64,000 bases of DNA from Pirellula sp. SH-Sr6A (lineage in GTDB: Bacteria > Planctomycetota > Planctomycetia > Pirellulales > Pirellulaceae). The notes beneath the pieces are model-generated. The model worked only from the letters and a program-made list of their open reading frames with translations, was not told the DNA's origin and did not search any database. The DNA lies in contig NZ_CP011272.1 of NCBI RefSeq assembly GCF_001610875.1, forward strand, positions 4,755,988 through 4,819,987, read 5' to 3'. Position 1 is the stretch's first letter. Each line of letters begins with the position of its first letter. The position numbers were made by a program, and so were the translations under genes. Positions 1-64,000 of the stretch are shown one piece after another.

Positions 1-36
1 CAGGGGATGCAAAAGCGACTTGGAGGGAGAACCGTC

Positions 37-1194
37 ATGTCCAAATTCTCCCCCAGCCTTTCCCTCGCGAGCGCCCAAGCCCTCATCCCCAACTGCGAGC
101 GAGTCGAACGAGACAAGTCGTTCCACAGTCTTTGGATCGCCAAGGATAACCGAGGGCGCGAATTGGGTTGGATTCTTCGTACAAGCCCAACCGCTGACAA
201 CTTGATCGGTTATCAAGGTCCTTCGGACACTCAGATTGCATTCGCTCTGGATGGCAAGGTGATCGGTATTCACATCGGAGAAAGCTTCGATAACGAACCC
301 TATGTAGGATATGTCCGACAAGATGCCTGGTTTGCCGAAACATGGACCAACTACCCATGGCCGGGGATAAGTGAGATCGATTTGAAGCAGGAAGGAATAG
401 AAGGCGTCTCGGGAGCGACGATGACCAGTATGTGCATCGCGGAGGGACTCGTCGCGACGGCGAAGGCATTGCATGATGTGCAAGAAGCGGAGCGAGTGAA
501 TCGATTTCAATGGTTTGCGGCGCTGGAGCAACATGGAGGAACGGTTGCGATCACGCTGTTCGGAACGTTGTTCGCATTGAGCTCCTGGAGAAGTCATCCT
601 TGGTTGCGGCCGCTGCTGCAGATCGCTGTGGTCGGATATCTCGGATTATTCCAAGGAGATCTGTTATCGATCGCGATGTGGGTGGGCTGGGCCAAGCATG
701 GAGTCCCCTGGGCAAACAGTCTCGGGTTGATAGTCCTCACCGTCGCGGCAGTAATCGTTCCTATGGCGACGAAGCACAATGTCTATTGCTCCCATGTTTG
801 TCCTTACGGAGCTGTCCAACAAATGTTGCCCCGGCGTTGGCGAATCAAGACTCCGCACGCGAAGTGGCTCAGCGGTTTGCTACGAACGATTCGTCCATTG
901 CTGTTCGGTTGGGTCTTCTGCGTGGGCCTCCTTTCAGTACCAGGAAATTTGGCGGATATCGAACCGTTTGATGCGTTCCTATGGCGAGTCGTGGCGATTC
1001 CAAGCCTCATCGTAGCGATCCTGGGAATTCTTCTCTCTCTCGCAATTCCGATGGGATATTGCAAACATGCTTGCGTGACCGGGAGTGTCATCAACTATCT
1101 GCGGCCGGGGACTCACAAAACATTTTTCATGCGGTCCGACCAATTTGCACTCGGATTCTTCTTGCTAGGGCTCGTCATCTACTGGATCGCCTAA
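37..1194 (+). CDS. FMN-binding, 4Fe-4S polytopic membrane protein (NosR/NapH-like)
   Basis: The protein (385 aa) has an N-terminal soluble FMN-binding domain followed by a membrane domain with several hydrophobic segments. The flavinylation-type motif SGATMTS lies at about residues 125-131, where RnfG/NosR-type proteins bind FMN covalently through a Thr. Two Cys clusters follow: CSHVCP (about residue 251) and CKHACV (about 342). These resemble the CxxxCP motifs of NosR/NapH, but the second lacks the Pro. The likely role is moving electrons across the membrane to a periplasmic acceptor; the partner is not visible here. I chose ATG 37 because GGAGGGAGA precedes it. An in-frame ATG at 7 exists and the frame is open to the window edge, so a longer form cannot be excluded. 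Confidence 0.75.
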   Translation: MSKFSPSLSLASAQALIPNCERVERDKSFHSLWIAKDNRGRELGWILRTSPTADNLIGYQGPSDTQIAFALDGKVIGIHIGESFDNEPYVGYVRQDAWFAETWTNYPWPGISEIDLKQEGIEGVSGATMTSMCIAEGLVATAKALHDVQEAERVNRFQWFAALEQHGGTVAITLFGTLFALSSWRSHPWLRPLLQIAVVGYLGLFQGDLLSIAMWVGWAKHGVPWANSLGLIVLTVAAVIVPMATKHNVYCSHVCPYGAVQQMLPRRWRIKTPHAKWLSGLLRTIRPLLFGWVFCVGLLSVPGNLADIEPFDAFLWRVVAIPSLIVAILGILLSLAIPMGYCKHACVTGSVINYLRPGTHKTFFMRSDQFALGFFLLGLVIYWIA

Positions 1195-1239
1195 GTCCGA
1201 CTTGACTCCCAATTTACCAATTCTCTATAGATTGCCAGA

Positions 1240-2361
1240 ATGATGAGAGTTGCTGTATTGTTACCAAATTGGGTAGGGGACACCTGCATGGCAACGCCGA
1301 CGCTACGTGCGATCGCGCAGTTGCCATCCGTGGAGGAATTGGTTTTGGTAGGAAAGCCCGGACCACTTTCAGTTCTAGAAGGGCTCCCATTTGCCCAACA
1401 CCAAATCGCCTACAAACCTAGATCTCGCTCCCCCGAATTGCTGTCGCGGCGGGGGGTTGCTGCAGAGCTGCGTCGGCGCCATCTCGACGCCATCGTGCTG
1501 CTGCCTAACTCCTTGTCGACCGGATTGATAGCATGGCTTTCCCGTATTCCCAGACGCATCGGCTATGTCAAGAACGGCCGCGGCCTTCTCCTGACGGACG
1601 CCATCGCGATTCGCACCACCTTGGAACGCCCCAATGCCGATGGATCTTTGACGTCCCGAACCAGCATCAACTGGTCACGGCAGCCCGCCATCGATTACTA
1701 CCTTCACCTAGCAGAACAATTAGGGGCTTCCTCCTCGGATCGCCGGATGGAATTAGCGGTGCGAGAAACTGATCGCGTCGAAGCGGAAAGATTGTTGGAT
1801 CGAGTGGGATTCGATCGAACTCGCAAATTGATCCTCATCAACAACGCCTCGGGGAGTTCACCCGCGCGACTTTGGCCCCAAGAATACGCAGTGCAGCTCG
1901 CAAAACGTCTGGCGGAGTCGGGGCATCAAGTCCTCTTTCACGCAGGTCCTGCCGATCGCCAGGTCTCGCTGGCGTATGCGACTGCCGCGAATCATTCCGC
2001 AGTACAAAGCATGGGAGTCGCCGAACAGCTCCCGTTAGGACTTTCGCGAGGATTGATCGCGGCAGCGGACTTGCTGGTGACAACCGATAGCGGGCCTCGC
2101 CACATCGGAGTGGCCCTCAACAAACGAGTGCTGACGATGTTCGGCCCAACCGACACAGCCCCGACTCGAACGTATAACGTTCCAGAGATAGCTCTGGAGA
2201 CTCAGCAATCGTGCCGCCCTTGCGGAAAGGACATCTGTCCCCTGCAGCATCACAAATGCCTGCGAGATCTCGGACCCGATACCCTGGTCAAAGCCATTGC
2301 CACCTTGCTAGCAGACTCACCATTGTCGCTTCAGCCATCGACGACAACATCCGCCGCCTAG
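1240..2361 (+). CDS. waaF: ADP-heptose:LPS heptosyltransferase II-like (GT9)
   Basis: A 373-aa glycosyltransferase family 9 protein. It opens with the typical N-terminus VLLPNWVGDTCMATPTLRAI and carries the C-terminal nucleotide-sugar motif TDSGPRHIGVAL followed by MFGPTDTAPT. A Cys-rich stretch (CRPCGKDICPLQHHKC) near the end is also common in WaaF proteins. The family transfers heptose from ADP-heptose to the LPS inner core at the cytoplasmic face. Either of two adjacent ATGs (1240 or 1243) could be used. It stands alone on the plus strand, followed by a repeat-filled gap, so the acceptor glycan is unknown. GT9 membership is firm; the exact sugar is inferred. Confidence 0.85.
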   Translation: MMRVAVLLPNWVGDTCMATPTLRAIAQLPSVEELVLVGKPGPLSVLEGLPFAQHQIAYKPRSRSPELLSRRGVAAELRRRHLDAIVLLPNSLSTGLIAWLSRIPRRIGYVKNGRGLLLTDAIAIRTTLERPNADGSLTSRTSINWSRQPAIDYYLHLAEQLGASSSDRRMELAVRETDRVEAERLLDRVGFDRTRKLILINNASGSSPARLWPQEYAVQLAKRLAESGHQVLFHAGPADRQVSLAYATAANHSAVQSMGVAEQLPLGLSRGLIAAADLLVTTDSGPRHIGVALNKRVLTMFGPTDTAPTRTYNVPEIALETQQSCRPCGKDICPLQHHKCLRDLGPDTLVKAIATLLADSPLSLQPSTTTSAA

Positions 2362-2378
2362 AGTCATCGAATACGTTT

Positions 2379-3520
2379 CTGTATTCCCATGGCGAGCTTT
2401 GCGCCTTGGCGAGACACTTCTTCCTGCCCCAATTTCTCGCAAAGGCGCCAAGCTCGCACCAACCCAGAACCCAGAAGTTTCTCGCTAAGGCGCCAAGCTC
2501 GCAATGGGAGAAAGGGGGATGAAGAGAGGGGAGCGTGATGTATGACGAGCTTTAAAAAGTGATCCGAAGCCAATCCGATAAAGTTCGCGATTCATTCGAT
2601 TCCCTCCATCTCTTCTCCCCCATCCTTACCGCCTTTGCGCCTTGGCGAGACACTTCCCCCCCAGGAACCAAGAAGAAGTTTCTCGCAATGGCGCGAAGAC
2701 GCAAAGAAAAGAACCGAACGCAAGAGAAAGATGACCGTTCGGCAAACGCGCTGGAAGGCACGCATCATCAACAACGACTCGGTATCAACTCCGCGATCCT
2801 CCTCCCCCTCCGCGGTCGATTCACCACTGAATTCAATCCATAGCAGCAAGATTGATAAGCTCTTGGAAGAGTCCTAGACGCGAAGCATCACCAATCCCTT
2901 CCTTTATTCCCTTCCTGTATTCCCTTTGCGAGCTTTGCGCCGTGGCGAGACACTTCTTCCTGCCCCAATTTCTCGCAAAGGCGCCAAGCTCGCACCAACC
3001 CAGAACCCAGAAGTTTCTCGCTAAGGCGCCAAGCTCGCAATGGGAGAAAGGGGGATGAAGAGAGGGGAGCGTGATGTATGACGAGCTTTAAAAAGTGATC
3101 CGAAGCCAATCCGATAAAGTTCGCAATTCATTCGATTCCCTCCATCTCTTCTCCCCCATCCTTACCGCCTTTGCGCCTTGGCGAGACACTTCCCCCCCAG
3201 GAACCAAGAAGAAGTTTCTCGCAATGGCGCGAAGACGCAAAGAAAAGAACCGAACGAAAGAGACGGTGGCCATTCGGCAATCGCGTTGAAAGGCACGCAT
3301 TAGCAATAACGACTCGATATAGTCTCCGCGATCCTCTGCGCCCTCCGCGGTCGATTCACCACTGCAATCAAACCTTAGCAGCAAGATTGATAAGCTCTTG
3401 GAAGAGTCCTAGACGCGAAGCATCACCAATCCCTTCCTTTATTCCCTTCCTGTATTCCCTTTGCGAGCTTTGCGCCGTGGCGAGACACTTCTTCCTGCCC
3501 CAGTTTCTCGCAAAGGCGCG
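2379..3520. repeat. Tandem ~536-bp repeat (about 2.1 units) built of REP-like motifs
   Basis: Unit 1 spans about 2379-2914, unit 2 about 2915-3449, and a partial third unit runs to about 3520. The offset is constant: CTGTATTCCC starts at 2379, 2915 and 3450. The first ~340 nt of units 1 and 2 are almost identical by eye (a few differences), while the last ~190 nt differ by many substitutions and small indels. Each unit carries several copies of a short motif (GCGCCTTGGCGAGA or GCGCCGTGGCGAGA) and its rough inverted partner TCTCGCAAAGGCGCCAAGC, which can pair, for example 2392-2414 with 2435-2457. Open frames here are by-products of the repeat. No gene is supported between 2362 and 3581. Confidence 0.9.
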
Positions 3521-3581
3521 AAGGCCCAAAGAAAAGAACCAAACGCAAGAGAAGGTGACCATAAGGGCTAACCGACTCGAA

Positions 3582-3905
3582 TTAGGAATCCGATGTCTTC
3601 GCGCTCGAGGGCTTCGTACCAGAATCGGACTTGGCGCTTCCGGAACCAGAACTGCTCGATGCACCCGAGGAATCCGAACTCGAGCTCTTGGAATCCGACG
3701 CAGCGGATTTCTTGTAGGAATCACTTCGATAATCGGTCTGGTAGAAGCCGGACCCTTTGAACATGACAGCTCCTCCTGTTCCGATGAGCCGACGAAGTTT
3801 CTTCTTCTTGCACGCAGGGCAAGTCTTCTCAGGTTCTGCTGAGATCGATTGATAGAGTTCGAATTTATGTTGGCAAGCGTCGCATTCGTAATCGTAAGTT
3901 GGCAT
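3582..3905 (-). CDS. FmdB-family zinc-ribbon protein with Ser-rich tail
   Basis: A 107-aa protein starting MPTYDYECDACQHKFE, the standard start of the FmdB-type (CxxC) putative regulatory family. Two Cys pairs, CDAC and CPAC, should bind one zinc ion. A short conserved segment GSGFYQTDY follows, then a low-complexity Ser/Gly/Lys tail of about 40 residues. Family members are small, mostly uncharacterised and suspected to be regulatory. The start is supported by GGAG 8 nt upstream. It is the last gene of the dnaJ-grpE-fmdB run (12 bp after grpE) and is probably co-transcribed with those chaperone genes. Confidence 0.85.
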   Translation of the reverse strand: MPTYDYECDACQHKFELYQSISAEPEKTCPACKKKKLRRLIGTGGAVMFKGSGFYQTDYRSDSYKKSAASDSKSSSSDSSGASSSSGSGSAKSDSGTKPSSAKTSDS

Positions 3906-3917
3906 GTTCGAATCTCC

Positions 3918-4472
3918 TTAACTGGCCGCACCCGTTGAAACGATAACCATGCTCGGTCGGATGACCCGATCGTGAAGCATATAACCGACGGAGGTCTCCA
4001 TCATCACCAAACCGGCCGCGTATTGCGTGCTTGGTTGTTGTGCGATGGCTTGATGAACATTGGGATCGAAGGGTTGCCCCAACGCTTGGATCGGCTTGCA
4101 GTGATGCTTCTCCAGCACTCCAGTCAGTTGTTGCAATACCAAACGAACGCCCTCGACCAATCCTCCAGCTTCGCCCGACTTCACCGAAGCCTCGGTTGCA
4201 CGATGAAGATTATCGACGACATCCAGCATGTCCCGCACCAGATCCCCGGCTGCGTATTTGAGCTGTTGTTCCGTATCGCGCAGCAATCGCTTTCGAAAAT
4301 TCTCAAGTTCGGCCTGCGCCTTGAGTTCCCGATCTCTGTACTGTGCAACTTGTTGTTCCAATAGATCCACAATCTGTTCTGGCGTTTCCACCCCATCTCC
4401 GTGCATTTGCTCGACCACCGAGTCGAGGGCTTCATCTCGCATTGGATTTTCTGATTGATTGTTCGCTGTCAT
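3918..4472 (-). CDS. grpE: GrpE, nucleotide exchange factor for DnaK
   Basis: A 184-aa protein with a long N-terminal helical segment (residues about 30-90, coiled-coil character, includes LKAQAELENFRKRL) and a C-terminal beta domain. The beta domain carries the GrpE signature (FDPNVHQAIAQQPS, then VGYMLHDRVIRPSMVIVS). It acts as a dimer in the cytoplasm, releasing ADP from DnaK. It lies 14 bp downstream of dnaJ on the same strand and 12 bp upstream of fmdB, so an operon is likely. No dnaK is in the window. The gene order dnaJ before grpE differs from the common grpE-dnaK-dnaJ order. Confidence 0.95.
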   Translation of the reverse strand: MTANNQSENPMRDEALDSVVEQMHGDGVETPEQIVDLLEQQVAQYRDRELKAQAELENFRKRLLRDTEQQLKYAAGDLVRDMLDVVDNLHRATEASVKSGEAGGLVEGVRLVLQQLTGVLEKHHCKPIQALGQPFDPNVHQAIAQQPSTQYAAGLVMMETSVGYMLHDRVIRPSMVIVSTGAAS

Positions 4473-4486
4473 GGTCGTGTCGTGAG

Positions 4487-5632
4487 TTATTTGGTCTTAG
4501 TCGTTTCAGAGTTCGGTGCAGTGAAGTATTCCATGATTCGATCCATGAAACCTTTCCGCTCCGGGGTAATTTCCTTTTCCTCTAGCTCTGCCAGCTCTCG
4601 GAGTAGCTCCTGCTGCCTTTTCGAAAGCTTCTTGGGAACTTCGATGAGGGTCTCGACGAGCAAGTCCCCTTTCGCACCCGAATGAGGATCCGGCATTCCG
4701 AGACCGCGCAGTCTATACACCGTACCGCTCTTGGTCCCAGCATGGATTTCCAACGACCGTTTGCCGTCGAGCGTCGGAACATCAAGGCTCGTTCCCAACG
4801 CGGCCTGGCAGTACGAAATTGGAAGCTGAATGATCAAGTTATGTTCGTCTCGATGAAAGATCGAGTGCTGCTTCAAATGAATGAAGCAGTACGCATCTCC
4901 CCGCGGTCCGCCATCAGGACTCGGTTGCCCTTCTCCAGGCAGTCGCACACGCATGCCATCGTCTACCCCCGCCGGAATCTTGACCTCCAGCTTGACCTCC
5001 GTTGGCTTCAAGCCTTGCCCATCGCACGTCTTGCACGGTTTGCTAATGGTCTTACCGCTACCGCGGCAAATGGGGCAAGTAGTTTGGACACGCAAAATGC
5101 CAGTTGACTGAACGACCTGTCCTCGCCCTTGGCAGCGACGGCACATTTCAGGCTGCGAACCAACCTCTGCACCCGAGCCGGAGCACGTTTCGCAAGCGAT
5201 GTGCCGTGTCAGAGAAACGGTCTTGGTCACACCGCGAGCCGCTTCTTCCAGTTCCAACACCACATCGCAGCGAAGATCCGCCCCTTTCCGAACTCGCGAA
5301 CGAGTCCGCCCTCCGCCAAAGAAGTCTTCGAAGATCGTACCTCCGAAAACATCCCCAAACGCCTCGAAGATGTCTCCGACGTCGCGGAACCCTCCACCGC
5401 TCCCATCGACGCCCGCATGCCCGTACTGGTCATAGCGCGCGCGCTTCTGCTCGTCGCTCAAGACTTCGTAGGCTTCGGCCGCCTCCTTGAACTTATGGAT
5501 GGCGTCTTCGTTCCCCTGATTGGAATCGGGGTGGTATCGAAGCGCAAGCTTTCGATAGGCCTTCGCTATTTCATCCTGGGCCGCACCTTTAGGAACACCC
5601 AGAACCTCGTAGTAATCCCGTTTGCCAGACAC
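4487..5632 (-). CDS. dnaJ: DnaJ (Hsp40), class I co-chaperone
   Basis: A 381-aa full-length DnaJ: J-domain at residues 1-70 with the HPD motif (RYHPDSN), a Gly/Phe-rich linker ([20 protein letters not shown]), a zinc-binding domain with four CxxCxGxG-type repeats ([32 protein letters not shown]), and C-terminal substrate-binding domains. It stimulates DnaK ATPase and delivers clients. The start is GTG, read from the complement at 5632, with GGAAGAG about 7 nt upstream. It heads a dnaJ-grpE-fmdB run. An intrinsic terminator at 5684-5728 separates it from the upstream groEL copy, so it probably has its own promoter or depends on read-through. Confidence 0.95.
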
Positions 5633-5683
5633 TGTTCAACTCTTCCCGCGGCGAAAATCTCGCGACTATCGAGAACCGGACAT

Positions 5684-5728
5684 AAAAAAGGGCCATTCGC
5701 ATACCGCGTATTGCGATTGCGAATGACC
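5684..5728 (-). terminator. Rho-independent terminator after the second groEL
   Basis: Read on the minus strand, GGTCATTCGCA pairs with TGCGAATGGCC (11 bp, one G-U wobble) around a 16-nt loop. The sequence CTTTTTTATG follows directly. The site sits between the stop of groEL (5820) and the start of dnaJ (5632), as expected for ending the groE transcript. Confidence 0.75.
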
Positions 5729-5819
5729 GCTTGGCTTTGGGACACAAAGTCCCTAGGGCTCGCACGTCGCGTACCAGCCCTTGGATCGATCGATAGATCC
5801 CTAGAACCGAAAACCGGTG

Positions 5820-7439
5820 CTAGTTGATCGCGCCTTCAACCCTGCGCTTCTTCTTGTCTTCCTTGTCATAGGTGGTTACCAACGCTTCGGTCGTCAAAAG
5901 CAATCCGGAGATGCTCGCTGCATTAGCCAGCGCCGTGCGGACCACCTTCACAGGATCGATAATCCCGGACTTGAGCATATCCACATACTCACCCTTGTTC
6001 GCATCGTAACCATGCGTCAAAGGTTTCTGGCTGACCTCATCGGCAACGACGCTTCCGTCGATACCGGCATTGTCAGCGATTTGACGAAGAGGAGCCTCTA
6101 AAGCGCGGAGAATGATGTCCGCACCCGTTCGCTCGTCATCCTTAAGGCTGTCTACAACAGACTTGACCGCCTCGCGGCAGCGAATCAACGCAACGCCACC
6201 TCCAGGGAGAATACCTTCTTCGACCGCAGCTCGCGTCGCGTGCAAAGCGTCTTCCACACGAGCCTTCTTTTGCTTCATGTCGGCTTCGGTTTCCGCACCA
6301 ACACTGATGACCGCGACACCGCCAGCCAACTTCGCCAGTCGCTCTTGGAACTTTTCCTTGTCGTACTCGCTGTCGGTTTGCTCGATCTGAGCACGGATCT
6401 GAGAGACGCGTTGATCAATCGATTTGCGATCTCCACCCCCTTCGACGATGGTCGTGTTGTTCTTATCGACAACGACCTTCTTCGCTCGACCGAGATGCTC
6501 CAACGAGATCTTCTCCAACTGAATACCCAAATCTTCGCTGATAAAGGTACCGCCGGTGAGAACTGCAATGTCTCCCAACATCGCTTTGCGACGATCGCCG
6601 AAACCAGGTGCCTTGACAGCACAAACGTTCAGCGTGCCACGCAGCTTGTTTACCACCAACAACGTCAACGCTTCTGCATCGACATCTTCCGCAACGATCA
6701 AGAGGGGTTGGCCCGACGCGCTGGCTTTCTCCAGAACCGGAACCAAGTCGCGGATGTTGCTGATCTTCTTTTCATAAAGAAGGATCAGTGCATTGTCGAA
6801 CGTGCAGCTCATGTCGGCTGGCGTATTGATGAAGTAAGGGGACACGAATCCCTTGTCGAACTGCATCCCGTCGACATATTCCACGGTTGTTTGAGCAGTC
6901 TTGCCCTCTTCAACCGTGATCACGCCGTCCTTGCCAACTCGCTCCAACGCTTCGGCGAGGAGAGAACCAATGGACATGTCATTGTTCGCGGAGATCGCGC
7001 CAACGTTCGCGACTTCGTCCCGGTTGCTGACGGGCTTGGCCATCCCCTGCAGCTTATCGACAGCCGCTTCCACAGCCTTATCGATCCCTCGACGAATCGC
7101 GGAGGGATTGCTACCCGCTGCAATGTTGCGAAGTCCTTCTTTGAAAATAGCGCGAGCGAGAACCGTCGCAGTCGTCGTCCCGTCCCCAGCCAGATCGCTG
7201 GTCTTTTGGGCAACTTCGACCACAAGCTTCGCACCCATGTTTTCGAAGCGATCCTCGAGTTCGATCTCCTTGGCCACCGTCACACCGTCTTTGGTAACGG
7301 TCGGGCCGCCGAAGCTCTTGTCGATGATCACGTTGCGGCCAGTGGGGCCCATCGTGACGGCGACCGCGTCTGCCAACTTCTCAACCCCTTGCAACATTCT
7401 CGCTCGGGCTTGATCGTCAAATAGTAATTGCTTTGCCAC
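5820..7439 (-). CDS. groEL: GroEL paralogue without GGM tail
   Basis: A 539-aa Hsp60 chaperonin subunit. It has the ATP-binding signature [18 protein letters not shown] near residue 85 and the conserved segment GIVAGGG-like [13 protein letters not shown] near 405. The C-terminus ends in a charged tail ([15 protein letters not shown]) instead of the usual Gly-Gly-Met repeats. It probably starts at GTG 7439. It lies 58 bp after groES and is the third gene of groEL-groES-groEL2. Chaperonins fold cytosolic proteins in a double ring with GroES. Paralogues lacking the GGM tail often have narrowed or altered client sets in other bacteria; that is inference for this copy. Confidence 0.95.
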
Positions 7440-7497
7440 GCTTAGTTAATCCTTGTCGTAGGTTTGATGCGATGATTGAAAAAAACGAAGCGTTGCC

Positions 7498-7794
7498 TTA
7501 CGCGAGCTTGGCAAGAACATCGCTCTCGCGAAGGATCTTGTACTCAACACCGTCTACTTCTACTTCGCTTCCGCCGTACTTGCCGAAGATCACTTCGTCC
7601 CCAACGGAAACACTCAACGCTGCTCGCACGCCATTGTCCAGCAATTTGCCTGGACCGACCGCGATCACCTTTCCACGCTGTGGCTTCTCTTTCGCCGAAT
7701 CGGGCAGAACAATGCCCCCTGCGGTGGTTTCTTCCGCTTCCATCGGCTGAACAACGACACGATCATCGAGCGGACGGAGATTAACTTTTGCCAT
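7498..7794 (-). CDS. groES: GroES co-chaperonin
   Basis: A 98-aa Cpn10 protein of normal length. It has the N-terminal signature [20 protein letters not shown], the mobile-loop region with [14 protein letters not shown], and the C-terminal [18 protein letters not shown]. It caps GroEL rings. It is the only groES seen here and lies between two groEL genes on the same strand, 108 bp downstream of the GGM-tailed groEL and 58 bp upstream of the tail-less one. It may therefore serve both. The start ATG is clear. Confidence 0.97.
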
Positions 7795-7902
7795 GTTGAT
7801 TTACCCTTGTATTGAATTGTGATGATGTTTTTTAAATGCGTCGCAATCGATCAGTGTCGCGACGCCTGAGCTATCAAATAGTCGAGGCAACTTCGGCCAG
7901 CA

Positions 7903-9618
7903 CTACATCATGCCGCCCATGCCGCCCATACCGCCCATACCTCCCATACCTCCCATACCTCCCATACCTCCCATTCCTCCCATGCCACCCATTCCGTGAT
8001 CATGGTCGTGATGTCCGCCAGCTGCGGGCTCTTCTTCCTTAGGAATTTCCGTGATGAGCGACTCGGTCGTGAGCAACAGCGATGCAACCGACGCAGCATT
8101 GCTCAAGGCCGTTTTCACCACCTTGGCTGGATCGATGATCCCCGCCTTGATCATGTCGACATACTTGTTCGCATTGGCGTCGTACCCTTCGGTGCGTTCT
8201 TTTTGCTGACGCACACGATTGACCACCACGGCGCCATCCAGGCCCGCGTTGTTGGCAATCGAACGGAGTGGGTAATCGAGGATGTTCGCGATGATCATCG
8301 CGCCGAACTTCTCGTCCCCTTCCAAGGTCAGCTTCTTCAACGCGGCTTCGCATCGGAGCAATGCAACGCCGCCGCCAGGAACGATCCCTTCATCCAACGC
8401 GGCCTGAGTCGCAGCCTTCGCGTCGTCGAGCAACGCCTTGCGCTCCTTCATTTCGGTTTCGGTCGCAGCCCCGACGTTGATCTGAGCAACCCCTCCAGCC
8501 AGCTTGGCCAAACGCTCTTGCAACTTTTCGCGATCGTAATCGCTATCGGTGTTGTCAATCTCGCGACGGATCTGAGCAACGCGACCTTCGATCGCATCTT
8601 TCTTCCCCGCCCCGCCGATGATCACGGTGTTTTCACTCGTGATGGTGATCTTTTTGGCTCGACCCAAATCGGTGATCTTAACCGACTCCAAATCGATACC
8701 GAGATCCTTGAAGATGGCCTTGCCATTGGTCAAGGAAGCGATGTCTCCCAAAATCGCTTTGCGGCGATCGCCATACCCCGGAGCCTTCACTGCAGCCACG
8801 CTGAGAATGCCTCGCATCTTGTTGATAACCAAGGTCGCCAGCGCATCACCGTCGATATCTTCCGCGATAATCAACAAGGGCTTCTTCGCCTTGCTAATCG
8901 CTTCCAGAATCGGGATGAGTTTCTTGTTGTTGCTGATCTTTTCTTCGTGGATGAGGATATGGCAATCCTCGAGCTCCACCGTCACTTCGTCTTGATTGGT
9001 GACGAAGTGCGGGGAGAGGAATCCGCGATCGAACTGCATCCCCTCGACGACTTCCACCGTCGTTTCACTGCCACGCCCTTCTTCCACAGCGATGACGCCA
9101 TCTTTTCCGACCTTGATAAAGGCCTCGGCAAGCACGTCGCCGATGGTTGGGTCGTTGTTTCCGGCGATCGTCGCAACTTGCTTGATCTCTTTCTTGCTCT
9201 TGGCGTCGATCGGAATTGCGATCTTATCGATCTCTCCCTTCACGACTTCTACGGCCTTTGCAATCCCGCGAGAGAGAGACATCGGGTCGGCGCCCGAAGC
9301 AATCATTTTCAGGCCTTCACGGAAAATCGCTTCCGCCAGAACCGTCGCGGTGGTCGTTCCGTCACCAGCAACGTCATTCGTCTTGCTAGCCGCCTCTTTC
9401 ACCAACTGGGCGCCCAAGTTCTCGTAAGGGTCATCCAACTCGATTTCTTCTGCAACCGTGACACCGTCCTTAGTGATCTTTGGCGAGCCCCAGCCCTTGT
9501 CGAGCACCGCATTGCGACCGCGAGGTCCCAAGGTGCTGCGAACCGCTTTTGCTAGCTTCGAAACACCAGCCAATAACGGCTGACGCGCTTCGTCATCAAA
9601 TACCATCTGCTTTGCCAC
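7903..9618 (-). CDS. groEL: GroEL with His-rich and extended GGM tail
   Basis: A 571-aa Hsp60 chaperonin. It has the ATP-site signature [18 protein letters not shown] (about residue 85) and [15 protein letters not shown] (about 405). Its C-terminus is unusual: a His/Asp patch (GGHHDHDHG) followed by nine GGM repeats and a final M. The repeat DNA at about 7909-7990 is a 9-bp microsatellite. It starts at GTG 9618 with AGGAG 6 nt upstream. It is the promoter-proximal gene of the groEL-groES-groEL2 run. The long GGM tail is the canonical feature of housekeeping GroEL, which lines the cavity floor; the His patch could bind metal, but that is speculation. Confidence 0.97.
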
Positions 9619-9946
9619 GTTGAACTCCTTGCGATGTGTCGGTAATTACCAACGAACTAAATATTTGCCTGATCGCCAACCCTTCCGGTCGGCGGGCCAC
9701 CCTTGCCATCAATCGGGAGGGAAAGCCTGTTCACGCTCGACTTGAACTTGTACGGACGCCTGCATTGGGAATGGGTCCCCAGCCAACACGCCTCAACTGG
9801 AAAAACGAAATCAGCCAGTTTTGGCAGTCTCCGCTAGGGCATCTCGACACTGAGCAATCCGTGTGCCAGCCGAAAAAGATTGAACGTAAGCCACTACAGC
9901 ACAAATACTTGCGACGAGAAAGCCGTTCGTTCTCGCCGGAGCACTG
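9619..9946. other. Gene-free leader/promoter region of the groE run
   Basis: This is the 328 bp between the groEL start and the end of the convergently placed PLP enzyme. I found no CIRCE operator (TTAGCACTC-N9-GAGTGCTAA). A weak heat-shock-sigma-like pair can be read on the minus strand: GTTGAGG (9797-9791), 15-nt spacer, CCCATTCC (9775-9768). It sits about 150 nt upstream of groEL, and two approximate hexamers are weak evidence. Nothing else is supported. Confidence 0.35.
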
Positions 9947-11113
9947 TCAAAAACGACATGCGTCCACCAACGCGTCGAGGTCGCCCGGGGTATGAGCGAT
10001 ATTCAAGCTCACTCGCAACAGACTCCCCCCTTCTGGCACGGTGGGAGGTCGTATCGCCGGGACGTAAAACCCCCCTTCCGCCAACCGCTGACTCCAAGCC
10101 ACCACATCGCGCACCGACGGGGCATAAATGGGAATAATTGGACTATCCCCCTTTCCCACGCGGTGCCCCAAATCCCTCAATCGATCGCGCAGCGTCTGCG
10201 ACACACTTCGCAATGCACTCCTTTCCTTCCCCATCGCGCCAAGCATATCCACCGCGACCGCGGCTGCCCGGCAATGCCCTAGAGGCAACGAGGTGCTGTA
10301 AAGGAACGAACGCGCCGCATTCTCCAAATACCGAATCAGAACACCGGGACCTACCACGAACCCGCCCGAACATCCAATCGCCTTGCTCAGCGTCCCAACT
10401 TTGATCCATCGGTCCGAACGGCAGCCTCGCTCCTCAAGCAACCCACTCCCTCGCTCCCCATATACCCCCGTCGCATGGGCTTCGTCCACGATCAAGCCGA
10501 GGTCGTACTCTTGAGCAAGCGCCTCGAGTTTTTCGACAGGGGCCACATCGCCATCCATGCTGAACACCGAGTCGGTCACTACCCAGGCGCGTCGCCCCTC
10601 ACCACGATGCCGACGCACCAGCGCTCGCAACTCCTCGAGATCCGCGTGGGGATAAATGAACGTTCTCGCTCGACTGAGGCGACAACCATCGATCAAGCTC
10701 GCGTGGTTGAGCCGATCGCTAAACACCACGTCCTCTCCCTTCGCCAGAGCGCTCACCACCCCCACATTCGCCGCATAACCACTTGAGAAAAGCAATGCCC
10801 CTTCGCTGCACGCCATCGCAGCAAGCCTCCTTCGCAACACTTCATGCGCTTCGGTGTGCCCGGTAAGCAACGGGCTCGCGCCTGCACCATATCTCCCCGA
10901 TGGCAGGACACAGGCAGCCTCCCGGACACGAGGCTCCCAACTCAAAGCGAGATAATCGTTCGCCCCAAAGTGAACCAAACTCCGACCATCCGGAGCCTCG
11001 ATGCAACGCGCCGACCGAGGGGTCCAGGTCGAGACGCGGCGAAGCAAACCTGCTTCCTCCCGATCCTGCAAGAGACTGTCCAACTCCCCCCACAACGAAT
11101 ATGGCCCTGCCAT
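9947..11113 (-). CDS. bioF: 8-amino-7-oxononanoate synthase-type PLP enzyme
   Basis: A 388-aa alpha-oxoamine synthase of normal length. Features in order: HFGANDYLALSWEP (substrate entry region), GSGLLEERG-type loop, the DEAHATGVYGERG motif near the PLP pyridine, and the Schiff-base region VGTLSKAIGCSGGFVVG with the PLP lysine (LSK). AONS condenses pimeloyl-thioester with alanine in biotin synthesis. The same fold includes glycine C-acetyltransferase and serine palmitoyltransferase, so substrate is inferred. I prefer ATG 11113 (AGGAT about 10 nt upstream) over the in-frame GTG at 11179. No other biotin genes are nearby. Confidence 0.8.
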   Translation of the reverse strand: MAGPYSLWGELDSLLQDREEAGLLRRVSTWTPRSARCIEAPDGRSLVHFGANDYLALSWEPRVREAACVLPSGRYGAGASPLLTGHTEAHEVLRRRLAAMACSEGALLFSSGYAANVGVVSALAKGEDVVFSDRLNHASLIDGCRLSRARTFIYPHADLEELRALVRRHRGEGRRAWVVTDSVFSMDGDVAPVEKLEALAQEYDLGLIVDEAHATGVYGERGSGLLEERGCRSDRWIKVGTLSKAIGCSGGFVVGPGVLIRYLENAARSFLYSTSLPLGHCRAAAVAVDMLGAMGKERSALRSVSQTLRDRLRDLGHRVGKGDSPIIPIYAPSVRDVVAWSQRLAEGGFYVPAIRPPTVPEGGSLLRVSLNIAHTPGDLDALVDACRF

Positions 11114-11253
11114 CGCTTCCTGAATCCTTGGTAATTTCGCCACAAACGGAACGTTTCCGCCCAACCGGGTTTGATTCACCCATAAGCGTAAACCATAATT
11201 GCTAGCCGGAATCAGCCCGGCGATTTTGGAAGAGCATTCCTTGGCACCCAGCC

Positions 11254-11640
11254 ATGCAACTTACCCATCCCAACGTATTAATCACAGACGACGATCGAGA
11301 TTTTCGATTGTCCCTGGCGGACGCATTGACCCGTCGCGGATACGCCCCCGTCCTGGCAGCGGATGGAATAGAAGCTCTCGACGTGATCCGACACGGCAAT
11401 ATCCATCTGGCCTTGATGGATGTCCATATGCCTCGGCTCGACGGACTCGGGACATTGGAAACAGTTCGATCTCAACATCCCGACATGCCTTGCATTTTGA
11501 TGTCGGCGGAACTCGATGACGCCATTGTCGCGAGGGCCATAGCGCTGCGAACCCCAGAAGTTCTTCGCAAACCCTTTCGTCTGCAAGTACTGGCCGAAAA
11601 GATCCAGCGCCTCATGGACGCGGCTTATCGAATCCGATAG
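11254..11640 (+). CDS. Single-domain response regulator (CheY-like)
   Basis: A 128-aa receiver domain with no output domain. The acidic pair and preceding segment are VLITDDDRDFR, the phosphoacceptor Asp is in ALMDVHMPRLDG, the conserved Ser/Thr position is ILMSAE, and the Lys is in VLRKPFRL. All catalytic residues are present, so it should be phosphorylatable. No histidine kinase is adjacent. The SulP transporter follows about 65 bp later on the same strand, so co-transcription is possible. Output is likely through protein-protein contact. Confidence 0.85.
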   Translation: MQLTHPNVLITDDDRDFRLSLADALTRRGYAPVLAADGIEALDVIRHGNIHLALMDVHMPRLDGLGTLETVRSQHPDMPCILMSAELDDAIVARAIALRTPEVLRKPFRLQVLAEKIQRLMDAAYRIR

Positions 11641-11705
11641 TGTCTCCCTAACGAACACCCGAAAGCAAGGTGCTCAACGGCGAATCGTCGGGAACCACTT
11701 CCACC

Positions 11706-13736
11706 ATGTCTTCGACCTCTCCTACCGACCCGTCGATACCCCACGGCAATCTCCACGGCTTCCGAAGATACTTTCGCGAAGACGTTCTTTCCGGGTTCCT
11801 GGTTTTTCTCATCGCACTTCCACTTTGTCTCGGAATCTCGTTAGCTAGCGGTTTCCCACCCCAAGCAGGTATCTTCACCGCCATTGTCGGCGCGTTGCTC
11901 ACTCCCTTCCTCAGCAATAGCGAGCTGACGATCAAAGGGCCCGCGGCAGGTCTGATCGTAATCGTCCTCGGGTGCATCCAGTCGTTCGGAGGAGACGGCG
12001 ATGCGATCTTCAGCCTGGCGGATACGGCGGCATACCGCGCGACACTCGCTGTGGCATTGGCCGCAGCTTGCCTCCAGTTCGCGTTCGGGCTTTTCCGAGG
12101 TGGGATTATCGGCGACTTTTTCCCCAGCGCTGCCGTTCACGGAATGCTCGCTGCGATCGGTGTCATCATTATGCTCAAGCAGTTTCCGGTCGCGCTGGGA
12201 GTGAGCGCGAAAGGCGAACCACTGGAACTGCTCCAAGAGATCCCCCATTTCATCTTGGAGGCGAACCCCGCCATCGCAGGAATTGGATTTACCAGTTTGG
12301 CCATCATGTTTCTTTGGCCGATGCTGGGCGCAAGACTGCCATGGCTCAAGCCAATCCCTTCCCCATTGATCGTGTTGGCCATCTCGATCCCCATGGGCGT
12401 TTGGCTGCAGTTGCTTCACCAACACTCTTATTACTTGGCCAACCACGAATACCAACTCGGCGATCAATACCTCGTTCCCATTTCCGGAGAGTTGTTCGGG
12501 CTGTTTCATCAATTCGAGACGCCTGATTTTGAAGCGTTGGGGCAACCCAAGGCTTGGTGGTGGGTTTTTCTTTTCTTCATCATCGGAAGTCTCGAATCGC
12601 TCTTGAGCGCGAAAGCCGTGGATCTGCTCGATCCCTTCAAACGCAAATCGAGTTTAGACCGAGATCTCATGGCGGTTGGAGTTGCCAATGCGGCTGCTGC
12701 CGCGATCGGAGGATTGCCGATGATCTCCGAAATCGTTCGCAGTCGAGCGAATGTCGATAACGGTGCACGAACTCGTTTCTCCAATCTCTGGCACGGGGTC
12801 TTTCTGCTGGTCTGCTGCAGCCTGATCCCGATGTTCCTCCATTTGATTCCACTCTCCGCCTTAGCTGCCATGCTGGTCTACACGGGATATCGCTTGGCTC
12901 ACCCTCGCGAGTTCATCAACGTGTATCGGATCGGACGCGAGCAGCTCATGATCTTCGTTATCACGCTGTGTGCGGTCCTAGCGACCGACCTCTTGGTCGG
13001 CATCTTGATCGGAATCGGAGTGAAGATCGCATTGCATATCGCCAACGGGGTCCCGCTCAAGTCGATTTTCAAACCCTATTTGGAAGTGGAGCAACAGGGG
13101 GAAGATCGCTGCGTTATCCACGCGCACCAGTCCGCCATTTTCTCGAACTGGATCCCGTTTCGTCGCCAAATCGAAGACCTCGGATTGATCCAACGCCAAA
13201 ACGTCACCATCAACCTCAGCAACACCAAAATCGTCGATAGCAGTGTGATGGAAAAACTACACGAGATGCAAGAGATCTTCACAAGCGAAGGACTGGAACT
13301 GAAGATCACCGGCTTGGAAAGCCATTCGGCGTTCGCATCCCATGCCATGTCGACTCGCAAGGGTGGATTGCTTCGGATGCGACGGCTCACCGTTCTGGCC
13401 TCCATCGAGCTGGGAGATCGTATCGAAGCCATTTGCAATCCTTTTGAGCTCGTGTCTTTCGCCTCCCAAGAATGCAAAGGTCGCAGCTCATTTTCATCAA
13501 TGCACGATATGGAGCTTCCCGCCGCTCCCATCTCGAAATACTTGCGCATCGAAGTCGTCGCCTCCTCCGCCGTCTGCGAATCGATCGTTGCTCAGATGCG
13601 CATCGAACTCCAACCCGCCGATGCTGTGACCGTATACACCGAATCGATCGATATGATGCGCCGACCTGTAGGTCCCTCAGCGATCGATGGCGAATCGATT
13701 TCGCTCGATCCGGCCCAAACTTCCATCAATCAATAA
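11706..13736 (+). CDS. SulP-family anion transporter with STAS domain and extra C-terminal domain
   Basis: A 676-aa protein. An N-terminal SulP membrane domain (residues about 20-425, roughly 11-12 helices, opening with FREDVLSGFLVFLIALPLCLG) is followed by a STAS domain (about 445-555, with NLSNTKIVDSSVMEKLHEM). About 110 further residues of unknown type come after STAS and are not needed in typical family members. SulP proteins move sulfate, bicarbonate or related anions, often with sodium or protons. The substrate is not readable from sequence, and a BicA-like bicarbonate role is one option. I chose ATG 11706 over an in-frame GTG at 11670. It converges with the ligase gene, leaving an 18-bp gap. 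Confidence 0.85.
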   Translation: MSSTSPTDPSIPHGNLHGFRRYFREDVLSGFLVFLIALPLCLGISLASGFPPQAGIFTAIVGALLTPFLSNSELTIKGPAAGLIVIVLGCIQSFGGDGDAIFSLADTAAYRATLAVALAAACLQFAFGLFRGGIIGDFFPSAAVHGMLAAIGVIIMLKQFPVALGVSAKGEPLELLQEIPHFILEANPAIAGIGFTSLAIMFLWPMLGARLPWLKPIPSPLIVLAISIPMGVWLQLLHQHSYYLANHEYQLGDQYLVPISGELFGLFHQFETPDFEALGQPKAWWWVFLFFIIGSLESLLSAKAVDLLDPFKRKSSLDRDLMAVGVANAAAAAIGGLPMISEIVRSRANVDNGARTRFSNLWHGVFLLVCCSLIPMFLHLIPLSALAAMLVYTGYRLAHPREFINVYRIGREQLMIFVITLCAVLATDLLVGILIGIGVKIALHIANGVPLKSIFKPYLEVEQQGEDRCVIHAHQSAIFSNWIPFRRQIEDLGLIQRQNVTINLSNTKIVDSSVMEKLHEMQEIFTSEGLELKITGLESHSAFASHAMSTRKGGLLRMRRLTVLASIELGDRIEAICNPFELVSFASQECKGRSSFSSMHDMELPAAPISKYLRIEVVASSAVCESIVAQMRIELQPADAVTVYTESIDMMRRPVGPSAIDGESISLDPAQTSINQ

Positions 13737-13754
13737 GCCCTCGGACAGCAAGAC

Positions 13755-15680
13755 TCAAACATCGATCTCGAACGCACCATCGAGCGTGGCGTGGAGATGG
13801 GCGCCGTCGAGCTTCCAAGATTCGAGCGTGGGCCAAACATCCGCTTCAGGGTTTTCGCAAAAAATGTGACCACCTGCCGGTACGGCGTGCAACACGGATC
13901 GCAATCCCGATCGATGCTCTTCGAAGAACTTGCCTCGCAAAGCCCCGTGCGGTAACAGCAGCCAGTCTAGCCTGGGAGCGCATGCCCCACAGGTCGCGGA
14001 GGTCACCAAATCGACATGGATCACAATGGCACTGAGAATCGGATTGCATAATAACGCAATCACTCGCGACGCATCGGTCTCGCACCCGGTGTCCACAATC
14101 CTGCCGTTGAATCCAGCCTGTCCGTGGCTCACCATCCCAAAGTCGATATTGCGAAGCCTCAACTGCTCCGACAACTGTTCGACCAAGCTATCGGAATCAA
14201 GGCACTTGGCAACTCCGATCAAACGAATCCGACTAGGACTATCGTTCGGAAAGAGCATATCGACAATCGCATCTCCGACCTTTTGGGGTTTCCCAAAAAG
14301 AGGGGAAACGTGCGGAGAGAGCGACGGTCCCGCATTGACTTCCACGACCGCCCCTCGCTGCGACTCAAGCGGTTCCGAAATGTCGGTCGCGAGGATATCC
14401 AGTCCAGCGATATCGAGCCCCACGACGCGGGCTGCGAGCACGGCTTGTTCGGCTAAATCCGGATGCACCTCTTCGGTGCAGTCGGTTGTCAAGTCGCCTG
14501 TTCGACGTACGAGAACTTCTTGACCGGGCAAGGGAATACTGTGGACTTCCAGCGATTGCTTCTTTAATTCGATAATGGCCCCTGCATCGAGTTTCACTAC
14601 GCCGAGAGGATCGGTGTAGGCCTCACCGCGACGTGGATCTTGATTGAGAAGCGCGACCAATTCTTCCACGGTGCTTCTACCGTCTCCGATGACGATTTCC
14701 GAATGCCCGCGCGCTGCCGCGACCATGCGGTTCCCGACGACCAGCAGTCGATGGTGGTATCCTCGCGCGAATTGCTCGACCATGACTTCATCGGACTGAC
14801 CATCTTGGACGGCCCAATCGTAGGCCTTCAAGATCTCATCGCGGGTCGATAGCTCGATCGAGATTCCTCGCTGATGGTTTGCATTGACCGGTTTGACCAC
14901 GACAGGGAAGCCAATCTCCTGGGCGGCGGTCCAAGCGTCTTCGGCATCGCGGACTTGCCGACCATGCGGGACCGATACTCCGACCTGCCGCAATAGTCTC
15001 TTGGTCAAGTCTTTATCGCTCGCGATGGCTTCCGCGATGGCGCTGGTAGCATCGGTTTCTGCCGTCCAAATGCGACGTTGGTATTTTCCTTCTCCTAATT
15101 GCACGAGCGACCCTCGATTGAGTCGTGTGTAAGGGATGGAGCGTCGCCGCGCGGCGCGAAGGATCGCGCGCGAACTAGGGCCCAGGCGCACATCGTCGGC
15201 GTAATCGAACAATTCCCGGAACTTCGCAGGGATGGAAAAATTCTCCCCGCGACGATAGCTGCCGATCATTTCCACGGCCAGTTCGAAGCATCGCTCGCTG
15301 AGCTCCTGCTCTTCCATCTCCATGGGAAGGACCACGGAATCTTCACCGGAATCGATTTGAGCCTGAAGATCCAATCGTTCTCGTGTGTCTTGGGTAGGAA
15401 CACCCGCCATGGCCGAGAACCAACGAGCACATGCCAGCAATAAGTCCCCAGCGAATGAGGAGGTCGCAACCGCACGCGCTCGCAATTCCGCATTGGCAAC
15501 GCTTTGTGGGTGGGTCGTGGTGTAGCTTTTGCTTTCGAGAAATGCCAACAGGTCTGCGGAGAGAGCAGGACCTATCGACAACGTTTCCGCCGCTTGCGAT
15601 GCAGGGTAGTGAAGCTCCAGCATCGGAGCGGGCGACCACCGATTGGGGCCGATCAACGTGACGAAGCGGAGGTCTGACAT
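13755..15680 (-). CDS. Cyanophycin-synthetase-like ATP-grasp ligase with degenerate Mur domain
   Basis: A 641-aa protein with the layout of the first two-thirds of CphA. It has an N-terminal domain (residues 1-160), then an ATP-grasp ligase (about 165-480) with TLxxLG-type linker, FPVVVKPVNANHQRG (258-272) and the metal-site segment VVEVNAGPSLSPHVSPL (445-461). In CphA a Mur-ligase domain of about 400 aa with P-loop GTNGKTT follows. Here only about 155 residues remain, and the P-loop position reads IRLIGVAKCLDSDS. The segment SRVIALLCNPILSAIVIHVD aligns by eye with the CphA strand that precedes ARGGILR. One ligase site thus seems live and the other dead. The product could be a short peptide or amino-acid conjugate instead of cyanophycin. 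Confidence 0.75.
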   Translation of the reverse strand: MSDLRFVTLIGPNRWSPAPMLELHYPASQAAETLSIGPALSADLLAFLESKSYTTTHPQSVANAELRARAVATSSFAGDLLLACARWFSAMAGVPTQDTRERLDLQAQIDSGEDSVVLPMEMEEQELSERCFELAVEMIGSYRRGENFSIPAKFRELFDYADDVRLGPSSRAILRAARRRSIPYTRLNRGSLVQLGEGKYQRRIWTAETDATSAIAEAIASDKDLTKRLLRQVGVSVPHGRQVRDAEDAWTAAQEIGFPVVVKPVNANHQRGISIELSTRDEILKAYDWAVQDGQSDEVMVEQFARGYHHRLLVVGNRMVAAARGHSEIVIGDGRSTVEELVALLNQDPRRGEAYTDPLGVVKLDAGAIIELKKQSLEVHSIPLPGQEVLVRRTGDLTTDCTEEVHPDLAEQAVLAARVVGLDIAGLDILATDISEPLESQRGAVVEVNAGPSLSPHVSPLFGKPQKVGDAIVDMLFPNDSPSRIRLIGVAKCLDSDSLVEQLSEQLRLRNIDFGMVSHGQAGFNGRIVDTGCETDASRVIALLCNPILSAIVIHVDLVTSATCGACAPRLDWLLLPHGALRGKFFEEHRSGLRSVLHAVPAGGHIFCENPEADVWPTLESWKLDGAHLHATLDGAFEIDV

Positions 15681-15837
15681 AAAGCTCTGGCGGGGAAAGG
15701 CAATGGAACGACTGGCGTAGACAAGTGGGAAGTGTACTACGAATCGCTGGATTCGTCACAATCCCAGATGCGCCGTTCCATCTATTTTGCTCCAGGTCGC
15801 CAGAGCTCTCTTCGAAAAGCGTGCTTCCGCCAGCCGT

Positions 15838-17508
15838 CTAATTCTGCTTGGGTCGGAAGGTGGGTTGAAATCCATCCGAGACGCGCTCGCTCGAGATGAA
15901 TTTTAGACGGGAACTATCGACTTCTACCGGCCGAGAACGCCCGGTTCGGCCAGACGCTTCGTTGGCAGCAACGGGATCATCCGAATCGAGCAAATTCGGA
16001 TTCCATCGGGGCTTCACATCGATTCCTGCGGGAGATTCCAAAGGAACGATTCTCGCCTGAGAGGGATCGGAATTGGTGGTCGGTCTCAAAGTGGGAGGAA
16101 CCGGAACTGGCCCTCGATTCATGAGGGCTTGATCGATCCAACTTTCCGGTTGCGGCGAAGGATTGCGAGGGAGCATCCCACCCGAGAGTTGGTTGAGGGT
16201 CGGAGAAACCTCGGTTGCGGGTCGTTGCACCGAAGCCGAACCGTTCAAACTCGGTTGTCGCGTCGCTTCGGGGTCTCCCGCTGGTAGACCCGACGGGGGA
16301 AGAATACTCGAACCAGGAAGCCCGCTCGCAGGAGGCAGAGCAGTCGACGGGTTGGAGGGAACCGAAGGGTACAAGGGGGCAGGTGCTGTTGGAAGCACCG
16401 AATTGGCTCCATTCCCTGTTGGAGCGCTGTAGGTAGGTGCTCCGTAGGGAACGACCGACGCCGCACCAGGAATGCTCGGGGCAACCCCGGATAGAGCTGG
16501 ACTGCTGTAATTCGGTGGGGGGATCGTCGTAGCCGCCGAGCCAGGCAAAGGGCAAACGCCATTGGCGCACGGACTCATGCTATTCGCGGAAGGTGCATAA
16601 TAGGAACTGGTCGCTGGGCTCGCGTAAGCTGGAACATTCGCGGCCGCAGGAACGACTGTCGAAACAGGTGGAAGCACCGAAGCACCATAGCCGACAGTGG
16701 ACGGTGAAACAGTGGACGGTAAAGCCGACGGATAGGAACTCGAGATGGTCGTTCCCAGCGGATAGGCGGTGGTGGCCGGATAACTCGAGTTCGAGGGGTA
16801 AGGGACCGTGGGAACATTGGATACCACCGCCGCAGGCATCAGCGCCGTAACAGGCTGAACGGCGGAGGTTTGATACGTCGTCGCGGGCAAAGAACTGGCT
16901 GGCATTCCCATCGAGACTCCCGAAGTACCCAATGAAGCGCTTCCAACCGGTGCCCCGGCGTAAGGGATCTGTTGGTAACCTGGATAAGATGGAGGATACG
17001 ATGCACTGGTAGCCAACCCCGCAGGGTAGTATCCGGGACCCGTGATCCCTGGCCAACGATTCGCCTGCAACCCAACTTCACCCAGCAAGGGTCGGGGCGA
17101 GGCCAAAGGAACGCGTTGAGCTTGATACTGCACCGAAGTGCAAGGCTGAAGGCTGGTAACGGTGGTACCCGTCCTCGGATCAAAGCTGGTCACTGGACGA
17201 TAGTAAGTGACCGGCGTGGCATTCCATGCCGTATCGTAGGTGGCAGTGGGCAAATAACCTGCAACAGTCTGCGGCACCCCAAACGGTACAGACGCCAATC
17301 CGGTGGCAGAAGGTGGCTGAGTCGCGTAGGGACCATAATTCGCTACAACGGCCGCATAGTTCGCAGTGACGGGAACGGGACCGATCGGGTAGGCAGGTCG
17401 ATTGCGATTCAGAATCGCGTCCATCCAAGGCCCTGCGTGAGCAGACTGCGCCATCGTTGCAAACGAGAGGCAGCTCATGGCGATCCAGCTGGATAAATGC
17501 GTACGCAT
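15838..17508 (-). CDS. Secreted Pro/Ser/Ala/Tyr-rich low-complexity protein
   Basis: A 556-aa protein with a plausible signal peptide (MRTHLSSWIAMSCLSFATMAQSAHA, cleavage before GPWMD). A short ordered-looking part (residues about 25-170) includes TYYRPVTSFDPRTGTTVTSL. The remainder is dominated by Pro, Ser, Tyr, Gly, Ala and Thr, with many short repeats such as SYP, PSAL and GLPGS. Two Cys (CANGVCPLPG, about residue 310) stand out. I recognise no catalytic domain. Such proteins are frequent in planctomycetes and could be extracellular or cell-wall components. It is transcribed away from the DUF72 gene. Function is unknown. Confidence 0.7.
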   Translation of the reverse strand: MRTHLSSWIAMSCLSFATMAQSAHAGPWMDAILNRNRPAYPIGPVPVTANYAAVVANYGPYATQPPSATGLASVPFGVPQTVAGYLPTATYDTAWNATPVTYYRPVTSFDPRTGTTVTSLQPCTSVQYQAQRVPLASPRPLLGEVGLQANRWPGITGPGYYPAGLATSASYPPSYPGYQQIPYAGAPVGSASLGTSGVSMGMPASSLPATTYQTSAVQPVTALMPAAVVSNVPTVPYPSNSSYPATTAYPLGTTISSSYPSALPSTVSPSTVGYGASVLPPVSTVVPAAANVPAYASPATSSYYAPSANSMSPCANGVCPLPGSAATTIPPPNYSSPALSGVAPSIPGAASVVPYGAPTYSAPTGNGANSVLPTAPAPLYPSVPSNPSTALPPASGLPGSSILPPSGLPAGDPEATRQPSLNGSASVQRPATEVSPTLNQLSGGMLPRNPSPQPESWIDQALMNRGPVPVPPTLRPTTNSDPSQARIVPLESPAGIDVKPRWNPNLLDSDDPVAANEASGRTGRSRPVEVDSSRLKFISSERVSDGFQPTFRPKQN

Positions 17509-17689
17509 GAAGAGGTCCTGGACTAGGATGTTAGGATGATGGGAGGGACCAACTCGGCCACTCGCACTAATCTGATGCCATACCCCCGGCTTGGGTCAAT
17601 CAAAAGATGATAGCAAATTCGCAACTCGAATCGATTTCACCGAAGCGTGTTCCGGTTGTAGCGGATATACCTTTCGCAATAGCACATCC

Positions 17690-18628
17690 ATGGGCAAACC
17701 GAATTTAGGAAAAGACCGAATTCCCACTCGGATTCCAGGTTGGGACAGTTGGTCGTACCGCTTGGGTTGCCCCGTTTGGGGGTGCAAGGAATGGGCCGGC
17801 AAAGTCTATCCCAAAGGTATTGCTAGCGAGCATCTACTTACTTGGTACTCTCATTCCTTCCCCGCCGTAGAGGGAAACAGCACCTTCTATTCCGTTCCCG
17901 ACGCCGCCACCTTTCGGCGATGGTCCGATCAATCCGCTCCAGGCTTCCAGTTCTCGCTGAAGTTCCCTCGTAGTATTTCCCATGATCACATGCTCCACGG
18001 GTGCGACGAATTGTTGCGAGAGTGGCTTGCCCGTTTGGAGTTGCTCCGCGAAGCAAACAAGCTGGGACCTACTTTTCTTCAACTTGGACCTTCCTTCTCC
18101 TTTCAACACTTCGAACGTCTCCGACGCTTTATCGATCAGCTTCCTATCGATTGGCCTTGGGCTGTCGAGGTCCGGCATCGCGATTGGTTTGATGAAGGGG
18201 AGCGAGAAGAACGACTGCGGACGCTTCTGACCGAAAGGCAAATCGACCAAGTCCTCTTCGATTCCCGCCCCCTCAACTCGCTCGCACCATCCGATGCGAC
18301 CGAGCAAGCTTCACAGGGTCGCAAGCCGAAGAGTCCTTTTCGCGCGACGGTAACGGGAAAACGACCGATGGTACGCCTCATCGGTCGCAACGAACTGGAT
18401 GAGGTTACCGGTTACTGGGATGAGTGGGCACAACGAATCGCGGAATGGATTCGGAGTGGCCTGCAGCCGTGGATCTTTACCCATGCGCCCGACGACCGAT
18501 TCGCCCCCGATCTCGCGGCGGATTTCCATCGTCGATTGCGACAGATTCTCCCAGATCATCCCGATCTTCCTTGGCCTGCCGCGGAAAAACAAGAACCCGA
18601 GGGACTCACGCAACTGGAGTTGTTCTGA
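17690..18628 (+). CDS. DUF72 (YecE-like) protein
   Basis: A 312-aa protein matching the DUF72 family, a TIM-barrel-like fold of unknown activity. Recognisable blocks are YRLGCPVWGCKEWAGKVYP near the start, AVEGNSTFYSVPD, FQFSLKFPRSISHDH, LGPTFLQLGPSF, and WPWAVEVRHRDWF. The family is usually 240-300 aa, and the C-terminus here has a modest extension. ATG 17690 (MGKPNLGKDR) is preferred. The frame is open upstream to a TTG at 17591, but that stretch shows no homology. The fur gene follows about 160 bp downstream on the same strand. Confidence 0.85.
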   Translation: MGKPNLGKDRIPTRIPGWDSWSYRLGCPVWGCKEWAGKVYPKGIASEHLLTWYSHSFPAVEGNSTFYSVPDAATFRRWSDQSAPGFQFSLKFPRSISHDHMLHGCDELLREWLARLELLREANKLGPTFLQLGPSFSFQHFERLRRFIDQLPIDWPWAVEVRHRDWFDEGEREERLRTLLTERQIDQVLFDSRPLNSLAPSDATEQASQGRKPKSPFRATVTGKRPMVRLIGRNELDEVTGYWDEWAQRIAEWIRSGLQPWIFTHAPDDRFAPDLAADFHRRLRQILPDHPDLPWPAAEKQEPEGLTQLELF

Positions 18629-18785
18629 TCAGTCTCTTGTTGCTGGAGTACAATTACTACCTCGGATTCGCTCCTTGCATCCTTCCGATTCCTCGACCGA
18701 CCGACTAAGGTATGTTCGCTGCCGGCCGGTACCGACGCTGGGGATCGCATCGCTCTTTTTAACATCACTGCCTGTCAATATTCTC

Positions 18786-19301
18786 ATGTCTTCGGATAAC
18801 ACATCAGTTGGACAACCGCTCGAAGCGGTTCCGGTTTCGATGACACCGTTGCAGCGGTTTGAGGAATATTTGCAGAGCAAAGGGCTTCGAAATACGGAGC
18901 AGCGCAAACATCTGCTGGAGCAAGTCTTCAATCGCCACGAGCATTTCGATGCAGACCAGCTCATCGACCAGCTTCCTTCCAAGGGGAGCGCCAACTACGT
19001 CTCCCGTCCGACTGTCTACCGGACCTTGAGGGAGTTTGTGGATGCAGGGCTGCTGCAGTGTTTTGAGCTCGACGGTCGCAGCGTTTACGAACATGACTAT
19101 GGCTACCCTCAGCACGACCATCTCTATTGCACCAAATGCCGAAAGCTGATCGAGTTTACGAGCGAAGATACCCTTCGAATCCGAGACGAAGTCGCCAAGC
19201 AATTCCGTTTTCGGGCCAAGGAGCATCGGTTTATCATCCACGGCGTCTGCGATGAGTGCACCAAGAAAAGATCGCGCGACCGCCGGCAAGACCGCGTCTG
19301 A
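18786..19301 (+). CDS. fur: Fur-family metalloregulator
   Basis: A 171-aa Fur-type repressor. It has an N-terminal winged helix (residues about 15-90; LRNTEQRKHLLEQVF, SRPTVYRTLREFVDAGLL) and a C-terminal dimerisation/metal domain with YEHDYGYPQHDHLYCTKC and HGVCDEC. The two CxxC pairs suit the structural zinc site, and the His-rich stretch suits the regulatory metal site. ATG 18786 is the first start that gives a normal N-terminus; the frame is open upstream without homology. Iron is the probable effector, but Zur or PerR roles cannot be excluded from sequence. I saw no clear Fur box in the window. Confidence 0.85.
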   Translation: MSSDNTSVGQPLEAVPVSMTPLQRFEEYLQSKGLRNTEQRKHLLEQVFNRHEHFDADQLIDQLPSKGSANYVSRPTVYRTLREFVDAGLLQCFELDGRSVYEHDYGYPQHDHLYCTKCRKLIEFTSEDTLRIRDEVAKQFRFRAKEHRFIIHGVCDECTKKRSRDRRQDRV

Positions 19302-19416
19302 ATCCCATAAAGTCGACGACTTCGACGGTCCGAAGGCTTGGGAAAGTACGGCGCGCGGTTTACACTGGTGGCCGTTCTGAACGGCTTGTAGGTCCCAAAT
19401 AGGAAAGTGATTGAAG

Positions 19417-20307
19417 ATGGCGGATCGGAAGGGGAGTTCATTTGCTGGGGTAGGCGTAGCGATCGTAACACCATTCCGCGACGGCAAACTCGACGTCGAG
19501 ACCCTCAAGCAACAGATCGAATACCAAATCGCATCGGGTACCCATTTTCTGGTCCCCGTCGGTACGACCGGCGAATCGCCGACGTTGAGCCACGATGAAC
19601 ACGAACGAGTGATCGGCGAGGTCATCCAGCTCTCGGCGGGTCGCTGCAAAGTGATGGCGGGAACGGGTAGCAACTGCACATCCGAAGCATTGCGACTCAC
19701 GCGCCGAGCCGCGAAGGAAGGGGCCGACGCGTCACTCCAGGTCGCTCCTTATTACAACAAGCCAACGCAGCGAGGCTTCTACGAGCATTTCAAAGCGATT
19801 GCAGAAGACGTTGGAATCCAGCATTGCGTCTACAACATTCCGGGACGATCCGCGAAGAATATCGAGCCAGAAACCATCGCCAAACTGGCCGAATTGCCCA
19901 ACATCACGATGGTGAAGGAAGCGACCGGATCGCTCGACCAGTGTTCGCAAATCCTTAATACGACCAACTTGACCGTGCTCAGCGGCGACGACTCGTTGAC
20001 ATTACCTATGATGAGCATCGGTGCCGAAGGGGTCATTTCGGTCGCAGGGAATATCGTTCCCAAGGACATGATCGCGTTGGTGCAAGCGGCGTTGGCAGGG
20101 GATTTCGCTCTCGCCAAGACGCTTCACCATAAGCTATTCCCCCTCTGTCGAGACATGCTCTCGCTCGCTACCAATCCCATCCCGGTCAAGGGTGCGATGA
20201 AGCTATTGGGGCGCGATACCGGCGAGCTGCGACTCCCGATGACCGAATTGGAACCCAACCAATGGGATGCTCTGGCGAAAACTCTCAAGACCTACGGCAT
20301 CCTTTAG
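19417..20307 (+). CDS. dapA: 4-hydroxy-tetrahydrodipicolinate synthase
   Basis: A 296-aa class I aldolase-fold enzyme of normal length. It has the signature [13 protein letters not shown] near residue 45, the catalytic Tyr in [10 protein letters not shown], and the Schiff-base Lys in [13 protein letters not shown]. It condenses pyruvate with aspartate semialdehyde in the lysine/meso-DAP pathway. Related N-acetylneuraminate lyases exist, but the GTTGE and YNIPGR motifs favour DapA. ATG 19417 is preferred over an in-frame TTG at 19411 because AGGAAAG sits 9 nt upstream of the ATG. The gene stands alone between fur and the sigma-kinase pair. Confidence 0.93.
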
Positions 20308-20509
20308 AACTCCCCTGTGCGACTCACGAATCTGGTCGCAAGGGCGAGAAACCCACCGAAATCAAACGAATGACCCAAACGGGCATAGAGCGACAGCCCC
20401 CCCTTAGAGGGCGATAATGTTGCGACAATTAACAATTGATGCCAACCACATCCAGTGTTCCTTTGGTATCATTGGATCGGCGTCGCATCACCCGTTTGAG
20501 GAACCGAGA

Positions 20510-21025
20510 ATGACCGAGTCACGCCGGGCGGATGATCTCACAGCAACAACTTACGAGCAAATGAAGCGGTTAGCAGCTAGCTATCTGCAGCTGGAGTCCT
20601 CGACGGTTACCCTCTCTCCGACCGTGCTCGTCCACGAAGCGTATTTGAAACTTTCCAAACAGGACGGAGATCAATACCAAAGCCGTGGGCACTTTTTGGC
20701 GCTCGCAGCCACCATGATGCGGCGGATCTTGGTAGACCACGCCCGATCTCGCAAACGACTCAAACGAGGTGGGGAGTTTGTTCGCGTCCTGTTCGACGAG
20801 GATCTCAAGCTTTCGGTCTCCAACGAAGAGGATGTCCTTGCCATCGATGAATTGATCGAAGAACTGCAGAAGCTCGACGAGCGGCAAGCCCGGATTGTCG
20901 AGATGCGATTCTTTGGCGGAATGACGGTACCCGAAGTTGCCGAAGTCCTCGGTCTATCAACACGAACCATTGAGAACGAATGGCGGATGTGCCGAGCATG
21001 GCTTCGAAAGCGGCTTGAAGGGTAA
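20510..21025 (+). CDS. ECF-like sigma factor (TIGR02999 type)
   Basis: A 171-aa sigma-70 family protein with a region 2 block (SPTVLVHEAYLKLSKQD, MMRRILVDHARSRKR) and a region 4 helix-turn-helix (MTVPEVAEVLGLSTRTIENE). The motif pattern matches the TIGR02999 group, abundant in planctomycetes and acidobacteria. ATG 20510 follows GAGGAACCGAGA; the longer frame to 20417 has no homology. The kinase gene starts 7 bp after the stop, so the two are almost certainly one operon. It probably recruits RNA polymerase to a small regulon under control of the kinase. Confidence 0.9.
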   Translation: MTESRRADDLTATTYEQMKRLAASYLQLESSTVTLSPTVLVHEAYLKLSKQDGDQYQSRGHFLALAATMMRRILVDHARSRKRLKRGGEFVRVLFDEDLKLSVSNEEDVLAIDELIEELQKLDERQARIVEMRFFGGMTVPEVAEVLGLSTRTIENEWRMCRAWLRKRLEG

Positions 21026-21032
21026 CCGATTC

Positions 21033-23399
21033 ATGGACTCCAAAAAGTACGCCGAGGCCAAAAAAGTCTTTTTCGATCTAGTTGATCGATCCCCTGAGGA
21101 ACAGGCTCGCCAACTTCATTCGCTGGAGTTGGAGGACAAGAGCATTGCCGATGAGGTTTCTCTCCTGCTGGCGAACCATTCGAGCCGAACCATCATCGGC
21201 AATCGGGAATCCACGCAACATGCGTCCACCGCCACGCGAGGGAGTTACACCGTAAGCTGGATTCGCGTCAATCGATTCCTTTACGGTGGCTGGGTACCCT
21301 TGGTTGTTGCGATTGCATCGACCGCGATTCTCTTTGCGATCGGCTCGTATATCCACAAACACCTTCATGAAAAAGTGCGCACCGAATACGAACGCGCCGC
21401 GATGGTGGTTGCCGATCAAAAAGTCCGTCGCGTTTTGCAATGGACGCGATGGCACGAACAACAAGCTTTGTCTTGGGCTATGCGTGACGACATTCAAGAA
21501 CTCGTTGCGCGACTCAACGCCCTGACGCATTCCATCACCGATCCGATCGAACTGGAAACCGCGCTTCGAAATGCCGACGAACAGCGAAAACTATCGGTGA
21601 TCTTCAACCAACTCACTCCTCCCAATCTTTCGCTCAAACCGGAAGCCGAGCTTCCTCCCCTTCGATCAACCCCTCGGATGAAGTACGCCATTTGGAATCA
21701 ATCGTTTCAATTGATTGCAGACTGGCAATATCAAAACGAAGCCGTTCAGCTAGGAGAGACGGCCTCCTCCACAGGCAAGATCACCGTCAGCAAGATACTC
21801 GATACAAACACCACCCATGTCCAAATGCCTAGACCTAAGGCAGAGACGGTGAGCAAAGACTATCCGATCGAGACAAATCTTAGCTATGTGATGTTCTTTG
21901 TTCCGATCTTCAGCCCGTCCGATAATTCGAGAGCGATCGGCGCGATGATGATCCGAAGCGATTCCCTCTTAGACGAACTCCGAGAGATCCTGGAGGATGT
22001 GATCTTCTCCGACAGCAACTGCTACCTACTCACGAAAGAAGGGGGTATCGCGACCCGTGTTTTGGATTCGGATATGGTAGCCACGTTTCAAAAAGTTCAG
22101 TCGCCCGGTCTAGTGCGAGGTGGATCGGTTCTCTATGCGAGAGACCCAGGCGTGAACTTGATGAACGGAGAAACCCCAACATCCGACCCATCGGTATGGC
22201 CTGCGACACTCGCAGCCATGGGAGTCGCCAATCAAACGGATGGTCACAATTTTGAAGGATACCGCGACTACCGAGGCCGAAACGTCGTGGGTGCATGGCG
22301 CTGGATCGAAAAGGCCGATGTGGGGATCGTCATGGAGACACCGCGTGAGAGAGCCTATGGGAATCTCGTGTATATCGATCAAGCGTTTCGATTCCTATCC
22401 ACCATTCCGCTCGTCGCCGCTTTGATACTCGTCGGTTTCTCTCTGATGCGATACTTCCGTACGCATGATCTAACGAACAAAACTGTGGGTGCCTATCGAT
22501 TGAAATCGAAAATTGGGGAAGGCGGACTCGGAGTTGTTTACGAAGGAGAGCATCACATTCTAGGTCGAAAGGCAGCGATCAAACTGATCAAGCCCGGTGC
22601 GATCAGCTCTGGAACCGTTCGCCGATTCGAAAGAGAAGTGAAGCTCGCGTCCCTCCTCAACCACCAGAACGCGGTTGCCATCTATGACTTTGGAGTTTCA
22701 CGAGATGGACTCCTTTTCTGCGCCATGGAATTGGTCGATGGGGTCACCCTTTCCCAACTCTTATCGTTCGAACCAAATCTCCCCATCGAACGAACCTTGC
22801 ACTTTCTCAGGCAAGTGAGCTTGGCACTGCAGGAAGCGCACAACCTGCAATTGGTGCACCGAGATATCAAGCCGCAGAATGTCATGATCTGCCAAGCCCC
22901 GATCGCCGACTTGGTGAAGGTCGTCGACTTTGGGCTTGCCAAGAGCATTAGTGAGACCATCAGTCGCGACGTTACTGCAACGCGTGCCGTCATGGGCACT
23001 CCCGGCTTTATCGCCCCCGAACGACTGGAGAGCCCATGGAGCGCGGATCCAAAAATCGACACGTTCTCCTTTGGAGTCCTCGGGATGTACATGCTGACTG
23101 CCAAGATCCCTCCCCTGGGTGTCTCGAAAGAAGGTATCATCGCGATGATTCAAAACCCCTCGCTGTTGCGGTCGTTGGGATCCTCTGAACTGCAATCACT
23201 CATCGATCTCCTCCTCGCATGCGCTTCTCCTTTGCCAGAGAGACGCCCCAAGAGCATTCGTGCTGTGAGCGAAGAACTGCGAGCCCTTTGCGAATCTCTT
23301 CATTGGAATCGCGAAGGGAGCGAGACATGGTGGTCCGAGCAGGGTGAAGCGATGCGAACATGGGTCTCACACGGCAAAACGGAGCCGACACCCAGCTAG
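21033..23399 (+). CDS. Membrane Ser/Thr protein kinase with N-terminal sensor domain
   Basis: A 788-aa protein. The first ~60 residues are a cytosolic helical segment typical of planctomycete kinases. A transmembrane helix (about 90-110), a large extracytoplasmic region of about 340 residues resembling a Cache sensor, and a second helix (FLSTIPLVAALILVGFSL, about 455) follow. The C-terminal Hanks-type kinase domain starts at YRLKSKIGEGGLGVVYEGE. Catalytic residues are present: Lys517, HRD Asp611, DFG Asp632, and the GTPGFIAPE activation-loop end. The kinase is thus C-terminal and cytosolic, with the sensor N-terminal, the reverse of PknB. It lies 7 bp after the sigma gene, so it is the likely regulator of that sigma factor. 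Confidence 0.88.
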   Translation: MDSKKYAEAKKVFFDLVDRSPEEQARQLHSLELEDKSIADEVSLLLANHSSRTIIGNRESTQHASTATRGSYTVSWIRVNRFLYGGWVPLVVAIASTAILFAIGSYIHKHLHEKVRTEYERAAMVVADQKVRRVLQWTRWHEQQALSWAMRDDIQELVARLNALTHSITDPIELETALRNADEQRKLSVIFNQLTPPNLSLKPEAELPPLRSTPRMKYAIWNQSFQLIADWQYQNEAVQLGETASSTGKITVSKILDTNTTHVQMPRPKAETVSKDYPIETNLSYVMFFVPIFSPSDNSRAIGAMMIRSDSLLDELREILEDVIFSDSNCYLLTKEGGIATRVLDSDMVATFQKVQSPGLVRGGSVLYARDPGVNLMNGETPTSDPSVWPATLAAMGVANQTDGHNFEGYRDYRGRNVVGAWRWIEKADVGIVMETPRERAYGNLVYIDQAFRFLSTIPLVAALILVGFSLMRYFRTHDLTNKTVGAYRLKSKIGEGGLGVVYEGEHHILGRKAAIKLIKPGAISSGTVRRFEREVKLASLLNHQNAVAIYDFGVSRDGLLFCAMELVDGVTLSQLLSFEPNLPIERTLHFLRQVSLALQEAHNLQLVHRDIKPQNVMICQAPIADLVKVVDFGLAKSISETISRDVTATRAVMGTPGFIAPERLESPWSADPKIDTFSFGVLGMYMLTAKIPPLGVSKEGIIAMIQNPSLLRSLGSSELQSLIDLLLACASPLPERRPKSIRAVSEELRALCESLHWNREGSETWWSEQGEAMRTWVSHGKTEPTPS

Positions 23400-23408
23400 T
23401 CGAGCGAC

Positions 23409-24011
23409 TCAACGTTTTTTCTGGCTCGTGCACCCACCTGCAATGGCGCAGACCGCGCATCCCCCTCCGGAACCGCAGCCACTCTTTTCGGGCGTACCGC
23501 AGCCAGGGCCGCAGCCGGTCTCGACAAGCTTTGCAAATCGACTTTTGGCAACACTCCCTTGGTATGCCTCTGCAAGCTCTCCGATCACCGATTCCGTCTC
23601 CTCGGACGGGCTACCGAGAAAGTGAAAGTAAAGCGTTTTTCCATCTAGAAGAGGCTCGACATCGATCAACACATCCTCCGATTGCCTTGTATCCAGAATA
23701 CGCTGGCATTCCCCGCAAGCCGCTTGGCTAAGCTCCTCCAACTGGCGAAGAAGAAATCGGTCTTCCTCGCGCGCTCCGCGAATCCATTTGGCATCCTCCC
23801 ATGGAGCCTGTTCATCGGCGAGATTCTGCCTGATTTCCGCGAGCACTTCTCCCAATTCGATCCCGCGCGGAGTTCGACAGACAACCCAATGCCCGCGCTC
23901 CAATGCAGCTGCACCCGCGAACAAGGAGTACATCACTGGACTGCGACCGCATCGGACTAAAAATCGAATTTCACAGGAAACGTCTCGGTCCTGCGCGGCG
24001 TTGGAGAGCAT
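23409..24011 (-). CDS. PSP1-domain protein (RicT/YaaT-like) with Cys-rich tail
   Basis: A 200-aa protein whose core matches the PSP1 C-terminal domain (VVCRTPRGIELGEVLAEI, DRFLLRQLEELSQAACGECQRIL, GKTLYFHFLGSPSEETE). In RicT/YaaT the domain belongs to a complex that binds 4Fe-4S clusters and affects RNase Y. The tail here holds a dense Cys/Gly segment (residues about 170-195: CGPGCG, CGSGGGCAVC, GGC) with seven Cys, suited to metal or Fe-S binding. ATG 24011 is favoured by GAGGAA 8 nt upstream over a TTG at 24026. It converges with the kinase gene (9-bp gap). Confidence 0.8.
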   Translation of the reverse strand: MLSNAAQDRDVSCEIRFLVRCGRSPVMYSLFAGAAALERGHWVVCRTPRGIELGEVLAEIRQNLADEQAPWEDAKWIRGAREEDRFLLRQLEELSQAACGECQRILDTRQSEDVLIDVEPLLDGKTLYFHFLGSPSEETESVIGELAEAYQGSVAKSRFAKLVETGCGPGCGTPEKSGCGSGGGCAVCAIAGGCTSQKKR

Positions 24012-24254
24012 CTCGTGTTTCCTCAATTTGTGGAAAAAGACCGACAGCTAGACAAGACCGGCCGCTAAATGGATTCAGGCAATTTGGACCTGCTCTCCGA
24101 CCGAATTCCCTGTCCTCGGTCTTCAGTGTACCCCTAACCCCTTCGATCGCGAAGGGAATGACATCGCCCTCCCCTCTGCCATTTGGTCTTTTGGAGCCTT
24201 TGACATAAACTAAATGATCGCTCTGTCTGTTTCCGCAAAAAGGATTCCCGTTCG

Positions 24255-25181
24255 ATGCGATCAAGCCATTTCCCCCTGCGCTGTTTTTCCCGACTCGGCG
24301 CCATGCTCGCAATCCTGTTGCTTCCCTCGCACGCGTTCTCCCAGGAAACCCTTTTCCGTTGGAAACTCGAGCCTGGTATCCAACTAATCTCCGAAGTCGT
24401 GCAAGAGCTGGAACAGGGCATTCCCAACTCGTCGGCCCCGGTTACACAAAAACTGACTTTGCAACAACGCTGGGAAGTCCTCTCGGTACAGCCCGACAAA
24501 TCAGCCCAAGTGGCGACAACCCTTACGCATGCCAAGCTTTCGATGAACATCCCAGGAGCGGGGGATGTGGAAATGGACACCGCCAAACCAGCCGAAGAGG
24601 AAACCGGTTTTGCCAAACAGATCGGTCAGATGTTTCGCCCGATGATCGATGTGGCTTGCTCTAACCAGATGTCACCCAATGGCAAAATCACCCAGGTCGA
24701 AATTCCAGCCGCCGCCCTCCAGGGATTTCGTAACATCCCTATGGGAGCATCGATGGAGTCGGTCTTAAAGGACTCGATCGAAAAAGGGTCTCCTGTATTC
24801 CCTGAGGAGCCCATCAAACCAGGCCATATTTGGACCCAAACACATAAAACGAAAACGGAAGTCGGAACGTTGGAAGCGACCAACCAGTATGTCTATGTTG
24901 GCACCACAAATGTAGATCGAACCAGATTGCATCAGTTCTCCATCGTAACCACGATGAATTTTGCAGGAGAGAACAACTTCAAAGCGAAGATTTCTATCCC
25001 AGAACAAAAAATCGAAGGTGTACTGCTATTCGATAACGAACGCGGCTATGTCTATTCCAGCGAACTGAATCAAAAAATGACCATGCGGATCGAAATACCC
25101 GATCAGCCAGTCATCGAAAATAAGCTTGCTCAGAAAATGAAGACCACTTTCCGCCCTCTACCCACCACCCCAAAACGTTAA
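24255..25181 (+). CDS. Secreted DUF6263-like protein
   Basis: A 308-aa protein with an N-terminal signal peptide (MRSSHFPLRCFSRLGAMLAI..., cleavage likely after SHAFSQ). The mature part is beta-rich and resembles DUF6263-type planctomycete proteins. It includes FRWKLEPGIQLISEVVQELEQ and the segment SPNGKITQVEIPAAAL. No catalytic residues are recognised. It is probably periplasmic. It ends 5 bp before the U32 gene, so the pair may be co-transcribed, but the products have no evident functional link. Confidence 0.65.
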   Translation: MRSSHFPLRCFSRLGAMLAILLLPSHAFSQETLFRWKLEPGIQLISEVVQELEQGIPNSSAPVTQKLTLQQRWEVLSVQPDKSAQVATTLTHAKLSMNIPGAGDVEMDTAKPAEEETGFAKQIGQMFRPMIDVACSNQMSPNGKITQVEIPAAALQGFRNIPMGASMESVLKDSIEKGSPVFPEEPIKPGHIWTQTHKTKTEVGTLEATNQYVYVGTTNVDRTRLHQFSIVTTMNFAGENNFKAKISIPEQKIEGVLLFDNERGYVYSSELNQKMTMRIEIPDQPVIENKLAQKMKTTFRPLPTTPKR

Positions 25182-25186
25182 TCACC

Positions 25187-27724
25187 ATGTCACAAAATCA
25201 GTCCATCGGAAAGCCAGCGCCCGAGCTGCTGGCTCCCGCAGGAAACTGGGAATGCATCCACGCTGCGATTGAAAACGGAGCCGACGCTGTCTATTTCGGA
25301 CTGGACGTCGGTTTCAATGCGAGAGCCCGAGCAGCCAACTTTCATTCGGACGAGTTGCCGCTCGTAATGGAAACACTCCATCGTCGCGGCGTGGTCGGTT
25401 ACGTCACCTTGAACACCTTGGTCTTTACCGACGAGCTCCCCCATCTCGAGCGTCATGTCGCGATGATTGCCGAGGCGGGTGTCGATGCTGTATTGGTTCA
25501 GGACATCGGCGTGGTCCGATTGATCCGAGAGATATGCCCCGAACTTGCTGTCCATGCTAGTACGCAGATGACCATGGTGTCGGCGGAGAACATCGCGGCC
25601 ATCGAGGATCTTGGGATTTCTCGCGTTGTGTTGGCTCGAGAGCTAAGCATTCGAGAAATTCGCAAGATCACGTCTGCTACCAAAATGCCAGTCGAATCTT
25701 TTGTGCATGGGGCCCTTTGCGTCGCGTATAGCGGGCAATGCTTGACCAGCGAGTCGTTGGGGGGACGCAGCGCGAACCGCGGACAGTGCGCCCAAGCATG
25801 CCGACTCCATTACGACCTTCTGTGCGATGGCAAGCAGGTCGATCTGGGTGACAATCGCTACCTTCTTTCTCCGCAGGACTTGGCCGGCTATGCCCATATC
25901 CCGGAACTGATCGATGCAGGTGTATGCTCGCTGAAAATAGAAGGTCGATTGAAGACTCCAGAATACGTTGCGAATATTGTCGGCCACTACCGTCGTGCCA
26001 TCGATGAAGCCATCGCGGGACGCGATGTGAAATGGTCGCAGGAAAGCCAACGAGAAATGGAACTCAGCTTTTCCCGAGGCTTTAGCCCTGGTTGGCTGGA
26101 AGGCTGCGACCACAAACGCCTTGTTCCCGGCCTCAGTAGCGCCAAGAAAGGCGTCAAAGCAGGTCGTGTCCTTCGAATGCGAGGTCAAAACGTGATCGTG
26201 CATTTGGATGTCCCACTCATGGCAGGCGACGGCATCGTATTCGACGGCGACAGAATCTCGGGCAAGGAACTGGGAGGGCGGATCTTCCAGGTCTTTGCCG
26301 ATGGCAAATTGGCGGAGGGTCCAGCCCAAGGCCGAGTGGAATTGTCCTTCCAACGAGGGCTTCTCCAAGACGCCAACTTGGCGGAAGGAATCGCCCTGTG
26401 GCAAACAGACTCTCCGCAATTGACAAAGCGGTTGCGCGCGTCGTTCGACACGAAACATCCTCGCCGCAAGCTGAAAATTGGGTTGTCGATCGATGTAGCC
26501 GTGGGCAAGGCGACACGCATGGAAGCGTGGGTCGAAAAATCTCCGGCGCACAGGGTTGTTTTTGAACATCCGTTTGCACCTGAGGAAGCAAGAAAGCATC
26601 CTACGACTTCCGACAATATCCGTGAACAGCTAGGTCGATTGGGAACGACTCCGTTTGAAATAGGGGACTTCACAGCCCACTTGACGGGAACGCCCATGTT
26701 GCCGCTCAGCGTGTTGGGAGAAATGCGCAAGGAGTTGGTTCAGTGCCTGGAGCGCGAGTTGCTGGCGGTCCCTCCGCGCACGATCGCACCGACTGGTTTA
26801 GCTGCTCGCATGATCGACCGGATCGAACAGGAACGACAGGTTTCGCCGGCAGCATCGGAAACGATCGAGCTGCGGGTACTAGTCCGATCGCTGCAGCAAC
26901 TCGACGCCGTGTTGGAAGAAGGTCAGAAATTTGTGTACGTCGATTTCCATGATATACGCGAGTACGAGCAAGCCGTTGCGCGAGCTCGCAACGCGGGAGC
27001 GACGATTTACTTGACGACCCTTCGCATTCAAAAGCCTGGCGAATATCCGCTCTTTCGTGCGTTAGAAAAGAGAAATGCGGATGGATGGCTCGTTCGAAAT
27101 CTGGCTGCATTGCAGTTTGCCCGGGATCATCGCATCCCTGCCGTATGCGACTTCAGCCTGAACGTCACCAATCCCCTCACCGCGCAGTGGCTGAGAAACC
27201 AAGGTGCGTCACGTTTCACCGCTTCGTATGACTTGAATCGAGAGCAGCTCCACGAACTGATCAACGCCGTGCCGAGCGATTGGGCCGAAGTAGTCATCCA
27301 TCAACACATGCCTATGTTCCATATGGAGCACTGTGTCTTCTGCACGGTTCTTTCCCCCGGAACCAATAAAACCAACTGCGGTCGACCCTGCGATCGACAT
27401 GATGTAAAGCTGCGGGATCGCATTGGTGCTGAGCACGTGCTGCACGCAGACGTCGGTTGTCGAAATACTCTGTTCAACGGACAAGCCCAAAGCGGGGCTG
27501 AAGCAGTGCCGACTCTTATCCGGGTTGGAGTTCGACATTTCCGAATCGAGATCCTGCGCGACGCGCCGAAAAAGGATGTGGCTGAACTTCTCGATTTATA
27601 CCGACGCCTGCTCGCCGGGACGTTGGATGGAGCCGAGGTTTGGAAACGATTGAGAGCGACCAATCGAGTCGGTGTAACCCGCGGGACTCTCGAGCACCCC
27701 CGAAATCCCCTCGCCATTCTTTAA
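25187..27724 (+). CDS. U32-family protein, RlhA-type (23S rRNA/tRNA hydroxylation)
   Basis: An 845-aa U32 'peptidase' family protein. The N-terminal barrel starts ELLAPAGNWECIHAAIENGA, and the U32 signature region is VESFVHGALCVAYSGQC followed by GGRSANRGQCAQACR, supplying conserved Cys. A central DUF3656-type region (about residues 420-530) is the feature that separates RlhA from TrhP/YegQ. A further Cys group (HMEHCVFCTVLSPG ... CGRPC) lies near residue 715. RlhA hydroxylates C2501 of 23S rRNA and needs iron and prephenate in E. coli. This protein is longer than E. coli RlhA. The protease name is historical. Confidence 0.82.
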   Translation: MSQNQSIGKPAPELLAPAGNWECIHAAIENGADAVYFGLDVGFNARARAANFHSDELPLVMETLHRRGVVGYVTLNTLVFTDELPHLERHVAMIAEAGVDAVLVQDIGVVRLIREICPELAVHASTQMTMVSAENIAAIEDLGISRVVLARELSIREIRKITSATKMPVESFVHGALCVAYSGQCLTSESLGGRSANRGQCAQACRLHYDLLCDGKQVDLGDNRYLLSPQDLAGYAHIPELIDAGVCSLKIEGRLKTPEYVANIVGHYRRAIDEAIAGRDVKWSQESQREMELSFSRGFSPGWLEGCDHKRLVPGLSSAKKGVKAGRVLRMRGQNVIVHLDVPLMAGDGIVFDGDRISGKELGGRIFQVFADGKLAEGPAQGRVELSFQRGLLQDANLAEGIALWQTDSPQLTKRLRASFDTKHPRRKLKIGLSIDVAVGKATRMEAWVEKSPAHRVVFEHPFAPEEARKHPTTSDNIREQLGRLGTTPFEIGDFTAHLTGTPMLPLSVLGEMRKELVQCLERELLAVPPRTIAPTGLAARMIDRIEQERQVSPAASETIELRVLVRSLQQLDAVLEEGQKFVYVDFHDIREYEQAVARARNAGATIYLTTLRIQKPGEYPLFRALEKRNADGWLVRNLAALQFARDHRIPAVCDFSLNVTNPLTAQWLRNQGASRFTASYDLNREQLHELINAVPSDWAEVVIHQHMPMFHMEHCVFCTVLSPGTNKTNCGRPCDRHDVKLRDRIGAEHVLHADVGCRNTLFNGQAQSGAEAVPTLIRVGVRHFRIEILRDAPKKDVAELLDLYRRLLAGTLDGAEVWKRLRATNRVGVTRGTLEHPRNPLAIL

Positions 27725-27733
27725 GGATGTCAG

Positions 27734-27754
27734 TCGCAAACCCTGCGTTTGCGA
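27734..27754. terminator. Hairpin between convergent genes (possible bidirectional terminator)
   Basis: TCGCAAA and TTTGCGA form a perfect 7-bp stem around a 7-nt loop, 10 bp past the U32 stop and 15 bp past the PhzF stop. Neither strand has a T tract after it, so termination would be weak or Rho-aided. Confidence 0.4.
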
Positions 27755-27768
27755 ACGCCGACCTGGAG

Positions 27769-28596
27769 TCAGTAAGGATGCGAAAAGAGCTCTACTCGGC
27801 TCATCAATACTGCTTCGCCTAACAATTGGACTCGGTCTCCGTTCCAGCGGACCGTCACGTGACCGCCTCGCTCGCTGGCTTGGTAACCACGCAACTCCCC
27901 TTTCCCAAGCTTCTCTCCCCAGTAAGGCCCCAATGTACAGTGGGCCGACCCCGTGACAGGATCCTCGGGAACTCCCACCCTAGGTGCAAAAAAACGGGAC
28001 ACAAAGTCGACTCCGGACAACTGGCCTACTTCGGTGCATCGCGTTGTAACAATAAACCCACGGGCTTCAATCCCTTTCCATGACGAAAAATCTGGTCGCA
28101 GACTCTGAAGTTGCTCGTAGGACGACAGCTCCACCAGATAGTCCGTTCCATTGAAACCAATAAACTGGGCGTTGCACCCAAGTCCTCTTTCGATCGTCTG
28201 CTGGAGCTCGCTGTCGACGATCGCCGTGGGAACAATCGGAGTGGCGGGGAAGTCCATGGCAACCACGGATCCTTGTCGGCGGCATGTGAGGATTCCACTT
28301 CGAGTATGGAAGTGAGCCGGATCGTTCACGGTCAATTCACCAACATGCCAAAGTACAAATGCGCTCGCCAACGTGGCATGCCCGCACAAATCCACCTCGG
28401 TGGTGGGCGTGAACCATCGCAATTCAAACCCATTTGCACGCGATGCCACAAAGGCGGTCTCGGCCAGATTCATCTCGCGAGCAACCGCCTGCATCCAATC
28501 GTCCGATGCGGGCGAAGTTAATAGGCATACCGCTGCGGGATTGCCTTGGAATGGACAATCGGTGAATGCGTCAACAACGTATAGAACTTGCGACAC
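27769..28596 (-). CDS. PhzF-family isomerase
   Basis: A 275-aa protein of the diaminopimelate-epimerase-like PhzF fold. It has the typical N-terminus YVVDAFTDCPFQGNPAAVCLL, the catalytic Glu region MNLAETAFV, FTPTTEVDLCGHATLASA, and VPEDPVTGSAHCTLGPYW near the C-terminus. Family members isomerise or epimerise small acids; PhzF itself acts on trans-2,3-dihydro-3-hydroxyanthranilate. No other phenazine genes are present, so the substrate is unknown. It lies 10 bp downstream of the DksA-type gene on the same strand, suggesting one transcript. Confidence 0.88.
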   Translation of the reverse strand: MSQVLYVVDAFTDCPFQGNPAAVCLLTSPASDDWMQAVAREMNLAETAFVASRANGFELRWFTPTTEVDLCGHATLASAFVLWHVGELTVNDPAHFHTRSGILTCRRQGSVVAMDFPATPIVPTAIVDSELQQTIERGLGCNAQFIGFNGTDYLVELSSYEQLQSLRPDFSSWKGIEARGFIVTTRCTEVGQLSGVDFVSRFFAPRVGVPEDPVTGSAHCTLGPYWGEKLGKGELRGYQASERGGHVTVRWNGDRVQLLGEAVLMSRVELFSHPY

Positions 28597-28606
28597 GCAA
28601 CGGGGC

Positions 28607-28984
28607 CTAGCTCAAGTGTTCGCCGTACATGCGAGGAGAAAACTTCTCTTGCTTCCGCGCGCAATCGATACAAGAAGTGGCATAGGGGACAGCCTGCAAT
28701 CGTGCCAAAGGAATCGGCTTCTCGCAACCCTCGCATTCGCCATAGTGACCGTCTCGAATCCGCGATAATGCCTCTTCGATCTGCGTTAGCTCGCGACTTT
28801 CGACTTCCACCAACTGACTGCTAATCTCGTCCTGGGCGGTGTCCATGGCCGCGTCCATCACATCCCCACCATCTTGGGAGAGAGACTGGAGCATGCTCAA
28901 GTCGCCATCGAGAGCTTTCCGGAGAGCTTCGCGTCGCAAGAGCAATACGTCTCGCAATTTGTTGAGCGCTTCCTTTCGAGACAT
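28607..28984 (-). CDS. DksA/TraR-family zinc-finger protein
   Basis: A 125-aa protein with a long N-terminal coiled-coil (LNKLRDVLLLRREALRKAL onward) and a C-terminal zinc finger (GECEGCEKPIPLARL ... CIDC). The Cys pairs CEGC and CIDC should bind zinc. DksA-like proteins enter the RNA polymerase secondary channel and, with ppGpp in some species, retune promoter activity. The coiled-coil tip here carries several Asp residues (GGDVMDAAMDTAQDE), compatible with DksA-like function. The start is supported by GGAGGA upstream. Whether it is a true DksA orthologue is unresolved. Confidence 0.85.
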   Translation of the reverse strand: MSRKEALNKLRDVLLLRREALRKALDGDLSMLQSLSQDGGDVMDAAMDTAQDEISSQLVEVESRELTQIEEALSRIRDGHYGECEGCEKPIPLARLQAVPYATSCIDCARKQEKFSPRMYGEHLS

Positions 28985-29146
28985 TGCTTTAGTCCTCCGC
29001 AGAAAAAGGATCGATTGGCCAGCATCCCTCGTCGCTCGGAGCCATGATTAGGCCCCGGGGGGGGAGGGAAGTCGTAAAAATATAGTACGAAGCATTTTCA
29101 AAAGTGTTCAGAATTTCGCTCTACGGGCACAAATCTTGCCCCCAAC

Positions 29147-31915
29147 ATGGCAAAATTCTGGCCACCGGAACCCGTAAACTACTACCGCAAAAGACTTTAC
29201 GCAAAAACATCCCCTCCTCCCAATTTGTACGCTTTTTACCAGAATTCCCCCATCGGGACTCTTGACTGGACACTCCCACTTCTTTTTCGCGGCCGGAAAC
29301 CTGGACGATTCCCTAAAAACCTGTCCTTGGGGCTAGATTTCCTGGAGATGCTCCTGGGTATGCGGTCGATACACCCGGATGGGTCCGTCGGTTCTTCCCC
29401 TTTCCCGTTCACTCCCATGCAGATGACACCTCAAGCAACACGAAGTTCGTCGGTCGATGCTGCAGACCGGAACCTAGGGGAGATTCTTTGGAGAGATACA
29501 GAGTCAGGAATCGAAGGCCGGACCGTTATTCGGACTCCCAAGTGCACAATCGGATCGCACCCTGAATCGACCATCTGTCTTCCTGAGCCCGCTGCGCTTT
29601 GCCATGCGACTCTCACGTTTGGGAAGCGATTTACCCTGCTCAAAGCGCCCTACCCGACGCAGATCGCTGGTAGGTTTGTACGTGAGTGGCTGATCGATGA
29701 ACCCACCGAGCTCAATATCGGAAACTGGCGGATCGTGGTGGTTCCAGCCCGATGCTCCAAATCGCTGGCCTCCGTCATGCGACCAGAGGATTTTCTCGAC
29801 CGCACTCCCGTCTCAGCACCTCCCAAGTCGGTTTCTCATCCTGTAGTCCATCGCGCTGCAGAGAATCCATCGAACGTGGTTGCTGCGACCCAACAAGCGA
29901 TCGAGCGCATGGGACGCATTGAAGAGCAATACGAATCGAGAATCCAAGCGATCGAGGCTTCGCTCGATCATCTCCACCACACTCTCGAGTCTGTGCAATC
30001 CAACGTAGCGCAGAACGCAAACGAATGGGTCACTCGTTACCAAGCCGAAATCCAGAACCTGAGCCAACAACTCACCACCCAGTTGCAACAGTCGCTTCAG
30101 TCGCAACTGGAGCATCGGGACTCCACTTGGAATCAATCGCTCACCGACAACCTTGCAAGTCTCGAAAACCAAATGACGACGCTCGGTCATCAAATGGAAT
30201 CGCTTGCAACCGGAGTCCAGGAACGTCTCGCGTCCCAACAACCGAGTAGTCAGCAAGACCCGGAGAGGGGCAATCCCCTTTTGCTCGCCAGTCTTCAGCA
30301 GCTGGAAGGGCAGCTTGAGGAAATCTCGAATCGAGTCGATCGGCTCTCTTCAACCGCGGACGACAACGCGCAACGTTTGGATGCCATCGCTGCGATCACT
30401 CAGGAGAACTACGACTACGTTCTTGGCCAAATCCAGAACTTTCAACCTCCCGTCCCGAATTCTTGGGCTTCTCCGCAGTCATCCCATAACATGGAGCCTG
30501 CCTACGATCGCCAAGAAGAAGTCGTACCAAGTCCCGTACCAAGTCCCGTGGAGTCGGGTTGGGAGGATCACCAACCCGTTAATTTCTTCTCGGACGATGT
30601 CTCATTTTCGATCGAGTCGAATCCTGCGACTCCCGGCCCCATATATGACGAAGAAAATCAGGCGTCCGTTTCCGATAACCAAATCGTCCCAGAATACCAA
30701 GACATGGGGGATGGTTACACCGTGGACGGAGAGGAAGCGGTGCACGATACCGACGTTTCCTTCTCTTATCCCTCCTACCAAGATTTGAGTTCCAACGAAC
30801 TCCCAGCCTTGCCAGAAGAGCCGTCGTTTAATCCTGGATCGAGCCGCTACGAGTCTCTGGAAGAGCAACAGGAACTCGAATCCCAAATGAACGTCGACGA
30901 CCTTTCGGAACGGTTGCGACGCCTGATTGCGGAAGCGAGTCAGCCCGAATCGTCGGTCGCGGAAGAAGACTCCCCTCTTTTCCCCAACTCGGTTCTGTCG
31001 CAGTACGAACCAAGCGAAAATGAACAAATCGATGAACCGAACACCGACGAGGAGTTTCCCCGTTCCGAATGGCGTCCCACGAATCACTTCGATGACAATC
31101 TAGCCGATGAATCGGTTGTTCCGAAGGATGGTTTCTCTCAGACTCGCTTGCCTTGGAATTCCCCCGAGTCGAACGAGGCAGACTACCTGTCGGAGCGCGA
31201 CGCGCCACCGAGCTTGGATGCAGATACAATCCTCGCCAAGTACGGCAGCAGTGGGATCGAGGAAGCATCGGTGGGGGACGTCACGGATTCCTTACCCCCT
31301 CCATCCACGCAATTGGATTTGCCGGAGCAGGAACTGGATGAGACCGTTGATGACGAATCCATCGAAGCCTACATGCAGAAGCTTCTACTGCGGGTGAAAA
31401 CGGGAGCCGACGCGGCCATCGAAATGCCGTCACTGTCCGGTAAACAAGCGCAACGTTCTCGCATGGAGATCCTCACAGGAGCCGTTCGAGAACCAGTACT
31501 CGCAGAGGAAGATCAGGCGGTCACGACAACTCGGCGATTGCTTTCCCCTGGCGAGTTCACACCCCGGAATACCGCGCCCGAGAAAAAAAACGAATTGGAC
31601 GCACTTCGCGAACTTGCCAACATGAACGCCCGCCGGGCGATTTCCCATAGCGACAAGAAGCGAAACAACTCCGCAATCCTTTTCAAGGTGTCCATCGTTT
31701 CCCTGGCGATTGCGTGCGCCGCCATCATCTTTTCCATGAACGGCATGCAAAAGAATCCCCCGTTCTTCGGGATGATCGCCGCCTTAGTCGTCGCAGGGTT
31801 GTGGGGATATGACTGCTTCCAATACTTGCGAAGAATGGCAAGATCCCAGGACAAGGGACGTGCAAACGAGCCCACGCCTGCGACACCCGATGCGAAGATC
31901 CTATCGCAAGATTAG
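29147..31915 (+). CDS. Large membrane-anchored coiled-coil protein with degenerate FHA-like domain
   Basis: A 922-aa open frame. Residues 1-70 look unlike the rest, and the true start may be ATG 29348, 29360 or 29417. An FHA-like segment (about residues 120-200; RTPKCTIGSHPESTICLPEP then ALCHATLTF) keeps the Gly and His positions but has Ser in place of the phospho-binding Arg. A coiled coil follows (about 245-430), then a long acidic, Ser/Glu/Pro-rich disordered region (about 440-830). Two hydrophobic helices near 850-895 form a C-terminal membrane hairpin. The predicted layout is a tail-anchored cytosolic scaffold. No enzyme motif is seen, and function is unknown. Confidence 0.65.
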   Translation: MAKFWPPEPVNYYRKRLYAKTSPPPNLYAFYQNSPIGTLDWTLPLLFRGRKPGRFPKNLSLGLDFLEMLLGMRSIHPDGSVGSSPFPFTPMQMTPQATRSSSVDAADRNLGEILWRDTESGIEGRTVIRTPKCTIGSHPESTICLPEPAALCHATLTFGKRFTLLKAPYPTQIAGRFVREWLIDEPTELNIGNWRIVVVPARCSKSLASVMRPEDFLDRTPVSAPPKSVSHPVVHRAAENPSNVVAATQQAIERMGRIEEQYESRIQAIEASLDHLHHTLESVQSNVAQNANEWVTRYQAEIQNLSQQLTTQLQQSLQSQLEHRDSTWNQSLTDNLASLENQMTTLGHQMESLATGVQERLASQQPSSQQDPERGNPLLLASLQQLEGQLEEISNRVDRLSSTADDNAQRLDAIAAITQENYDYVLGQIQNFQPPVPNSWASPQSSHNMEPAYDRQEEVVPSPVPSPVESGWEDHQPVNFFSDDVSFSIESNPATPGPIYDEENQASVSDNQIVPEYQDMGDGYTVDGEEAVHDTDVSFSYPSYQDLSSNELPALPEEPSFNPGSSRYESLEEQQELESQMNVDDLSERLRRLIAEASQPESSVAEEDSPLFPNSVLSQYEPSENEQIDEPNTDEEFPRSEWRPTNHFDDNLADESVVPKDGFSQTRLPWNSPESNEADYLSERDAPPSLDADTILAKYGSSGIEEASVGDVTDSLPPPSTQLDLPEQELDETVDDESIEAYMQKLLLRVKTGADAAIEMPSLSGKQAQRSRMEILTGAVREPVLAEEDQAVTTTRRLLSPGEFTPRNTAPEKKNELDALRELANMNARRAISHSDKKRNNSAILFKVSIVSLAIACAAIIFSMNGMQKNPPFFGMIAALVVAGLWGYDCFQYLRRMARSQDKGRANEPTPATPDAKILSQD

Positions 31916-31947
31916 TCCACAATTTGGGCGAACCACCGCGATCGATT

Positions 31948-32895
31948 TCAGATAGATCGCATCGTGCCGGCTTGCGATTCAGCAAGAAAATCTTGGTAAG
32001 TCCTTTGCAAACCTTCGTGGAGCGAGATCTTCGGCGCCCAGCCCGTGGAACGGATCAGCGACGTATCGGTCAACTTCCTCGGCGTCCCATCCGGCTTCGA
32101 TGGGTCGGTATGGATCTCTCCTTGATAACCGACGGCCTCGGCAACCTGTTTGGCCAGCTGGAGGATGCTAACGTCGACGCTGGTGCCGACGTTGACCCAG
32201 TCGGGGGGATTCTCCAGTTTGCACAGATGGATGATCGCGTCGGCCAAATCGTCGACATGGAGAAACTCACGAAGCGGTCTCCCGGTTCCCCATATGGTTA
32301 CCGAGGGTGACCCCGCGAGCTTCGCTTCATGAAACCGGCGGATGAGTCCGGGCAAAACATGGCTGTGATCGGGGTGGTAATTGTCCCCAGGGCCATACAG
32401 ATTGGTCGGCATCGCGGAGTGGTAAAGCACCCCGTATTGCTGGCGAAAATACTGACAGAGCTTTAATCCGGCGATTTTGGCGAGCGCATAAGCCTCGTTG
32501 GTCGGCTCCAATGCACTGCTGAGGAGTTCATCCTCTCGAATAGGCTGCTTCGCCAGCCGGGGGTAAATACAGGTGCTGCCCAGGAATAGGAAGCGTTTCA
32601 CCCCATTGCGATAACTGGCGTGAATCGTCGCCAACTCCTGGCGCAGGTTATCGGTGAGAAATTCGACTGGGAACGTCTTGTTGGCATGAATCCCCCCTAC
32701 TTTCGCCGATGCAAAGATCACGGTCGCGGGCTTTTCTTGCTCAAAAAAACGAGCGACGGCCCCTTCATCGCACAAGTCCAACTCGGACCTGGGACGCGTC
32801 AAGACTTGGACGCCCGGCTCGAGGCTTAAACGACGGCAGACCGCGGCCCCCACCATTCCACGATGTCCAGCGACGAATATGGGTGAAGGGATCAT
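31948..32895 (-). CDS. fcl: GDP-L-fucose synthase
   Basis: A 315-aa SDR-family epimerase/reductase. It has the NADP-binding motif GHRGMVG at the N-terminus, the catalytic Ser in [16 protein letters not shown] and Tyr/Lys in [11 protein letters not shown]. The family motif [20 protein letters not shown] is diagnostic of GDP-fucose synthase. It converts GDP-4-keto-6-deoxymannose to GDP-fucose for surface glycans. ATG 32895 ([13 protein letters not shown]) is chosen; the longer frame to 32955 would overlap the upstream fliN-like gene. No GDP-mannose dehydratase (gmd) is adjacent. Confidence 0.92.
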
Positions 32896-32944
32896 CAGAA
32901 TCAATGAAGAGGGTGACGAGAAGCAAACTCCGAGGCGAGACCCT

Positions 32945-33286
32945 CTAGTGTACATCAGTCTTTGGTGTTGTCTTGTCCTTCACCAAAGGAATCCAGCGTT
33001 CGTCGCTAGTCAGAATTTCCGTGATGCGAAGACCGAACTTATCCCCTACCTTGACCACTTCCCCCTCGGCAATCTTCTGATTGTCGACTTCCACGAGCAG
33101 GGGCGCATCGCAGCCTTTGTCGAACTGGATCATCATTCCCGGGACGAGACTGAGAATGCGGTCGACCTGAAGGTCTTTCGAGGCCAATGTCACCGCCACG
33201 CTCGCGTCGATGCGGAGCAGACTCTTCCAAAAGTCTACTTTGGCAGGATTGGTGGTCGAATGCCGTTGTTGAGTATCCGTCGACAT
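32945..33286 (-). CDS. fliN: FliN/SpoA-domain protein (orphan flagellar switch component)
   Basis: A 113-aa protein built mainly of a SpoA (surface presentation of antigens) domain: [20 protein letters not shown] and [22 protein letters not shown]. FliN sits in the flagellar C-ring, binds FliM/FliH and helps set rotation direction. Here it stands alone, next to fcl and nadA, with no fliM, fliG or other flagellar structural gene in the window. The length and lack of an extra domain favour FliN over FliM, and a type III secretion SctQ fragment is a less likely alternative. It is 49 bp upstream of the chosen fcl start. Confidence 0.8.
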
Positions 33287-33461
33287 AGTTTTGGCCTAGA
33301 TGCGCAGGGCTGTGATTTCGGCTTATCGGATTGTCCGACTGGGAAACTGAAACGGATCTGCGATAATTTTTAAAGTTCCCTATACTGGTCTCTTGTTCGA
33401 GTTCGCCGTCAGCAGCGATCCGAGCGGGTTCAGCCCCCCTACCTGTGGTTTGTAATAAATA

Positions 33462-34592
33462 ATGACGATCGCAACCGAGCCCCTTCCCTTTGCTCCTTAC
33501 CGAGAGCTGAGCAACGAACACCTGAGCGAGCGCATTCGCGCCGCGAAGGAAACGCTGGGATCCAGTTTGTTGATTCTGGGGCACCATTACCAGCAGGACG
33601 AAGTCATCGATCACGCCGATTTGACCGGTGACTCGTACCAGTTGAGCAAACTGGCGGCCGACAGCGCCGAGTGCCGCTCGATCGTCTTTTGCGGTGTCCA
33701 CTTCATGGCCGAAACCGCAGATATTCTCGCGAATCGGCCCGAGAAAATTGCCGAACGGGGAGGCGCCCGCGTTCGAGTCGTACTACCCGACATGGCGGCG
33801 GGCTGCTCCATGGCGGACATGGCGGCCATCCGCCAGGTCGAAGCAGCTTGGGACCAACTCGGCGAGGTCATCGATACCGAAGACCTCACTCCCGTCACCT
33901 ACATCAATAGCGCCGCAAGTCTGAAAGCGTTTTGCGGCAAACATGGCGGGATTGTCTGCACTAGTAGCAATGCGAAAGCGGTTCTGGAGTGGGCCTTCCA
34001 ACGACGCAAGCGCGTCTTCTTTTTTCCGGATCAGCATCTGGGACGAAACACATCCCTCAAAATGGGAATCACCAACGACCAAATGCCGGTCTGGAATCCA
34101 CACGAAGATTCCTTGGGTGGAAACAGCAAAGATACGATCGAAAACTCCCGCGTCATCCTTTGGAAGGGACATTGTTCGGTGCACCAAATGTTCCAAGCGG
34201 AGCACGTTCATTCCTTCCGCAAACGGATCGAGGGAATCCAAATCCTCGTCCACCCGGAATGCCCTCAGGAAGTGAACGACATCGCGGATATCTCCGGCTC
34301 TACAAGCAAGATCATCGAAACCGTTCGCAAGGCCCCCGCAGGCACCAAATGGGCGATCGGCACCGAACTGCACCTGGTCAATCGGCTGAAAAAAGAACAT
34401 CCCGAGCAAGAAATCCACTTCCTCTCACCGCTGGTCTGCATGTGTGCCACGATGTATCGAATCGATTTACCACACCTTTGCTGGAGCCTTGAGAATCTCG
34501 TTGCAGGAACCATCGTGAACGAAATCCAGGTCAAAGAGGATGTGTCGCGATGGTCGTTGATCGCTCTCGAGAGAATGCTTTCTGTGAAGTAG
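33462..34592 (+). CDS. nadA: Quinolinate synthase A
   Basis: A 376-aa Fe-S enzyme. Recognised segments are LLILGHHYQQDEVIDHAD near the N-terminus, DMAAGCSMADMA, the HPECPQEVNDIADISGSTS block, and CMCATM near the C-terminus. The three NadA cluster-binding Cys are expected among these. It condenses iminoaspartate with dihydroxyacetone phosphate to quinolinate in NAD synthesis. No nadB or nadC is in the window. The stop lies inside the start region of the next gene, so translation is probably coupled. Confidence 0.95.
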   Translation: MTIATEPLPFAPYRELSNEHLSERIRAAKETLGSSLLILGHHYQQDEVIDHADLTGDSYQLSKLAADSAECRSIVFCGVHFMAETADILANRPEKIAERGGARVRVVLPDMAAGCSMADMAAIRQVEAAWDQLGEVIDTEDLTPVTYINSAASLKAFCGKHGGIVCTSSNAKAVLEWAFQRRKRVFFFPDQHLGRNTSLKMGITNDQMPVWNPHEDSLGGNSKDTIENSRVILWKGHCSVHQMFQAEHVHSFRKRIEGIQILVHPECPQEVNDIADISGSTSKIIETVRKAPAGTKWAIGTELHLVNRLKKEHPEQEIHFLSPLVCMCATMYRIDLPHLCWSLENLVAGTIVNEIQVKEDVSRWSLIALERMLSVK

Positions 34593-35788
34593 TGAACGAC
34601 TCGCTTCAGACTTGGGGCTGGCAGGAAGGGGATGAGCTTCCCACCGCGGCGTATGTGCACATCCCGTTTTGCCGCCACCGGTGCGGCTACTGCAACTTTT
34701 CGCTCCTCGCCAACCGAAGCGACTTGTACGAACGCTTTCTCGTGGCTCTCGAGCGAGAGCTAACGGGGTTGCAGGTTCCTCGCTCGGTCCAAACCCTTTT
34801 CCTAGGAGGTGGAACGCCGTCGATCCTCCCCTTGCCATTGCTGTCGCGATTGCTTGAGCTTCTGCAGGCTTGGCTACCGATCGCACCCGCTACCGATATC
34901 GCTTCCTCCATCGTCTCGCCCGCGTCGGAGTTCTCGATCGAATCCAATCCGCTGGACATCACACCTGCGTTCTGCGAGATCTGTGTTCAGCATGGGATCG
35001 ATCGCATCAGCATCGGCGGCCAATCCTTTCAATCCCACAAACTGCAGCAACTGGAACGCGACCATACGCCCGCTCAACTGCTCCATGCAATCGAGATTGC
35101 GCAAGAGCACTTTGCTCGCGTTTCCGTCGACCTCATCTTCGGTGCTCCCGACGAATCCATCGATGACTGGTGCAGCGATCTCGACACATTGATCGCTGCG
35201 GGCGTCGGGCATGTCTCCACTTATGGCCTGACGTACGAGAAAGGAGCCAAATTCTGGAGTCTCCGTGAAAAGGGAGCACTCACTCCCATCTCGGAAGATT
35301 GCGAATTGCGCATGTACGAGGACGCCATCGACCGACTCACGGCCGCGGGATTTGTCCATTACGAAGTCTCAAACTTCTGCCGACCGGGGGACCAATGCGT
35401 GCACAACCAAACCTACTGGCAAGGTCGACCGTGGTGGGCTTTCGGTCCTGGCGCTGCCCGCTACGTGGGGAATCGCCGAAGTGTCAATCATCGAAGCACC
35501 CTCGAATACATCAAACGGCTGGAATCGAACAGGCTGCCGGTTGACGAGGCGGAAGACTTGAACATGGACCAGCAACTTCGAGAACGTTTCGTTTTCGGCA
35601 TGAGACAGTTATGTGGAGTTCCATGGGAATCTTGGAAAAACCAAGGGCCCGCGGAAACGAATGCGGAGATCGATCGTTTGATCGAACGCCACGTCGACCA
35701 AGGCTGGATGCAACGCGTGGAGGACCGTATCGCCCTGACTCGAATGGGCTTGATGGTGAGCGATAGCCTTTGGAGCGAGTACTTGTAA
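34550..35788 (+). CDS. hemW: HemW-like radical SAM protein
   Basis: A 412-aa radical SAM protein with the cluster motif in AYVHIPFCRHRCGYCNFS (CxxxCxxC) near residue 40 and the SAM-binding GGGTPS. The C-terminal HemW-type domain includes GPGAARYVGNRR. The family resembles oxygen-independent coproporphyrinogen oxidase HemN, but HemW acts in heme transfer and lacks HemN activity in tested cases. The frame overlaps nadA by 43 nt if ATG 34550 is used; a GTG at 34592 overlapping the nadA stop is the alternative. Its stop overlaps the next start (TAATG). Confidence 0.85.
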   Translation: MVVDRSRENAFCEVVNDSLQTWGWQEGDELPTAAYVHIPFCRHRCGYCNFSLLANRSDLYERFLVALERELTGLQVPRSVQTLFLGGGTPSILPLPLLSRLLELLQAWLPIAPATDIASSIVSPASEFSIESNPLDITPAFCEICVQHGIDRISIGGQSFQSHKLQQLERDHTPAQLLHAIEIAQEHFARVSVDLIFGAPDESIDDWCSDLDTLIAAGVGHVSTYGLTYEKGAKFWSLREKGALTPISEDCELRMYEDAIDRLTAAGFVHYEVSNFCRPGDQCVHNQTYWQGRPWWAFGPGAARYVGNRRSVNHRSTLEYIKRLESNRLPVDEAEDLNMDQQLRERFVFGMRQLCGVPWESWKNQGPAETNAEIDRLIERHVDQGWMQRVEDRIALTRMGLMVSDSLWSEYL

Positions 35789-38700
35789 TGAATCTTGCCA
35801 AAATACAAGTTTGGTGCGATGTCGGCGGCACCTTTACTGACTGCATCGTTCGCTTTCCCGATGGACAGCGCAAATCGATCAAAGTGCTGAGCCACGGTGT
35901 AGTGCAAGGCGTGATTGCGAACCGAGATCCCGATGGGAAGTTTACGGTATCGGGCCGCAACGACGATCCGAATGCGTTCTGGTTAGGTGCAACGCTTTGC
36001 TTCTTTGACACGAAGGGACACGCATGTGGTGAATCGACTTGTTCCGAATACCGCAATGGAACGTTCTCGTGTTCTCCGCCTCTACTGCCACAATCGCATT
36101 CCGTCGAAATCCGCAGCGGTATGGAAGCCCCCATCCTGGCGACTCGACTTTTGCTGGGAATCGCTCCCACGCAGTCTCTCCCGCCCCTATCGATTCGGCT
36201 GGGAACCACTCGAGGCACCAACGCACTTTTGACCCGAACAGGTGAGCGGACATTGTTTGTCACCACAAAGGGTTTTGCAGATCTACTGGCCATCGGCTAC
36301 CAAGAACGTCCGTCTCTCTTTGAATTGTCGGTTTGCAAGAGACCCGTTCTCTACGATCGCGTGATGGAGATCGAGGAACGACTAGATGCCGCGGGAAACG
36401 TGAGCATCGCTATGGACTTGGAGCAGGCCCGCGCGCAGCTGAAGCGAGCTTACGACGAAGGCTATCGGACCCTCGCAGTCTGTTTCATCCATGCCTATTT
36501 GCAACCGGAGCACGAGCGGGCCATCTATCGCTTGGCGGAGGAGATCGGCTTTCACCATACGGTGTTGAGCCATGAGGTAGCGCCGATGATCAAAGCGGTG
36601 TCGCGAGGAGAAACGACCGTGCTGGATGCGTACCTCACTCCGATCATCCAAACGTATTTGCATCGCGTTCGCGAGCAATTTCAACAGGCCGACGCCGACG
36701 ATCTTCTTATCATGACCAGCGCGGGCGGATTGGTGCGGGCGGACGAGTACCGCGGAAAGGACAGCGTTCTTTCTGGCCCCGCTGGCGGTGCGGTGGCCCT
36801 CCAATCCCTCGGCAAATCGCTTGGGTTCCCCCAACTCGTTGGATTGGATATGGGGGGGACCAGCACGGATGTATGCCGAGTCGATGGTGAACTCGACTTG
36901 GAATTCGAAACCGTCAAAGCGGGCGTCCGAATGATGACCCCTACACTCCGAATCCACACGGTGGCCGCAGGTGGTGGGAGCATCTGTTGGTTCGATGGCG
37001 TTCAGTTGCGAGTCGGTCCGCAAAGCGCAGGATCCCAACCCGGCCCCGCTTGCTACGGCCGCGGCGGGCCATTGACGGTTACCGATTTGAACGTCCTCGC
37101 CCAGCGGATCCGACCGGAGTCTTTCCCCTTCCCGCTCGATGTCCCAGCAGCCCAACGCGCATTGCAAGACGTTCTCCAATCTCTCAATGCTACGCGTCCT
37201 GAGTCCCCCATGAGCGAATGGATATTGATCGAAGGCTTTCGAACCATCGCCAACGAACATATGGCGAGCGCGGTGCGCACCATTTCCATCTCACAAGGAG
37301 CCGATCCGCGCGAGCATGCGCTGGTTTGCTTTGGGGGCGCCGCGGGTCAGCATATTTGCCAAATTGCCGAGCAGCTCGGGATGACCACGATCCTGGATCC
37401 GCCGCAAGCAGGTTTGCTGAGCGCCGTTGGTATGGGATTGGCAACCAAACAACAAACACAATCCACTCCGGTGTATCAATTGGTTAAGAATCTGGATGCC
37501 GGTTGGTTCGAAAAGATTCAAAGCGTGCTGATTGCCCCGGAGTTTCGGGCCAGCGACCAGTGGACTACCCAACTTCGTATAGAAGCGAGGTTTGCAGGAA
37601 CCGAAGGAACCATTGCCTTGCGATGGACCGCAGAGCATTGGTCCCCTCACCGATTGGAGCAGCTCTTCCGGGAGGAACATCGCAAGCGATTTGGGTACGA
37701 TCGCCCCAATCGCGAGGTGGAGATCGCGGTAATGCACGCATCGATTGCCTCGAAACCCCTTCGCGAACCCGCCCCCCAATCGATGGAGGAGGGTAATACC
37801 TGGATTCGCTCCACCTCCCTATGGCTTGATCGCGAGGAGATGGAGATCGGAGCGACGTATATAGGGCCGCTGATCGTTGTTTCCTCAGGGAGCACGACGT
37901 GTATCGACCCAGGCTGGAGAGGGACTGTGCTAGGGGATCGAACGCTCCTTATCCGCAAACAGTCCGTCGACAGCCCTGAGAACGCCCTTCCGTCCTCGGC
38001 AATTCCACAGGCTCGAACCGAGCGAATCGTCGACCCCGTCCAAAGAGAAGTCTTTGCGCAACGCTTGAGCGCGATTGCAACGCAGATGGGAACCGTTCTC
38101 GAACAAACAGCGATCAGCGTCAACGTCAAGGATCGCAAGGACTTTAGCTGCGCCGTATTCCATCGTTCAGGTGATCTCATTGCCAACGCGCCGCACGTCC
38201 CTGTCCACCTTGGGGCCATGAGCGCGACCGTTCAAGCTGTGTGCGATCAGTTTCGCGATATGAAAGCCGGCGACTGCTTTATAACCAATGATCCGTATCG
38301 AGGTGGTTCCCATTTGCCAGACGTAACCGTCATTACTCCCGTATTCGCAAATCGGGATGAAGAAAATGCGGAGCCAGATTTTTTTGTCGCTTGCCGAGCC
38401 CACCATGCCGAGATCGGCGGTATCGCCCCCGGTTCGATGGCTCCCAACGCGACCTGTTTGGCGCATGAAGGAGTTCTCATCCCACCGATGCGCATCGCCG
38501 ACGGCGGGACAGATCGCAGCGGGGATGTTGAACGCTTGCTCCGTGAGGCCGAATACCCATCCCGAAATGTGGAAGAGAATTTGGCCGACATTGCAGCGCA
38601 ACAAGCCGCGAATCAATACGGATGCGAAGCGCTTCAAGAGTTAGCCCGCCGCTATGGCGTTCGCATGATGGAAAGCGTCATGGAGGATATCCAAGCCGCC

Positions 38701-39663
38701 TCGCAGCAAAAAACAGAGCAATGGATTGCTAGCCTGCCGGAGCAACCGATGCGGTTTTTGGATTGGATGGACGATGGAACACCGATCGCCGTGAGTATTA
38801 CGAAGACGAGAGACCGGGATCAACATTGGCGTTTACGTATCGACTTCTCCGGAACAGGTCCCGAGTCGCGGGGAAACCTCAACGCCAACCCCGCCATCGT
38901 CACGGCCGCGACGATTTATGTGATTCGTTGTGCGATCGCGGACGATCTTCCGTTGAACTCGGGAGTCATGCGGTGCATCGACTTGTTCATCCCTCCCGGA
39001 ATTCTCAATCCATCTCGTCGCGAGCTGCCGGATCGCTTGCGAGGCCCGGCGGACGGGGAGCTCCTTCCGTCCTTGGAAGGAGACTATTGGCCGGCAGTCG
39101 CGGGGGGGAACGTCGAGACCAGTCAGCGGGTCGTCGATTGCTTGCTCGGCGCCCTCGGCTTAGCGGCCTTGAGCCAAGGCACAATGAATAACTTTCTCTT
39201 TGGAAATCAGTCGTTTGGTTATTACGAAACGATCGGAGGAGGGGCGGGGGCGACCGCGACGCATGCAGGGGAGAGCGCCGTTCACACGCATATGACGAAC
39301 ACGAGACTGACCGATGTCGAGATCTTGGAAAAGCGATATCCGGTGCGATTGGTTCGTTTTCGAGTGCGCCGTGGAAGCGGTGGAGCGGGTCAGCAACCGG
39401 GCGGAGAGGGAATCGAGCGGGAGGTGCAAGCCCTCGTTCCGTTGACCGTCTGCTTGGTCACGAGCCGACGCGGGGAGTATCCCCCTCAAGGCCTTGCGGG
39501 CGGGTCTGCTGGAAAGCCAGGGGAGAATTGGTGGATTCGTGCGAACGGGGAGTCGAGCCGCCTTGGTAGCAACGCCCAAATCGACATTGAAGCGGGAGAC
39601 TCCATCCGCATCCTAACCCCCGGCGGCGGCGGCTACGGCCCACCACTTCGTTCGGACGGGTGA
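35788..39663 (+). CDS. 5-oxoprolinase / hydantoinase (HyuA-HyuB fusion)
   Basis: A 1291-aa protein, the length of eukaryotic-type 5-oxoprolinase. The N-terminal half is HyuA-like with the actin/HSP70-type ATPase motifs WCDVGGTFTDCIV and LGTTRGTNALLTR, then VGLDMGGTSTDVCRVDGE. The C-terminal half is HyuB-like, from about residue 740 (DPVQREVFAQRLSAIATQMG) with TNDPYRGGSHLPDVT and GGGGYGPP at the end. It would cleave 5-oxoproline to glutamate with ATP, or act on related hydantoins. ATG 35788 overlaps the hemW stop. It closes the nadA-hemW-oxoprolinase run. Confidence 0.88.
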   Translation: MNLAKIQVWCDVGGTFTDCIVRFPDGQRKSIKVLSHGVVQGVIANRDPDGKFTVSGRNDDPNAFWLGATLCFFDTKGHACGESTCSEYRNGTFSCSPPLLPQSHSVEIRSGMEAPILATRLLLGIAPTQSLPPLSIRLGTTRGTNALLTRTGERTLFVTTKGFADLLAIGYQERPSLFELSVCKRPVLYDRVMEIEERLDAAGNVSIAMDLEQARAQLKRAYDEGYRTLAVCFIHAYLQPEHERAIYRLAEEIGFHHTVLSHEVAPMIKAVSRGETTVLDAYLTPIIQTYLHRVREQFQQADADDLLIMTSAGGLVRADEYRGKDSVLSGPAGGAVALQSLGKSLGFPQLVGLDMGGTSTDVCRVDGELDLEFETVKAGVRMMTPTLRIHTVAAGGGSICWFDGVQLRVGPQSAGSQPGPACYGRGGPLTVTDLNVLAQRIRPESFPFPLDVPAAQRALQDVLQSLNATRPESPMSEWILIEGFRTIANEHMASAVRTISISQGADPREHALVCFGGAAGQHICQIAEQLGMTTILDPPQAGLLSAVGMGLATKQQTQSTPVYQLVKNLDAGWFEKIQSVLIAPEFRASDQWTTQLRIEARFAGTEGTIALRWTAEHWSPHRLEQLFREEHRKRFGYDRPNREVEIAVMHASIASKPLREPAPQSMEEGNTWIRSTSLWLDREEMEIGATYIGPLIVVSSGSTTCIDPGWRGTVLGDRTLLIRKQSVDSPENALPSSAIPQARTERIVDPVQREVFAQRLSAIATQMGTVLEQTAISVNVKDRKDFSCAVFHRSGDLIANAPHVPVHLGAMSATVQAVCDQFRDMKAGDCFITNDPYRGGSHLPDVTVITPVFANRDEENAEPDFFVACRAHHAEIGGIAPGSMAPNATCLAHEGVLIPPMRIADGGTDRSGDVERLLREAEYPSRNVEENLADIAAQQAANQYGCEALQELARRYGVRMMESVMEDIQAASQQKTEQWIASLPEQPMRFLDWMDDGTPIAVSITKTRDRDQHWRLRIDFSGTGPESRGNLNANPAIVTAATIYVIRCAIADDLPLNSGVMRCIDLFIPPGILNPSRRELPDRLRGPADGELLPSLEGDYWPAVAGGNVETSQRVVDCLLGALGLAALSQGTMNNFLFGNQSFGYYETIGGGAGATATHAGESAVHTHMTNTRLTDVEILEKRYPVRLVRFRVRRGSGGAGQQPGGEGIEREVQALVPLTVCLVTSRRGEYPPQGLAGGSAGKPGENWWIRANGESSRLGSNAQIDIEAGDSIRILTPGGGGYGPPLRSDG

Positions 39664-39880
39664 TAGGCTTTCCGTGGTGAGCAACCGATCTCGCGCCGCG
39701 CTCATCGCCGCTCGGACTTCATGGATTCCACCACCGACGAATTGTCAAACACTCGATGGGAGCCTTTGATGCCTCTCCGATAATGGGCTTCGGTTATTGA
39801 TTGGAGCGGATCGCTGCATCCATGGAGGTATGGACCGGCGACAAGCCATAGCTGCAATCCATCGAAACAAGAGGCATGCA

Positions 39881-40327
39881 ATGAAGTTAATTCTCGCCGA
39901 CCAGCGCGCAGCGAAATTGAAATACTTAGAACATTTCCTTGTCAGTTCCGGTCACGACGTAACGGCAGTCCAGGATGGGGTAGGGTGTCTCGAATCACTG
40001 CGGCAATCGATTCCGGACGTACTGGTTGTGGCTGCGGGATTGCGATGGGGTGGAACCGATGGCGTGCTGGATGTGATGTTTCATTCCCGCAAAATGCGAG
40101 ACACTCCCGTTCTCCTTCTCTTAGATCATCGTTCCGAATCGCAACTCCATCGACACCCCATGGTCCTATCGATCTTGAGGACTCCGTTCCAGCCCTCCGA
40201 CCTGGAGCGGCTCTTGGTCTTTCTTTACCTGGTGAATCAGAACTCGCAAATCGAAGACAACCTATGCCTCCGTTCGAGTTCAATCATTCCTAGAAGAAAC
40301 TACAACCGAGCGTTTGGACCTGTTTGA
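39881..40327 (+). CDS. Degenerate receiver-domain protein
   Basis: A 148-aa protein with the overall pattern of a CheY receiver: MKLILADQRAAKLKYLEHFL at the start, a PVLLLLD-like strand, and LRTPFQPSDLERLL at the end. The phosphoacceptor Asp position reads VLVVAAGLRWGG, so the Asp is Ala, and the conserved Lys-Pro is Thr-Pro. It should not be phosphorylated by the usual route. ATG 39881 has AGAGGC close upstream; a longer open frame from 39797 has no homology. It is the first gene of the 39.9-46.2 kb stress-like cluster. Confidence 0.7.
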   Translation: MKLILADQRAAKLKYLEHFLVSSGHDVTAVQDGVGCLESLRQSIPDVLVVAAGLRWGGTDGVLDVMFHSRKMRDTPVLLLLDHRSESQLHRHPMVLSILRTPFQPSDLERLLVFLYLVNQNSQIEDNLCLRSSSIIPRRNYNRAFGPV

Positions 40328-40398
40328 AGCTTCGAATTTCAACAACAAAAAGAGTGGTGAGATCCAATCACATCAACCCTTTGGAGAGTAATAAAGCA

Positions 40399-41562
40399 AT
40401 GGACACTTTTCAAGAACGAGAGCTGCGACATCTTCTAGAGAAACACCCTGGCCCTAACATTTCGCTGTATATACCTACGCATCGCGGGGGATCGCAAATG
40501 GACGTCATACGGTTTCGCAATGCCGTCCATCAAGCGCAGGAGAAATTAATTGCTACGGGAATGAAGGCTGCAGAGGCAAGAAGATTATTGGATGCCATCG
40601 AATTGTTACGAAGGGATGAAGAATTCTGGAAGCACACGAGCGATGGTCTCGCAGTTTTCGGAAACAAAGACTTTCTCAATGCCTACCGTTTGCCTTGGCC
40701 TTTCGAAGAGCGTTTGGAGGTAGGAGACCTCTTTCTCATTACTCCACTTCTCGCGTCGCTACACGAGGACCGGCGATACTTCGTCTTAGCTCTCAGCCAG
40801 AATCAGGTTCGTTTGCTAGAAGGTACTCGCCATTCGGTTCGAGAAATCAAGGTGGAAGGGCTCCCTCCAAATATAAAAGAGGCGATGCAAAATCATGATC
40901 GAGACAAGGCCCTCACCCTTCACACTAGGCCCAAGCCCGGAATCGGATGGGGTGCCATTTTCGAAGGGCATGGCACAGGTATCGATGATGCAAAAGACGA
41001 ATTAAGTCTATTCTTCCGACAGATCGATCAAGCCCTTCACTCCGTGCTCCGCGGCGAATCGGCGCCACTCCTCTTGGCTGCAGTCGGTTATTTGCATCCG
41101 CTTTACAGAGAAAAAAACACGTACGCACACCTATCGGATCTCGGTATCGTAGGCAACCCAAAGCAGTGGAGCGACGATGAGATTCGCGATCGAGCGTGGA
41201 ATCTTGTGGAACCTGACATCCGTCAGAGTGTGAATGCCAAAGTCGCAGAATTCCATGCGCATCCATCGTCCGGCAAAGCCATTTCGAACACGTTTGAGAT
41301 CCTGCATTGCGCCACCAAGGGCAATATCGAGACTCTCTTTGTGAATCGCGATCGATCCATACGCGGTTGCCCCCCCGCGCCAGGTGGCGAGTGGATTCTC
41401 CACGAAAGCCCCCAACAAGGCGATGAGGACCTTGCGAATGATGCAGCCGTTCAGACCCTCCGCCATCGTCATACCGTAGAGGTCCTTTCAGAAGATCAAA
41501 TGCCCGAAAAAGCTGCACTGGCCGCGATCCTATTCGCACCCGTTTCCTACCAAATGGGATAG
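40399..41562 (+). CDS. baeRF-like protein (archaeo-eukaryotic release-factor-1 relative)
   Basis: A 387-aa protein resembling the bacterial archaeo-eukaryotic release factor (baeRF) families. It has LLEKHPGPNISLYIPTHRGG near the N-terminus, then FALALSQNQVRLLEG-like YFVLALSQNQVRLLEGTRH, then LLLAAVGYLHPLYREKN, and the C-terminal FVNRDRSIRGCP region. Members are found beside stress genes such as BON, USP and Hsp20; a role at the ribosome or in translation stress has been suggested but is not shown. ATG 40399 has GGAG about 12 nt upstream. It ends 54 bp before the BON remnant. Confidence 0.65.
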   Translation: MDTFQERELRHLLEKHPGPNISLYIPTHRGGSQMDVIRFRNAVHQAQEKLIATGMKAAEARRLLDAIELLRRDEEFWKHTSDGLAVFGNKDFLNAYRLPWPFEERLEVGDLFLITPLLASLHEDRRYFVLALSQNQVRLLEGTRHSVREIKVEGLPPNIKEAMQNHDRDKALTLHTRPKPGIGWGAIFEGHGTGIDDAKDELSLFFRQIDQALHSVLRGESAPLLLAAVGYLHPLYREKNTYAHLSDLGIVGNPKQWSDDEIRDRAWNLVEPDIRQSVNAKVAEFHAHPSSGKAISNTFEILHCATKGNIETLFVNRDRSIRGCPPAPGGEWILHESPQQGDEDLANDAAVQTLRHRHTVEVLSEDQMPEKAALAAILFAPVSYQMG

Positions 41563-41616
41563 ACAACCACTTGTCGAACGTATTTTTGCGAACCAATCAA
41601 ACCGAGGGAGTCAATT

Positions 41617-41727
41617 ATGAAAACGGATTATGAATTAAAACGCGATGTGGAAAGCGAACTGATGTGGGAACCACGCGTCAAGGAGGCAAATATCGGGGTG
41701 GCCGTGAAAGAGGGAATAGTGACGTAG
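41617..41727 (+). pseudogene. BON-domain protein fragment ended by nonsense codon
   Basis: With GAGGGA 7 nt upstream, the frame reads MKTDYELKRDVESELMWEP then RVKEANIGVAVKEGIVT before TAG at 41725. This is the start of a periplasmic BON-domain protein, whose family continues VTLSGHV or similar. Here TAG takes the place of a Leu codon, and SGNVPS follows in the same frame before similarity is lost. The rest of the domain, normally 100-200 more residues, is absent. Either point mutation then decay or a deletion could explain it. A translated 36-aa peptide is unlikely to be functional. Confidence 0.75.
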
Positions 41728-42459
41728 AGTGGTAACGTCCCGTCCAACGAACCACCCAGGGCGGAGCCCAGTAGGAATTTTCTTCCCCGCATCGATTATC
41801 TGGTCTGGGATTTCATCGATACCCACCTGTCTTCCCTCCGCGTCTCTCCGCGATCTCTGCGGTGAAAGTCTGGGATTGCTGGTAGTTAAGATTGGCTTGG
41901 GCGTCGAGGCCACTGACCATTCTTTGAACCGCTTCCTGCATCGCGATCAACGCATGAACTATCGGAAGACCATGGACGGAATCGAAAGTGATTGGAGGAT
42001 AGGTACTGGAAGGTGAAACCGCTTGAAGCTGAAATTCATCGAGCGACTCCTTCTCCCCAGCCTGAAAGTCTTTCTCGCCATCTGGAAGGGCCGCGGCATT
42101 CTCAATGCGGCCCATGCTCTCTTACTTCCTCCATGGCGAGCGTGGCGCCTTGGCGAGAGACTCCGTCCATGTGATGAGCGAAACCTTGTGGCGCAGCACA
42201 CCGGTTCTCGTGTGGTCCTATTTAGCTTCACGCGGCTCCGTTTGCGCACGCAGTTCTAGTAGGCCGCGAATCCCGGCAAGTGCCTTCGGGGAATAGCGGA
42301 ATCCACCATTCCCGGCCTCCCGTCGAACGACGAGGCTCGTGTCACTCTACGATTGCAAGAATTTTTCTTTCGCCCGTTCCGGCTCGGTGGACGCAAGGGA
42401 AGTTAAAATCGCTTGACGGCGCCGTCGACGATTTCTCTCCTTCATGTCTGGGATACCGA
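41728..42459. other. Decayed/intergenic region with a dispersed-repeat copy
   Basis: About 730 bp with no confident gene. It starts in the dying BON frame. Motifs of the repeat family seen elsewhere occur at about 41831-41872 (CCGCGTCTCTCCGCGATCTC) and 42131-42160 (GGCGCCTTGGCGAGAG). A minus-strand open frame (41813-42115, 100 aa) is the only gene-like candidate, and its C-terminus runs into the repeat. The sequence looks like eroded coding DNA overlaid by repeats. Confidence 0.5.
41813..42115 (-). CDS. Possible small hypothetical protein (doubtful)
   Basis: A 100-aa open frame starting MGRIENAAALPDGEKDFQ, with an amphipathic stretch HALIAMQEAVQRMVSGLDAQ. The last ~15 residues (TFTAEIAERRGGKTG) come from the dispersed repeat motif read backwards, which argues that the original stop was elsewhere. 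No homologue is recognised. It may be a relic. Confidence 0.25.
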   Translation of the reverse strand: MGRIENAAALPDGEKDFQAGEKESLDEFQLQAVSPSSTYPPITFDSVHGLPIVHALIAMQEAVQRMVSGLDAQANLNYQQSQTFTAEIAERRGGKTGGYR

Positions 42460-43062
42460 ATGCCTCAGGAAAGTGGCAATATTAACCGGCCTATGCGAAG
42501 TGAAGGACCGGCCTTGCCAGGAACCCCCTGGCTGTTGAAGGCGAATCTAGTTGAAGCGATGATCGACAAGGCTCGCGAGGCTATTCTAATCCTCGATGAG
42601 ACCTTCCAGGTACAAATGGCAAATCCATCGTTCCTTCGTCTCGTTCGCCTCACCTTGCCCGATATCCGCGGCCGAGTAATCTTCGAGCTTGGAAGCCTGC
42701 AATGGGACATTCCCTCCCTGCATCACTTGCTAGAGGAGCGACTTTCCCAACAGCCAGAAGTGGACGACTGGGAGGTCAAGCTCCCAATTCCACATTGCGG
42801 AGTGCGAACCTTTTTGCTGAATGCTCGATGGATCCAGCCTGAGGCAGGCCCCAAACTCCTCTTCCTTTACCTAGACGGCCTCGAAAATCAGAGACCGATT
42901 GACGAACAGGATTCCGAATATGCAGAGCGGTTCCAGAGTGTCTTCAAACATACACCTATCGGAATTTCGATTCTGGATCAGTTTGGTCGAATCAAACGAT
43001 GCAATCCAAGCTTCCTCGCTCTCCTGGGCCAGTCCGAGGAGGGCTGCTTCACCGCCATTTGA
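42460..43062 (+). CDS. N-terminal part of a frameshifted PAS sensor histidine kinase
   Basis: A 200-aa open frame holding a full PAS domain (MIDKAREAILILDETFQVQM then ANPSFLRLV) and the first half of a second (FQSVFKHTPIGISILDQFG, then CNPSFLALLGQSEE). The second PAS is cut off at GCFTAI-stop. Its remaining half reads on in another frame from about 43044 (LLHRHLSEFIAMEDREANE), so one kinase gene has been split by a single-base loss near the GAGGAGGGC run at 43036-43044. The start is uncertain: ATG 42460 or 42493. It is presumably not functional alone unless the frameshift is a sequencing error or is bypassed. Confidence 0.7.
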   Translation: MPQESGNINRPMRSEGPALPGTPWLLKANLVEAMIDKAREAILILDETFQVQMANPSFLRLVRLTLPDIRGRVIFELGSLQWDIPSLHHLLEERLSQQPEVDDWEVKLPIPHCGVRTFLLNARWIQPEAGPKLLFLYLDGLENQRPIDEQDSEYAERFQSVFKHTPIGISILDQFGRIKRCNPSFLALLGQSEEGCFTAI

Positions 43063-44855
43063 GCGAATTCATCGCCATGGAGGATCGGGAAGCCAATGAG
43101 ATTCAGTTCCGAAAACTGCAATCGAGAGACATTTCGTCCTATGAGTGCGAGTTGCAATTTCAAAGAGTCGCGGGAGAGCCGGTTTGGGTTCGCCAAATTG
43201 CGGCCCGTCTGAATGGTCAATCGAAAGGAGTGGCCGAAGTCGTTGTTTTGGCGAAAGACATCAGCAAACGCAAACTCGATGACAGCAGAATTGCTGCCGA
43301 TCTCCAAGCCATGACCAAGCTTCAAGGAATCGGGGCAATGTTCGTGAGAGGCCGAGATGCCGCGTCCGTTCTCGATGCCATTGTCGATGCGGCGATCTCC
43401 ATCAACTCCGCTAGTTTTGGCAATATCCAGCTCTTTCATGAGAAGTCCTGTACACTCACCGTTGCGGCTCATCGCGGTTTCCACCCAAGTTGCAAAGAGT
43501 TCTGGAATCCGCTCACCCGCGATGGTGTCGCGCATCGAGAAGCACTCCAACACGGAAACCGAGTCATCATCAGCGATATCGAGGAGAACCCTGCCCGTTT
43601 CAGCCCCGAAGCCATCCAGGAGCAAAGAGAGGCCGGAATTCGTTCGCTTGTAGCAACGCCACTAACGAGTCGAACCGAACGGCACCTCGGCGTTTTCACC
43701 ACTTACTACCAGCTCCCACACACCCCCGACGAACGAAATCTCACTCTCCTCGATCTTCTAGCTAGGCAGGCAGCCGACATCATCGACCGGCAAGAGGCTG
43801 AAGCAATCCTGCATGATCGAGACGAACGCCTTCAATCGATCCTCGATGCAGCGTCCGACTCGATCGTTTGCATTGACAGTCAAGGCTTCATCACGAGTAT
43901 CAACGCGGCCACCGAGAAAATGTTTGGATACCAACGTGAGGAGTTGATTGGAAAGAACGTCAAAATTCTTATGCCCGATCCGTATAGCGAGCAACATGAC
44001 ACCTACATAAGGCGATACTTGCAAACCGGTGTGCCGCACGTCATCGGAACTGGTCGTGAAGCCATTGCAAAGCGGAAAGATGGCACCACCTTTCCCATTG
44101 ACCTCGCGGTAAGCGAAATGGACCACCTTCACCTCTTCACAGGGATCATTCGAGATATCAGCGAGCGAAAAAGTCTTCAACATGACATTCTCGCCATCGC
44201 AGATGAAGAACAGCGGCGGATACGCCAGGACTTGCACGATAGCGTACAACAAGAATTGGCTGCCGCAGGGTTGGTTACGCAAACACTCCTGCGTTACCTT
44301 GACCGCCACCACGACGCACTTCCCACATCCTTCACAGCTTCATGCAAAAGTCTTGCAGAGAAAATCTTTTCGAGCATCAGCCGAGCTCACCGCGAAGTTC
44401 GTGAGATCTCGACGGGATTGGTTTCGTTGCCGCATACCCCCACCGCCCTTGTTGACTCCCTTCGAGAGTTGGCAGCCAGGACGGACGAAATCGAGGGCAT
44501 CCACTGCGCTTTTGCTTGCGACACCCCAGGAAAGACAATCAGCATCGATGCCACTCATTTGTATCGGATTGCTCAAGAAGCGGTCACCAACGCTCTCAAA
44601 CACTCCCAACCAGAACATATCCTTATCAAACTGACCACCGATGAATCCCAACACACCCTTGAAATTGCCGACGATGGAAAAGGATTCGATACCAACCTCC
44701 AAGCGAGTGGAATGGGGATCAAAACCATGCGTTATCGGGCCGGATTGATTGGAGGCACCCTTTCTATTTGTCCCGTCGAAAATGGTGGGACGTTGGTTTG
44801 TTGTCGAATTCCGAGGAATCATGATGCAAATGACAAGCAGCGTATTGAAAGATGA
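42999..44855 (+). CDS. PAS-GAF-PAS histidine kinase (HisKA_3 type), C-terminal part of split gene
   Basis: A 618-aa open frame. Homology begins near 43044 with the second half of a PAS domain, followed by a GAF domain (about residues 100-260), a FixL-like PAS (ILDAASDSIVCIDSQGFITS, GREAIAKRKDGTTFPIDLAV), the HisKA_3 dimerisation helix with the phospho-His (EEQRRIRQDLHDSVQQELAA), and an HATPase domain (RIAQEAVTNALKHS, DDGKGFD, GMGIKTMRYRAGLIGG). This is the NarX/DosS kinase class. Internal starts at 42999 or 43077 could produce a shortened kinase. The response regulator gene overlaps its end by 35 nt, showing they form a pair. Confidence 0.85.
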   Translation: MQSKLPRSPGPVRGGLLHRHLSEFIAMEDREANEIQFRKLQSRDISSYECELQFQRVAGEPVWVRQIAARLNGQSKGVAEVVVLAKDISKRKLDDSRIAADLQAMTKLQGIGAMFVRGRDAASVLDAIVDAAISINSASFGNIQLFHEKSCTLTVAAHRGFHPSCKEFWNPLTRDGVAHREALQHGNRVIISDIEENPARFSPEAIQEQREAGIRSLVATPLTSRTERHLGVFTTYYQLPHTPDERNLTLLDLLARQAADIIDRQEAEAILHDRDERLQSILDAASDSIVCIDSQGFITSINAATEKMFGYQREELIGKNVKILMPDPYSEQHDTYIRRYLQTGVPHVIGTGREAIAKRKDGTTFPIDLAVSEMDHLHLFTGIIRDISERKSLQHDILAIADEEQRRIRQDLHDSVQQELAAAGLVTQTLLRYLDRHHDALPTSFTASCKSLAEKIFSSISRAHREVREISTGLVSLPHTPTALVDSLRELAARTDEIEGIHCAFACDTPGKTISIDATHLYRIAQEAVTNALKHSQPEHILIKLTTDESQHTLEIADDGKGFDTNLQASGMGIKTMRYRAGLIGGTLSICPVENGGTLVCCRIPRNHDANDKQRIER

Positions 44856-45510
44856 GTCCGCTCCTCCTGCCAGGGTTTTGATCGTCGACGATCACCCGGT
44901 CATGCGAGACGGAATCGCAACCCAAATCTCCCATGAACCCGGACTGACCGTCCGCGGAGAAGCGGACGATGTCGAACCGGCATTGTTTCTCGCCCGAGAA
45001 CGATCCCCCGATCTCATCATCGTGGATATCTCCCTCAAAACAGGAAGCGGTATCGACTTGATCAAGCGATTACGGGAACGCAATCCGACGACTAGGATCC
45101 TGGTATCGTCCATGTATGACGAATCGCTTTATGCAGAACGCTCCCTTCAAGTGGGTGCGATGGGATATGTCAACAAACAGAATGCAGGCGAAACGCTGAT
45201 CACAGCCATACGACGCGTGCTAGATGGAAAAACCTATCTCAGCCCCGAAATGACAGCTCGCATCCTGAAAAGCCGCATCGGAGGAATGACCGTTATCGGA
45301 AAGTCCCCGCTCGAATCGCTGTCGAATCGCGAAATGGAAGTCCTCACGCTTATTGGACATGGCAACACCACGGGCAACATTGCTGAGAAACTCTTTTTAA
45401 GCGTTCACACGATCGACACGTACCGAGAAAAATTGAAAACGAAATTGAATCTCTCCACTGGTGCGGAACTCAATCGGTTCGCTGCTCAATGGGTTCTTGA
45501 AAATGGATAA
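44821..45510 (+). CDS. NarL/FixJ-family response regulator
   Basis: A 229-aa regulator. The receiver domain has VLIVDDHPVMRDG, the phosphoacceptor Asp in LIIVDISLKTGSGIDL, and VSSMYDE; Lys is in YVNKQNAGE. The C-terminal LuxR-type helix-turn-helix is LSNREMEVLTLIGHGN then IAEKLFLSVHTIDTYREKL. The start overlaps the kinase gene by 35 nt, and starts at 44821 or 44824 are possible. It should be phosphorylated by the adjacent HisKA_3 kinase and activate promoters, perhaps that of the Hsp20 gene 221 bp downstream (inference). Confidence 0.92.
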   Translation: MMQMTSSVLKDESAPPARVLIVDDHPVMRDGIATQISHEPGLTVRGEADDVEPALFLARERSPDLIIVDISLKTGSGIDLIKRLRERNPTTRILVSSMYDESLYAERSLQVGAMGYVNKQNAGETLITAIRRVLDGKTYLSPEMTARILKSRIGGMTVIGKSPLESLSNREMEVLTLIGHGNTTGNIAEKLFLSVHTIDTYREKLKTKLNLSTGAELNRFAAQWVLENG

Positions 45511-45731
45511 TAGCAGTCGATCATCGCAGCGCGGTCCGCTCGCCCATTCCTACCTTCGGGCACCGGACTTGCAACTTAAGCCGATTAGTATTTTCCACTA
45601 TTGAGGAATCAAGACCGCCCCGATGGCTGGATCTTAAGGAACAGAAATAATCGCGATCAAGAACGTCGTTATGCATAGCGCATCGCACGAACAGTTTCTT
45701 GAACATGATTCACAATGAGGAGATCCATACA

Positions 45732-46196
45732 ATGGCGGGAATGATGTGCACTCGAAAAACCGGTGAGATGGCAACTCGTCCATACCGAAGATGGTTAGCC
45801 CCATTCCAAGACTTGGAAGATGTGCTGGAACGATTCTGGGCCGATCAAGGCAATGGAGTGGGGGTTCCTTTATTTGCCCCTCCCCTCGATATGACCGAGA
45901 AGGATGGCGAAATCTTGCTACGAATGGACCTTCCTGGAATTGATGCAAAGGACATCGACATTCAAGTCAATGGAAGCCAGCTTACCATCAGCGGAGAACG
46001 GAAGGAGGAGAAAGAGGAATCGGGAGAAACCTACCATCGAGTTGAGCGTCGATCTGGGAGATTCTCTCGTTCGGTCCTGCTCCCGTGCCACCTACAGGAA
46101 AGCAAAGTGGACGCTCGGTACGTCAATGGTGTTCTCAGCATTCGATTGCCTAAGACAGCCGAGGCGACTTCGAAGCACATCGTCGTGAAGACCTAG
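45732..46196 (+). CDS. Hsp20 / alpha-crystallin small heat-shock protein
   Basis: A 154-aa protein with a short N-terminal arm and an alpha-crystallin domain (about residues 45-145): DMTEKDGEILLRMDLPGIDA, then VNGSQLTISGERKEE, then YVNGVLSIRLPK, which carries the conserved G-V-L. Small Hsps hold unfolding proteins in oligomers. I prefer ATG 45732, with GAGGAG 9-10 nt upstream, over the earlier TTG 45699 or ATG 45705. It closes the stress-like cluster and is followed by the 213-bp duplication. Confidence 0.92.
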   Translation: MAGMMCTRKTGEMATRPYRRWLAPFQDLEDVLERFWADQGNGVGVPLFAPPLDMTEKDGEILLRMDLPGIDAKDIDIQVNGSQLTISGERKEEKEESGETYHRVERRSGRFSRSVLLPCHLQESKVDARYVNGVLSIRLPKTAEATSKHIVVKT

Positions 46197-46239
46197 TCCC
46201 GTACGCTCCGATTAAAGGAACAGAAGGAGGAGCATGCTC

Positions 46240-46720
46240 TTTGGCTAGCCCCCTTTGCGCCTTGCGAGAATCAGCCTGCTCCAATCACCACCACCCTCGC
46301 CTCTCCGCAGTTTATCCTACTTTGGCGAATAACCGCTTTGCACGCACCGACTTTTGGGGAGTCGCAAATCGGAAAGACAGAAGAAGGTTGCTCGCGACGG
46401 CACAAAGCTCGCAACGGGAGGTAACGCGAAGCATCCCGCTCTTTCTCACTCCTCTGCGCCGTTGCGCCTTGGCGAGAAACAACCCACTATCGCCCCCACC
46501 CTCCCCTCCTCGCCTCTCCGCGGTTTATCCTACTTTGGCGAATAACCGCTTTGCACGCACCGACTTTTGGGGAGTCGCAAATCGGAAAGACAGAAGAAGG
46601 TTGCTCGCGACGGCACAAAGCTCGCAACGGGAGGTGACGCGAAGCATCCCGCTCTTTCTCACTCCTCTGCGCCGTTGCGCCTTGGCGAGAAACAACCTAC
46701 TATCACCCCCACCACTCCGC
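46240..46720. repeat. Direct duplication of 213 bp plus dispersed-repeat motifs
   Basis: Copy 1 spans 46298-46510 and copy 2 46511-about 46711, with a constant 213-bp offset (CGCCTCTCCG at 46298 and 46511; CTTTTGGGGA at 46351 and 46564). The copies differ at only a few positions by eye. Both contain GCGCCTTGGCGAGA (46464-46477 and 46677-46690), the motif that also makes up the 2.4-3.5 kb array and occurs at 42.1 kb. No gene is supported here; protein frames through it just repeat. It directly precedes the tRNA-Lys terminator. Confidence 0.88.
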
Positions 46721-46725
46721 CTAAA

Positions 46726-46753
46726 AACGAAAAAGGCCGGGAAATCCCGGCCT
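46726..46753 (-). terminator. Rho-independent terminator of tRNA-Lys
   Basis: On the minus strand AGGCCGGGA pairs perfectly with TCCCGGCCT around a TT loop. TTTTCGTTTT follows, 16 nt past the tRNA 3' end. Confidence 0.88.
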
Positions 46754-46769
46754 GATTAGATGTTTGGAG

Positions 46770-46842
46770 TGCCCCCGCAAGGACTCGAACCTTGGACCCG
46801 ATGATTAAGAGTCATCTGCTCTACCAACTGAGCTACAAGGGC
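46770..46842 (-). tRNA. tRNA-Lys (anticodon CTT)
   Basis: The minus strand folds into a cloverleaf of 73 nt. The acceptor stem pairs GCCCTTG with CGGGGGC (with G-U pairs), the D arm is in AGCTCAGTTGGTAGAGC, the anticodon stem GATGA/TCATC flanks loop CTCTTAA, and the T arm has GGTTCGAGTCC. Loop reading gives anticodon CTT, hence Lys for AAG. CCA is not encoded after the discriminator A. A promoter candidate upstream and a terminator downstream suggest a monocistronic gene. Confidence 0.95.
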
Positions 46843-46876
46843 AATGGCACTCTGCAATTTGGGCTGCAGATGCGTA

Positions 46877-46904
46877 GTTTTAGCCGGCTTTTGGCGGCTT
46901 GCAA
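46877..46904 (-). promoter_or_regulatory. Candidate sigma-70 promoter of tRNA-Lys
   Basis: On the minus strand TTGCAA (46904-46899) and TAAAAC (46882-46877) are 16 nt apart, about 35 nt upstream of the tRNA 5' end. Both hexamers are approximate matches. Confidence 0.35.
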
Positions 46905-47016
46905 GACCTCTTGGCAGCATTCGACGAGGGGGAGGCGCCAAGCCCTTTGCGATTAAACCAGCCGTCCAGATAAAGGCCAGAATATCCGAACAACTCGTAA
47001 AATCTCTAAAGTTCTG

Positions 47017-47046
47017 TTGACCGCAGCCACGATGTTTGGAGATACT
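47017..47046 (+). promoter_or_regulatory. Candidate infC promoter
   Basis: TTGACC (47017-47022) and GATACT (47041-47046) are separated by 18 nt, a fair match to the vegetative consensus. Transcription would start near 47053, just before the hairpin at 47060-47088, and give a leader of about 105 nt. Confidence 0.4.
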
Positions 47047-47059
47047 TTAGGCAATCTGC

Positions 47060-47088
47060 GCCGGTGCGGCAAAAAAGACCGCATCGGC
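47060..47088 (+). promoter_or_regulatory. Stable hairpin in the infC leader
   Basis: GCCGGTGCGG pairs with CCGCATCGGC (10 bp, one G-U) around a 9-nt A-rich loop (CAAAAAAGA). It lacks a T tract on either side, so it is not an intrinsic terminator. Its place in the infC 5' UTR suggests a role in RNA stability or translational control. Confidence 0.45.
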
Positions 47089-47158
47089 TTCCCGGTCGCT
47101 CGGTTCTCCAAGGAATCCTGCGATCCCATTTTCATGTCCTGGTGCGAGGGTTTTTGCA

Positions 47159-47665
47159 ATCGAAAGAGAACGTATTCAAACGCGAGTCAACAATCAGATC
47201 CGTATTTCTCCAGTGCGGGTTATCGGTCCCGACGGCACCCAGTATGGGGTGATCCCGACCGACGAAGCACTCAATCGGGCTCGCGACGCTGGTTTGGATC
47301 TTGTCGAAGTGGCTCCCAACGAGAAGCCACCCGTGTGCCGAATCATGGACTTCGGCAAATACAAATACGAGAAGAGCAAGAAAGCGGGGGGGAAGACCCA
47401 CCAAACGAAGACCAAAGAAATTCGTTTGAGACCCAAGACGGGGGACCACGACGTGGAAACCAAGGTCCGCCAAGCCATCGGATTCTTAAAGCACAAAGAC
47501 AAGGTGCAGGTTTCGGTTATTTTCCGCGGTCGCGAAATGGCGCACGTGGATGAAGGTCGTCGCGTCATGGAGAGCGTTCTGCAAGAGCTCGCGGAGTACT
47601 CCAAAATCGAGCAACCACCGTTGCAACAAGGCAAGAAGATGATTGCGATGGTCGCTCCTAAGTAG
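47159..47665 (+). CDS. infC: Translation initiation factor IF-3, apparent AUC start
   Basis: The protein is 168 aa if read from ATC 47159. It starts [20 protein letters not shown] and continues [19 protein letters not shown], the conserved IF-3 N-domain, then the lysine-rich linker and C-domain ([30 protein letters not shown]). The first conventional start, GTG 47213, would delete the conserved [10 protein letters not shown] segment. No in-frame ATG, GTG or TTG lies between, while GCGAGGG sits 8 nt before the ATC. IF-3 rejects non-AUG starts, and infC commonly uses AUU or AUC to control itself. rpmI and rplT, the usual partners, do not follow. Confidence 0.88.
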
Positions 47666-47736
47666 GGACTTTGGGTAGGAACTTTGGCAAGTGAGTAGTT
47701 TGGGTTTCGTTTTGTCGTAGAGATGGATGGTTAGTT

Positions 47737-48594
47737 ATGCGGCTTGTTCGTTTCGCCCGGCCCGATGAGTCCATCGGCTGGGGTTTGCAGGTTCAGTACG
47801 GAATCCAAGACCTCACGCTCGCCGATCCCACGCTTCCTCTCTCGACCGTCGAATTGATTTCCAAGTGGAAGACTTACCTTCCACGTATCCAAAGCCTGGC
47901 GAAGAAACTGGGGACAAGCGAGCAACCGCTGCGCATCCTTTGCCCCCTCGATACCCCTCGCAAGATCCTGTGTATCGGACTCAACTACCGAGACCATGCT
48001 ATCGAGACCAAGGCTCCCATCCCCGATGAGCCGATTGTTTTCTGCAAGATGCCGACCGCGATGATCGGCCCAGATTCCCCGATTGTCTTGCCCCCTGTCA
48101 GCCACGAAGTGGACTTCGAGGCCGAACTTGTGCTCGTGATCGGACATACCATGAAATCGGTGACCGAAGCCGATGCGACGGCAGGCATTTTCGGTTATTC
48201 GGTCGGGCACGATGTTTCAGCGCGCGATTGGCAAAAAGGGAAACCTGGCAAGCAGTGGTTCCTTGGAAAGTCCTTCGACACGTTCGCGCCTCTTGGACCT
48301 TCGATCGTGACGGCGGATGAAGTTCCCGACACGAGCTGTCTTCGCATCCAATGCCGCATCAATGGCGAAACGATGCAAGACTCGACGACCCGCGAACTCA
48401 TCTTCCACCCCGCCCAATTGGTCGCGTATATCTCCCAGGTCATGACGCTGGACCCAGGCGACGTCATCTATACCGGTACTCCCCCTGGAGTCGGCATGGC
48501 CCGCACTCCCCCTCGTTTTCTGCGTGACGGGGACGTGGTCGAGATCGAGATCGAATCCGTCGGGGTCCTTAGCAATCCAGTCGTCCAAGGTTAA
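47737..48594 (+). CDS. Fumarylacetoacetate hydrolase-family protein
   Basis: A 285-aa protein with the FAH C-terminal fold: ILCIGLNYRDHAIET at the N-side of the catalytic domain, the metal-binding acidic residues in HEVDFEAELVLVIG, GYSVGHDVSARDWQ, and GDVIYTGTPPGVGMAR near the end. Family activities include fumarylpyruvate and acylpyruvate hydrolase, 2-hydroxyhepta-diene-dioate isomerase and oxaloacetate tautomerase. No aromatic catabolism genes are adjacent, so the substrate is undefined. It starts 71 bp after infC and may share its transcript. Confidence 0.88.
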   Translation: MRLVRFARPDESIGWGLQVQYGIQDLTLADPTLPLSTVELISKWKTYLPRIQSLAKKLGTSEQPLRILCPLDTPRKILCIGLNYRDHAIETKAPIPDEPIVFCKMPTAMIGPDSPIVLPPVSHEVDFEAELVLVIGHTMKSVTEADATAGIFGYSVGHDVSARDWQKGKPGKQWFLGKSFDTFAPLGPSIVTADEVPDTSCLRIQCRINGETMQDSTTRELIFHPAQLVAYISQVMTLDPGDVIYTGTPPGVGMARTPPRFLRDGDVVEIEIESVGVLSNPVVQG

Positions 48595-48621
48595 TAACCA
48601 ACTGCTGCACCTGGGATTACT

Positions 48622-48651
48622 AAAAAAAGAACCGCGGAGATGTTTCCACGG
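48622..48651 (-). terminator. Rho-independent terminator after fliA
   Basis: On the minus strand CCGTGGA pairs with TCCGCGG (7 bp, one G-U) around a 6-nt loop, then TTC and a run of seven Ts. It lies about 50 bp past the fliA stop and between convergent genes. Confidence 0.75.
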
Positions 48652-48702
48652 CTCTAAGATGCTTTTTGCTGGTCGTGCTTTCCGGGCAGCAGCCCCCGGG
48701 TG

Positions 48703-49485
48703 TTAGCCCATCTCCACGCGTCGGCGGCCCAATTGTTCCTGCAATCGCTGAACGATGCTGGTGTGCATTTGGCTAACGCGGCTTTCGCTCAGATCGAGCG
48801 TCGCACCGATTTCTTTCATCGTCAATTCCTCGTAGTAGTAGAGGATGATGATGAGACGCTCATTGCGATTGAGCCCCTTGGTCACCAATCGCATCAAATC
48901 GCTCTTGCTGATGCGGCGAGTGGGGTCTTCGCTCCGTTTATCTTCGAGGACGTCGATTTCGCGGACATCCTTGTAGCTGTCGGTTTCGTACCACTTCTTG
49001 TTGAGAGACACCAAGCCGACTGCGGCCGCATCGCTCTTCATCTTTTCAAGCTCGTCGATGGAGATTCCCATGTAGGCCGACAGCTCGTGCGTGGTAGGAG
49101 CACGGCCATATTTGGCTTCGAGCAATTTGGTGGCTTCGTTCAGCTTGCTCGCTTTGCTCCGAACCAACCGTGGAACCCAGTCCATTGTTCGGAGTTCATC
49201 GAGCATCGCACCGCGGATTCGGGGGACGCAATAGGTTTCGAACTTCACGCCTCGTTCCATGTCAAAGGCATCGATGGCATCCATGAGACCAAAGATACCA
49301 GCGCTGATCAGATCGTCCAGCTCGACTCCCTCGGGAAGTTTGGCTCGGAGACGTTCGCCGTTGAAACGTACGAGAGGCATGTAGCGTTCGATGAGAATAT
49401 TTCTCAAATCCACATTGCTTGGATCCGCTTTGAATTTATTCCAAACGTCCGCAATGTCGATATTCGATGCTACAGTGGTCGCCAT
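48703..49485 (-). CDS. fliA: RNA polymerase sigma factor FliA/WhiG type
   Basis: A 260-aa sigma-28 family protein. Region 2 is LIERYMPLVRFNGERLRA, DDLISAGIFGLMDAIDAFD, FETYCVPRIRGAMLDELR. Region 3 is SKLNEATKLLEAKYGRAPT. Region 4 has a helix-turn-helix with LTMKEIGATLDLSESRVSQM. It directs transcription of late flagellar and motility genes in most bacteria. No FlgM anti-sigma factor is visible in the window. The start has GGAGG 5-6 nt upstream. The small membrane protein gene lies 269 bp upstream on the same strand. Confidence 0.92.
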   Translation of the reverse strand: MATTVASNIDIADVWNKFKADPSNVDLRNILIERYMPLVRFNGERLRAKLPEGVELDDLISAGIFGLMDAIDAFDMERGVKFETYCVPRIRGAMLDELRTMDWVPRLVRSKASKLNEATKLLEAKYGRAPTTHELSAYMGISIDELEKMKSDAAAVGLVSLNKKWYETDSYKDVREIDVLEDKRSEDPTRRISKSDLMRLVTKGLNRNERLIIILYYYEELTMKEIGATLDLSESRVSQMHTSIVQRLQEQLGRRRVEMG

Positions 49486-49499
49486 CCGATCCTCCGTGA

Positions 49500-49775
49500 T
49501 TGCTATGGCAAGTTATCGAGACGCTTTCGAGTCTGTCTCGTTTGATTCGTAAGACCAATTGCCCAACCGATTGCTGGGGAACACAACCGAGCATCCTGCC
49601 GGGAAGCGTTCAAGGTCGTCGCGAACGTCAATTCGTCGTGGTGCGTCTCGCGGATGGGGACTCTACCGAGTTGCCTTGGCGAGTTCTACGTCAGTTAACC
49701 AAAGATTTGGTGACCCAATTCTCTGCCTTCGCTGAATTACCCATTCCATGCGATTTACTCGCCGGACACACCTGA
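49500..49775 (+). CDS. Doubtful small open frame opposite the fliA leader
   Basis: A 91-aa frame from TTG 49500 with no clear ribosome site. It contains QFVVVRLADGDSTELPWRVL, which has a protein-like composition, but I recognise no family. It overlaps the end of the minus-strand membrane protein by 21 bp. It may be a chance frame; the 49486-49754 gap otherwise holds nothing I can support. Confidence 0.22.
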   Translation: MLWQVIETLSSLSRLIRKTNCPTDCWGTQPSILPGSVQGRRERQFVVVRLADGDSTELPWRVLRQLTKDLVTQFSAFAELPIPCDLLAGHT

Positions 49776-50003
49776 ATTTCGTTGACGCAGCCGCTCGATC
49801 GTAGCCCGGTAGTTCCACTCGATGCTCTGCCGGACGATTGTCTCGGCCGTTTTTCCAACGACCCAGCCAATCACCGCGAAGACAAAAAGCATGGAAATCC
49901 CCCGAACCAAGATATCCTCTGCAGGAGCCGACATCAGCAGTCCATAGCCAATACAGCTTGCGAGCGCTAAGCAACCCAAGCAAGCGGCGTAGGAACGACC
50001 CAT
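49755..50003 (-). CDS. Small two-helix membrane protein
   Basis: An 82-aa protein with two hydrophobic helices (residues about 5-25, AACLGCLALASCIGYGLLM, and about 32-52, GISMLFVFAVIGWVVG), followed by a basic, helical cytosolic tail (TIVRQSIEWNYRATIERLRQ). ATG 50003 is set by a strong GGAGGT 4-5 nt upstream; the longer frame to 50066 has none. It lies upstream of fliA on the same strand, so a motility link is possible but unproven. No family is recognised. Confidence 0.65.
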   Translation of the reverse strand: MGRSYAACLGCLALASCIGYGLLMSAPAEDILVRGISMLFVFAVIGWVVGKTAETIVRQSIEWNYRATIERLRQRNSGVSGE

Positions 50004-50201
50004 GTTGACCTCCAAAGGGGACACCTCGAGCGACCTCTCGCGTCGTAGTGATACGACATGAGACACGAGACCCGTAAAAGAGGTATCGGCAGCGGATGGC
50101 CCGGTTCTTCAGCCTGTTGCGAAAAAATTCAAGTTTCGGTCGAATGGCGTCTGTTACGGTTTAGCGTCCTTACCAAACCCCCTCGGAGCAGCGTCGATCT
50201 T

Positions 50202-50576
50202 ATGGCCAAGCAGCATGCACCCCGGTTTCTCGCATTGGTGGAGAGTATCCGCTCGAGCGTTCGCGAATGCACCATCGACCAGCTCAAACGAAAGATCGAT
50301 GCCCAGGAGTCCTTTCACTTGATCGACGTGCGAGAAGAAAGCGAATTCGCCGCGGGACATATCCCAGGAGCTGTGCATCTGGGGAAAGGAATTATTGAAA
50401 GAGACATCGAAGCGACGATTCCTGACATCCACGCACCGATTCTCCTTTACTGCGGTGGAGGGTTTCGATCCGCTTTGGCCGCCGATAACTTGGCTAAGAT
50501 GGGCTATACCGATGTGACCAGCGTGGACGGGGGATGGCGAGGATGGACCGACGCCGGTTACCCGACCACCAAGTAA
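50202..50576 (+). CDS. Rhodanese-domain protein
   Basis: A 124-aa single rhodanese domain: FHLIDVREESEFAAGHIPGA, and the active-site loop LYCGGGFRSALAADNL with catalytic Cys in CGGGFR. VDGGWRGWTDAGYP closes the domain. It would transfer sulfane sulfur to thiol acceptors or serve as a sulfur carrier; the small loop (six residues) fits sulfur rather than phosphatase substrates. ATG 50202 is chosen; the upstream open frame lacks homology. ispE starts 15 bp after its stop. Confidence 0.9.
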   Translation: MAKQHAPRFLALVESIRSSVRECTIDQLKRKIDAQESFHLIDVREESEFAAGHIPGAVHLGKGIIERDIEATIPDIHAPILLYCGGGFRSALAADNLAKMGYTDVTSVDGGWRGWTDAGYPTTK

Positions 50577-50591
50577 CGGAATCTTCTGAGT

Positions 50592-51620
50592 ATGCGTGTC
50601 GAATCCCGCGCCGGTGGCTACAAAGTCACCGTGCCGTGCAAGATCAATCTCTTTCTCGAAGTGCTCGGGAAGCGATCCGATGGTTACCACGACCTGGACA
50701 CCGTCATGCTCGCCGTCTCCCTTTGCGACGAACTTACCTTCCTGCCTGATCGATCGGGAAAATTCCGGCTTGAAGTGTCCTTCGAAGATGGGCATCCACT
50801 ATCCGATACCGATCCGGCATGGAATGTTCCTGGCGACGAACGCAATCTAGTCGTTCGAGCCATGCGATTGCTCGTCGATCGACTAAGTGTCGAGCCGTTC
50901 ACCCAGGATCACGATGCCTCCAAGAGTCTCGGTGGATCGATCCATCTCCACAAGCGGATTCCCTCGATGGCGGGCCTGGGAGGGGGAAGTGCCGATGCGG
51001 CAGCAGCCCTCTGTCTTGCGCTGCTGGCCTTAGCCCCATCGCTTGATTCCATGCCTCGCGCGTGGGATCGGTTGCTGCAATGCGCGAGGGAGCTTGGGAG
51101 CGACATCAATTTCTTTTTGGAAGGGGCCAATCAGAACGATTGTTGGTTAGCCCACTGCCACGGTCGGGGAGAGAAAGTCAAACCTTTGGCCGGGAATCTA
51201 TCCGATTGGTCGATCGTGCTCGCCCATCCCCCGGTGGGCTGCGGAACTGCGGAGGTTTTTTCGAAAGTACGCGTAATAGGGAGAGAACAGCGTTCGCCCG
51301 CAAAGCTTATCAAGGCGCTATCATGCAATAATGCCGAGGAAGCCGGTAAAGAGCTTTACAATGCATTGGAGTACCCAGCGAATCAGGTCACTGACTGGAT
51401 TTCGCGTGCGGGTAGATGGATTGATCGTTATGATCAGTTCGGTCAAGCCTTATCCGGGAGCGGTTCAGCCCGATTTTGCTTGTGCCGAAGCTGGGAACAA
51501 GCCGAGAGAGTAGCTAGGGAATTGCAGAGTCAGTGTGCCGTGCGCGCTTACGCAGTGCGACCATGGTGCCAGCCACATCCAAAGGGGTTCACGCAGATCG
51601 CAGCGGGGCGATCCCCATAG
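50592..51620 (+). CDS. ispE: 4-diphosphocytidyl-2-C-methyl-D-erythritol kinase
   Basis: A 342-aa GHMP kinase, somewhat longer than the usual ~290 aa. It begins [21 protein letters not shown] with GYHDLDTVM, carries the ATP-binding loop [16 protein letters not shown] near residue 130, and has the third GHMP motif [12 protein letters not shown] near 295. It phosphorylates CDP-methylerythritol in the MEP isoprenoid pathway. The added length lies mainly in the N-terminal half ([12 protein letters not shown] region and around residue 110). It is followed by spoVG 37 bp later, a pairing also known from Firmicutes. Confidence 0.92.
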
Positions 51621-51657
51621 CGAGTCGTTGTTGGTCGAGAATGGAGTGCGGGAAACG

Positions 51658-52215
51658 ATGGAAATCACCGAGGTTCGAATCAAGTTGATGGAGGATTCCG
51701 AGGACCGGCTCCGAGCCTTCTGCTCGATCACGATCGATCAATGCTTCGTTATCCGAGATTTGAAGATTATCGAAGGAACCAACGGACCGTTCGTCGCGAT
51801 GCCGAGCCGGAAAATGTCCGCTCGATGCGGTCGTTGCGGAAATAAGAACCATCTGCGCAGCCAGTACTGCAACCAATGCGGCGCACGGCTTCGTGGCCCG
51901 CAGGATTTGCGCGACGTCGAAGGGGGGAACCCTAACAAACTCTACGCGGACATCGCTCACCCCATTAACCAAGCTTGCAGGGATCTCATTCAAAGCTCGG
52001 TCATCGGCGAATACATGCTCGAACTGGAGCGTGCCAAATTGCCCGGGTACAAATCCAGGTACGACGACGAGTATGCCGATAGCGGGCCTGAAGGAAATGA
52101 AGGTTCGATGGGCGGTCACAGCGTCCCGAAGCCCCATATGTTAGAGCGGCCGCCAACCTCCAGCTCCAAGCACGAGGACAAAAAACACTTCGGCGACGGG
52201 ATCTTTGAAGGCTAA
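51658..52215 (+). CDS. spoVG: SpoVG-like RNA-binding protein with inserted zinc ribbon
   Basis: A 185-aa protein. Residues 1-52 match SpoVG ([10 protein letters not shown] ... [20 protein letters not shown]). After AMPSRK a ~44-residue insertion (53-96) carries CGRC and CNQC (Cys57, 60, 71, 74), a zinc ribbon. The SpoVG fold resumes at [21 protein letters not shown] polar tail of ~60 residues with Ser, Gly and charged residues ends the protein. SpoVG is ~97 aa in Bacillus and binds nucleic acid. ATG 51658 gives the standard N-terminus, though the upstream ribosome site is weak. It follows ispE on the same strand. Confidence 0.85.
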
Positions 52216-52387
52216 CCCCTGCCAAATCCACCACCTGTCGTCCACGTTCGCTATGATGGCGTGGATCGATCGTTTCTTGGGTATGGCTCCACCGCACGCT
52301 CGCCTCTAGCCCCTACCCATCGGTTCACGCATAGACCTTGCTGCGGGGAGCCCTCTGCGCACGCCTTTTTCTGCAAGGACCACTCGG

Positions 52388-53332
52388 GTGAATCACGACA
52401 GAACACGCCGTCTTCGTTCCATTCTCTATGTCATCCAGCAATTGGATGAGTTCTCCCCCACCACGGCAAAGCTGCAATGCAGCGACGCGACACCAGCCTA
52501 TGTGACCCGAGTCCTCAAACAGCTGGCACAAGCCGGGCATTTGGACCGATTCCAAGAGGAACGCCAAGAGGTTTATCGCTGGTCAAAATCCAAGCCGTTG
52601 GATCCAGATCAGTGGGTGAATCAGCAGGTGTACGGGGATCAAGTGAAACAATCCCCCGAGCAAGACCGCCCTCGAGAACAGTTGATGCTTCACGGGCCAA
52701 GTTCGCTGACCGATGCCCAACTCCTCGCGATCTTGATACGCGTCGGAGTCCCTGGCGATTCGGCCGTCCAAGCGGGGCGACGCATTGCCAATCAATTTGC
52801 AGAGACCGCTTTATCGGGATTGCCCGATGCAAGCGTGTCCGAGTTGCGTCTGATCAGCAAGGCGATTCGCAAGGACAGCTACGCCCAGATCATGGCGGGA
52901 GTTGAGTTGGGGCGGCGCATTGCGATGCTGCGCGATCAGAACACCAAAGCCCCTGTTCGAATTCGCGGATCGGAGGATGCCATTCAATACTGCATGAAAG
53001 CATTCCATCGATTGGCGATCGACGGGAAACAGGAAGAGTTTCACATCGTGACCCTCGATACCCAGCTTGGACCGATCCGAACCCATCACATCACCACCGG
53101 CACGCTGGATGCCAGCCTCGTCCACCCTCGCGAAGTCTTTCGCGCAGCGATTCGAGATAGCGCTTCGGCTATCCTCTTGGTCCATAACCATCCCTCCGGC
53201 GATCCCACCCCGAGTCGAGAAGATCGCGCGGTGACGGATCGATTGAGTCAAGCGGGAGAACTGATCGGCATCCGAGTCCTCGATCATATCGTGGTTGCTA
53301 AAGAACGAGGCCGCAGTGTGCTCGCCGGTTGA
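52388..53332 (+). CDS. radC: RadC/JAB-domain protein with N-terminal winged-helix-like region
   Basis: A 314-aa protein. The C-terminal two-thirds is RadC: a helix-hairpin-helix-like part (LMLHGPSSLTDAQLLAILIR) and the JAMM metal motif AILLVHNHPSGDPTPSRED. The first ~85 residues look like a winged helix (LQCSDATPAYVTRVLKQLAQ, then AGHLDRFQEERQEVYRW), which most RadC proteins lack. RadC function is uncertain; the JAMM site suggests a metal-dependent hydrolase. Start is GTG 52388. It stands alone before the DUF58 gene. Confidence 0.85.
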   Translation: MNHDRTRRLRSILYVIQQLDEFSPTTAKLQCSDATPAYVTRVLKQLAQAGHLDRFQEERQEVYRWSKSKPLDPDQWVNQQVYGDQVKQSPEQDRPREQLMLHGPSSLTDAQLLAILIRVGVPGDSAVQAGRRIANQFAETALSGLPDASVSELRLISKAIRKDSYAQIMAGVELGRRIAMLRDQNTKAPVRIRGSEDAIQYCMKAFHRLAIDGKQEEFHIVTLDTQLGPIRTHHITTGTLDASLVHPREVFRAAIRDSASAILLVHNHPSGDPTPSREDRAVTDRLSQAGELIGIRVLDHIVVAKERGRSVLAG

Positions 53333-53458
53333 TTCCTCCTTGGGTTGAATCCTTCTAGTACGGTCGCATCGCTCGTGCATTTCGTTGCTTTCGCCTGGCG
53401 CTACCTGTAGATTGGTCGATTCGCGTCTACGACTTCTGCGCCTAACGAAAGCGATGCA

Positions 53459-54409
53459 ATGAAACAGGAAACATCGGTGGGCTGGATCGACATGGCAGCC
53501 ATCATGCGGATGGATAATCTGCAGTGGCGAGCCAAGCGAATCGTCGATGGATTTCACAGCGGGTTGCATCGTTCGCCGCGACACGGATTTTCGGTGGAGT
53601 TCAGCGAGTATCGTCCCTTTAGCGTAGGGGACGACCCTCGGACCATCGACTGGAAACTCTTCGCCCGCAGCGATCGCTATTACATCAAGAAGTTTGAAGA
53701 CGAGACCAATCGACGTTGTTACTTGGTCGTCGATCAAAGCCATTCGATGCGTCATGGAACGGTGGGCTATTCCAAACTCGATTACGCACGAACGCTAGCG
53801 GCCACCCTGGCCTATTATTGGAATCAGCAGCGCGATGCCGTCGGGTTGATCACCTTCGATCAAACCATTGCAGATGTGCTCCCAGCGCGCTACCGCACCG
53901 GGCAATTGAAACGCATTCTGACCATGCTCAGCCGCGAATCGGCAGGAGCTGCGACCGACTTGGAGGCACCCCTGAAGCATCTGGCGGAGATTGTTCGCCA
54001 CCGAAGCCTCATCGTCATCATCTCCGATTTTTTGGTCCCCCCTGAACCTCTCCGACAAGCCTTGGGATTCCTCGGAGCGCGGCGCCATGAGATCGTGCTA
54101 CTGCAAACGCTGGATCCCTCCGAAAAGCGATGGTCGTTCGATAAACCCGTGATGGTGCAGGACCTGGAATCGGGCCGTGAGATCTTCGTCGACGCGGCTC
54201 AAGCCCAAAAGCAGTACGCCGCCCGATTCGAGCAGCATCAAAAGCAATGGGGCGAGATGGCGGGTACGTTGGGAATCGGGTGGTACTCGCTCGAAACAGA
54301 GGAGTCGATTGAACTGGCGCTGTGGGAATTGCTCCAACGACAACAGAGAGCAGGCGGTGGTGGAGCGATCCCCTCGCGCGCGGTGGCCTCGCGTGGAGGA
54401 AGCCGATGA
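53459..54409 (+). CDS. DUF58 / von Willebrand A-like protein
   Basis: A 316-aa protein with the DUF58 signature (RSPRHGFSVEFSEYRPFSVG, then DDPRTIDWKLFARSDRYYI) and a vWFA domain whose MIDAS motif is VVDQSHSMRHG (DxSxS). In many bacteria DUF58 proteins work with MoxR AAA+ ATPases in maturation or stress complexes. The gene after it encodes a BatA-type protein and overlaps by 4 nt (ATGA). No moxR lies within the window, which is unusual for this pair. Confidence 0.88.
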   Translation: MKQETSVGWIDMAAIMRMDNLQWRAKRIVDGFHSGLHRSPRHGFSVEFSEYRPFSVGDDPRTIDWKLFARSDRYYIKKFEDETNRRCYLVVDQSHSMRHGTVGYSKLDYARTLAATLAYYWNQQRDAVGLITFDQTIADVLPARYRTGQLKRILTMLSRESAGAATDLEAPLKHLAEIVRHRSLIVIISDFLVPPEPLRQALGFLGARRHEIVLLQTLDPSEKRWSFDKPVMVQDLESGREIFVDAAQAQKQYAARFEQHQKQWGEMAGTLGIGWYSLETEESIELALWELLQRQQRAGGGGAIPSRAVASRGGSR

Positions 54410-56544
54410 ACTTCCTCTCCCCTCTTTATGCACTGGCGGCATTGGCGGTGGTCGCTCCTGTTATCTTTCATTTGGTCCGAAGGCGACCGAAGGAAAAAGT
54501 CACCTTCAGCAGCTTGATGTTTCTGGCCCCCGCTCCTCCACGCTTGACGCGAAGCTCCCGCATCGACCATTGGGTGCTCCTTCTATTGCGAGCCGCCGCA
54601 TTGCTTCTGGTGGCTGCGGCGTTCTCACGCCCGTATTGGGATACCCCTACAGCGGGCAATGCGTTGCAGTCTGGCGTAAGACGCGTGATCCTCGTCGATG
54701 CCAGCGCCAGCATGCGCCGGGATGGGATGTGGAGTGAAGCCAAAGCAAGAGCCTCGGAGTGGATTCGCAAATCCGCTCCGGGCGATGTCGTCGCAGTCTA
54801 TGCTTTTCACGAACGAACCGAGCCACTCGTTTCCGTAAGCGAGTCAATGGACACCCGTGAGGGACAGCGCCAGCCCTTGGCACTCCAAGCGATCGATCGC
54901 CTTCAACCGACTTGGTTTACCGCACGACTTGGGCAAGCGATCCAATCCGCGCTCGACGCTTCGCAGGTCGATAGCGACGAAGACTCGGAATCTCCCCCCG
55001 AGCGGATCGATCTCGTAGTCATCTCCGACTTTCAACAGTCGATGAAGCTCGACGAACTCGCCTCGATCGCTTGGCCGGCCGGCGCGCAATTTCATCCGGT
55101 GATCCTTCCGCAGAGCCCGAAGCAAGCCAGCAACGCGCGAGCGATTCTGCTTGAGGACGAAGCGAAATCAGATCCAGAGCTGTCCGAAGTCGCTTCCCTC
55201 ATTCCCGGGGCAAACGCGGCCACATTTCGAGCCCGGGTCGCAAACGGGCGCGACAGCGAGAACGAACGGTTCCAATTGATGTGGCTCGATTCCCAATCCA
55301 AACTCCTCGCGGGAAGCCCACCGCTCGAGTCGACAGTGCTACGCGGGAAATCGCAAATCGTAAGACTGAACTCCATACCAGAAAACGCCGTCTGCCTGGA
55401 GCTTCAAGGGGACAGCGTCCCATTTGACAATCGATTTTATTTCGCGCCTAAGAAGAGGATTGCGAAGTCTGTCCTCGCCATCGAGCCATCTCGAAGCGAG
55501 CCGATCGAGTCGTTGGGTTTCTTTCTCCAGCAAGTTCCCTTAGGAAATGCCAAGTACGACGTCATTTTGAAACAGGTCATCTCGACCGATGGGGTCGACG
55601 AAGAGCAGTGGAAGGATACCGTTCTGGCGTTTGCTTCGGCGCAGACAAGTGTTCAAGACCTGAAGAAGTTGAGGGCATTCGCGGAATCGGGAGGGCATGT
55701 GGTTTGGGTTTGGGACCAACCTGCAACCGAGTCCGCTAACGACTTGGGGGGCATCTATCAGCAAGTATTTGGTGCGAACATTGGCCAGATCACCGAGGCG
55801 AATGTGAAGCAGTACGCGATGCTCGAAAGAATTCAGTTTTCAAGTTATCTTTTTCGATCGCTGTCAGATCCCAAGTTCAATGACTTTACCAAGATCCGTA
55901 TCTGGAGACATCGCGATGTCGAGCTTTCAGAACCTGACAAGTGGCAAGTTCTGGCTTCGTTCGACAATCGCATGCCCGCCGTATTCGAACAGAAAGTCGG
56001 AGCAGGAAGCTGGACCATTTTTGCTACTGGCTGGCAGCCAATCGAAAGCCAATTAGCTTTATCGAGCAAATTCGTGCCGATCATCGTGAACCGCATCGAA
56101 GCTTCGCTCCCAGTCGCGAGCTATGCGAATCAAATGCGGGTAGGTGAATCGATCCGTGTCCCAGCCGAAACGATACTGGAGAATGTGACAAACGGTAGCA
56201 CCGAAGTGCCGCGATCCAACAGCGAGGTCGAGTGGTTCCCCAAGGAGCCAGGTCTGTTTCGCCTCGTGGGTCCTGGGGAGAGTCAAAGCGAGATCGCGGT
56301 GAACATCGCCGAATCCGAATCCGAAGTTGCACAACACGACCTACAACGCATAGCGCAGACCGGCGTTCCACTGTCGGAGCCGGGGGATGGAGAGCGAAAC
56401 GAGGGGCTTCAAAGACAATTGCGAGCCGTGGAACTGGAATCGAGCCAGAGCAGCTGGCGATGGCTTCTGTGCGGCGTACTGGGACTCATTGGATTCGAGT
56501 CTTTGTGGAGTCTTAGACGGCGTACTTCAGAAGGCGCCATGTAG
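54406..56544 (+). CDS. BatA-type membrane protein with vWFA domain
   Basis: A 712-aa protein. The N-terminus has the aerotolerance-regulator BatA segment (NFLSPLYALAALAVVAPVIF then HLVRRRPKEKVTFSSLMFL) and a second helix near residue 60. A vWFA domain with VDASASMRRDG (DxSxS) follows (about 85-260). A long beta-rich region of about 400 residues comes next, and a final helix (WLLCGVLGLIGFESLW) near residue 690 anchors the C-terminus. It should sit in the membrane with the domains exposed on one side. Start ATG 54406 overlaps the DUF58 stop, indicating translational coupling. Confidence 0.85.
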   Translation: MNFLSPLYALAALAVVAPVIFHLVRRRPKEKVTFSSLMFLAPAPPRLTRSSRIDHWVLLLLRAAALLLVAAAFSRPYWDTPTAGNALQSGVRRVILVDASASMRRDGMWSEAKARASEWIRKSAPGDVVAVYAFHERTEPLVSVSESMDTREGQRQPLALQAIDRLQPTWFTARLGQAIQSALDASQVDSDEDSESPPERIDLVVISDFQQSMKLDELASIAWPAGAQFHPVILPQSPKQASNARAILLEDEAKSDPELSEVASLIPGANAATFRARVANGRDSENERFQLMWLDSQSKLLAGSPPLESTVLRGKSQIVRLNSIPENAVCLELQGDSVPFDNRFYFAPKKRIAKSVLAIEPSRSEPIESLGFFLQQVPLGNAKYDVILKQVISTDGVDEEQWKDTVLAFASAQTSVQDLKKLRAFAESGGHVVWVWDQPATESANDLGGIYQQVFGANIGQITEANVKQYAMLERIQFSSYLFRSLSDPKFNDFTKIRIWRHRDVELSEPDKWQVLASFDNRMPAVFEQKVGAGSWTIFATGWQPIESQLALSSKFVPIIVNRIEASLPVASYANQMRVGESIRVPAETILENVTNGSTEVPRSNSEVEWFPKEPGLFRLVGPGESQSEIAVNIAESESEVAQHDLQRIAQTGVPLSEPGDGERNEGLQRQLRAVELESSQSSWRWLLCGVLGLIGFESLWSLRRRTSEGAM

Positions 56545-56612
56545 CGAGCCGGTTCGGTCCCAGGCAAGCGACGGGCAAGGCTGATGAGGCGTTTCGCAGC
56601 CGCCTCCCAGGC

Positions 56613-56906
56613 CTAGGACTCTCCACGGGCACGCAAAATGCGGTCCATTTCCGCTGCGATCAGCGCCCCTGCTTTGGCAAGCTCCGCGATTCGGTCGTTG
56701 GGGGTAGGTTCCCAGGCATCCAGAGACCAAGGCCAATCCTTGGGAATTCCAAATGTGTCGAACATTCGACGATCTGACGGGGTGGCGTACACCGTTGCGG
56801 CCAAAGCCAGCTCGCCATTATCCAACTCGTCGTCCTGTTCGACCGTGCGAGCTGCAAGTTCTTTTTGTCGCCCGAATTCCAAAGCGATCCGTTCCAATCC
56901 GTTCAC
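56613..56906 (-). CDS. Small phage-type hypothetical protein
   Basis: A 97-aa protein of the kind found in phage genomes and genomic islands. It opens MNGLERIALEFGRQKELAAR and carries the conserved pattern DDELDNGELALAATVYATPS, WPWSLDAWEPTPNDRIAELA, KAGALIAAEMDRIL. The function of the group is unknown. Here it is isolated, without other phage genes. It is transcribed away from the preceding BatA gene and toward it. Confidence 0.7.
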   Translation of the reverse strand: MNGLERIALEFGRQKELAARTVEQDDELDNGELALAATVYATPSDRRMFDTFGIPKDWPWSLDAWEPTPNDRIAELAKAGALIAAEMDRILRARGES

Positions 56907-57125
56907 CGTTTTTCTCCTCCGGCGCCTTCAGGTCGTGGTTGCAACTCAACGAACAATGCGTGTGGGCACAATACGAATGGGCGCAATACGACTGGTCGCA
57001 GTGCGTGGGTAGAGCGTAGGAAAGGGCTATAGGAAATTTGTGTTATGAAACGGAATTGTGCAAGTTCAATTCCGAGTTGGACCTCAAGAAGACTTCGAAT
57101 ATCGAGCCATTCGGTGGGCGCATTA

Positions 57126-58427
57126 TTATTCGGGTAGGGGTTTGATTTCGGCGGGAAACGGTTGACTCGCGATTTCTACTGGCTCGGAGAACCGTTTGAG
57201 CCGGAATGAGAATGCGACGGCAGCGCATCCAAACATCGCGGCGATGCCGCCAGCCAAACCGAAATGGGTCAATGGTCCTCCCTCGGTAGCCTCCCCCACG
57301 ATAGAGCCCGTGATGGCCGGCCCGATCGCAGTCCCGAAATGCGTTACGGCCGAATTGAGGTTCATAAAGGCACCTCGCAGTTTGGGATTCGAAGCTTGCA
57401 GCATCATCGCTTGGGCGGGGACACTCCGGCCGCTCGCGAGCACCATAAAGCAACTCGTCGCGGCCACCGCTCCCACCAGCGAAACACGAGGGAGGTGGGT
57501 GATCATCAACGTCATGAAAACCGCGCCGATCGCACAAAACAAAAACAATGGTTTGGCGCCGAATCGGTCCGTCGCCCAACCAATGATGTTGAGCGACACC
57601 AACGTAAACATGCCGGCCACGGAATAAATGATGGGCAGATCTTCGGCCGTCCGACCGCAATTCGCCTGCAGGTATGGTGCAATAAACGGAACAATTGTAA
57701 ACGTGCCGAGCACCGTTGTAAGCATCATCGCGAAAGCCCAAGCATGGTTCGGCTCCCTAACAACTTTTACAAACTGCGAAAGAGGCGCATGCCGGACTTC
57801 GGTGCGATGGGATGTTAACGACGGGAGAAAAACCCATGCCACCACCCAGACGATAACCGCTAGCGCACCGATCCCTAAGAAGGGTGCATTCCATTGTCGA
57901 AAGAAAATGGCCAGCCCCAATCCGATCGGCAAACCAACGATCGATGCGACGGCAAACGAGGAAGTCACCACACCGATCGCCTTGCCACGCTGACGATCCG
58001 CGAATACATCCCCGATGATCGCCATCACGCTGGAGGCAGCGAGACCTCCGAACATTCCGGTCAAACTGCGCGCTGCGAGAAGATGCTCGTACCCGGGCGC
58101 TAACCCGCAATAGAACGTCGCCGCGACGAAGCAGCCAAACGAGACGACGAGTACTCGCTTTCGATCAAAGGAATCCACGATGGCGGAACTCAAGATTCCA
58201 GTTACCATCGCTGCGATTCCGTACGCGGACACAATCATCCCAAACTGCTGCGGATTGATATGCAACTGCCGTCGCAACTGGTCGCCGAGGGGCATCACAA
58301 TCACGAAGTCCAGGATGTGTGTAAACTGAATGGCAGCGAGAACTAAGAGAATTCCCCACTGCTGCGTGGAGAACCTGTTTTCGGTCCGTACCTTCGTTCG
58401 GGATCCACCCGTCGTCGTGTCATCCAT
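57126..58427 (-). CDS. Major facilitator superfamily transporter
   Basis: A 433-aa protein with 12 predicted transmembrane helices. It shows the MFS motif A variant between helices 2 and 3 (SAIVDSFDRKRVLVVSF), GDVFADRQRGKAIGVVTS in the first half, and a central cytosolic loop (LTSHRTEVRHAPLSQFVKV). It resembles drug/sugar-efflux (AraJ/YdhP-type) MFS proteins. Substrate is unknown. It lies 57 bp downstream of ilvE on the same strand; no regulator is adjacent. Confidence 0.88.
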   Translation of the reverse strand: MDDTTTGGSRTKVRTENRFSTQQWGILLVLAAIQFTHILDFVIVMPLGDQLRRQLHINPQQFGMIVSAYGIAAMVTGILSSAIVDSFDRKRVLVVSFGCFVAATFYCGLAPGYEHLLAARSLTGMFGGLAASSVMAIIGDVFADRQRGKAIGVVTSSFAVASIVGLPIGLGLAIFFRQWNAPFLGIGALAVIVWVVAWVFLPSLTSHRTEVRHAPLSQFVKVVREPNHAWAFAMMLTTVLGTFTIVPFIAPYLQANCGRTAEDLPIIYSVAGMFTLVSLNIIGWATDRFGAKPLFLFCAIGAVFMTLMITHLPRVSLVGAVAATSCFMVLASGRSVPAQAMMLQASNPKLRGAFMNLNSAVTHFGTAIGPAITGSIVGEATEGGPLTHFGLAGGIAAMFGCAAVAFSFRLKRFSEPVEIASQPFPAEIKPLPE

Positions 58428-58484
58428 TGATATCAGCCTTCTCTTTCCAGAACGAAGGCCTAATCGGTGCCTCCCTGGGATCGG

Positions 58485-59345
58485 TTACTTGCCGTGTACT
58501 AATTTTTTGAATGCGTCAAGGAGTCGCTTCGTCACAACTCCCACCGCTCCGGTCCCAACCGGTCTGCCATCGATCGTGACAACCGGAATCACTTCGGCGG
58601 CGCTCCCGGTTAGGAAACACTCGTCCGCTACGAAGAGATCATGGCGGGTCATTGTTTGCTCGAACGCGACGATTCCAAGCTCCTTTGCAAGATCGAGAAT
58701 GGCGTTCCGCGTGATCCCCTCGAGAATCCCTGCATCCTTCGGTGGCGTCATCAACACTCCCTTTTTCACAATGAAAATGTTATCGCCCGTGCACTCCGCC
58801 ACTTCCCCTTTGTGATTCAGCATGAGGGCTTCGATGCACCCCGCTTGCAATCCCTCGATCTTGGCCATGATATTGTTCAAGTAATTGAGGGACTTGATGC
58901 GTGGGCTCAATGCGGCAGGGTGATTGCGGATGGTGGAAGCGGTGATGATCTTCAAACCATTCTCATAGAACTCCGCGGGATAGAGGGAGATGGAGTCCGC
59001 AATGATGATGACTTGAGGATCGCTGGTCTTGTTGGGGTCCAATCCGAGTGATCCCGCACCGCGTGTCACCACCAACCGAATGTAGGCATCGACAAGATTG
59101 TTTTTCTGCAGCGTCGCGTAGGTCGCCTTTTCCATCTCCTCTTTCGAAATGGGGATCTCCAAACAGATCGCGCGAGCGGACTCGTATAAGCGGTCTAAAT
59201 GTTCCCGCAGTCGAAAGACCTTCCCCGAATAACTACGCATCCCCTCAAACACACCGTCACCGTACAAGAGACCATGGTCGTAGACGCTAATCTTTGCGTC
59301 TTCTTTGTCATAGAACTTGCCGTTGATATAGATTTGAAGGGCCAT
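58485..59345 (-). CDS. ilvE: Branched-chain amino acid aminotransferase
   Basis: A 286-aa fold-type IV PLP enzyme. It begins IYINGKFYDKEDAKISVYDH then GLLYGDGVFEGMRSY, has the PLP Lys in LSPRIKSLNYLNNIMAKIE, and carries EVAECTGDNIFIVKKG and FLTGSAAEVIPV. It transfers the amino group for Val, Leu and Ile synthesis. A D-amino acid aminotransferase of the same fold is less likely given the GVFEGMRSY and IKSLNYLNN segments. nagA lies 66 bp upstream on the same strand. Confidence 0.92.
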   Translation of the reverse strand: MALQIYINGKFYDKEDAKISVYDHGLLYGDGVFEGMRSYSGKVFRLREHLDRLYESARAICLEIPISKEEMEKATYATLQKNNLVDAYIRLVVTRGAGSLGLDPNKTSDPQVIIIADSISLYPAEFYENGLKIITASTIRNHPAALSPRIKSLNYLNNIMAKIEGLQAGCIEALMLNHKGEVAECTGDNIFIVKKGVLMTPPKDAGILEGITRNAILDLAKELGIVAFEQTMTRHDLFVADECFLTGSAAEVIPVVTIDGRPVGTGAVGVVTKRLLDAFKKLVHGK

Positions 59346-59411
59346 GGGAAAATCGATTCCAGTCGAAAAGGTACGAGGAAATGCCTAGCCCCTGAATTTA
59401 GCAAACCACCG

Positions 59412-60614
59412 CTAATTTGTCAGGGCAATCTTTCCACCGACCAGGACCTGATCGACCTGCAATTGGTTCGTCAAAACAACAAAATCTGCTCGCTTTCCTG
59501 CCGCGATCTCCCCCACCTCCTCGGCAATTCCAGTCCTTTCGGCAGGGGTAAGGGACGCCATGCGAACGGCGTCCACCAAAGGGACACCCACTGCGGTATG
59601 CATGTGGCGAACCATGTTGTCGAGGGCCACTACCGAGCTGGCCAACCCGCCGTCGAGCCCTCTCCCCACCATCCCGTCGCTGAGAATCCAACCACCATCC
59701 TCAGCATCTCCAAACAAATATCGCCCGGGAGGCATATCGAGCGCGCGGTTGCAATCGCTCACCAAGCAGAGTCGGTCCACCCCTTTCATTCTCCAAGCAA
59801 ACCGCAACAACTCGGGGCTCAAATGCCAACCGTCGGCAATCACCTCGGTACTCATCTCCGGCGTCCCCAAAACGAACTCCAACATGCTCCCTTGCATCGG
59901 CGTTCCCAGCCTTGCGCGAACCGACTGCACCGAACTCATCGCACACCAAAAGTGATCGACATGCCGCATGCCTGATTCAAAGGCCTGCTCCATCTCGCTC
60001 CAACTCGAGTTGGAGTGTCCGCAAGTCACCAAGCACCCCCTATCTCTCGCCGCTCGATAAAAAGCTCCCGAACCCTCCAACTCCGCCGCGCAGGTCGCAA
60101 TGCGAATGAGCCCGGTTTGAAAATAGCGTTCGAACTCAGCAGGCATCGGAACTCGACACGCTTCCTTGTTGTGGCAACCCGACTTCTCGGTCGCAAAATA
60201 GGGACCATAAAGATGAATGCCTTCGATCCTAGGCAATGGCCATTTGCCTGTGGGCGTTTCCCTCGCCCCCTTCACGGCATCGATCGTGCGCAATATTTGT
60301 TCGTCACTGGCTGTCGTCGTGGTGGGAAACAGAGTGGTCACACCGTGCTGAAGGTGAGCAGAGCATGATAGCTCAATCGCTTCCTGACTACCATCCATGA
60401 AATCCGCACCCAATCCCCCATGCACATGGATATCGATGAACCCCGGGGAAAGGTAACGCCCCCCCAAATCGATGCGTTTGCCATCCGTCGAAGGTACAAC
60501 TCCGTCGCCTTCACCGAGAACAGCGGTGATGCGCCCTCCATCGCAAACGACAGCCGCGTTGTCAAGAATTCGATCGCGAAGGATCACTCGTGCGTTCTGA
60601 ATAACCAGTTTCAT
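59412..60614 (-). CDS. nagA: N-acetylglucosamine-6-phosphate deacetylase
   Basis: A 400-aa amidohydrolase-superfamily enzyme of normal length: LSPGFIDIHVHGGLGADFMD (metal-site HxH), EGIHLYGPYFATEKSGCHNK, a mid-domain His (CGHSNSSWSEMEQAF), RHVDHFWCAM, and CLVSDCNRALDMPPGRY. It removes acetate from GlcNAc-6-P for amino-sugar use or peptidoglycan recycling. ATG 60614 (MKLVIQNARVILRD) is used; the longer frame upstream has no homology. Its start overlaps the end of the P-loop ATPase gene by 53 bp, so they are probably co-translated. Confidence 0.92.
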   Translation of the reverse strand: MKLVIQNARVILRDRILDNAAVVCDGGRITAVLGEGDGVVPSTDGKRIDLGGRYLSPGFIDIHVHGGLGADFMDGSQEAIELSCSAHLQHGVTTLFPTTTTASDEQILRTIDAVKGARETPTGKWPLPRIEGIHLYGPYFATEKSGCHNKEACRVPMPAEFERYFQTGLIRIATCAAELEGSGAFYRAARDRGCLVTCGHSNSSWSEMEQAFESGMRHVDHFWCAMSSVQSVRARLGTPMQGSMLEFVLGTPEMSTEVIADGWHLSPELLRFAWRMKGVDRLCLVSDCNRALDMPPGRYLFGDAEDGGWILSDGMVGRGLDGGLASSVVALDNMVRHMHTAVGVPLVDAVRMASLTPAERTGIAEEVGEIAAGKRADFVVLTNQLQVDQVLVGGKIALTN

Positions 60615-61269
60615 GTTTTTGCCACCAATCGTACATATCGAACAAAGACTCGCGCACATTCGGCCCATGCCGAAGTCGCGACTCCCTCCACTCCTCCGAC
60701 GAAAGAGCAGCCTCGAGAGTCGCTCTGGGATGTTCGGAAAGCAATTGTGTGAGCACATAGTGCTCCACCGTAGGATCAACCACCGTATTCCATAATGACT
60801 GAAACCCGAAATGCATCCGATGAGAGGTCGCAATACAACGGACCCCGCGTCGACGAACTTGCGCAACCATCCGAATGCGACGCCACAAGGGTAACTGTTC
60901 GAATCCATCCACGAACATCCACTCGGCACTCCCGACCAATGGCCAATCCTGCGTTTCTCGATAGGTCGTGGCTCGGCGCCCTCGCAAACAATGAAGCACC
61001 GCCGTGTCCGAGCGTATACTCTCCACAGCCTCCCGATGCAACTGATGCAGCAACGTCGATTTTCCAGTCCCATGCGGCCCGACAATCAGCCAACAATAGC
61101 CTGGCTGATCCGCTCGACGCATGAGCTCTCCCAACGATCCTCGAGCGCCGAAATGATAAGGGATGACTCCCGGCTGAAAGCAACGAGTGGAAAACGGATT
61201 GGATGGAACGGTGTTCGATAGAGGGGTATTCGTTTGCCCTGTATTCGCTTTCACGATAGTCGATCGCAT
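60562..61269 (-). CDS. Small P-loop ATPase overlapping nagA
   Basis: A 235-aa protein with Walker A in CWLIVGPHGTGKSTLLHQL and Walker B in AEWMFVDGFEQL; ATSHRMHFGF may act as sensor 1. Residues 1-55 are a variable leader. No sensor 2 or AAA+ arginine finger is certain, and no target domain is recognised. It is most like the short planctomycete P-loop NTPases of unknown role. ATG 61269 is chosen over a GTG at 61284. It overlaps the nagA start by 53 bp on the same strand, but its biochemical tie to amino-sugar use is not evident. Confidence 0.7.
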   Translation of the reverse strand: MRSTIVKANTGQTNTPLSNTVPSNPFSTRCFQPGVIPYHFGARGSLGELMRRADQPGYCWLIVGPHGTGKSTLLHQLHREAVESIRSDTAVLHCLRGRRATTYRETQDWPLVGSAEWMFVDGFEQLPLWRRIRMVAQVRRRGVRCIATSHRMHFGFQSLWNTVVDPTVEHYVLTQLLSEHPRATLEAALSSEEWRESRLRHGPNVRESLFDMYDWWQKHETGYSERTSDPSRSNS

Positions 61270-61561
61270 GGTCAGGTTTTGCACTGTCTATTTTGTACGG
61301 GCGATTTTGTACGGGCGAATCCGGAGGAACTGCCCAAAGCAGGCACGGAATTTTCAACGCAGCAACAACGCGTAGCCTGGGTGTCGCAACCCAGGTAACG
61401 ATGTGGCCGAATTGCTTTCGCGATTGTGCGCGTTTTAACAAAGCTTGACGCGCAGCAGTCCAAGAGCCCGCCGGAGCGTCCAAGTAAGATAATCTCACGC
61501 GATGGATGATTGCTAGTCAAGCTTCCCACGCGAGCCGAAATACCAGAACACGGGATGCTCC

Positions 61562-62332
61562 ATGATCCGATTTTCCATTCGATGCGCTGCCTTTTACCTG
61601 ATGCTCGCCTGCGCAGCTGGGCTTAGTTCGTCCCAGCTTCCAGCGAATCCTGCCACGTCGGGTACCATCGAACGAGAGACGCGTGACGTCGCGGGTTGGA
61701 AAGTTCACGTTGCCAAACGATTGCTGGAGTCCGAAGCCAATGCCACCGAGAAGGCACTCGCGGGCCTGAAAAAGATGCTGGACGAAATCGTTCGAGACCT
61801 CCCGCCCCCTGCCGTCGTCGAGTTGAAAAAAGTACCGCTATATATTTCCCCCTCCTACAAACCCGGCCGGAGCGGTGCGGAATTCCACCCCGGAGCAAGC
61901 TGGCTGCGAGAGAACGGTCGGGATCCCGCGATGGCGCTTGGAGTCGAGTTTTCGGGTGTCCAGAACTTCGAAGCAGAGATGAAGCGAATGCCAAACTTTG
62001 CCTTGCACGAACTGGCGCATGCGTATCACTTTCGATTCCTTCCAAAGGGATTTCAAAACGAAGAGATCCAAAATGCATTCCTGCATGCCAAGAAGCTCGG
62101 TATCTACGAACGCGTTGAGCGATCCTTCGGGAATGATTCTCCCAACACGTTCGAACGCGCGTACGGAATGAACAACGCCATGGAGTACTTTGCCGAAACC
62201 ACCGAAGCCTATTTTTCTCGCAATGACTTCTTCCCGTTCACGCGAGAGGAACTTCAAAAGCATGACCCCGCCATGTACTCGTTACTCGAGAATCTCTGGG
62301 GGGTTCGCGCCGCCTCTCCCAGTTCGCCGTAA
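61562..62332 (+). CDS. Secreted gluzincin-type metallopeptidase
   Basis: A 256-aa protein with an N-terminal signal peptide (MIRFSIRCAAFYLMLACAAG, cleavage near SSSQLPA). The zinc motif HELAHAYHF (HExxH) is near residue 148. A downstream Glu in NNAMEYFAETTEAYFSR is placed as the third zinc ligand of a gluzincin. The fold recalls anthrax-lethal-factor-like (M34-type) or similar putative peptidases of planctomycetes. It would act outside the cytoplasm; substrate is unknown. A 24-bp gap separates it from thuA, so the two may share a transcript. Confidence 0.75.
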   Translation: MIRFSIRCAAFYLMLACAAGLSSSQLPANPATSGTIERETRDVAGWKVHVAKRLLESEANATEKALAGLKKMLDEIVRDLPPPAVVELKKVPLYISPSYKPGRSGAEFHPGASWLRENGRDPAMALGVEFSGVQNFEAEMKRMPNFALHELAHAYHFRFLPKGFQNEEIQNAFLHAKKLGIYERVERSFGNDSPNTFERAYGMNNAMEYFAETTEAYFSRNDFFPFTREELQKHDPAMYSLLENLWGVRAASPSSP

Positions 62333-62356
62333 CCCATCACTCACACTCTTCATCCG

Positions 62357-63403
62357 ATGAAAACCCCTTCGTTCGTCCATGCCTGCAGCCTTATTACATG
62401 CCTGCTTCTTCCCACGCTCGCGTCCGCGCAACCAGCCACCGATTCCGATCTTTGGCTAACCTATCCGGGTTCCAATGGCCCAGGCAAGGGAAAACGCATC
62501 GTGCTTATTGCAGCGGAGCAAGAGTACCGATGCGAGCAGTCCATGCCGATGCTGGCGAAGATCCTTTCTTCGCATCACGGTTTCGACTGCACCGTACTCT
62601 TTGGAGTCAATGATCGCGGTGAAGTCGACCCGACCTTGCCTGTCTATCCCGAAAAAGGAAAAGAGTCCGGTTTCCAGGAACATCGCATCCCTGGCTTGGA
62701 ACACCTAGCGACCGCGGATCTAGTTATCTTCTTCACTCGACTCCTAACACTACCGCCAAGCGAGCTTCAGCATATCGTTGAGTATGTTGATTCGGGAAAA
62801 CCATTCATCGCATTGCGTACGGCCAATCACGGATTTCGCGGTCCACTCCCTTACAAGATCGATGGAAAGCAAGTCCGATGGGGAGAGGATATCCTCGGTG
62901 GTACCTTTCTCAATCACCATGGACGATGGCATGCCGACTCCACGCGTGGCTTCTTCGATAAAGACCACTCGCAACATCCCATTCTCACGGGTGTCTCAGA
63001 AATTTGGGGGGATTCGGATGTTTACCGCACCTACAAAGAAGGAACGAGCCTGCCCACAGCTTGCTCAGCTCTCGTTTGGGGACAACCCTTGATGGGCCGC
63101 AAACCCGAAGACGCTCCCAATGAGAAACTAGAACCTCTTCCCGTCGCATGGGTTAAACCCTGGAAGACGAGCACGGGAAACAATGCGAGGGTTTTCCATT
63201 GCACCATGGGGAGCGGCATGGACTTGAAAAATGACGGACTTCGCCGCTTGATCGTCAATGCAATCTACTGGGGACTCCAAATGGAAAATTCCATTTCCGC
63301 GACTCGCAGCGTCGACATCGTAGGTTCCTACCAGCCCCTGGAGAGCGGATTCAATTACAAAGAGTTGGGCGTGCAACCTCGCCCCGTTTCCTATTACAAG
63401 TAA
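62357..63403 (+). CDS. Secreted ThuA-like protein
   Basis: A 348-aa protein with a signal peptide (MKTPSFVHACSLITCLLLPT then LASAQ). The ThuA/type 1 glutamine-amidotransferase-like fold is seen in KRIVLIAAEQEYRCEQSMPM, ADLVIFFTRLLTLPPSELQH, GKPFIALRTANHGF and HCTMGSGMDLKNDGLRRL. Planctomycetes have many ThuA proteins, often linked to sugar or ether degradation. Activity here is unknown. It is followed 46 bp later by a cytochrome c gene, a common planctomycete pairing. Confidence 0.85.
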   Translation: MKTPSFVHACSLITCLLLPTLASAQPATDSDLWLTYPGSNGPGKGKRIVLIAAEQEYRCEQSMPMLAKILSSHHGFDCTVLFGVNDRGEVDPTLPVYPEKGKESGFQEHRIPGLEHLATADLVIFFTRLLTLPPSELQHIVEYVDSGKPFIALRTANHGFRGPLPYKIDGKQVRWGEDILGGTFLNHHGRWHADSTRGFFDKDHSQHPILTGVSEIWGDSDVYRTYKEGTSLPTACSALVWGQPLMGRKPEDAPNEKLEPLPVAWVKPWKTSTGNNARVFHCTMGSGMDLKNDGLRRLIVNAIYWGLQMENSISATRSVDIVGSYQPLESGFNYKELGVQPRPVSYYK

Positions 63404-63448
63404 AGATTCCAATTCCATGATCTCTAACAAATACGTCAAGCAACCATC

Positions 63449-64000
63449 ATGAGACTTTGGATGTGGATCGCGTGCACCTACGCATGCATGAGCGCCTTGG
63501 TACGGGCAGGGGACCCTTCGCTGCCGGGGCACCATCCCTTAACCCAATCCCAAGCGGGAAGTGTTCTGATTTCCGAACTCCGCTGTGCCGCTTGCCACTC
63601 GGGTGCACCGGATAGTTCACTACCGGAGAAGACCGCCCCGGACTTATCGCAAGTCGGAGGCCGGATCCGACCCGAGTATCTGCGTCGCTTTTTGGAGTCA
63701 CCTCGATCGGCACATCCTGGGACGACGATGCCGGATCTGCTGGCGTCGAAACCAGAATCGGATCGACGAAAAATTGCGGAAGCGCTCACCCATTTTCTGG
63801 TCGCTCAATCCAAACCCATAGCCGCTAAGGCCTCGACCGCAAATCCGGACAAGGAATCCGGCAAATCGCTCTTCCATTCCGTTGGGTGTGTCGCATGCCA
63901 TGGCCCTCAAGATGCCGAACTTGCGGAGAACCCAAATCGCAATCTCCCGGAGGAAGAGGAAGACGAGGAAGAAGATCCAGTGCTCGCAGCAAGGAAAAAG
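63449..64000 (+). CDS. c-type cytochrome domain protein, truncated by window end
   Basis: An open frame of 184 codons without a stop, running off the window. The N-terminus is a likely signal peptide (MRLWMWIACTYACMSALVRA). A first heme-binding motif CAACH lies at residues 46-50 and a possible axial Met in HPGTTMPDL. A second motif CVACH appears near residue 148 (SVGCVACHGPQDAE). A Glu-rich stretch (LPEEEEDEEEDP) follows. This fits a planctomycete cytochrome c, probably part of a larger oxidoreductase. The rest of the gene lies beyond 64000. Confidence 0.8.
   Translation, partial: MRLWMWIACTYACMSALVRAGDPSLPGHHPLTQSQAGSVLISELRCAACHSGAPDSSLPEKTAPDLSQVGGRIRPEYLRRFLESPRSAHPGTTMPDLLASKPESDRRKIAEALTHFLVAQSKPIAAKASTANPDKESGKSLFHSVGCVACHGPQDAELAENPNRNLPEEEEDEEEDPVLAARKK

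Follow-up and report, generated by a model that had tools for sequence, protein, structure and literature searches.

The window analysed here is a 64,000-nucleotide stretch of the Pirellula sp. SH-Sr6A genome. Its reverse strand carries an open reading frame at 13755-15680 that starts with ATG and encodes 641 amino acids without internal stops. This gene, the domains and sites of its product, and the upstream neighbour are arranged as follows:

13755..15680 (-): whole coding sequence with stop of a 641-aa one-site cyanophycin-synthetase-like ligase (open frame, profile matches and orthologues)
15216..15680 (-): worn N domain, residues 1-155 (7/155 residues invariant in 13 orthologues; PF18921 unmatched)
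15432..15446 (-): lost HxxEH primer-making site, residues 79-83 reading DLLLA (alignment; motif as given in the part of PMC9262961 used here)
14241..15215 (-): ATP-grasp (G) domain, residues 156-480, with retained catalytic core (K223, K263, E302, R311, D428, E447 and N449 identical in 13/13)
14706..14708 (-): G325, at the position of TeCphA1 R323, a β-carboxylate contact of the incoming Asp (site table)
14481..14507 (-): shortened acceptor loop, residues 392-400 (RRTGDLTTD), N394 being replaced by D396 and S396 by T398, with five residues deleted (alignment; loop role as given in the part of PMC9427784 used here)
14316..14318 (-): S455, at the position of TeCphA1 R458, the α-carboxylate contact of the incoming Asp (S, T or A in 13/13)
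13758..14240 (-): Mur (M) domain remnant, residues 481-641 (1/161 residues invariant; Mur Pfam models unmatched)
14190..14216 (-): GVAKCLDSD, residues 489-497, standing where the Mur P-loop would be (alignment)
15838..17508 (-): upstream co-directional 556-aa Pro/Ser/Ala-rich protein, a neighbour probably unrelated to function (adjoins the gene in 7/7 same-genus genomes)

The NCBIfam cyanophycin synthetase model NF010623 matched residues 4-555 of the window protein with 511.6 bits and the NCBIfam model TIGR02068 matched residues 120-539 with 384.2 bits, both far under their cut-offs of 877 and 850, respectively. Pfam matches were confined to ATP-grasp models; Mur_ligase_M, Mur_ligase_C and the Cyanophycin_syn N-terminal model were unmatched in the window protein and all matched in the CphA1 of the same genome. 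This complete CphA1 (893 aa, C1:2328323-2331004), the ordinary synthetase of the nitrogen-storage polymer cyanophycin, which includes N-terminal, ATP-grasp, Mur middle and Mur C-terminal domains, is the second full-length CphA that the original prediction had proposed to look for. Compared to roughly 420 residues in this CphA1, the part following the ATP-grasp domain of the window protein comprises 161 residues (481-641), and GVAKCLDSD (489-497) aligns with SVTGVNGKT of the own-genome CphA1. The shortening of the Mur half and the replacement of its P-loop, both of which had been read from the sequence beforehand, were affirmed by these comparisons, the P-loop being lost in 13/13 orthologues. 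A search of the whole genome with Mur_ligase_M detected three places, none of them in the window, and the adjoining gene on the opposite strand ends 18 bases past the stop of the short gene. This indicates that no missing Mur domain lies nearby.

Orthologues of the short type were identified in 13/149 genomes of the same family (loci L004-L016), comprising all seven of the window's genus in the set and six of other genera. Their open frames, 606-879 aa in length, contain no internal stops. Invariant residues amounted to 131/325 in the G domain, 7/155 in the N domain and 1/161 in the Mur remnant. Pairwise ω could be computed for 8/18 estimates from six pairs, the other ten being saturated. The G domain gave 0.042 and 0.047 (two of six pairs computable), and the computable values ranged from 0.157 to 0.239 for the Mur remnant and from 0.186 to 0.303 for the N domain. 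The short gene is under purifying selection, strongest in the G domain. The suggestion that the Mur remnant acts as a specific binding module found no support, given its single invariant residue and the spread of open-frame lengths, and the remnant is probably a scaffold. Truncation and a lost motif, taken alone, are what a sequencing artefact, a frameshift or a decaying pseudogene would leave behind. We rejected this explanation, to which we give practically no credence, on the grounds of the 13 stop-free orthologues in separate assemblies, the low ω where computable and the absence of Mur_ligase_M from the window; a frameshift or assembly error restoring a Mur domain, named beforehand as the outcome that would overturn the prediction, was not found. 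The window gene is a real one-site relative of CphA.

All 13 short-gene genomes fall within the 18/149 having CphA1-type genes (E up to 1e-60), a nesting with a hypergeometric p of 5e-15 under independence and with kinship ignored. In three of these 18 genomes, all of them carriers of the short gene, the CphA1-type gene is split or fragmentary: G040 and G057 show a split pair only, and G074 matched with an open frame of 401 aa. At the level of the phylum, matches were obtained in 47/392 genomes; 28 new loci were fetched, and within the part of the matches covered by sequence-level reading the short type was identified only in G000 and G040, both of the window's family. The other phylum matches had open frames of at least 762 aa, the split gene of G040 (724-aa frame) aside. 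A search of viral contigs with P0001 detected no relatives. Matches were found in 144 plasmid records, and among the matches listed (60) these were cphA and other ATP-grasp genes, several of them unannotated.

To compare the G site residue by residue, we aligned 13 short proteins, 7 CphA2, 11 cyanobacterial CphA1, 22 phylum CphA1-type proteins (one cut by a contig end and three being sister proteins of family f4) and 6 odd proteins. In TeCphA1, according to the part of PMC9427784 used here, the β-carboxylate of the incoming Asp is held by N394 and R323 and its α-carboxylate by R458, with space beside S396; the primer end is held by R309 and E215, and replacing N394, R323 or R458 by alanine impairs the enzyme. 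Ordinary CphA1 proteins carried R323, N394, S396, G398, G399 and R458 in 30/30 cases. In all short proteins these six positions read G, D, T or I, a gap, a gap, and S, T or A, respectively. The window protein has G, D and S at R323, N394 and R458, and none of the 13 short proteins keeps any of these three residues. Position 323 is G in 13/13 short and 3/3 sister proteins, and R in 30/30 CphA1 and 7/7 CphA2.

K220, K261, E300, R309, D431, E450 and N452 are conserved in 13/13 short proteins. We take K223, K263, E302, D428, E447 and N449 of the window protein to have the roles assigned to such residues in ATP-grasp enzymes, a set that does not include R311. Core residues kept throughout, together with replaced aspartate contacts, imply that the carboxylate-activating machine is complete and the aspartate holder is not. 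The earlier description of the ATP-grasp half as intact therefore holds for the catalytic residues but not for the aspartate pocket, which has been replaced. Moreover, in the short proteins glycine 265 is changed to A and glycine 268 to Q or A, and these changes count against the explanation that we favour below on sequence grounds. In a wider site table, 132 of 136 proteins were scored (four were dropped for gaps), and 102 of the 132 combined a standard G site with an intact P-loop. Only the short proteins (13) and the full-length sister proteins (four) combined R323G with the loop gap. The loop gap also occurs in two M-only plasmid proteins because their G domain is degenerate. The short enzyme thus appears to have kept one of three active sites in remodelled form, and its acceptor is probably something other than free aspartate. 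A product or acceptor different from that of CphA1, as originally predicted, is probable, and the prediction is strengthened by the remodelled aspartate pocket, a feature it had overlooked.

In a midpoint-rooted G-domain tree of 56 proteins, the 13 short proteins formed one clade (100/100) inside the CphA1s of the phylum, sister (100/98) to three full-length proteins of a different family, f4, and the seven CphA2 formed a separate, distant clade on a long branch. The clade of short and sister proteins stood (99/97) when CphA2 were left out and eight plasmid proteins were added. Orthology with CphA2 was rejected by the tree and the site pattern. The sister proteins, full-length CphA with a remodelled G site and intact N and M motifs, each lie beside a normal CphA1:

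L144 7081-9738 (G514): sister full-length CphA
L145 9312-12005 (G428): sister full-length CphA
L146 6311-8959 (G362): sister full-length CphA

The full-length f4 paralogues (G514, G428, G466 and G362) resemble the short proteins in R323G, G265A, the five-residue deletion and the loss of R458, which is L in the three aligned proteins (three of four in the tree). Unlike the short proteins, all four retain N394 and the Mur P-loop; S396 and HxxEH are retained as well in the three aligned proteins, each of which has a normal CphA1 as tandem neighbour. The G514 protein scored above the cyanophycin synthetase cut-offs. In G362, the sister/CphA1 pair is flanked by a cyanophycin-associated ABC transporter (1018 bits, cut-off 880) and by a DUF1854 protein (141 bits, just below the cut-off of 150). 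The best explanation of the tree and site data is that the short gene arose as a duplicate of the CphA1 native to the phylum. In the simplest order of events, the duplicate would first have had its G site remodelled and only afterwards have lost its N and M sites.

A single-site enzyme of similar size is known from cyanobacteria: CphA2 polymerises β-Asp-Arg with one site, as stated in the part of PMC10206079 used here. The corresponding parts of PMC9427784 and PMC9262961 describe it as devoid of the M P-loop and lid and of the N-site HxxEH motif, respectively, and a second synthetase of Sideroxydans is called CphA2 in the part of PMC5178258 used here. Since CphA2 makes cyanophycin from β-Asp-Arg with one site according to these partial sources, the original premise that CphA always needs both sites for the polymer is unsupported. 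We obtained seven CphA2 candidates of 636-647 aa from 23 cyanobacterial genomes (24 of 54 loci examined); one of them was compared with solved structures and matched 8fxh at 2.5e-290. The short proteins share with CphA2 (7ta5, 8fxh, 8fxi) the N-G-M plan, a similar length, the lack of P-loop, Mur lid and HxxEH, and the loss of R458 (7/7 CphA2). However, R323, N394, S396 and the GG loop are present in 7/7 CphA2 and in 0/13 short proteins, CphA2 has K at H267, and the short proteins lie outside the CphA2 clade. With CphA2 forming a separate clade that keeps R323, N394 and the loop, these sequence comparisons point to the short proteins as an independently evolved one-site branch, in which CphA2-like working would have arisen at most by convergence. 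No one-site cyanophycin synthetase outside cyanobacteria was named in the titles and abstract openings of the open-licence literature, among the matches listed.

CphA1 proteins (7wae, 7lg5 and the own 893-aa copy) share the G-domain fold, the ATP/Mg residues, S166, H267 and R309 with the window protein and include its nearest solved relatives by sequence; the window protein differs in lacking HxxEH, the Mur P-loop and the C-terminal Mur domain and in its replaced aspartate pocket. A structure prediction, suggested as a check, matched CphA1 7wae over most of its length (Z 34.4, rmsd 4.8, 573 aligned) and CphA2 7ta5 with Z 25.0 (rmsd 5.8, 554 aligned). This AlphaFold model has a mean pLDDT of 74.7, is unreliable at its final residues and in stretches of the N domain, and leans towards CphA1 because its alignment contained the window protein and cyanobacterial CphA1 relatives only. 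The ATP-grasp part of the model matched GshAB 3ln6 with Z 27.2 (rmsd 4.0, 310 aligned). As modelled, the match to CphA2 is no stronger than this, which counts against a CphA2-like reading.

Split forms of CphA also occur in the family. G040 (99% complete) contains adjacent CphA halves at L046 5971-8139(-) and 8146-10506(-), and G057 (84% complete) at L050 1350-4058(+) and 4095-6140(+), the second of the latter being cut by the contig end. In both pairs one half has the N and G sites without the Mur P-loop and the other the Mur P-loop without the N and G sites. The family-genome search (149 genomes) detected no full CphA1 in either genome, which suggests that synthesis may need both chains there. 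Genes for a cyanophycin-associated ABC transporter and DUF1854 adjoin the G040 pair. The two M-only halves grouped with the family's own CphA1s (93/95 in an M-domain tree whose bootstrap is unsettled), and the split therefore looks local. On plasmids of Roseateles and Ruegeria, genes annotated as 'Mur ligase family protein' (L160 7819-9624 and L162 7817-9553) adjoin a complete cphA; their products are M-only CphA relatives with an intact P-loop. A Microvirga ossetica plasmid encodes a CphA-like ATP-grasp region within a protein of 1004 aa that is annotated as CapA family (L159 3476-6490).

The protein encoded upstream at 15838-17508(-) is secreted-looking, carries a conserved YRPVTxFDPxxGTTVTSLQPCTS block and has no Pfam match. 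Of the 149 family genomes, 46 contain relatives of it and 37 of these lack the short gene, which makes it a poor clue to function. A functional link between the two genes was accordingly weakened by the spread of this protein. In G023, one of the 13 carriers, the short gene adjoins genes for a cyanophycin metabolism-associated ABC transporter and DUF1854 (NCBIfam), with CphA1 on the other side.

What the short enzyme does was weighed against these observations. The likeliest activity, as far as the residues tell, would be joining β-Asp-Arg, or another non-aspartate acceptor, to the C-terminus of cyanophycin. With R311 holding a cyanophycin chain, the carboxylate at the C-terminus of this chain would be phosphorylated with ATP and Mg2+ and then attacked by the amine of an acceptor that is not free aspartate. 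The remodelled, opened pocket would most likely take the β-Asp-Arg dipeptide, in which case the enzyme would re-polymerise it in the manner of cyanobacterial CphA2, through convergence rather than shared ancestry. We tentatively prefer this account, a conserved ligase that activates the cyanophycin C-terminus, refuses free Asp and re-polymerises β-Asp-Arg in convergence with CphA2, as possible rather than probable. Catalysis, cyanophycin as donor and β-Asp-Arg as acceptor are what we infer from the residue patterns; β-Asp-Arg is favoured because it is the known substrate of CphA2 and because R458 is lost in CphA2 too. A β-Asp-Arg ligase need not look like the short enzyme, since CphA2 keep R323, N394, S396 and the GG loop (7/7). 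As for the dipeptide supply, the proposed check for cyanophycinase gave five matches to the S51 cyanophycinase family in the own genome, of which two exceed the cut-off; an IaaA-family gene is present as well. An S51 match was found in 10/13 short-gene carriers. The other three, G059, G098 and G023 (99, 87 and 97% complete), matched neither of two cyanophycinase models nor Asparaginase_2, and IadA matches were weak, over the cut-off in 0/18 genomes. This means that no known dipeptide source was found in these three genomes, where other, not yet recognised enzymes could replace the dipeptide-releasing ones.

The same three carriers, without matches to known dipeptide-producing enzymes, speak for an active ligase on the cyanophycin C-terminus with an acceptor other than Asp and β-Asp-Arg (Arg, agmatine, a polyamine or another chain). 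The loss of R323 and R458 and the change of N394 to Asp in 13/13 would suit such an uncharged or cationic acceptor, but its charge is deduced from three positions only, and we regard this alternative as rather unlikely. An acceptor of this kind would cap or modify the polymer, which could block further growth or exo-cleavage. Somewhat less doubtful, if still speculative, is the wider notion of a third kind of cyanophycin ligase, in which an independently evolved one-site G domain passes the activated C-terminus on to an acceptor that is not aspartate and is perhaps uncharged or cationic, yielding end-capped or modified cyanophycin; the full-length tandem sister paralogues would then be an intermediate step. 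Alternatively, the short protein might assemble with CphA1 via the G-domain interface and tune it, as a partner that is non-catalytic or senses ATP. Consistent with this, among the 149 genomes the short gene occurs only alongside CphA1-type genes, and CphA relatives are paired, with one member site-less, in G040, G057 and on the Roseateles and Ruegeria plasmids. However, the ATP, Mg and primer residues, which pseudo-enzymes tend to lose, are present in 13/13, and G is the most constrained part; the N and M domains, as possible contact carriers, are eroded. We consider a partner role unlikely. Still less probable is a peptide or protein ligase outside cyanophycin metabolism, acting for instance on the C-terminus of the upstream 556-aa protein. 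That protein ends in FRP-like motifs, with FRP near the C-terminus in 6/7, and the gene pair is present in 7/7 same-genus genomes. Yet the putative partner has an apparent signal peptide (judged by eye) and the wide distribution given above, the six carriers of other genera lack the pair, and the short gene is nested within CphA1-type genomes.

Under the preferred reading of a cyanophycin C-terminus ligase, the short enzyme is a candidate for new cyanophycin chemistry. As a second origin of a one-site synthetase with a differently remodelled acceptor pocket, it would offer a natural test of the G-site residues that set the acceptor. Normal CphA1, the remodelled full-length paralogue and the one-site enzyme form a stepwise series in living genomes.

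Genes of the AstA (arginine N-succinyltransferase) family were observed beside CphA1 in the window's genome (L049 6972-8006(-)) and, in G136, at a distance of about 4 kb from the short gene (L037 8657-9727(+)). Their positions near CphA1 or the short gene hint at arginine use after cyanophycin breakdown.
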